Virus record (IMG/VR): IMGVR_UViG_3300004804_000536
Coordinates: 1 to 25,091 of that record
Origin: a virus
Direction: 5' to 3' (one strand)
Length of the DNA stretch: 25,091 bases
A program made the translations under genes and the position numbers. The number at the start of each line of letters is the position of its first letter. The stretch's first letter is position 1. Shown here piece by piece: positions 1-25,091 of this stretch. The notes beneath the pieces were generated by a model, which had not been told where the DNA came from, did not search any database, and saw only the letters and a program-made list of their open reading frames with translations.

Positions 1-485
1 TCATTACTAGACCGTGTGTAGAATCGGGCGAAAAAATGGGCTATCTACCGGGTTCAGCAGAAGAAAAGCTACATCCTTATCTATTGCCAATTTTAGATGA
101 AATTATGCATTTTATTAGTAAAGATCTTTATAATTCATTCAAGTTACATGAGAAGATTGAAATTGTACCACTTGCTCATATGAGAGGTCGTAACTTTCAT
201 CATTCTTTTATTGTGGCTGACGAGTGTCAAAATGCTAAATACAAACAATTGAAAATGCTCTTGACAAGATTAGGTATGGGTAGTAAAATGATTCTGACGG
301 GCGATGTTGGGCAATCAGACCTAGATTGGAGAGACGCTGGGGGTTTCTCAACTGTATTAAATGAATTAAGAACAATTGATCGTCTTGATATCGTCCAATT
401 ACACGCATCAGATATTGTTAGAAATCCTATAATAGCAAGCATACTATCTAGATTAGATACTTATGAGCAAACATTGAAAGGTTAA
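1..485 (+). CDS. phoH: PhoH-like ATPase, C-terminal part (5' end outside window)
   Basis: The reading frame is open from base 3, so the gene begins before the window; the ATG at 36 is internal. The visible 160 residues match the C-terminal half of PhoH, a RecA-fold P-loop ATPase common in large phages and often linked to RNA metabolism or phosphate stress. Visible signatures are RPCVESGEKMGYLPG (family RPxVExGExLGFLPG), the Walker B region FIVADECQN, where the usual VLDEAQN is slightly altered, and MLLTRLGMGSKMILTGDVGQ, the sensor-like strand. The Walker A lysine must lie upstream and cannot be checked. It stops 11 bases before the HNH gene and is probably in the same transcript. Family assignment is firm; the role in this phage is not known. 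Confidence 0.9.
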   Translation, partial: ITRPCVESGEKMGYLPGSAEEKLHPYLLPILDEIMHFISKDLYNSFKLHEKIEIVPLAHMRGRNFHHSFIVADECQNAKYKQLKMLLTRLGMGSKMILTGDVGQSDLDWRDAGGFSTVLNELRTIDRLDIVQLHASDIVRNPIIASILSRLDTYEQTLKG

Positions 486-496
486 CTTGATTTAAA

Positions 497-1057
497 ATGA
501 AAATTGGTCACTCAAAGTGTTTGGTTTTAAATTCTGATTATACTCCAATGAGGATTATAGATTGGAAACGGGCACAAAAGTGGTATGCAAAGTATTTTGA
601 AACACCACTAGGTATTGAATTTATTGATTTCTATAAAGACGATTTTATCACTCGTTCTGGAAATAGATATGAACCAATACCAGCGATAGCTAAAACATTA
701 TCTTATTTTGCTATGAAACACGGGGAAGTTAAGTTCTCTAGAAAAAACCTATTCACTAGAGATGACTTTACCTGTCAGTATTGTGGTGCAAAATTTGATG
801 AGTTTAAGAAACTAACTTATGATCATGTAATTCCTAGATCAAAGTGGGATAAGAATACTTCGCCTACAACTTGGACCAATATTGTGACAGCCTGCTATCC
901 ATGTAATTCTAAGAAAGACAGTATGACACTTAAAGAAGCGGGTATGAAACTAAGAAATTTACCTAAAAAGCCATCGGGCGGTAAGAAGTATCTTGCTATC
1001 TATGAATTCCTAGACAACATGACTAATATTCCAGAAGAATGGAAGCCATATGTCTGA
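497..1057 (+). CDS. HNH endonuclease
   Basis: A 186-residue protein with an HNH (McrA-like) nuclease fold in its C-terminal half. Residues 93-96 are CQYC, followed by the catalytic pair D109-H110 (YDHVIPRSK), an Asn near 128 and a second pair C133-x2-C136 followed by NSKK. The two Cys pairs should bind structural zinc and the His/Asn a catalytic divalent metal. The N-terminal part (LNSDYTPMRIIDWKRA) is the usual lead-in of a widespread HNH family found in phages, cyanobacteria and other bacteria, some of which act in DNA packaging, restriction or homing. Nothing nearby is visibly interrupted by it, so a homing role is not shown. The family is clear; the biological role is open. Confidence 0.88.
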   Translation: MKIGHSKCLVLNSDYTPMRIIDWKRAQKWYAKYFETPLGIEFIDFYKDDFITRSGNRYEPIPAIAKTLSYFAMKHGEVKFSRKNLFTRDDFTCQYCGAKFDEFKKLTYDHVIPRSKWDKNTSPTTWTNIVTACYPCNSKKDSMTLKEAGMKLRNLPKKPSGGKKYLAIYEFLDNMTNIPEEWKPYV

Positions 1058-1163
1058 TAATGAAAAAAAGAAGATAAGAGAACAGGCGATATTAAGATGG
1101 AAAATAATGGGAACCGCATCGTCAACAAAATACTGGACCGAAATACATAATAAGAAAGATTAA
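1050..1163 (+). CDS. Small hypothetical protein, 37 aa
   Basis: A short ORF, ATG at 1050 to TAA at 1161-1163, overlaps the end of the HNH gene by 8 bases and ends one base before the next ATG. It fills what would otherwise be a 107-base gap in very compact DNA. A weak GGAAG lies 4 bases upstream of the ATG. The product (MSDNEKKKIREQAILRWK...) is strongly basic and probably helical. I recognise no family. It is supported by position and overlap only. Confidence 0.45.
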   Translation: MSDNEKKKIREQAILRWKIMGTASSTKYWTEIHNKKD

Positions 1164-1164
1164 T

Positions 1165-1557
1165 ATGCCAGAGTATACTTTTGTTTGCGAAAAATGCAAC
1201 CATAAATTCACAGATATCTTATCATTCTCACAATACGATGCGAAGGCATATAAATGTGAAAAATGTAAAAGCAAAAAACTAAATAGATGCTACCAAGATG
1301 ACTGTATTAATATCGCTGGTTCTATAAAAAAGTCTGATAGTGAATTAAGCACTGTTGGAGATTTAGCAGATAGAAATAGAGACAGGATGAGCGAAGACCA
1401 TAAGGAACATCTATTTAGAAAACACAATGAATACAGATTCAATAAACCGGACGATCCTCTACCAACAGGAATGAGTAGGTTAAAAAAACCCTCAAAAAGA
1501 AAATGGAAATGGATAGACCAACAGAAAACCAGCAAGAAAAGAAAGAAGTCAAGCTAG
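1165..1557 (+). CDS. FmdB-type zinc ribbon protein
   Basis: A 130-residue protein beginning MPEYTFVCEKCNHKF, the typical start of FmdB/CxxC-CxxC regulatory zinc ribbons (PxYxFxCxxCxxxF). The zinc ligands are C8, C11, C31 and C34 (CEKC). Residues after about 45 are charged and low in complexity, ending in a very basic Lys/Arg tail that may contact nucleic acid. Phage members of this group are often small accessory proteins of unknown function, so I call only the zinc ribbon. It overlaps the following gene by about 50 bases, an unusually long overlap here. Confidence 0.7.
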   Translation: MPEYTFVCEKCNHKFTDILSFSQYDAKAYKCEKCKSKKLNRCYQDDCINIAGSIKKSDSELSTVGDLADRNRDRMSEDHKEHLFRKHNEYRFNKPDDPLPTGMSRLKKPSKRKWKWIDQQKTSKKRKKSS

Positions 1558-1895
1558 AAGAATTACATGAGATAATATCTCCTCAAGAAATGGAACAGTT
1601 CTATATCTTACTAGAAAAGATGCAAAAACTTTCCAATGCGGTAGAAAACTCTAATGAATCTTCTTCTGAAAAACCTTCTAGTATCACAATTACTGTTAAT
1701 GCTTCATTAATTAAACAGGGTGAATCAGTCACAGTAGCGGACGAACTATTAGAAAAAATTCAAAAACATTATCAAATACCTATTTATGACAACAGCGATG
1801 AATTTTTAACAAAACTGTTTTCATCTATAGAAATTTCTCTGGAAAAGACTTGTTCAGAATACTTTATTAATCAAAAGAAGGTGAACGATGAATGA
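1503..1895 (+). CDS. Hypothetical protein, 130 aa
   Basis: An acidic protein with a helical N-terminal third (residues 10-45, rich in Glu, Gln and Lys) and a Ser-rich linker near 50-60. The C-terminal part contains SITITVNASLIKQGESVTVADELLEKI, which looks like a beta strand followed by a helix. No recognised family. It begins inside the zinc-ribbon gene in another frame; ATG 1503 and ATG 1509 are both possible starts. It ends 8 bases inside the next gene, suggesting translational coupling. Confidence 0.65.
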   Translation: MEMDRPTENQQEKKEVKLEELHEIISPQEMEQFYILLEKMQKLSNAVENSNESSSEKPSSITITVNASLIKQGESVTVADELLEKIQKHYQIPIYDNSDEFLTKLFSSIEISLEKTCSEYFINQKKVNDE

Positions 1896-2283
1896 ATTTG
1901 CAATTAATCATCAGGAAGAATATCTTAAAGATATAGAATATTTTACTGTACTTGGTAGTCAGGAATATTTGGATAATGATAAAAATCCACGAATAACAAC
2001 AGATAATAACAAAGTACTTGCCAAAAGAATACATTATTACAATAGCGAAAAACAAATAGTTAAATCAAAGACTCGTCACTTGATAAAGGTGGGGGCACAT
2101 GGTAGAATATATAATCCTATTGGACTGTATACAGAAGGTAGAGCAAATATCGTAAATAAGAAAATAGGCAGAGAAGAATTTAGAATGAAAGAAGTCAATG
2201 AAAATACCTTTAATCTTTATTTATCTTTTCTGAGAACAAAAAATCCCGGTCATCTTACTTTAGCAGAAAGAGGAATGCAATGA
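1888..2283 (+). CDS. Hypothetical protein, 131 aa
   Basis: The start is well supported by AAGGTG at 1876-1881, 6 bases upstream of ATG 1888. The product has a Tyr/Glu-rich N-terminus and a centre containing RHLIKVGAHGRIYNPIGLYTEGRAN. No transmembrane segment, cysteine motif or recognisable fold. It overlaps both neighbours by 4-8 bases, so it belongs to the same run of coupled genes. Function unknown. Confidence 0.7.
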   Translation: MNEFAINHQEEYLKDIEYFTVLGSQEYLDNDKNPRITTDNNKVLAKRIHYYNSEKQIVKSKTRHLIKVGAHGRIYNPIGLYTEGRANIVNKKIGREEFRMKEVNENTFNLYLSFLRTKNPGHLTLAERGMQ

Positions 2284-2612
2284 AGAAAATAGAAAAATAC
2301 GCCATATTATATTTGGCTCTGTCTGGTAAAGAAGCGGAACAGATATCTAAGGAGCTAAAATTACCCATCAAAGCAGTGCAAAAAATAGTAGAAGAAACAC
2401 AAAAGGTTGTGGAAACTGTTGTTGCAGAGAAAGACAATCCTGCAAATCTTAATAAACCAGATAAGTTTATGATTAAACAAAGCGTTGCTGGTAAAGATCG
2501 TGGTGTTGCCGTTATGACACAACAAGCATCTATGTTAGGAGACGCTTTAATGAAGAACATAGATCGTACAAGTAGCAGATCTACTGATCATATTTTTAGA
2601 CCGAAGGGTTAA
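2280..2612 (+). CDS. Hypothetical protein with helix-turn-helix-like N-terminus
   Basis: A 110-residue protein. Residues about 15-37 (GKEAEQISKELKLPIKAVQKIVEE) have the spacing of a sigma-like or resolvase-like helix-turn-helix, so the N-terminus may bind DNA. A second conserved-looking patch is GKDRGVAVMTQQASMLGDAL near residues 70-90. Start ATG 2280 overlaps the previous stop as ATGA, with AGAGGA upstream. It could be a small phage regulator or a DNA-metabolism accessory protein; the sequence does not decide. Confidence 0.65.
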   Translation: MKKIEKYAILYLALSGKEAEQISKELKLPIKAVQKIVEETQKVVETVVAEKDNPANLNKPDKFMIKQSVAGKDRGVAVMTQQASMLGDALMKNIDRTSSRSTDHIFRPKG

Positions 2613-2613
2613 T

Positions 2614-3036
2614 GTGGCTAAAAAATATCCATCGAAATATTCCAATGGCAAAGAAGTGTCCGCTGCTCAATATATTACAGAGGTCATATGTGAGAAAAAA
2701 GCCCAGTATGAACGAAAAGATTTGCATTATCGTTTTTGGGTGAGTAAAGAATGGTCTGCTTATTATCGTAATCAAATAGCATCAGCCCACAAACTATTAA
2801 AACAGTTTAGTGAAACAGCTATTGTAAAAGCATTATATCATGATAAAGCATCCAGAATTTACTCTTTGCGGGCACCTCACTTGCTTCCTATAATACAAGA
2901 GGAGCAGGATAGGCTGGATGCAATGCCAGCACCAGTTGTTCCCAAAATAGATAGATTCGCTAATTCTGTTGGAAAAAATAGAACAGTCAAAAAGAATTCA
3001 CTAGATATATTAAGGGACATAGATAATGGGAATTAA
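2614..3036 (+). CDS. Hypothetical protein, 140 aa
   Basis: Starts at GTG 2614 (MAKKYPSKYSNGKEVSAAQYITEVICEKKA), with GAAGGG about 6 bases upstream; the ATG at 2612 is in a different, quickly closed frame. The product is basic and helical, rich in Tyr, Trp and Arg (LHYRFWVSKEWSAYYRNQI). No cysteine pairs or membrane segments. It ends 11 bases inside the recA-like gene, so it is translationally coupled to the recombination module and may assist it, but this is only positional inference. Confidence 0.7.
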   Translation: MAKKYPSKYSNGKEVSAAQYITEVICEKKAQYERKDLHYRFWVSKEWSAYYRNQIASAHKLLKQFSETAIVKALYHDKASRIYSLRAPHLLPIIQEEQDRLDAMPAPVVPKIDRFANSVGKNRTVKKNSLDILRDIDNGN

Positions 3037-4030
3037 AGAAACTATTACAAAGGAATTTGGCGATAATGTAATCATAGGAGGCAACCATCTTGTAGAAAAA
3101 AAATTAACTGTTATTCCCGTTAGTCCCGCAGTAGATATGATTTTGGGTGGAGGTATTCCAGAAGGTAGTTTTGTAACATTTACAGGTCAACCAAAATGCG
3201 GCAAAACATTAACCAGTTTAGATTTTGCATCTAATGCACAGAAAAAAGAATATGGTTCTCGCCCCGTGTACTATCTAAACATTGAGGGTCGTTTAAAACG
3301 CCGCGATCTCTTAGGTATCAAGGGATTAGACCTAGAGAATTTCAATATCATAGAATCTACTCAGGGTAATATCTTAACTGGTGAAAAATATCTAGAAATA
3401 GCCACCCAGATCATCAGCACCGTCCCTAACTGTATAATGATCATAGACTCATACTCTGCTATTTGTACAGAAGCAGAGATGACAAGTGGAATGGATAAAA
3501 TGCAACGAGCCGATGGTGCAAAACTCTTATCAAAGTTCTGTAGAAAAGCGGCCAATATCATTCCCGTCAACAAGAATATTGTCATTGGTATTACTCACTT
3601 AATGGGTAATCCAACAGGATATGGTGCAGAATTTAAAGAGAAGAGTGGTCAATCTATCGGTTATCAATGTGATGTAAAGCTTCGTGCCAAAACATCTAAG
3701 CCTTGGTTATTAGGTACGGAGAATATTGAAATAGGAAAAGAAGTTGAATGGAAAGCAGAGTGGACAGCCATAGCTCCCCCTGGTGGTATTTGTACAAGTT
3801 ATATCAGATATGGTCAGGGGATTGATAGATATATGGAGATTATTGTATTAGGTTGCGATTTGGGTTTAATTGATAAGGCTGGTGCTTGGTATACACTATC
3901 TTATTTAGGGGATGAAACGAAAGCTAAGTTTCAGGGTACTGAAAAGATAAGAAATTTCTTACTAGAAAACGAAGAAGCTTATAATAAACTATTCAACGAA
4001 ATTCAAAAGATGATGGGATTTACTAAGTGA
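3026..4030 (+). CDS. RecA/UvsX-like recombinase
   Basis: A 334-residue strand-exchange ATPase of the RecA superfamily. It should form filaments on single-stranded DNA and drive homologous pairing in phage recombination and recombination-dependent replication. Walker A is GQPKCGKT at residues 54-61. The strand with the catalytic Glu is YYLNIEGRL (E87), and Walker B is IMIIDSYS ending at D141. Residues 185-212 (IGITHLMGNPTG...KSGQSIGY) match the L2 region. The protein lacks the long C-terminal domain of cellular RecA, as is usual for phage versions. It overlaps the upstream gene by 11 bases and the downstream nuclease gene by 4 (GTGA). The assignment to the family is strong; whether it is closer to RecA or UvsX cannot be settled here. 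Confidence 0.9.
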   Translation: MGIKETITKEFGDNVIIGGNHLVEKKLTVIPVSPAVDMILGGGIPEGSFVTFTGQPKCGKTLTSLDFASNAQKKEYGSRPVYYLNIEGRLKRRDLLGIKGLDLENFNIIESTQGNILTGEKYLEIATQIISTVPNCIMIIDSYSAICTEAEMTSGMDKMQRADGAKLLSKFCRKAANIIPVNKNIVIGITHLMGNPTGYGAEFKEKSGQSIGYQCDVKLRAKTSKPWLLGTENIEIGKEVEWKAEWTAIAPPGGICTSYIRYGQGIDRYMEIIVLGCDLGLIDKAGAWYTLSYLGDETKAKFQGTEKIRNFLLENEEAYNKLFNEIQKMMGFTK

Positions 4031-4425
4031 TTAAAGTACGCGATCTAGATAATAATCTTATCAACTGGAATATTAATGGATGCTATCCGGGTAATGCTGC
4101 TAAATCTAGTTATCATTTATCGGCTAGGTCTTTAATCAAAGACTGTTATCCAACTATGCAGATATTAGAAGAGGTTCCTGTTTATCTCAGAAAAAATGAA
4201 ATAGTATACCTTGATTTCTACATACCTTTATTAAAAAAGTGCATAGAAATACACGGTGAACAACATTATAAATACGTTCCTCATTTTCATGGCAATGTCC
4301 TATCTTTTGCAAAAGCACAGAAAAGAGATAAGGATAAAAAATACTGGTGCGAATTGAATGGAATATCTTTTGTAGAACTAGCTTACGATAAACAAGAAGA
4401 ATGGAAGGAATGCGTAATCAAATGA
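4027..4425 (+). CDS. Vsr/DUF559-like PD-(D/E)XK nuclease
   Basis: A 132-residue protein whose centre has the layout of small Vsr-like endonucleases: E48-E49, then LDFYIPLLKKCIEIHGEQHY with D63, E74, H76 and H80, followed by R100-D101 and NGISFVEL as the closing strand. These acidic and His residues are the expected metal and catalytic ligands. Start is GTG 4027, overlapping the recA-like stop as GTGA. Similar small phage nucleases occur as free-standing homing enzymes, but a repair or recombination role beside recA is equally possible. The fold is a pattern call from a few motifs; the function is inferred. Confidence 0.65.
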   Translation: MIKVRDLDNNLINWNINGCYPGNAAKSSYHLSARSLIKDCYPTMQILEEVPVYLRKNEIVYLDFYIPLLKKCIEIHGEQHYKYVPHFHGNVLSFAKAQKRDKDKKYWCELNGISFVELAYDKQEEWKECVIK

Positions 4426-4910
4426 GAACGGCAAAAGAAGATATCGCTTATTGGGATAATATTCTAGATGATTATGAAAAAAGCATAGGACTACCTAAAT
4501 ACAATAAATCTGCATTACCAGAAGAAGAATTAGAGTCTTATCTGACAATGGATAGACAAGTATTGGAAAAATTGACAAAAGAGGGCTGTGCGGAGATATG
4601 TTATAGACTGGCTCAGTTTGGTTTTCACATCCAGCGAACAATCAACAGAGAACACGCTAGACATAATTGGGCAGAGAATGAGATTAAGAAAACTATCGCT
4701 GATGAGATTCAACAACAAAAGGGTTATGGCTATGTTGAAAAATCATTACAAGCCATTAAACACAATGAGCGAGCTTCAGCGTTAGATAGTATTAGAATTT
4801 ATTCTCAACAAAGAATAGATAGATTGTCTTATTTAGCCGGTGGTATTAAAAACCTATCTGATGCCGTTAGAACTATAGAAATGAACAGGGTGAGAAATAA
4901 TGGACATTGA
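4422..4910 (+). CDS. Helical protein next to recA, 162 aa
   Basis: I prefer ATG 4422 (ATGA overlap with the previous stop, AAGGA about 12 bases upstream) over the in-frame ATGs at 4401 and 4410. The product is almost entirely alpha-helical and charged, with a well-ordered C-terminal half (GYGYVEKSLQAIKHNERASA, then a helix rich in Arg, Gln and Leu). It resembles a coiled-coil oligomer. In T4 the helical recombination mediator UvsY serves the UvsX recombinase; position and predicted fold make a similar role possible here, but I see no UvsY-specific motif. Confidence 0.65.
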   Translation: MRTAKEDIAYWDNILDDYEKSIGLPKYNKSALPEEELESYLTMDRQVLEKLTKEGCAEICYRLAQFGFHIQRTINREHARHNWAENEIKKTIADEIQQQKGYGYVEKSLQAIKHNERASALDSIRIYSQQRIDRLSYLAGGIKNLSDAVRTIEMNRVRNNGH

Positions 4911-5331
4911 AAAATTAATAAAAGAAAATCCAGAACTATTACTAGCTATAGCAAACTTAATAGCCAAAGCTGGCGGGGATGAACAAGCGAATTCTGAACC
5001 TAAGCCTAAAAAAGCAAAACGTTCGCGTTCTAAAAAACCCGCCGTTAGTGTTGTAGAAGAAGATACTAAAATTAGGGTCAAGAGTACTAAATTCAGAAAG
5101 TCTAATAGACCAAATCTATTTGATAGTATGGAGATAAAAAACTCCCATAAGGCCGATGCTAAGACAGATAAAAAACTACTTAAAAATAGACGCCCATCAG
5201 AAAGAAGAGAAGCTCTGGATTTAATTAATGTAGTTTGTAGATGTTGTGGAAAAAAGGAAAAGATTAATCCCGGCATAGTTTATGATGCTGCCAGATATAA
5301 GTGTAATCAATGTTCTACTAGTAGTGGCTGA
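4900..5331 (+). CDS. Basic protein with C-terminal zinc-binding Cys cluster
   Basis: A 143-residue protein with three parts: a short helical N-terminus (MDIEKLIKENPELLLAIANLI), a long Lys/Arg/Ser-rich and probably disordered middle (residues 30-105), and a C-terminal zinc motif with C113, C115-C116, C135 and C138 (CRCCGKK...CNQC). The layout suggests a nucleic-acid-binding adaptor. It overlaps its upstream neighbour by 11 bases and lies 17 bases before the helicase gene. No family recognised. Confidence 0.65.
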   Translation: MDIEKLIKENPELLLAIANLIAKAGGDEQANSEPKPKKAKRSRSKKPAVSVVEEDTKIRVKSTKFRKSNRPNLFDSMEIKNSHKADAKTDKKLLKNRRPSERREALDLINVVCRCCGKKEKINPGIVYDAARYKCNQCSTSSG

Positions 5332-5348
5332 TAACAGAAAGGTTTATT

Positions 5349-6812
5349 GTGAATATTCTAAGCGATCCATCGGCAGAACGAGCAGTATTAGCTATTATTT
5401 GCCGTCATGGTGATATAGCTTATACTGAAGTTGCTGATATTATTTGTGAACAGTCATTTACTATCGATAGTAATCTTATTATATTTAAGTGTATACAGAA
5501 AATATGTAATAGTAATGAATCCAGTCAAATAGACGTTGCCTCAATATATTCTGCTGCAAAAGAACTTAATCTGGACCATAAGTTAGAAAAGAAAGAAGAA
5601 GTTCAACATCTAAAAGCTATCATCGATTTTCCTGCAAAAATAGAGAATCTGCGTAAGTTTGCCGCTAAAATCAAAAAGCTAGAAATTGCCCGAAAGCTCC
5701 ACGCTAAAGTAGAGCAAATCAAGGATAGTTTATTAGAGATTGATGGGTCCGAATCTATTACTGAGATTATGAGTATAGCAGAAGAACCCATTCTGACTTT
5801 TAGTACAGCCCTAGATGATTCTGATAATAATCCGATCCCTATTGCCACAAATCTGACCGAATATCTAAAACAACTTAAAGAAAATCCAACAGACCAAATT
5901 GGTATTTCCACAGGGTTTTCGGCTTATGATTTTGCTATTGGGGGCGGATTAAGAGGTGGTACTATTAATGTTGTGGGAGCCCGTCCTAAAACTGGTAAAA
6001 CAGTATTTGCTGATAATGTTGGTTGTCATATTGCTATTAATCTTAATATTCCTGTACTAAATCTAGATACAGAAATGACAAAAGAAGATCATCTTCATAG
6101 AATATTAGCGATGTTAACAGAAATAGAAATCAATAAGATTGAAACCGGAAAGTTCGCAGAGTCATCTATTTTAGAAGCTAAGATCAATGCTGCTGCGGAA
6201 AAATTAAGCAAAGCGCCCTTATATATTAAGAGTATTGCCGGAAAAGCTTTTGATGAACAGCTTAGTCTTATGCGTAGATGGATTATCAAACAGGTGGGAT
6301 TAAATAGTGATGGCACAGCTAAACCCTGTGTTATTATTTATGACTATCTGAAGCTTATGGATAGTGCGGGTATCTCCCAGGATATGAAAGAATATCAAAT
6401 CCTTGGATTTATGATGACTCATTTACATAACTTCGCCCACAAATATAAAATTCCTATCCTAGCATTTATGCAGCTAAATAGAGATGGTATTACTAAAGAG
6501 ACTACAGACTCTGCCAGTATGTCTGATCGTATTATCTGGCTATGTAGTAATTTCAGTATTTTTAAACGTAAGAGCGATGAGGAAATAGCTCAGGACGGAC
6601 CTACAAATGGTAATAGAAAGCTAATTACCCTAATTGCTAGACACGGTGGAGGTCTTGATGACAACGATTATATTAATTGTCATATGAAGGGTTGGTGTGC
6701 GAAGATTACAGAAGGTAAAACAAAATTGGAACTGCTAGGAAATAATAATGGTGAAGACAATGGATTCAAAATGGACGGAGAACAATCAGGGGACGAAGTT
6801 CCGTTCGATTGA
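5349..6812 (+). CDS. dnaB: Replicative DNA helicase, DnaB-type
   Basis: A 487-residue hexameric 5'-3' helicase. Residues 5-75 (SDPSAERAVLAIICRHGD...) form the DnaB N-terminal helical domain, then a linker, then the RecA-like motor. Walker A is GARPKTGKT at 210-218. The H1a-type catalytic Glu is in LNLDTEMT (E242), Walker B is VIIYDYLKLMD (D332), and the glutamine of motif H3 lies in FMQLNRDG (Q375). Start is GTG 5349, 17 bases after the previous stop, with AGAAAGG just upstream. The gene is directly coupled to the primase gene, as expected for helicase-primase partners. The C-terminal tail is acidic. Confidence 0.92.
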   Translation: MNILSDPSAERAVLAIICRHGDIAYTEVADIICEQSFTIDSNLIIFKCIQKICNSNESSQIDVASIYSAAKELNLDHKLEKKEEVQHLKAIIDFPAKIENLRKFAAKIKKLEIARKLHAKVEQIKDSLLEIDGSESITEIMSIAEEPILTFSTALDDSDNNPIPIATNLTEYLKQLKENPTDQIGISTGFSAYDFAIGGGLRGGTINVVGARPKTGKTVFADNVGCHIAINLNIPVLNLDTEMTKEDHLHRILAMLTEIEINKIETGKFAESSILEAKINAAAEKLSKAPLYIKSIAGKAFDEQLSLMRRWIIKQVGLNSDGTAKPCVIIYDYLKLMDSAGISQDMKEYQILGFMMTHLHNFAHKYKIPILAFMQLNRDGITKETTDSASMSDRIIWLCSNFSIFKRKSDEEIAQDGPTNGNRKLITLIARHGGGLDDNDYINCHMKGWCAKITEGKTKLELLGNNNGEDNGFKMDGEQSGDEVPFD

Positions 6813-7878
6813 TCAAGATAAGCTAAATGTTGTTTGCGACAGCTTATGCAATAGAATTACCGATCTGTTATCTGTGCTAAATATCGATTCTGATGAATAT
6901 ACCGATACTAACGATAGAATTTCTATGTGCTGTCCTATTCATGGTGGAGACAATCCATCTGCCTTGAATTTATATCATACTGGCGATTCTTATAGAGGAA
7001 ATTGGAAGTGTAGAACTCATCAGTGTGAAAAGATATTCTTGCCTTCAATTGTTGGTTTTATTAGGGGCGTTTTATCTAAGCAAAAACTAAACTGGCAAAA
7101 AAGAGGTGATGATACTGTGTCTTTCAAGGACACTATGTTATTTGCCATGAAGTTCTTATCTATTAAGGACATCAATTCTATAAAAGTAGAACATAATCCT
7201 AATGCTAGTTTTGTTAAGAATACTAATATTCTAAGTACTAAAGCTAAAAAAACTAATCTTGTACCCAGAAGCAAAATAGTATCATCATTACAAATTCCTA
7301 GTAAATACTTTCTTAATAGAGGGTTTTCAAAAGATATTCTGACCAAATATGATGTGGGCGACTGTTTTACTTCTGGAAAAGAAATGGTTGGTAGGGCAGT
7401 AGCTCCAATATATGATATGGACTATAAAGGCATGATAGGGTGTACCGGACGCACGATAAATAATGAATATTCTCCAAAGTGGCGACATAGTAAAGGATTT
7501 GTTGCAGAAGATCACTTGTACAATGTCTGGTTTGCAAAAGAAAGTATTCTGGACACTGGTAATGTTATTTTAGTGGAAAGCCCCGGCAATGTTTGGACTT
7601 TAGAACAGGCTGGTATTCATAATAGTTTAGCTACATTTGGTAGTCATCTTACAGATCGTCAAAAGATGATGTTAGATATGACAGGGGCTATGAAGATAAT
7701 TACAATAATGGATGGTGATGAAGCGGGCGAACTTGGCAGAAAGCAGATTGACGAAAAATGCTCTAAAACCTATAATATTGAACATATCATAATGCCCGCC
7801 GAAATGGACGTTGCTGAACTTTACAAGACCGACAAAGACTTATTCAAATCTCTAATTCTAGACAGGATCAAAAAATGA
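6748..7878 (+). CDS. DNA primase, DnaG-type (zinc finger plus TOPRIM)
   Basis: A 376-residue primase that should make RNA primers at the fork. The zinc-binding N-terminus reads CCPIHGGDNPSALNLY with C61/C62, H65, then C88 and C93 (WKCRTHQC), a variant of the DnaG CHC2 finger with wider final spacing. The TOPRIM core is in the C-terminal third: ILVESPGNVWTLEQAG supplies the Glu, and IITIMDGDEAG the DxD acidic pair. It is shorter than cellular DnaG (about 580) and lacks an obvious helicase-binding C-terminal domain. ATG 6748 has AGGA 8 bases upstream and lies 65 bases inside dnaB in another frame, so start and coupling look real; ATG 6760 is the alternative. Confidence 0.88.
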   Translation: MVKTMDSKWTENNQGTKFRSIDQDKLNVVCDSLCNRITDLLSVLNIDSDEYTDTNDRISMCCPIHGGDNPSALNLYHTGDSYRGNWKCRTHQCEKIFLPSIVGFIRGVLSKQKLNWQKRGDDTVSFKDTMLFAMKFLSIKDINSIKVEHNPNASFVKNTNILSTKAKKTNLVPRSKIVSSLQIPSKYFLNRGFSKDILTKYDVGDCFTSGKEMVGRAVAPIYDMDYKGMIGCTGRTINNEYSPKWRHSKGFVAEDHLYNVWFAKESILDTGNVILVESPGNVWTLEQAGIHNSLATFGSHLTDRQKMMLDMTGAMKIITIMDGDEAGELGRKQIDEKCSKTYNIEHIIMPAEMDVAELYKTDKDLFKSLILDRIKK

Positions 7879-8651
7879 CAAAAATCATAGCATTCTCAGG
7901 TAAGAAAACAAGTGGTAAAAACACCAGTGCCAACTTCATGTACTCACTATTTCTGCTTCACTCTGGACTCTTTAAAGAAGTAGATATTGCAGATAATGGA
8001 TTTATTAGAGTTTTGAAGCAAAATGATCAGGAGGTTATTTTTGATCCACAACAGTATTATCTGGGTATTGGTGAAATTGATCTTGAAATAGCAGAAACAA
8101 TATTCAAATTAACTCCAACTTTAACTATTTATAGTCTAGCAGACGCTTTGAAAAATGATGTCTGTATGAATATCTTGGGATTAACATATGAACAATGTTA
8201 TGATGAACAAGGTAAGAACCAAGAAACACATCTTAAATGGTCAGATATGCCGGGGATTGTAAAGTCTAAAAGAGGGCATATGACCGGCAGAGAGGTTATG
8301 GAATATATAGGCACAGATGTATTTCGTGGTATAAGGAACAATGTTTGGAGTGACTGTACTATTAGAAGAATCGAAAGAGAATCTCCACAATTTGCTATTA
8401 TAACAGATGTGAGATTTCCAGACGAAGTAGATTCAATTTTTAAGCATAATGAAGCTAATGAGGTGATTCGTCTAACTAGAAATCCAGTAGATTCAAAGTC
8501 AAAACCAGAGTGTGCATTAGATAAAGATAATTTTGACTGGAGTAATTTTAGTCACGTTATCGATAATGAAAACATGACAATTCAGGAACAAACAGACGCA
8601 TTACATCCTATTATTATGAATTTTATAGGTGCAACTAATGAACCCTCTTGA
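7875..8651 (+). CDS. Deoxynucleoside monophosphate kinase
   Basis: A 258-residue P-loop kinase of the phage dNMP kinase family (T4 gp1 type), which phosphorylates dNMPs to dNDPs for phage DNA synthesis. The P-loop is GKKTSGKNT, residues 9-17. Further family patches are GLTYEQCYDEQGKN, GREVMEYIGTDVFR and the strand FAIITDVRFPDEVDSI, which carries the Asp and Arg typical of this group. It overlaps the primase stop as ATGA. The 258-residue length is normal for the family. Good confidence in the family; substrate range cannot be read from sequence. Confidence 0.85.
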   Translation: MTKIIAFSGKKTSGKNTSANFMYSLFLLHSGLFKEVDIADNGFIRVLKQNDQEVIFDPQQYYLGIGEIDLEIAETIFKLTPTLTIYSLADALKNDVCMNILGLTYEQCYDEQGKNQETHLKWSDMPGIVKSKRGHMTGREVMEYIGTDVFRGIRNNVWSDCTIRRIERESPQFAIITDVRFPDEVDSIFKHNEANEVIRLTRNPVDSKSKPECALDKDNFDWSNFSHVIDNENMTIQEQTDALHPIIMNFIGATNEPS

Positions 8652-8775
8652 GAATTTTATTGCCATATCACTCTACCTATGGGTTATGTTTCCTGTAGCG
8701 GGCTGGTCAATATTTTTATCTGTAATAGTTGCTATTTGTTATTTTTTCTACTACTTAGGTAAACATCATAAATGA
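8638..8775 (+). CDS. Small membrane protein, 45 aa
   Basis: ATG 8638 to TGA 8773-8775. It starts 14 bases inside the kinase gene and its stop overlaps the next start as ATGA, which supports it as a real gene in a gap that is otherwise empty. The product (MNPLENFIAISLYLWVMFPV...) is almost wholly hydrophobic, with two possible short transmembrane helices (about residues 8-20 and 22-38) and a Lys/His tail. No recognised family; small phage membrane proteins of this kind include holins and superinfection-exclusion proteins, but nothing here singles one out. Confidence 0.6.
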   Translation: MNPLENFIAISLYLWVMFPVAGWSIFLSVIVAICYFFYYLGKHHK

Positions 8776-9815
8776 TAATTACATACTTTAGAAGTTCTTC
8801 CTATAACACCCATTCTAGCTGCGAACATCAGTACTTTATGGAGTATGTACTAGGGTGGCGAGGTAAAAGTGGGCTCAAAGCTGATAAAGGCACAATTGTT
8901 CATAAAGTTTTAGAGATATTAGCCTTTATAAAATATAACAAGCAAAATAAAGAACAGTATTTTACCGACGATATTGTTGGCACAATAGATATTAAGAAAT
9001 ATGATCTAGATAAAATTATTAATATTGTATATGATCATTATAGTTTAGGCAATCCTCATCATAAATGGACAGACAAAGATCGCCGCGACTGTAAAGACTG
9101 GACTTATAAGACTATAGATTTTAACAATGGAATGTTTGATCCTAGAAATAGAGAAATAGTTTGTCCAGAACAAAAATTTGATTTTGAGATCAAAAAACCC
9201 TGGGCTAAATATACTTTTGATACTCCCGAAGGTAAAATAACTGGACACTTAGCTCTCAAAGGGACCGTTGATCTTATAACTAAAGTTGATGATGGTTTTT
9301 ATGAGATTATAGATTGGAAAACGGGACGTAGAAAAAACTGGACAACTGGAGAGGAAAAAACCCAGGAAGTTCTTCAAAATGATCCACAGTTAAAAATCTA
9401 CCACTATGCGGTGCAACACTTGTATCCAAATGTTGAGAATATTATGGTTACTATTAACTATATTAATGATGGTGGTCCTTTTAGTATTTGTTTTGATAAA
9501 AATGATTTATTAAAAACAGAATCTATGATAAGAGATAAATTTGAAAAGATTAAACATACAACAGTTCCCCGACTAAATAAATCTTGGATGTGTAATCGGT
9601 TGTGCCATTTTGGAAAAAACACATTTGACACGGAGGGAATCGATGGTATAATTGAGTACCGCAAGGGACAAACAACACCGCTACACCAACCAATGACCAT
9701 GTGTGAACAAATTAAGCATGATGTTGAGGTCAAAGGTATAGATGAAGTTGTTAAAGAATATACAAAGCCAAACTTTAGTGTGGGACATTATAAAGCCCCA
9801 GGAAGCATAGAATGA
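8772..9815 (+). CDS. PD-(D/E)XK nuclease, RecB/Cas4-like
   Basis: A 347-residue nuclease of the PDDEXK_1 (RecB/Cas4) family. Motif I is near H44 (GTIVHKVLE); motif II is LKGTVDLI with D167; motif III is YEIIDWKTGRR with D181 and K183; motif IV is QLKIYHYAV with Q206 and Y210. Cysteines near residue 17 and in the C-terminal third (MCNRLCHFG) might bind an iron-sulfur cluster as in Cas4 or AddB, though the full four-Cys set is not obvious. The protein probably resects DNA ends for recombination or degrades DNA. Start ATG 8772 overlaps the small membrane gene; it is followed by an ATGA overlap. Confidence 0.85.
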   Translation: MIITYFRSSSYNTHSSCEHQYFMEYVLGWRGKSGLKADKGTIVHKVLEILAFIKYNKQNKEQYFTDDIVGTIDIKKYDLDKIINIVYDHYSLGNPHHKWTDKDRRDCKDWTYKTIDFNNGMFDPRNREIVCPEQKFDFEIKKPWAKYTFDTPEGKITGHLALKGTVDLITKVDDGFYEIIDWKTGRRKNWTTGEEKTQEVLQNDPQLKIYHYAVQHLYPNVENIMVTINYINDGGPFSICFDKNDLLKTESMIRDKFEKIKHTTVPRLNKSWMCNRLCHFGKNTFDTEGIDGIIEYRKGQTTPLHQPMTMCEQIKHDVEVKGIDEVVKEYTKPNFSVGHYKAPGSIE

Positions 9816-9997
9816 CGAAAAAGGAATTAAAAAGAAAACTCAATGCTATAATAGATCAGTTAGATTCTGTTTCGACTGATCTAGCACAAACTTGTCATTA
9901 TGATAAGTCTGCTAATGAAGAACGAATTAGAGACTGGTTCAATGGAATTTATGCGGCTACCACCGGATTAGTTAGAATAGTTAAGGATGAAATATGA
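9812..9997 (+). CDS. Hypothetical protein, 61 aa
   Basis: A short helical protein (MTKKELKRKLNAIIDQLDSVSTDLA...) with alternating Leu/Ile typical of a coiled coil. It overlaps both neighbours by 4 bases, which argues that it is expressed. No family or motif recognised. Confidence 0.6.
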   Translation: MTKKELKRKLNAIIDQLDSVSTDLAQTCHYDKSANEERIRDWFNGIYAATTGLVRIVKDEI

Positions 9998-10398
9998 GCA
10001 AGCCGTGGATTCATGCTAAAAATAGTGCCCGAAAATTTGGAGGGGTTCCCGAAGATTATATGGCTATTCATAATCTAATGGATAGTAGCAAAGGAGCTAT
10101 TGCAGATAATAGACATAGAACATTGACTCATAATAGCTGGTTTATTAGTGCCGATGGACCACTTGAAAAGATTTTTGGTGCGATTATAAAGAACTCTGAT
10201 AATAAAGAAGTTTCTGTTAGAGATATCGGAGAACAGCATATCCTTGAAGATTTCGGTATGAAATTTATTCCCACGGCCCAAGACTATCTTCAAGAGATGG
10301 AGATCAAGAACTGGATGAATAATGGTAAGGAGGGTGTTCCTTCTTCTTTTACAAAGATTGAGAAAACTAAAATTCGTAAGGTTATTAACTTAGACTAA
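9994..10398 (+). CDS. DUF6915-like protein
   Basis: A 134-residue protein that fits the DUF6915 pattern: HAKNSARKFGGVPEDYMAIH, then MDSSKGAIADNRHRTLTH, then GEQHILEDFGMKFIPTAQDYL and a closing WM. The repeated His residues (H7, H26, H38, H42 and the later H73) sit at positions I remember as conserved in this family, which occurs in phages and bacteria with no established function; a metal-bound HD-like helical fold is possible. It is preceded by an ATGA overlap. The family call is from memory of the pattern, not from a search. Confidence 0.65.
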   Translation: MSKPWIHAKNSARKFGGVPEDYMAIHNLMDSSKGAIADNRHRTLTHNSWFISADGPLEKIFGAIIKNSDNKEVSVRDIGEQHILEDFGMKFIPTAQDYLQEMEIKNWMNNGKEGVPSSFTKIEKTKIRKVINLD

Positions 10399-10408
10399 AG
10401 GAAATACT

Positions 10409-10849
10409 ATGAAAACTGAAACAAAACTAAAGTTAGAAGAACTCCACCTTGCTATTAGTGAGGCAAAGAAAAAGATGTTGAAAGAGTCAAAAGCTATTTT
10501 CAATACTGTTGCAAAAGAACTTTTTGAAACACATGAGCAATTAGAAGAGTTTTCTTGGACGCAATATACTCCATATTGGAATGATGGAGAGACTTGTTAT
10601 TTTAATGTTAATGATGCCATGATTAACGGAGAAGAGGGGATAAGTGATTGGGAGGTTAAAGACGCCAGAAAAAATAAAGAAAGTCAAGAGAAAATTGCGG
10701 CTTTAGAAAATCTTGTAGAGATTACTTCGGATGTTCAAGAACTACTCGACTCTATAGGGGAAGAATGTCTTGAGGAAATGTTTGGAGATCATGCACAAAT
10801 TAGAGTAACAAAAGATTCTATTGTTGTTGATAGTTTTGATCATGACTGA
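10409..10849 (+). CDS. Hypothetical helical protein, 146 aa
   Basis: ATG 10409 has a good AAGGAA site 7 bases upstream. The N-terminal 50 residues form a Lys/Glu/Leu helix, the middle has aromatic residues (FSWTQYTPYWNDGETCYF), and the end is acidic (ECLEEMFGDHAQIRV...DSFDHD). No family recognised. It could bind a partner protein rather than DNA, given the net negative charge. The following 41 bases are non-coding and carry the binding site of the next gene. Confidence 0.65.
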   Translation: MKTETKLKLEELHLAISEAKKKMLKESKAIFNTVAKELFETHEQLEEFSWTQYTPYWNDGETCYFNVNDAMINGEEGISDWEVKDARKNKESQEKIAALENLVEITSDVQELLDSIGEECLEEMFGDHAQIRVTKDSIVVDSFDHD

Positions 10850-10890
10850 AAAGATTTTCATATGTTACTAGGATATAAAAAGGAGAAAAA

Positions 10891-11274
10891 ATGACTAAGA
10901 GAGATTTTCAAGCAAGAGAATACGCAGAAGAACTGAGACAAAATCTTTGGCCCGAGCCTCCGCAGGAGAATCTATTTGAAGACACCAGCATTTCTGCTTT
11001 GTATCTTGAGAAGTTAGCTATTGCGATGTTTAATCAGAACATAAAGGGAGCTTCTTATGTTGAGGATATTGCTTATCAGCTAGACTCTTTAGGGGCGGAT
11101 TACGCCAGGGTGTTAAACCAGCTTCCAGAAGGCATGAAACATTGCACCATCGTATTTAAAGAATGTCCGCAGGGACATGGGAGCTTGACTGCCACCAACT
11201 GGGTACAACATGATTGCAATTGGTGCGAGATTGAGAGGCTTCGTGCCCGCGTGGCAGAACTGGAGGCAAAATGA
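10891..11274 (+). CDS. Cys/His-rich protein with C-terminal coiled coil, 127 aa
   Basis: ATG 10891 is preceded by AAGGAG (strong site). Residues about 91-115 (CPQGHG...HDCNWCE) hold a likely zinc site with C, H, H, C and C ligands, followed directly by a short helix LRARVAELEAK. The last 140 bases are clearly richer in G+C and use codons such as CGC, GTG and GCC that are rare nearby, while the first part is as AT-rich as the neighbours. That suggests a recently acquired or exchanged 3' segment. Function unknown; the CPxGH...CxWCE pattern is one I have seen in phage proteins without a known role. Confidence 0.7.
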   Translation: MTKRDFQAREYAEELRQNLWPEPPQENLFEDTSISALYLEKLAIAMFNQNIKGASYVEDIAYQLDSLGADYARVLNQLPEGMKHCTIVFKECPQGHGSLTATNWVQHDCNWCEIERLRARVAELEAK

Positions 11275-11483
11275 TAGGACAAGTCTTACAATTTATTGGA
11301 ATTTTAGCTATAGTGCTTGGGTTAGTAGCCTCAATCTTTGGAGCATTATGGAGAATGGATACTATAATTACACTTGAAGCAGACTTGGAGAGGCTTGAGG
11401 GACGGATGAAGGAATTGAGTAAAGATATAGTATTTATAGACTCAAGACTTATTAAGCTGGAGAACAGAAATAATGGCAATTAA
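11271..11483 (+). CDS. Single-span membrane protein with coiled coil, 70 aa
   Basis: Residues 4-27 (QVLQFIGILAIVLGLVASIFGAL) form one transmembrane helix. Residues 30-66 form an amphipathic coiled coil (LEADLERLEGRMKELSKDI). This topology is shared by XhlA-like and i-spanin-like phage lysis proteins, but also by many unrelated small proteins, and no lysis gene lies nearby. ATGA overlap with the previous gene. Function not assigned. Confidence 0.6.
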   Translation: MIGQVLQFIGILAIVLGLVASIFGALWRMDTIITLEADLERLEGRMKELSKDIVFIDSRLIKLENRNNGN

Positions 11484-11865
11484 AAAAGGTTGTATTGCTA
11501 GATGTAAAGCAGGGATGCTAGGGTTAGTAACTAGCGACTCTCCCCAAATGACTCGTTATGGCAAAATGGCATGGATAGGAATTCAGCTATCACCAGACAA
11601 AGCTGGTGGAGAATGGTGTTCTCAAGATCCAGAATTTGTCTATAATTCCATTGACTATCTTTTAGAAGACTTTAAGCTTTACGAAAAAGAAGATTGGGAT
11701 AATGAAGACTTTTTGTATAAAGCTTGTGTAGAAAAAGGACTCATTGATGAAGCTATAGAAGAATCTCTATGTAAAGCTGGAGCGGACATGGTTTATGGTA
11801 CTAGTGAATTGATTAGATTCTTAGTAAATAACACTGGGCCTTTTTATAAAGGGGAAACAAAATGA
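11473..11865 (+). CDS. Hypothetical protein, 130 aa
   Basis: Two halves are visible. Residues 1-70 look like a small beta barrel of the SH3 kind (MAIKKGCIARCKAGMLGLVTS, then GKMAWIGIQLSPDKAGGEWCS), a composition common in phage hypothetical proteins. Residues 70-130 are acidic and helical. It overlaps the upstream gene by 11 bases and the next by 4. No enzymatic motif seen. Confidence 0.65.
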   Translation: MAIKKGCIARCKAGMLGLVTSDSPQMTRYGKMAWIGIQLSPDKAGGEWCSQDPEFVYNSIDYLLEDFKLYEKEDWDNEDFLYKACVEKGLIDEAIEESLCKAGADMVYGTSELIRFLVNNTGPFYKGETK

Positions 11866-12047
11866 TTCCAGAAGAGTGGGTAAAATCTCATAAGACAGAA
11901 TTTCTGTTATTTGGCATTCCTTCTGAGGAATTGAGTAGAGACGAGCTATTAGCCGCTATTGGATGGCTAAATAGTCAGCTTGAATTTGAAAGACAAAATC
12001 ATTCGTCGTGTATGGAAATATCGGCACTGGCAAGGAAAGGAAAATGA
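11862..12047 (+). CDS. Hypothetical protein, 61 aa
   Basis: A small acidic protein (MIPEEWVKSHKTEFLLFGIP...) with overlaps of 4 bases on both sides when the next gene is started at 12044. The sequence SEELSRDELLAAIGWLNSQL suggests one or two helices. No recognised family. Confidence 0.55.
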   Translation: MIPEEWVKSHKTEFLLFGIPSEELSRDELLAAIGWLNSQLEFERQNHSSCMEISALARKGK

Positions 12048-12259
12048 TGTACAGAGAGATATATAATATCAAGCGTATGGTCGAACTGACTGTTCAAATT
12101 CATCAGCTTATCAAAGAGGGTAGGGATGAATCGGATGAAGCGGAAAAGATTCGTCACGAAATGCATCAATACGATGATTGTGCAAAAATTTCAAAGGAAG
12201 ACTCTAAGTGGTTAGGAGATCTTTCAGCTAGTCTGTACAAATTGTGGGAAAGTAAATGA
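12044..12259 (+). CDS. Hypothetical protein, 71 aa
   Basis: The in-frame ATG at 12008 lies within the upstream gene; ATG 12044 is preferred because it overlaps the previous stop as ATGA and has AAGGAAAGG directly upstream. The product is helical and acidic (ELTVQIHQLIKEGRDESDEAE) and contains no cysteine cluster. Function unknown. Confidence 0.55.
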   Translation: MMYREIYNIKRMVELTVQIHQLIKEGRDESDEAEKIRHEMHQYDDCAKISKEDSKWLGDLSASLYKLWESK

Positions 12260-12531
12260 AGGGTCTAATAATAGCGATTGTATTATTTTACATAACTCAT
12301 AATCCAAGTAAATTACTAGACAACCCCGATCAACAAGCCGGAATACTTGTGACACAAAGATTTAATTTAAAGGATAATGACTGTATTGTTGTGACTTTTA
12401 ATTGGAAAGAAAAGGGTAAATGGTTAAGCCGGGATCTTGAGATATGGATATGTGATAATCGTCTTTATGGTCCCTATGGCATAGTTAATAGTCATGTATT
12501 ATATGATTGTGTTTGGAGACATAAGAAATGA
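12256..12531 (+). CDS. Hypothetical protein with N-terminal hydrophobic segment, 91 aa
   Basis: The first 14 residues (MKGLIIAIVLFYIT) form a short signal-like or membrane-anchor stretch, followed by a globular domain of alternating strands (GILVTQRFNL, CIVVTFNWK, LEIWICDNRLYGPYG). It may sit at the membrane or be exported. ATGA overlaps on both sides. No family recognised. Confidence 0.55.
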   Translation: MKGLIIAIVLFYITHNPSKLLDNPDQQAGILVTQRFNLKDNDCIVVTFNWKEKGKWLSRDLEIWICDNRLYGPYGIVNSHVLYDCVWRHKK

Positions 12532-12767
12532 ACGACCTATTAGAAAAGCTTAAAAAACTAGCATATAGACAACATTATAGCTGTGAAGATAATTGGTATT
12601 CTTGTCCATTATCAGAAGATGGATGCTCTAATGACCTCGCGGGGAGTGAATGTAATTGTTGGGCAAGATATAATAAAGAAATGGAAGATTTGTTTAAAAA
12701 ATTAGAAGAAATTATTAATAAAGGACCATCTAATGGGATATCCAATGACCTATCCGAGAGTAATTAA
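12528..12767 (+). CDS. Cys-rich hypothetical protein, 79 aa
   Basis: Five cysteines lie in residues 19-44 (CEDNWYSCPLSEDGCSNDLA, then ECNC), enough to bind one zinc or an iron-sulfur centre. Helical ends flank them. It overlaps the preceding gene by 4 bases and the following gene by 35. Function unknown. Confidence 0.6.
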   Translation: MNDLLEKLKKLAYRQHYSCEDNWYSCPLSEDGCSNDLAGSECNCWARYNKEMEDLFKKLEEIINKGPSNGISNDLSESN

Positions 12768-12981
12768 CCGCAATCATTTAATTGGTGGATATAGCGTTGA
12801 ACCCAACACCTATCCTGCACAAAGATTAATAGCTGGTGATTTGCGACGATTTGAGCAAGACGCTAGAGATAATATATACGGTCAACAGATCGCTGATGCC
12901 GCAGGAGTACCTCTTGAAGTAGCACAGCGGGTTTTAACAGCATTATTTACAGATTGTGGATATACACAGGAACAAGAATGA
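12733..12981 (+). CDS. Hypothetical protein, 82 aa, upstream of polymerase
   Basis: ATG 12733 has AAGGA at 12721-12725 with 7-base spacing, so the long overlap with the previous gene is credible. Residues about 48-80 (GQQIADAAGVPLEVAQRVLTALFTDCG) look like a small winged-helix or HTH unit, so DNA binding is possible. Its TGA overlaps the original polymerase start codon (ATGA at 12978-12981), showing that the polymerase once followed it directly. Confidence 0.6.
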   Translation: MGYPMTYPRVINRNHLIGGYSVEPNTYPAQRLIAGDLRRFEQDARDNIYGQQIADAAGVPLEVAQRVLTALFTDCGYTQEQE

Positions 12982-13016
12982 AAAACTATATTCCTCTTCA
13001 CGCACATAGTCATTAA
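12978..13016 (+). pseudogene. dnaE: Orphaned first 12 codons of DNA polymerase III alpha
   Basis: ATG 12978 opens MKNYIPLHAHSH and meets TAA at 13014-13016. This is the first strand and metal-binding motif I (HxHS) of a PHP domain, the N-terminus of bacterial Pol III alpha. The expected continuation, DSLLDGLSRPEQIAARC, starts at 13832 on the far side of the HNH insert. Joining CAT (13011-13013) to GAC (13832) restores a perfect PHP start, HAHSHDSLLDGLS, in phase 0. The piece keeps its ATGA coupling with the preceding gene, so it may still be translated as a 12-residue peptide. I consider it a remnant left by the insertion. Confidence 0.75.
12987..13010 (+). repeat. Original copy of PHP motif I coding sequence (paired with 13794-13817)
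   Basis: These eight codons (Y-I-P-L-H-A-H-S) match the eight codons at 13794-13817 (Y-V-P-L-H-V-H-S) in phase and order. The proteins agree at 6 of 8 positions, the other two being conservative, but only 16 of 24 bases are identical, with most third positions changed. The copies are thus homologous but well diverged, as if the second came with the invading cassette from a relative's polymerase and was not duplicated here. Confidence 0.7.
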
Positions 13017-13060
13017 TCAGTAATTTTGGTGTATAGTGTAAATGAAGGAGAAATACTATT

Positions 13061-13789
13061 ATGTCCAAAATCAAAGGTAGAAAAATAAGTAATGGTCGAT
13101 TTGTTAAATGCTATGATACTAAAATTACTAAAGAATATTTGCTTCAAGAATATAGTATCAATAAAACCGGACCATATGTGATTGCTAAAAAATGCGGAGT
13201 ATCACCCAGAACTATTTATAACTATCTAGACTACTATCAAATACCTAGAGAAAATAGAAAAAAAGAAATATCATCAGGAGATACATTCAAATTCTTAACA
13301 ACTATCAAGGTTTGTGGTAAAAGAAAAAATGGAGCCCATATTTGGTTATGTAGATGTCAGTGTGGTAAACTATCTAAGGTTGGTACATCTCAATTAAAGA
13401 ATGGTAGAATTGTTAGTTGTGGCTGTTATAAAAACAGACTTAAGAACCATAGATGGAAAGGATACTGTGGTGTTAGTGGTTCTAGAATAGCAGAGATTAA
13501 GCTTAGAGCTAAGAAAAAAGGATGGGAGTTTGATCTAACTGCACAGTTTCTATGGGAACTATTTGAGCAACAAAATAGAAAATGCGCCATTACTGACATA
13601 GATATTGATCTTGATACAAATGGATCAGTAGACAGAATAGATAGTTCCAAAGGATATACCAAAGACAATGTTTGGTGGACAGATACTAGTATCAATAAAA
13701 TGAAACTAGATTTTGAATTGCGTAAATTTGTTAAATTGTGTGAACAGGTAGTTAATAACAAGGAGAATATAAAGTATGGACGTGAATAA
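13061..13789 (+). CDS. HNH homing endonuclease
   Basis: A 242-residue protein. Residues 20-60 contain a helix-turn-helix (GPYVIAKKCGVSPRTIYNYL) for DNA recognition. Residues 85-125 form the small Cys-containing domain common in phage HNH enzymes (WLCRCQCGKLSKVGTSQLKN, then SCGC). The nuclease domain follows at about 170-215: RKCAITDIDIDL, SVDRIDSSKGYTKDNVWW, TSINKMK, giving the D-R-I-D and N motifs of the fold. The usual first His may be replaced, as in relatives reading SxDRID. AAGGAG lies 9 bases before ATG 13061. Its last 14 bases overlap the new polymerase start at 13776, so translation of the two is probably coupled. Sitting between two parts of one gene, it is very likely a homing enzyme targeting the PHP-coding sequence. 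Confidence 0.85.
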   Translation: MSKIKGRKISNGRFVKCYDTKITKEYLLQEYSINKTGPYVIAKKCGVSPRTIYNYLDYYQIPRENRKKEISSGDTFKFLTTIKVCGKRKNGAHIWLCRCQCGKLSKVGTSQLKNGRIVSCGCYKNRLKNHRWKGYCGVSGSRIAEIKLRAKKKGWEFDLTAQFLWELFEQQNRKCAITDIDIDLDTNGSVDRIDSSKGYTKDNVWWTDTSINKMKLDFELRKFVKLCEQVVNNKENIKYGRE

Positions 13790-13820
13790 GGGATATGTGC
13801 CTTTACACGTCCATTCTTAA
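13776..13820 (+). CDS. dnaE: Replacement polymerase N-terminus ending in TAA (candidate bypass leader)
   Basis: ATG 13776 has AGGAG at 13761-13765, a better ribosome site than most genes in this window, and reads MDVNKGYVPLHVHS before TAA at 13818-13820. YVPLHVHS is again the PHP motif I. The body of the polymerase continues in a different frame from CAC at 13829. A start signal this good in front of a 14-codon reading frame that encodes exactly the missing domain start suggests that ribosomes begin polymerase synthesis here and recode past the stop. If no recoding occurs, the product is just a 14-residue peptide. Confidence 0.6.
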   Translation: MDVNKGYVPLHVHS

Positions 13821-13840
13821 GTGAATCCCACGACTCACTT
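13815..13840 (+). other. Candidate translational bypass site
   Basis: The order is Ser codon TCT (13815-13817), TAA stop, GTGAA, Ser codon TCC (13826-13828), then CAC GAC TCA CTT TTG in the polymerase frame. TCT and TCC can be read by the same tRNA-Ser (anticodon GGA). A hop of that peptidyl-tRNA from TCT to TCC would skip 11 bases (taagtgaatcc) and give HVHSHDSLLDGLS, the exact sequence expected of an intact PHP domain. AAGTGA (13819-13824) and TCACTT (13835-13840) are perfect inverted repeats that would form a 6-bp stem around the landing codon. The pieces are directly visible; the bypass itself is inference. Confidence 0.4.
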
Positions 13841-15211
13841 TTGGATGGACTAAGCCGCCCCGAGCAAATAGCCGCCCGTTGTAAAAAAATAGCAGCATCG
13901 GCCTGTGCTTTAACGGATCATGGAACTATCTCTGGTACTGTAAAGTTTCATAATGTGATGAAAAAGGCTGGAATCAAACCTATTTTGGGTTGTGAACTAT
14001 ATATCAGTGATCAAGATTGTAAGATCAAAACTCCCGAGAATAGAAAACTAAGCCATCTAGTGGTTTTAGCTAAGAATAAAAAAGGATGGAAGAATCTTAT
14101 TAAGATAGTATCAGAAAGTAATAAATTAGAAAATCTCTATTATAAACCAAGACTAGATCTCAAAACTCTAGGAGAATTAGTAGACGGTAATCTAATAGCT
14201 TTTGCTGGACACTTAGGATCAACATTGTCTAACAAGATTATGCAGTTAGATGATTCTGATTGGAAAAATCAGGGATTGTCTCATGTGGGGCTATTAACTG
14301 ATATTTTTGGAAAAGAAAACTTCTTCCTAGAAGCACAGTTAATGGATAAGCAGTATAATCCAGATCAAGTGATTGTGACAGAAAAGGTGCGTGAACTTGC
14401 TAAATTAACAGGATTGAAAGTCATATGCACACCAGACGCCCACTATGCCGAAAAGAGCGATAGTGTTGATCAGAGGATTTTATTGTGTAATAATCTTAAG
14501 ACTACTATAGCTGATGTTAATAAGAAAATCATTGAGAATGAGAGTTTTGGAATGGACTGTTTTTTCCGTTCTGATAACTATCATATTCTAGATAGTTTTG
14601 AAATGTCGGCCCTACATACAGAAGAAGAGATTGAGAATACCAATCTGATCAATAGTATGATAGAGCTTTATGATGTTAATTCAAAGCCCCTATTGCCATC
14701 ATTTCCTTGTCCACCAGAATTCGACCAAGATGAATATTTAAGACATCTCTGTAGAACAGGATGGAAAACTAAAATAGATTCAGTTATCCCCAAAGAAGAT
14801 CATGAAAAATATGTAGATAGAATAAAGATGGAGTTGGGTGTTCTCCAGGGGGCCGGATTGTCTAGTTATTTTTTAATCCTGCAAGACGTACTAAATCACG
14901 TTCGACAAAACAATTGGCTTCCGGGGCCAGGAAGAGGTTGTTTTGTTCCAGAAACAAATATCAAGATGTCTGATGGTACATTTAAAGCTATTAAAAATGT
15001 AGTAGTTGGGGACTCTGTTATTGATGCATTTGGAAATCCACAGATAGTATATGATACATTACAATATGATATACTGGAGGATATTCTTGAGTTAGAATTT
15101 GAAAATGGTATAATTATTAGATGTACAAAAGATCATAAATTCTTAACTCATAATAGAGGTTGGATAGAGGCTCAATACCTTGATGACGATGATGATATAG
15201 TGGAAGTTTAA
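13841..15211 (+). CDS. dnaE: DNA polymerase III alpha, fragment 1 (PHP domain to GPGRG, with N-terminal intein half)
   Basis: The frame is open from 13790; the only conventional start is TTG 13841 (LDGLSRPEQ), without a clear binding site, so real synthesis may enter from 13776 by recoding. PHP metal-binding motifs follow: ALTDHGTISG, GIKPILGCELYI and VICTPDAHYAE. Next comes the palm N-terminal part, with LQGAGLSSYFLILQDVLNHV and WLPGPGRG, the strand before the catalytic region. Directly after GPGRG the intein begins with C1 (codon 14939-14941). It runs 90 residues to TAA at 15209. Without intein this fragment supplies about 370 polymerase residues counted from 13829. It is the main replicative polymerase of the phage if splicing and assembly work. 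Confidence 0.85.
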   Translation: MDGLSRPEQIAARCKKIAASACALTDHGTISGTVKFHNVMKKAGIKPILGCELYISDQDCKIKTPENRKLSHLVVLAKNKKGWKNLIKIVSESNKLENLYYKPRLDLKTLGELVDGNLIAFAGHLGSTLSNKIMQLDDSDWKNQGLSHVGLLTDIFGKENFFLEAQLMDKQYNPDQVIVTEKVRELAKLTGLKVICTPDAHYAEKSDSVDQRILLCNNLKTTIADVNKKIIENESFGMDCFFRSDNYHILDSFEMSALHTEEEIENTNLINSMIELYDVNSKPLLPSFPCPPEFDQDEYLRHLCRTGWKTKIDSVIPKEDHEKYVDRIKMELGVLQGAGLSSYFLILQDVLNHVRQNNWLPGPGRGCFVPETNIKMSDGTFKAIKNVVVGDSVIDAFGNPQIVYDTLQYDILEDILELEFENGIIIRCTKDHKFLTHNRGWIEAQYLDDDDDIVEV

Positions 15212-15406
15212 AAAGAACCCCAGGGGGAAAATTCTGGATAATATTTGATAATGAGATAGAAGTAAAAACCAACTATAAAAAAGCTAGAAAATTACATTAT
15301 GAAATTAAAGAAAAAAACAGTAATTAAGAATTATCAGGGTATTGTTCACGATATTTCTGTAAAAAATACAGCGTCTTATAATGTAGAAGGAATAGGGGTA
15401 CATAAT
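14939..15406 (+). mobile_element. Intein at GPGRG/S of the polymerase (split, or contiguous with two frame changes)
   Basis: The N-half starts CFVPETNIKMSDGTFKAIKN (block A, nucleophile Cys1) and has block B as GIIIRCTKDHKFLT, with the TxxH motif. The C-half has block F (YQGIVHDISVKN) and block G GVHN, followed by the +1 nucleophile Ser in SAAGCLVSYLV. Excision rejoins GPGRG to SAAG, the normal Pol III alpha sequence (E. coli GPGRGSGAGSLV). There is no endonuclease domain. As written the halves are separate ORFs of 90 and 36 intein residues. Between TAA 15209 and ATG 15299 the host frame has four stops, but frame 15205 is open for 40 codons. Reading through it would give a 156-residue mini-intein, a normal size. 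Both options imply protein splicing. Confidence 0.85.
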
Positions 15407-16132
15407 TCCGCTGCGGGCTGTTTGGTATCGTATCTGGTTAGCATCACGGCTATTGATCCAATCAAGTATGATCTAATGTTTGAAAGATTTTATAACTCTG
15501 GTCGTAATACGGTTGATCATATATCTCTACCAGATATTGACGTAGACGTTCCTATTAGACAAAGAGGGAATATTATCAACTATATTAAGGATAAATATGG
15601 TCATGATAAAGTATCTCAAATGATTACCTTTAATAAGATGAAGGGACGAGGAGCAATTAAAGATGTTCTAAGAGTATACGGAAATGTCTCTTTTGCTGAA
15701 ATGAATGAGATTACTAAGTTTATTCCTGATGAATCCAAAATCTCTGACGAACTACAACAAATGAAAGAAGATGGTGGTGAGGCATCTATTATTCGATGGG
15801 CACTAGAGAATAATTCTAAGGAACTATCTCCATGGTGTCAATTAGAAGAGGATGGAACTCTATCGGGTCCACTATCTAAGAGATTTGAGCAGGCAATTAG
15901 ATTAGAGGGTACTAAAACAAACCAGAGTAAACACGCTGCTGGTCTAGCAATTAGCTCAACCCCACTTGCTGAAATCTGCCCGATGATTTATGATAGTAAG
16001 ACAGGAAATCCTATTGCGGGTATGGAAATGGCAGATTTAGAAAGTCTTGGTATAGTTAAGATGGATATTCTTGGCGTGGCAATGTTAGATAAAATGATGG
16101 CTATTAGAGATATGTTAAAAATAGGAGCATAA
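15299..16132 (+). CDS. dnaE: DNA polymerase III alpha, fragment 2 (C-terminal intein half plus catalytic palm)
   Basis: ATG 15299 opens a basic 36-residue intein C-half (MKLKKKTVIKNYQGIVHDIS...GVHN), then SAAGCLVSYLVSITAIDP of the polymerase. No strong ribosome site precedes it. All three catalytic aspartates are here: two in LPDIDVDVPIRQRG (E. coli PDFDVDF) and one in VKMDILGVAMLDKM (E. coli KFDFLGL). The conserved KHAAGLAIS patch is also present. The fragment stops just after that helix (TAA 16130), where a normal alpha subunit would run on into the fingers. It contributes 241 residues after splicing. It needs fragment 1 by trans-splicing and fragment 3 by non-covalent assembly. Confidence 0.88.
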   Translation: MKLKKKTVIKNYQGIVHDISVKNTASYNVEGIGVHNSAAGCLVSYLVSITAIDPIKYDLMFERFYNSGRNTVDHISLPDIDVDVPIRQRGNIINYIKDKYGHDKVSQMITFNKMKGRGAIKDVLRVYGNVSFAEMNEITKFIPDESKISDELQQMKEDGGEASIIRWALENNSKELSPWCQLEEDGTLSGPLSKRFEQAIRLEGTKTNQSKHAAGLAISSTPLAEICPMIYDSKTGNPIAGMEMADLESLGIVKMDILGVAMLDKMMAIRDMLKIGA

Positions 16133-16135
16133 ATT

Positions 16136-16312
16136 ATGACTAAGCAATTTTCAGAATTGGCTGTTGGAGATAAGTTCAAATGGGTAGATGGCGAAATCTA
16201 TACAAAGATAGAGCAAGAGCAGACCAGTTGCTGCACATATAATAGTGCTGTGAATGATCAGGGTGGTAAGATTCAGGTTGAACCAATTAAGGATGTAGAG
16301 GTATTGGAATGA
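16136..16312 (+). CDS. Small hypothetical protein, 58 aa
   Basis: ATG 16136, three bases after fragment 2 stops (AGGAG at 16123-16127), to TGA 16310-16312, which overlaps the exonuclease start as ATGA. The product contains FSELAVGDKFKWVDGEIYTKI, a small beta-rich pattern shared by many short phage and bacterial proteins with no known role. Its position inside the polymerase gene suggests that it arrived with the exonuclease as a unit. Confidence 0.65.
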   Translation: MTKQFSELAVGDKFKWVDGEIYTKIEQEQTSCCTYNSAVNDQGGKIQVEPIKDVEVLE

Positions 16313-17010
16313 TATCTTATAATAAGATTGCTGTATTTGACTTTGAAACAGATGGAAGTAATCCCAAAGTATGTAGTCCTGTCCAACTAGCTTGTATAAT
16401 GATAGATCCTATTAAAAACGAGATTCTAGAAGGATCTGAGTTTAATATAGAGATGAAACCTGACAAACTAGAACAAGATTCTTCTTACTCATATAAGAAT
16501 GAGGCAGACGGTAATATTTTAGAGTGGCACTCTAAGGTTAGAGCTTGTTCAGAAGCGGATATTTTAGATAGATGGAAAAATGCGACACCTCAAAAACAGG
16601 CTTGGCAGATGTTTATCCAATATCTGGATAAGTATCACTGTAGAGCAAGTAAGAAGACTAAGTTCTCATCTCCCATAGCGGCTGGATATAACATACAAAG
16701 ATTTGACTTAAAGATCATAGAGCGATTAAGTTTGAAATATGATAATGCCTCTAAAGAGGGTGAAAGCGAAATATTTCATCCAAGAGACAATCTAGATGTT
16801 ATGTTTATGCTTTATCCTTGGTTTAGAAACTTAGATGATGTTAAAAGTCTATCTCTAGATAATGTTAGACAATATCTTGGCATACCAACCGAAGGGGGAC
16901 ACGATGCCTTGAAAGACGTTCGTGATACTGCTGATATATTAATTAGACTACTAAAACTACATAAGAGCTTATCTCAAAAAATTCTATTCAAGGATTCTTG
17001 CAAAAAATGA
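16309..17010 (+). CDS. DnaQ-like 3'-5' exonuclease (DEDDh), probable proofreader
   Basis: A 233-residue DEDDh exonuclease. Exo I is AVFDFETDGSNP (D and E ligands), Exo II is AAGYNIQRFDLKII (Asp), and Exo III is GGHDALKDVRDTADIL with the catalytic H and the last D five residues later. Length and motifs fit the epsilon subunit that removes mismatched 3' ends. It lies between the palm and finger fragments of the polymerase and overlaps the finger fragment as ATGA, so the three are co-translated and very likely act together. The unusual point is its location inside the gene of its partner. Confidence 0.88.
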   Translation: MISYNKIAVFDFETDGSNPKVCSPVQLACIMIDPIKNEILEGSEFNIEMKPDKLEQDSSYSYKNEADGNILEWHSKVRACSEADILDRWKNATPQKQAWQMFIQYLDKYHCRASKKTKFSSPIAAGYNIQRFDLKIIERLSLKYDNASKEGESEIFHPRDNLDVMFMLYPWFRNLDDVKSLSLDNVRQYLGIPTEGGHDALKDVRDTADILIRLLKLHKSLSQKILFKDSCKK

Positions 17011-18569
17011 CAATATTTGATGGCGATATTTCTAAGATAGATCTAGACGATGCTGCAACCTGGGATTTGATTGGCTCCGGTAATACTAAAGGATGCTTTC
17101 AATTAGAAAGTCGCCTCGGTAGAACCATGGCAAAAAAGTTAAAACCAGAAAATATAGAGCAGCTTTCTGCTTTAATTGCTGTTCTGCGACCGGGAAGTTT
17201 AAATGCTATACGAGATGGTAAAAGCGTTAGTAATCACTATATAGACAAGAAAAATGGCAATGAATCTGTAGACTTTTTCCATGAGTCTTTAATACCAATA
17301 TTAGACACTACTTATGGTGAGATGATTTATCAGGAACAAGCCATCCGTATTGCTAAAGAAATAGCGGGATTCAATCCAGAAGAAGCAGATAATCTAAGAA
17401 AGGCTATTGGTAAGAAACAAGCCAATGTTATGGCGGCTCTTAAACAAAGCTTTCTGGATGGATGTAAAAGATTAGGATACGTGAATGATAATGAAGCAGA
17501 ACAGATTTTTGGATGGATAGAAAAGAGTCAAAAATATTCATTCAATAAAAGTCATTCTGTATGCTATTGTTCTAGTTCTTACTTATCAGCATACGCCAAA
17601 GCTCATCATCCTATACAGTTCTTTACTGCTTATCTACAATTTGCTGAAGATAAGATGGACCCTCATGCAGAGATTAAGGAGTTGTATCAGAATGCCACAG
17701 AAATGGGAATATCTATAGAAAAACCTGATCTTAGATTACTAAATAGTACATTTATTCTCAAGAATAATAAGATTTATTTTGGTCTTACTAATATCAAAGG
17801 ATTCGGTGATTCTGCATATGATAAGCTAGTTAATGAAGTAAACAACAATAAACTTGTAATAGACAATATGAAGTGGATGAATTTATTACATCTATTATCC
17901 AAGCTAAACTCTACGTCTGCAAAAGCCATATTACAGTCTGGTGCTGCTGATTTTATAGGCTTGAGCAGAAATAAGATGATGTTCGATTATGATATTTTCT
18001 GTGAGTTAACTAATAAAGAATCTAGTTTTGTTATTGGTCATATTGATATTGTTGGGTCAGATAAGAAATTAGAAGACCATATATCTAATTTGATTAATAA
18101 TGGTAAGATTGCAGCAAAAAGAAAAGATGTCATAAATAATCTACTTTCTAGTTTGTATCATCCTCCCTATTCTATGGACGATCATATAGACTGGATTGTT
18201 GACACAGAACACACCTTATTAGGCTGTAATATTACTTGCTCCAAAGTAGATCGATATGATACCAGTATGATTAATTACTCTTGTCAGGACTTCAAACAGG
18301 GTAATACTAGTTCTAATTTACTATTGGTTGGCGAGATAGAAAATATGAATGTGACCAAGGTAAAAAACGGTCAAAGTAAAGGTAAGGAAATGGCATTTCT
18401 TACTATTACAGACGGGACAGCAGTTATAGATTCTGTTATCTGTTTTGCTGAAAAGTTTAAAGAATTCAGAAATCAGTTATTCGTTGGTAATGTTCTAGTT
18501 TTCAGTGGAAATAAGTCTAAGGATAAAGATTCGTTTGTAGTTGATAAAATCTTTTTACCTAGAACTTGA
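17007..18569 (+). CDS. dnaE: DNA polymerase III alpha, fragment 3 (fingers to OB domain)
   Basis: I choose ATG 17007 (ATGA overlap) over TTG 16998. The 520 residues start MTIFDGDISKIDLDDAATWD, equivalent to the E. coli stretch before FQLES, and continue through the fingers: KGCFQLESRLG, LIAVLRPGSL, YGEMIYQEQAIRIAKEIAGF, LRKAIGKK and YSFNKSHSVCY. A helix-hairpin-helix-like region follows (GLTNIKGFGDSAY), then a C-terminal OB fold (NLLLVGEIENMNVTKVKNG). There is no intein at its start, so it must associate with fragment 2 without covalent joining. The break falls in a surface loop between palm and fingers. All pieces add to about 1145 residues, a full-size alpha subunit. Confidence 0.9.
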   Translation: MTIFDGDISKIDLDDAATWDLIGSGNTKGCFQLESRLGRTMAKKLKPENIEQLSALIAVLRPGSLNAIRDGKSVSNHYIDKKNGNESVDFFHESLIPILDTTYGEMIYQEQAIRIAKEIAGFNPEEADNLRKAIGKKQANVMAALKQSFLDGCKRLGYVNDNEAEQIFGWIEKSQKYSFNKSHSVCYCSSSYLSAYAKAHHPIQFFTAYLQFAEDKMDPHAEIKELYQNATEMGISIEKPDLRLLNSTFILKNNKIYFGLTNIKGFGDSAYDKLVNEVNNNKLVIDNMKWMNLLHLLSKLNSTSAKAILQSGAADFIGLSRNKMMFDYDIFCELTNKESSFVIGHIDIVGSDKKLEDHISNLINNGKIAAKRKDVINNLLSSLYHPPYSMDDHIDWIVDTEHTLLGCNITCSKVDRYDTSMINYSCQDFKQGNTSSNLLLVGEIENMNVTKVKNGQSKGKEMAFLTITDGTAVIDSVICFAEKFKEFRNQLFVGNVLVFSGNKSKDKDSFVVDKIFLPRT

Positions 18570-18593
18570 CAAAGTTTAGTTCGACGTTACTAT
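18566..18593 (+). promoter_or_regulatory. Likely sigma70-type promoter for ssb
   Basis: A perfect TTGACA (18566-18571) overlaps the stop of polymerase fragment 3, followed after 16 bases by TACTAT (18588-18593; 4 of 6 matches to TATAAT). It lies about 40 bases before the ssb start, in one of the few real gaps between genes. SSB is needed in large amounts, so its own promoter makes sense. Transcription here has not been shown. Confidence 0.4.
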
Positions 18594-18632
18594 TGAGTGT
18601 TGGGTTTACTTTTACATGGAGAAAGTTTTATT

Positions 18633-19046
18633 ATGAAGAATGAGAATTTAGTTATTTTGGTTGGTAATCTAACAAGAGATCCAGAACTACGCTATGTTGG
18701 TACTTCTGGTAAGTCTACTGCCGTAGTAAACTTTAGACTTGCTGTGTCTGACGAATACAAGACAGCTAATGGTGAGTTTAATAAGATTACTACATATGTA
18801 AACTGCGAAGCTTGGGATAGTGCAGCAGAGCGTATCAATAATGTTTTACATAAGGGTGATCCTGTCTTTATTAGAGGGTCATTACGAATGGACGAGTGGG
18901 AAAAGGATGGTAAGAAGCAAACGTCTCTTAAAATTAGAGTGAATTCATTTACTCCTATTCTAAGAACATCTTCACCAAGACCGGAACCTGTTGGAGCTAG
19001 TTCGTCAGTGGATTCAGAACCTTTGGATGATAACCATCCATTTTGA
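18633..19046 (+). CDS. ssb: Single-stranded DNA-binding protein
   Basis: ATG 18633 has GGAGAAAG 9 bases upstream and is preferred to earlier in-frame starts. The 137-residue product has the OB fold of bacterial SSB: NLVILVGNLTRDPELRYV, TAVVNFRLAVSDEY, TYVNCEAWDSAAERI and GDPVFIRGSLRMDEW. A short Pro/Ser linker leads to the acidic C-terminal tip DDNHPF, the protein-interaction tail found in cellular SSB (DDxPF). It covers single strands at the fork and should contact the polymerase, primase or exonucleases through this tip. The only gene here with a promoter-like sequence directly upstream. Confidence 0.93.
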   Translation: MKNENLVILVGNLTRDPELRYVGTSGKSTAVVNFRLAVSDEYKTANGEFNKITTYVNCEAWDSAAERINNVLHKGDPVFIRGSLRMDEWEKDGKKQTSLKIRVNSFTPILRTSSPRPEPVGASSSVDSEPLDDNHPF

Positions 19047-19055
19047 TTCTAAGGA

Positions 19056-19175
19056 AAATCGGAGGCGAAAGGTAATCGCTAGAGCAATGAGTAACTGATG
19101 CTAGGTGTGTCGTTGTCCAATAAAATCATTTATTAGGAAACATCAGTGTGCGGGGTTCGATTCCCCGCCCGATTT
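19056..19175 (+). tRNA. tRNA-like RNA with an oversized middle (identity undetermined)
   Basis: A 7-bp acceptor-like stem pairs 19056-19062 (aaatcgg) with 19169-19175 (ccgattt). A T-arm precedes the 3' strand: stem gcgggg/ccccgc around the canonical loop TTCGATT. A D-arm-like hairpin at 19065-19079 has stem gcga/tcgc and a GG in its loop. Between D and T arms lie about 70 bases in place of the usual anticodon and variable regions. They hold a 7-bp pairing actgatg (19094-19100) with catcagt (19141-19147) and a strong inner hairpin near 19117-19137. I could not place a clean 5-bp/7-base anticodon arm, position 8 is A instead of U, and no CCA is encoded. It may be a divergent tRNA, a tRNA carrying an insertion, or a tRNA mimic. 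Confidence 0.5.
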
Positions 19176-19207
19176 CTTATCTAACAGTATACAACAATAG
19201 AGATATT

Positions 19208-20848
19208 ATGAAAAAGAAGATATTAGTTTGTTCAGAATCTATAAAGACCCACTCTGGTTTTGGAGTCTATAACAAACGACTCCTAGAATCCTTGCATAAT
19301 ACAGGCAAATATGAGATTGCTGAATTTGCTAGTTACGGATTTATTGGGGAAAAAGAGAGTCTTAATATCCCCTGGAAGTATTATCCTAATCATGTAACAA
19401 GAGAAGATCCTCGTTCTCAAGAACTAAACTCTATACCAGAAAATCAGTTTGGAAGATGGAGATTTGATAGAGTATTACTAGATTTTAAACCAGATATAGT
19501 AATAGATGTTAGAGATTATTGGATGAGTTATTTTGAAGGCAACAGTCCTCTCCGTAAGTATTTTAAATGGTTTTTGATGCCAACTGTTGATAGTGCCCCA
19601 CAAAAAGAAGAATGGTTAGAAACTTATCTAAATGCTGATAAGATATTTACATATTCTGATTGGGGACGAGACGTATTGAATCAACAAACATCAAATAAAA
19701 TTAACTTTGCAGATGTAGTATCTCCCGGCGTAAATCTTAACCAGTTCAATATCGATAAAGATACGTCTGCTATACGCAGAGCCTTATTAATAGACCCAGA
19801 ATCTATTATTATAGGAACAGTAATGCGTAATCAGCCACGCAAGCTATATCCAGAATTAATCAGAGCATTTGAAAAAATAATAGAAAGACTAGACCCAGCT
19901 ATTGCTGCAAAGACATTCTTATATTTTCATACTTGCTATCCAGATAATGGTTGGGATTTTGTTGAACTGATCAAAGGTTCTAGCGTTGCTGATAAAATCT
20001 ATTTTACTTACGCATGTAGAAATTGTGGGGCTGTTTTTGCGTCACTATTCTCCGACTGCATACAACCCTGTGTAAAATGCAAGCAAAAATCTGCATTTAC
20101 TCCGAATGTTTCTAATGGATTAGATACAGAAGTTTTGATCAAGGTAATCAATTCTTTTGATATTTATGTACAGTATGCTATTTGTGAGGGATTTGGTATG
20201 CCTCAAATAGAAGCTGCCGCCTGTGGACTGCCTGTTATAACAGTAGATTACAGTGCTATGATTGACGTTATAAATAAATTAGAAGCTACTCCAATTAAGG
20301 TTGGAGCCTATTATAAAGAATTAGCTACTTCTGCTATTAGAGTATATCCAGACGAAAATGACTTTATTGAAAAGGCTATTAATCTGATAAATATGCCCAG
20401 ACCTATTCGTAAAAAGATAGGTTATAATACAAGAGAGTTGGTTGAGAAACACTACGATTGGGATAAGATTGTTTTATCTTGGATGAAACATATAGATGAA
20501 GCAGAGTCTACCCAGCACTTATGGAATAATCCGATACCAAATTTGATACCAAAAATAGAAAAAGAAAATCTACCTAGTAGTGCTAATATGATGGAAGTCA
20601 TGTATCATATACATAAGCATTATCTAGAAAAAATGAATGATTCTTTATCTAAATACTCTCTATTAAAACAAATAGGATTTGCTCAAAGAGGATTCATATT
20701 TGATAAACTAGAAACTAGACCATTTAATATTCATAATATCATAGACAATATAAATATTCAAATAGAAAATAATAATATGTCAGAAATTGCTAGGGTAAAT
20801 CCTAGTGTTCTTGTGGAAGAGGATTACATAACTTATGCAAACAAATAA
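19208..20848 (+). CDS. GT4-type (GT-B) glycosyltransferase with inserted zinc ribbon
   Basis: ATG 19208 is chosen; an upstream GTG would overlap the tRNA-like RNA. The 546-residue protein has the GT-B fold: N-terminal Rossmann half (KKILVCSESIKTHSGFGVY, with the glycine loop) and a C-terminal donor-binding half with CEGFGMPQIEAAACGLPVIT near residues 325-345, the ExFGxxxxEAxAxGxPV motif of family GT4. Between the halves' strands, residues 270-297 hold CRNC and CVKC pairs with an extra Cys, an inserted zinc ribbon unusual in this family. The last 110 residues are helical and charged. It should move a sugar from a nucleotide-sugar to an unknown acceptor: phage protein, DNA base or host glycan. 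Confidence 0.85.
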   Translation: MKKKILVCSESIKTHSGFGVYNKRLLESLHNTGKYEIAEFASYGFIGEKESLNIPWKYYPNHVTREDPRSQELNSIPENQFGRWRFDRVLLDFKPDIVIDVRDYWMSYFEGNSPLRKYFKWFLMPTVDSAPQKEEWLETYLNADKIFTYSDWGRDVLNQQTSNKINFADVVSPGVNLNQFNIDKDTSAIRRALLIDPESIIIGTVMRNQPRKLYPELIRAFEKIIERLDPAIAAKTFLYFHTCYPDNGWDFVELIKGSSVADKIYFTYACRNCGAVFASLFSDCIQPCVKCKQKSAFTPNVSNGLDTEVLIKVINSFDIYVQYAICEGFGMPQIEAAACGLPVITVDYSAMIDVINKLEATPIKVGAYYKELATSAIRVYPDENDFIEKAINLINMPRPIRKKIGYNTRELVEKHYDWDKIVLSWMKHIDEAESTQHLWNNPIPNLIPKIEKENLPSSANMMEVMYHIHKHYLEKMNDSLSKYSLLKQIGFAQRGFIFDKLETRPFNIHNIIDNINIQIENNNMSEIARVNPSVLVEEDYITYANK

Positions 20849-21596
20849 GACTCCAACAACAAATTGTGATGCTTGTGATTTTTTTAATGGAATCTGTGAG
20901 TTAGATATTCCAGAAAAATTAAGAAATCAATATCCTGATATTTATACGGTAGAGAATTTTATAGATAATACTATCACTAATTTCTTGTGTCCTGTGGGAA
21001 TTAGTAAAGACGCACTAACTGATCTCTCTAAAGAAGATAAGCAAGAAAGAGCCATTAAGGGTAATAATGCTGGTATCTATTTAATCTATTTCTTAGACAA
21101 TAATGATATCGACACTCTGGAAAAGAACCTAGAATACTTGAAGAAATCATTTACTGTTCCTTCTTATATTTCTATTGTGAAACCGATAAATAGTCAACTA
21201 CAATCAGAAGACATCGTAGCTCTACTACAAAAATACAATGTTTGTGCATGGAAATTGCATAATATGTTGGAGGAATTAGATAATTTTAAAACGGTGGATT
21301 TCGTATTGGACACCAATATTGGTAAAAATAATACCAGATTCTATATGATTTGGGATAATCAACCACTACCAGAATCATACCTAAATACTGTAAATGACGC
21401 CCTCACATTCTTGTCTGCATTAAAACCTATCATAACTCCGATTACAAATTCTAAAGGGAAAATACCCTATGCTGGTTGCGTAATTCCTTTTAGATTATAT
21501 CGAAATGAACAGAATCAAAAATGTCATTCTATTACTGTTTTTAATCTTTTTGATGAGAATAATATCGACCAATATTTATCGGTGACAATACAATGA
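20835..21596 (+). CDS. Hypothetical protein with N-terminal Cys motif, 253 aa
   Basis: The N-terminus has four cysteines (NCDACDFFNGIC at residues 10-21, and a Cys near 51 in FLCPVG), a possible zinc or iron-sulfur site. The rest, with NNAGIYLIYFLDNNDIDTLEKNLEYL and later FYMIWDNQPLP, alternates strands and helices in a way that could be a degenerate GT-A or Rossmann domain. It overlaps the glycosyltransferase by 14 bases and the nucleotidyltransferase-like gene by 4, so it belongs to this sugar cluster. No catalytic motif identified. Confidence 0.65.
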   Translation: MQTNKTPTTNCDACDFFNGICELDIPEKLRNQYPDIYTVENFIDNTITNFLCPVGISKDALTDLSKEDKQERAIKGNNAGIYLIYFLDNNDIDTLEKNLEYLKKSFTVPSYISIVKPINSQLQSEDIVALLQKYNVCAWKLHNMLEELDNFKTVDFVLDTNIGKNNTRFYMIWDNQPLPESYLNTVNDALTFLSALKPIITPITNSKGKIPYAGCVIPFRLYRNEQNQKCHSITVFNLFDENNIDQYLSVTIQ

Positions 21597-22234
21597 TAGA
21601 CGTAGTATTACTATGTAGCGGGATTGCTAAGGGAATGAAGAGTTATGGACCGCGATCAATTGTGCCCATTGGCAAAACAAACAAACCTTTTATTCTGCAC
21701 CAAATAGCCTCCATCAAAAAACAAAAACCAAGAGCTAATATTTATGTAGTAGTGGGATTCAACAGTAAGAAAATTAAAACGATCATAGAAGATGAATATG
21801 ATAATGTGAATTTTATATCACATGAAAATTATGAAAAGGAGAATAATGGTGGTGCTTTATTAGAGGCTCTTAAAGTAATAAATAATAAATGTTTTATTTT
21901 TGATGATGGAGTATGTTGTTCTTCTTTGTACAATAGCAAACAGTCATATATTCCTATTCTCAATAAATTCAATAAGAAATTCAATATAGGAAGTATTAGT
22001 CAAGATAATAATGTAATCAATTTATTCTATGATTTACCAAATAATTGGGCCGAATTCTTCTTTTTAACCAAAGAGGATCTACTCAAAATAAAAAACATTG
22101 TGGATGATAAGATGAGAAATATGTTCTTATTTGAAATTCTTAACTACTTGATAGATAAGGATATAAAGTTTTTGCATTCCGAAATAGAAAACAAAAAAGT
22201 AGACAAAATTATCAATCATAAGGTGAACGTATAA
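21593..22234 (+). CDS. Nucleotidyltransferase-like protein (sugar-nucleotide pyrophosphorylase fold)
   Basis: A 213-residue protein. Its start, IDVVLLCSGIAKGMKSYGPR then SIVPIGKTNKPFILHQIASI, follows the LxxGxGxRMxxxxPKxLxPIxxKPxI signature of NTP transferases that make NDP-sugars or CDP-alcohols. NIYVVVGFNSKKIKTII and ENNGGALLEALKVI fit the next strands, and IFDDGVCC stands where the metal-binding Asp is expected. The key Lys of PKxL is replaced (PRSI), so activity is uncertain. It could supply an activated sugar to the adjacent glycosyltransferase. ATGA overlap upstream, 1-base overlap downstream. Confidence 0.7.
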   Translation: MIDVVLLCSGIAKGMKSYGPRSIVPIGKTNKPFILHQIASIKKQKPRANIYVVVGFNSKKIKTIIEDEYDNVNFISHENYEKENNGGALLEALKVINNKCFIFDDGVCCSSLYNSKQSYIPILNKFNKKFNIGSISQDNNVINLFYDLPNNWAEFFFLTKEDLLKIKNIVDDKMRNMFLFEILNYLIDKDIKFLHSEIENKKVDKIINHKVNV

Positions 22235-22917
22235 TGAGCGTTTTTTGTAGTCCGATAGGCTCAGACAGAGCAACAGTTTTATTAACACAAGCACTAGCAA
22301 AGATTGCTGGATTTGATATTACTGTTTTTGATCTAACATCTATGGAACAAATAATCAATAACTATAACCCTAACTATATAGTATTGAATAATAATCAATA
22401 TAAAGACAATATTCAAAAAATAGATTCCTTAAATAAGAACTTCCACACAAAGATTATTACTACGAATGTTTCTAGTAGAAAAAGTAATAAACTAAAAACG
22501 ATACAGATTGACCCAAACTCGTTTAGTTTGTATAATGAATACCATACTGCATCTAGTTCTGGTATTGATAGTAATTATTATTTTTGTGATTTAGACAATT
22601 CTAATACATCTAACAATTTATTACTAGAGTCTATTACTTATCCTAAGTTTAAAGATGCTATAGTAAAACTAGTAAATTGTCCCAGTTTTAATCATCCTCA
22701 AAATATAGGGATAGCATCTGAACAAGAAATACTTAATATGATTTATGGGTGTGATATCTATATCAATATTAGCAATCAATATATAATTGATGCAATTATG
22801 ATGGAGAAACAAATACTCAATCTATCAGAATCAAAAAACTATTCTAATGCCAAAACATTTTCCAAACCAGAAATTATTAAACCGTCAGAGGTAATTCAAA
22901 AATGCGTAAGAATGTAG
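22234..22917 (+). CDS. Hypothetical protein, possible degenerate glycosyltransferase, 227 aa
   Basis: ATG 22234 shares a base with the previous stop and GGTGAACG lies upstream. The first 60 residues (CSPIGSDRATVLLTQALAKI, FDITVFDLTS) resemble a Rossmann half with a glycine-containing turn. Residues about 160-190 (IGIASEQEILNMIYGCDIYINIS) resemble the donor half of GT-B enzymes, where an acidic helix precedes a CDIYI strand, but the EAxAxG motif is missing. If related to glycosyltransferases it is degenerate. Membership of the same operon is clear. Confidence 0.6.
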   Translation: MSVFCSPIGSDRATVLLTQALAKIAGFDITVFDLTSMEQIINNYNPNYIVLNNNQYKDNIQKIDSLNKNFHTKIITTNVSSRKSNKLKTIQIDPNSFSLYNEYHTASSSGIDSNYYFCDLDNSNTSNNLLLESITYPKFKDAIVKLVNCPSFNHPQNIGIASEQEILNMIYGCDIYINISNQYIIDAIMMEKQILNLSESKNYSNAKTFSKPEIIKPSEVIQKCVRM

Positions 22918-23372
22918 GAAGTATCTTAATAGAAACAAAGACAGATAATGATAGCAATGTTGCTCATCTATTAAATGGATTAGCCTACAAGGCAGATATT
23001 AATTTTAGCTTATTTACGCCCGATTTTTCAGTAGCTATGAATCAACCAAAGTTCTTCACTATACTACCACTGCATGAGGCAAAGTTCTATTTTGGGTCTT
23101 TGTTTGTGTGGGACTTGATTACATTAGATTTAATTACTTCACCACCAACTTTTCCTAATCTAGAAAAAATACTATTTTATCAGAATGCAGATTTACCATG
23201 GATGAGAAATAAGAACGTCCCATATTCTACATGGAATAGATTCTTCAACAATCCAAGAGTACAAATATTCACAGATAATATGCTAGCTAAAGATATTATT
23301 AACAATACTTGGAATTCTAATTGCAAATTTATTAATCAAATTAACCCGGATACTTTATATGAAATCCTATGA
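22902..23372 (+). CDS. Hypothetical protein, 156 aa
   Basis: The sequence alternates hydrophobic strands and aromatic-rich loops (INFSLFTPDFSVAMNQPKFF, LFVWDLITLDLIT, KILFYQNADLPWM). It looks like the N-terminal half of a GT-B enzyme without the donor half. It overlaps the preceding gene by 16 bases and the following nuclease by 14. A truncated relative of a glycosyltransferase is possible, since the next gene is a homing-type nuclease whose arrival might have cut it; I see no matching C-terminal half downstream. Confidence 0.6.
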   Translation: MRKNVGSILIETKTDNDSNVAHLLNGLAYKADINFSLFTPDFSVAMNQPKFFTILPLHEAKFYFGSLFVWDLITLDLITSPPTFPNLEKILFYQNADLPWMRNKNVPYSTWNRFFNNPRVQIFTDNMLAKDIINNTWNSNCKFINQINPDTLYEIL

Positions 23373-24153
23373 AAAAATGTCAGATAATGAGAAGCAAACC
23401 CTGATACAAGACTGTTATATTGGTAAACTTATGAGTTTTGCCGAAATAGCAGATCTAACAGATACATATGCTAATAGAATCAGAAGAGACGCTATAAAAC
23501 TTAAAATACAAATCAGGAATAAAAGTGAAGCTCAAAAACTAGCTTTAGAATGTGGTCGCCATAAACATCCCACAAAGGGTGAAAAACGATCAGAAGAAGT
23601 TAAGCAGAAGATCGGGGCTGGTATAATGCAATCCTGGGAGAATATGTCCGAGGAGGCATTAAATGGTCGAAAGTTAAAAGCTAAAGAAAATTGGGACAGA
23701 TTATCAGAGGATGAGAAGGCGAACTTTACTCATAAGGCCAATTTAGCTGTTCGTAAAGCTAGCGACGAGGGAACAAAGTTAGAGAAATACTTACATAACG
23801 CCCTATTAAAAGAGGGATATAGGGTTGAGTTTCATAAAGAGCAGTTTCTTTTAACGACCAAGTTGCAAATTGACCTGTTCCTACCTACAATGAACGTAGC
23901 AATCGAAATTGACGGCCCAAGTCATTTTTCTCCCATTTGGGGACAGGATGCTCTGGATAAGAATATTAAATATGACAATAAAAAGAGCGGGTTGATTTTA
24001 GGTAAAGGTATGGTTCTTATAAGAATCAAACAACAAAAAGACTTCTCAAAAACCAGAGCCTCCCAAATACTAGATAAACTATTGATAGAGATTAAACAGA
24101 TAGAGCTTAAGTTTCCCGAACCTGGGGATAGAAACATAGAAATAGGAGATTGA
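23359..24153 (+). CDS. NUMOD3 / Vsr-like (EDxHD-type) homing endonuclease
   Basis: A 264-residue protein in three parts. Residues 15-55 form a helix-turn-helix (MSFAEIADLTDTYANRIRRD). Residues 68-115 contain NUMOD3-like DNA-binding repeats (HPTKGEKRSEEVKQKI, then NGRKLKAKENWDRL). Residues 138-235 form a Vsr-like PD-(D/E)XK nuclease, with E142 (KLEKYLHNALLKEGY), D172 (LQIDLFLP), E183-x-D185 and H189 (AIEIDGPSHF), closing with VLIRIKQ. This design matches the Vsr-like (EDxHD) homing endonucleases reported with fractured phage genes and split inteins. No gene directly interrupted by it is visible. The domain calls are motif-based and fairly firm; the target is unknown. Confidence 0.8.
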   Translation: MKSYEKMSDNEKQTLIQDCYIGKLMSFAEIADLTDTYANRIRRDAIKLKIQIRNKSEAQKLALECGRHKHPTKGEKRSEEVKQKIGAGIMQSWENMSEEALNGRKLKAKENWDRLSEDEKANFTHKANLAVRKASDEGTKLEKYLHNALLKEGYRVEFHKEQFLLTTKLQIDLFLPTMNVAIEIDGPSHFSPIWGQDALDKNIKYDNKKSGLILGKGMVLIRIKQQKDFSKTRASQILDKLLIEIKQIELKFPEPGDRNIEIGD

Positions 24154-24156
24154 TAA

Positions 24157-24855
24157 ATGGTGAAAAACAAAACAGCAACAGTAGAAACAACAGAAGAAAA
24201 GAAGATTCTTTCGGTTCATGATGTTGAGTGGACTGACTATGTGCTATCTCTATTAACAGAAGATGAATTCTTTAATGGTAATCCCACAACCGATGGTTTG
24301 CGTAGAATATTTGAGAAGGCTCTTGAGGTATTTTTGATAGGTAACGAAACAACTATTATTCAGGTTCCCACCAAGGAAAATGAAAACCGAGCATCTGCAC
24401 AAGTTACTTTAACCTTTGTTCCTAAAGCTGCTATGCATATGTCAGATAAGCCTATTTTCAAAGTCGTAGGTTCTAGTGATGCTTATTGGGGCAATACTGA
24501 TAAGCTATATAGAAATCACTTAATTGCTGTGGCCGAAACCAAGGCGGAAGGTCGTGCTTTGCGTAAGGCACTAAAGCTTAGAAAAACAATTACGGCTGAC
24601 GAAGCTCCGGTTGATGTTGCAGAAGATAACAGTATCACTTCGACACAGATCGGATTCCTCTCTCATAAGTGTTCTTCTTTAGATATAAATGTAAAGAAAC
24701 TACTTGACAGTATGGGTCTTGATAGCGATAATATAGCGAAGGTTCCTTATTCTGATGCCCAACAAATACCCGGAGTATTGTCTAAGTATCAGCAAGATTT
24801 AGGTACTATTCCTGAGAGTATTAAAGGTTATGACCCTAATTGGAGAGAAGTATGA
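24157..24855 (+). CDS. Possible single-strand annealing protein (Rad52/RecT-like), 232 aa
   Basis: The signature is in the middle: FVPKAAMHMSDKPIFKVVGSSDA, then LIAVAETKAEGRALRKALKL. An AETxAxGRALRxAL helix of this kind is typical of phage annealing proteins (Rad52-like or ERF-like). The C-terminal part SITSTQIGFLSHKCSSLDIN with a later LSKYQQ resembles the small helical tail of such proteins that contacts SSB or partner enzymes. Such a protein would anneal complementary strands made by an exonuclease. The gene has AGGAGAT upstream and is coupled to the next by ATGA. The family remains uncertain; it could be another DNA-binding protein. Confidence 0.5.
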   Translation: MVKNKTATVETTEEKKILSVHDVEWTDYVLSLLTEDEFFNGNPTTDGLRRIFEKALEVFLIGNETTIIQVPTKENENRASAQVTLTFVPKAAMHMSDKPIFKVVGSSDAYWGNTDKLYRNHLIAVAETKAEGRALRKALKLRKTITADEAPVDVAEDNSITSTQIGFLSHKCSSLDINVKKLLDSMGLDSDNIAKVPYSDAQQIPGVLSKYQQDLGTIPESIKGYDPNWREV

Positions 24856-25091
24856 AAGTAATTTATAACATCAGCGATAAGCTGTCATTTGAAGTTGAGT
24901 CAAAAAGCCAAAAGGATCTATTTGGAGAACTAGCAAGTATTCAAGAAATTTTTGGCGAAGATAAGTGTGGAGTGTGCGGCAATTCTAATTTACGATTCGT
25001 AACACGCGAAGTGGACGGTAATGCATTCTACGAGTTACGATGCGGTAATCATTCTTGTAAGGCCGTTCTAGGTTTTGGACAGCACAAAAAG
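24852..25091 (+). CDS. Zinc ribbon protein, 3' end outside window
   Basis: ATG 24852 overlaps the previous stop as ATGA and the frame stays open to the window's end, giving 80 residues. The N-terminus is MKVIYNISDKLSFEVESKSQ; a zinc ribbon follows with C39-x2-C42 (KCGVCGNS) and, after a beta hairpin, C64 and C69 (RCGNHSC). Similar small phage proteins sit beside recombination genes, and the context with a possible annealing protein is consistent with a DNA-metabolism role. Function not assigned. Confidence 0.7.
   Translation, partial: MKVIYNISDKLSFEVESKSQKDLFGELASIQEIFGEDKCGVCGNSNLRFVTREVDGNAFYELRCGNHSCKAVLGFGQHKK

Follow-up and report, generated by a model that had tools for sequence, protein, structure and literature searches.

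Known translational bypassing rests mainly on gene 60 of phage T4 and on the mitochondria of one yeast, and counterparts acting over shorter distances have long been presumed, according to PMC5009743. In T4 gene 60, a small A-site stem-loop together with 5' and 3' stem-loops acts in take-off, sliding and landing (PMC11194080). The byp elements of Magnusiomyces mitochondria are many short inserts that are bypassed, several with an imperfect match between take-off and landing; bypassing there reportedly seems independent of mRNA context (PMC5009743), and we know of their mobility only from a title cited in that paper. In phages, candidate bypasses concern the terminase gene of Streptomyces phage Hau3, with a short gap, and the tape measure gene of Corndog, beside an HNH insertion. 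Both are genes other than dnaE, and the passages on them in PMC5009743 and PMC4351075 describe no comparative family with conserved paired hairpins. In the open literature, among the matches listed, we found no bypass in a phage dnaE, subscription papers lying mostly outside this search.

The locus described here lies in the dnaE gene of a 25,091-nt stretch of viral DNA, hereafter the window. We are confident, short of certainty, that ribosomes here perform a programmed translational bypass, and that the element entered dnaE along with a homing-type endonuclease gene (HEG); the hop is inferred, with no protein, ribosome-profiling or reporter data behind it. Like T4 gene 60, the window dnaE has a take-off codon followed immediately by a stop, and coding resumes downstream. 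Both possess a 5' hairpin and a second hairpin holding the take-off and stop codons, and in both an endonuclease insertion splits or abuts the gene and an upstream ORF overlaps the start of the bypass ORF (60.1 in T4, the HEG in the window). A further feature common to the dnaE elements and T4 gene 60 is that a single conserved protein is encoded by two ORFs, in most cases in different frames. T4 gp60.1 and the window HEG display no similarity, mobA having stayed outside the comparison. The two systems differ in their gaps (50 nt in T4 gene 60 versus 7-12 nt in the dnaE family), in the amino acid at take-off (Gly versus Ser), in the gene itself, which is here dnaE with dozens of natural variants, and in the length of ORF1 (46 codons versus 14 in the window); the KKYK signal is absent here. 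Unlike in T4 gene 60, the landing triplet in the dnaE family is often not identical to the take-off codon. The dnaE elements resemble the mitochondrial byp elements in being numerous and short with imperfect matches, and differ from them in two conserved hairpins and in the single gene position known in dnaE. This kind of bypass is already known, whereas its gap length, gene, tRNA and breadth appear to be new.

Layout of the interrupted dnaE gene

The features of the locus are collected in Table 1. The sequence-only reading had proposed that a ribosome-binding site and ATG 13776 drive translation of MDVNKGYVPLHVHS straight into a TAA, the remainder of the polymerase lying in another frame, and that a Ser codon before the stop (TCT) is answered by another (TCC) after it, in the polymerase frame. 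All of this is present as described. ORF1 begins at ATG 13776, which the end of the HEG overlaps by 14 nt, and its 14 codons are followed by TAA directly after TCT. The landing TCC begins 5 nt past this stop codon, and CAC GAC TCA CTT TTG, from 13829, is in the polymerase frame and not in that of ORF1. A PHP domain is matched at E 4.5e-29 for 13841-15208. When the 11-nt gap is skipped, the reading becomes PLHVHS-HDSLLDG with native spacing. The arrangement is thus real.

Table 1. Features of the window dnaE locus
Feature	Position	Strand	Basis
Orphan native dnaE 5' end MKNYIPLHAHSH, with TAA	12978..13013; TAA 13014..13016	+	sequence; uninterrupted in L002
HEG, EndoVII/HNH-like homing-type endonuclease, 242 aa	13061..13789	+	PHROG matches
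Shine-Dalgarno-like AAGGAG	13760..13765	+	sequence
Putative bypass ORF1 MDVNKGYVPLHVHS, last codon the take-off TCT (13815-13817)	13776..13817	+	sequence; homologous ORF1 in 60/158 polymerases
Putative untranslated gap TAAGTGAATCC, 11 nt, stop TAA (13818-13820) first, landing triplet TCC (13826-13828) last	13818..13828	+	sequence
ORF2: polymerase body from CAC, PHP domain, start of alpha NTPase domain, intein N-part	13829..15211	+	Pfam-type match, dN/dS
Putative imported recoded stretch	13829..13855	+	9 nt differences vs L002, all synonymous
5' hairpin (predicted): ATGGACGTG 13776-13784 with CACGTCCAT 13806-13814	13776..13814	+	folding, pair counts
Bypass hairpin (predicted): lower stem 13809-13816/13843-13850, upper stem 13819-13824/13835-13840	13809..13850	+	folding, pair counts

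The empty site and the interrupted relatives

The closest comparison is offered by locus L002, whose polymerase body is 99% identical to that of the window and in which MKNYIPLHAHSHDSLLDGLS runs uninterrupted, without endonuclease and without intein. L002 contains an uninterrupted HAHSHDSLLDG, which is the junction that had been predicted for the hop from the orphan 5' exon (HAHSH) and the body. In the 27 nt following the resume codon the two loci differ at nine positions, all synonymously, and beyond them only 7 differences are found in the next ~570 nt. By this comparison L002 is the empty site of the window's cassette, and because a cluster of synonymous differences gives way to near identity with an uninterrupted gene, the alignment also makes the cassette a recent insertion that carried a short imported coding stretch with it.

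Comparison with related phages had been named as a check on the hop, and the family answers it with 60 distinct polymerases that have a stop after HxHS, in addition to the empty site. Loci came from protein scans of IMG/VR and from DNA patterns, a polymerase body and 5' end being required. The 308 loci (195 intact, 113 interrupted) were reduced to 158 distinct ones, window included, by collapsing bodies identical over their first 300 aa; the intact L002 and L005, from one contig, thereby fall into the window's interrupted row, the only one that mixes types. The protein scans took the best 80 of 439, 574 and 417 relatives, two of these three totals meaning "at least". Loci found by pattern are biased toward the letters searched, and protein scans alone supply 27 interrupted rows without the window, or 24 once rows with a pattern-found seed are removed.

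As for the individual searches, all 63 viral matches to one DNA pattern were dnaE 5' ends. A looser pattern returned at least 120 stretches, among which folding, pairing and homology checks led us to judge three as real (L136, L162 and L198). A second pattern gave 10 new loci, 6 judged real and 4 chance. Eight matches were obtained in genome contigs; seven were rejected, their translation not being a polymerase, and the real one, L269, is on a contig of a Chitinophagia MAG. In cultured phages, the DNA search produced short matches at E ~8 in 7 records, none taken as real, and the protein search 913 records with relatives, all below 60% identity, whose 5' ends are outside our counts.

Ninety-eight of the 158 polymerases are uninterrupted, 60 have a stop directly after HxHS, and none belongs to neither class. 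The immediate stop is part of how the 60 were defined; in the window, TCT-TAA is seen as such. Because each gap was taken to end where native spacing is restored, this spacing holds by construction, and the residues found there are independent of it. The interrupted genes follow the pattern HxHS, stop, gap of 7-12 nt, [H/M][Y/F]SLLDG, the window having HD like L002, and L275 EY. The two codons after the gap are HY in 40, MY in 8, MF in 7, HF in 3, and HD and EY in one each, much as in intact genes; the first is H or M in 59/60, and the second Y or F, again in 59/60. Gap lengths are 7 nt (2 genes), 8 (3), 9 (13), 10 (21), 11 (19) and 12 (2), and in the 24 genes known from protein scans only, 7 (1), 8 (3), 9 (2), 10 (9) and 11 (9). 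Modulo 3, the gaps leave 15 genes in frame 0, 23 in frame 1 and 22 in frame 2, so that 45 of the 60 are out of frame. The stops are UAA (31), UAG (27) and UGA (2).

With gaps in every frame, the set cannot be explained by any single frameshift or readthrough, nor, with all three stops in use, by one reassigned stop. One could imagine recoding case by case, with a -1/+2 frameshift for gaps of 8 or 11 nt, a +1 for 7 or 10 and readthrough for 9 or 12, a few extra residues being inserted each time. In a number of examples inspected individually, without a set-wide tally, the required frames do run open across the gap. This would nevertheless demand that related genes sharing one conserved signal use three different mechanisms, and would put a variable 2-4 extra residues beside a motif that keeps the same spacing in all 98 intact homologues, so we hold it to be very improbable.

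After the gap, the gene is open in all 49 interrupted genes with enough sequence. In the 32 codons that follow the resume codon, dN/dS has a median of 0.16 in 723 interrupted pairs and 0.13 in 748 intact pairs, only pairs 70-95% identical being used, and synonymous changes are found in the codons just 3' of the gap. By these measures the interrupted genes are under purifying selection after the gap. It remains formally possible that the stop is a mutation or sequencing artefact in a dead or misassembled polymerase, the window being a virus record of 25 kb and possibly a fragment. We give almost no credence to this, because the same stop is common to 60 distinct polymerases, because every gene that could be followed stays open under selection and because the hairpins described below are conserved.

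Hairpins, and the proposed take-off and landing

The inverted repeat AAGTGA/TCACTT singled out by the sequence-only reading does pair (13819-13824 with 13835-13840), but it is only part of a larger predicted hairpin, whose stem extends beyond it as GTCCATTC/GGATGGAC (13809-13816 with 13843-13850), with the stop in the upper 5' arm and the landing and resume codons in the apical loop. The 61 nt of 13800-13860 fold at -20.7 kcal/mol, versus -7.8 for shuffles. Single-locus z values are -6.0 in the window, -5.4 in L004, -2.7 in L003 and 0.0 in the empty site L002. Given this fold in the window and the same arrangement in 60 of 158 distinct polymerases, the arrangement is not due to chance. As a control, the same folding tool applied to the T4 record recovered the take-off/stop hairpin at a z of only -1.7. 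Over 13776-13900, the lowest-energy fold (z -3.0; 2 of 200 shuffles as good) combines the 5' hairpin with the AAGTGA/TCACTT stem and lacks the GTCCATTC/GGATGGAC stem. The 5' hairpin and the lower 3' stem would be mutually exclusive, since both use GUCCAU.

Across the family, all 43 distinct elements folded give one hairpin with the stop codon in or beside the 5' arm of the upper stem. Over 47 nt, the 60 interrupted genes average -19.4 kcal/mol and the 98 intact ones -5.6; the interrupted L339 row is the outlier at -5.7, and the lowest intact gene goes down to -14.7. The upper stem exists in two registers, with 34 and 9 elements, which were counted apart. Pair 46-61 of one register is AU in 3, CG in 2, GU in 2 and UA in 2, and in the other register AU changes to GC at pair 44-66 and GC to AU at 50-60. 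The 5' hairpin joins the start region to the bases before the take-off codon, one of its pairs being GC in 28, AU in 14 and GU in 1 element; it reaches z -4.39, with 99.0% of cells paired and 14 cells changed on both sides, equalled in 0 of 500 shuffles.

In the three pair counts, the percentage paired, the number of cells changed on both sides and the covariation score each exceeded all 500 shuffles, and the covariation score peaked at slide 0 in all three. The number of pairs with change on both sides did not beat shuffles (500, 84 and 445 of 500 in the three counts), nor did the number of further pair types (500, 84 and 167 of 500), and in the register with pairs 44-66 and 50-60 one slid version outscored the true one in cells changed on both sides (12 versus 9). 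These shuffles ignore relatedness, and the pattern by which elements were picked already prescribes part of the stems. In the interrupted genes known from protein scans only, 7 or more contiguous pairs form a 5' stem in 23 of 24, versus 1 of 97 intact genes, and in L198, whose body is 44-51% identical to three others, the 5' stem AUGGCAG/CUGCCAU has different letters and still pairs. The L339 group (about 3925-4020 in L339) has no 3' hairpin and keeps the stop and the 5' hairpin. On the whole, the pair counts indicate that both hairpins are conserved and partly covarying.

In L339, ORF1 may start at an ATG located 18 nt before a TTG that occupies the usual start.

Of the 60 interrupted genes, 58 have UCU or UCC as take-off codon, compared with 31 of 56 UCN codons at the same Ser in intact genes (Fisher p 7.6e-8, uncorrected for relatedness). 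Just ahead of the resume codon stands UCN in 34 genes, ACU in 15, GCU in 9, and GCC and UGA in one gene each. Under the tRNA reading rules that we assume, take-off and landing could be read by one tRNA without mismatch in 22 of the 60 (21 UCY-UCY pairs and one UCG-UCG), and the UCU and UCC of the window presumably belong to the same tRNA by wobble. The UCG pair is that of L339, across a 7-nt gap. L275 (3721-3792, minus strand) has take-off UCA, stop UGA, a 7-nt gap and resume codon GAA, with a HEG remnant upstream; where a Ser landing triplet would be expected, there is none. The matched Ser landing codon proposed for the window therefore holds there (TCT/TCC) but is not general, 26 of 60 landing triplets not being Ser. 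No tRNA gene was found in the nine sources scanned, and a nearby phage-borne Ser tRNA thus finds no support.

Because only 34 of 60 landing triplets are Ser, the position of the hairpin probably contributes to landing alongside the codon match. Landing on two of three codon-anticodon pairs is plausible; supporting this idea, minimal peptidyl-tRNA pairing can suffice, to judge from a title cited in PMC3014915.

We thus propose the following course of events. The ribosome would start at 13776, translate the 14 codons and pause with peptidyl-tRNA-Ser on UCU and the stop in the A site. The stop-containing hairpin could then close in or next to the A site, exclude the release factor and favour the loss of codon-anticodon pairing, and the 5' hairpin would close behind the ribosome and help to push it forward. 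The tRNA would re-pair at UCC and decoding would resume at CAC, giving PLHVHS-HDSLLDG with its native spacing. The A-site hairpin, the UCY take-off, the short slide and the landing before the resume codon are inferred from T4-like parts at matching places. The stop, the frames and the conservation and covariation of the hairpins can be read in the sequences; the hop, the A-site action of the hairpin and the landing are inferences. ORF1 has 13-15 codons in 38 distinct elements, and as it is only ~14 codons long, a long nascent-peptide signal of the T4 style cannot act. By analogy, the dnaE element may be regarded as a variant working like T4 gene 60. The likeness to the T4 cassette stands for the stop, the hairpins, the HEG and the empty site; it fails for the long nascent-peptide signal and holds only in part for the landing match. 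The landing triplets that are not Ser, the exception of L275 and the L339 group without a 3' hairpin count against a bypass.

On the other side, the polymerase might terminate and reinitiate, its body starting independently at TTG 13841 (or, in some relatives, at an ATG that serves as the resume codon) and so lacking the first PHP motif, and the hairpins regulating initiation. A possible in-frame start indeed lies within 5 codons of the gap in 58 of 60 genes (a TTG at codon five in 42 and at codon four in 1, an ATG at codon one in 15), AGGTGG stands just upstream in some ATG-type relatives, and the ATG lies inside the 5' hairpin. However, the H/M, Y/F and S codons between the gap and the TTG are kept with synonymous changes, the imported stretch of the window likewise preserves H-D-S-L through synonymous changes, and the TTG itself is replaced by CTG in 3/60 and CTT in 1/60. 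Reinitiation would moreover give no reason for PLHVHS, for the UCY codon before the stop or for native-like residues at the right spacing, and we find it unlikely, though it is the alternative that we take most seriously. A bypass, as the sequence-only reading had inferred, is supported by the comparison (empty site, gaps in three frames, native-like residues, hairpins and HEG), the hop itself remaining an inference without peptide or reporter data.

The endonuclease gene and the probable spread of the element

The window HEG matches PHROG 3322 (endonuclease, E 1.1e-22), PHROG 374 (HNH endonuclease, E 2.9e-15) and PHROG 1035 (endonuclease VII, E 1.8e-14), and by these matches belongs with EndoVII/HNH-like endonucleases; Pfam gave only a MerR match below cut-off. 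That the HEG is linked to the bypass had been suspected, and is borne out by the empty site L002 and by the family: a related HEG, full length in 8 cases and a remnant in 5, adjoins 13 of 60 interrupted genes, versus 1 of 98 intact ones, a divergent remnant in L362 (p 1.4e-5, uncorrected for relatedness). In three interrupted and two intact genes a HEG lies about 1 kb upstream instead. A similar orphan native start, MKNYIPLHVHAH ending in a stop, precedes the HEG in L247.

The orphan exon raises the possibility of removal at the RNA level, either by an intron joining 13013 to the body or by excision of the short gap from the mRNA, and HAHSH and the body would then join to native sequence. A group I or II intron core requires more than flanks of ~50 nt, and here fewer than 50 nt precede and ~40 nt follow the HEG, which is too short; Rfam found no match in 12500-14500 at E<=1, and no group I/II catalytic core was found around the HEG. 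L003 and L004 carry the gap with neither HEG nor orphan exon, and we know of no bacterial machinery for excising 7-12 nt. Such removal is therefore hardly conceivable.

In a FastTree tree of the polymerases (149 of the 158 rows, a minimum of 250 residues ahead of any stop being required, with a long-branch warning for L188, L229 and L275), the interrupted state needs 26 changes, at least 12 of them forced by starred branches, versus 42.8 when shuffled; the direction of change was not inferred. Being clustered on the tree yet requiring 26 changes, the interrupted state is, on this tree, both inherited and moved or lost many times. Among interrupted genes (1616 pairs), the 70-nt element region is 78% identical versus 67% for the bodies, the choice by pattern raising the former value; in 60 sampled intact genes (1680 pairs) both are 67%.

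The endonuclease probably acts on intact dnaE genes, cleaving them at the PHP motif. The recoded, gapped copy would be immune, which would let endonuclease and bypass spread together, and many lineages would later have lost the endonuclease and kept the bypass. Cleavage, immunity and this order of events are inferred; what the compared genes themselves display is the empty site, the scattered distribution, the HEG association and purifying selection. We lean, with clear reservations, towards a widespread mobile class of minimal bypass elements, with gaps of 7-12 nt, ~14 nascent residues, two competing hairpins and landing by hairpin geometry plus as few as two codon-anticodon pairs, which would have spread repeatedly through phage dnaE, with and then without the endonuclease.

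The benefit of such a set would be 60 distinct natural variants in one replication gene, in which gap, frame, stop, landing triplet and hairpin register vary, together with an empty site and genes with full, partial or no endonuclease. The minimum needed for a ribosome hop, the determinant of the landing site and the spread of an endonuclease-linked hop thereby become testable. If the bypass is true, gene callers place the dnaE start inside the PHP domain; the body ORF of the window is called from TTG 13841.

Other mobile-like genes were seen around these loci. A distant HEG relative lies one gene upstream, before a PD-(D/E)XK gene, at about 2998-3531 in L015 and also in L249 and L205. A divergent HEG remnant abuts an intact dnaE in L362 (1-240) and L364 (about 2610-2910), stop and start overlapping, and is possibly another homing event at the same place, without bypass.

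In the window, a putative dnaE intein extends over two ORFs (14939-15211 and 15299-15406), its N-part starting at CFVPETNIK and its C-part ending in SYNVEGIGVHN, with Intein_splicing and Hom_end_hint matches below cut-offs. As L002 lacks the intein-like insert, two mobile elements seem to sit in the window dnaE. Further downstream (16132-17010), a small ORF and a DnaQ-like exonuclease (RNase_T) divide dnaE once more ahead of the finger domain, as in L002. Elsewhere in the window, 497-1057, 4027-4425 and 23359-24153 hold one HNH protein (Pfam HNH) and two ORFs without a Pfam match that look endonuclease-like by eye.
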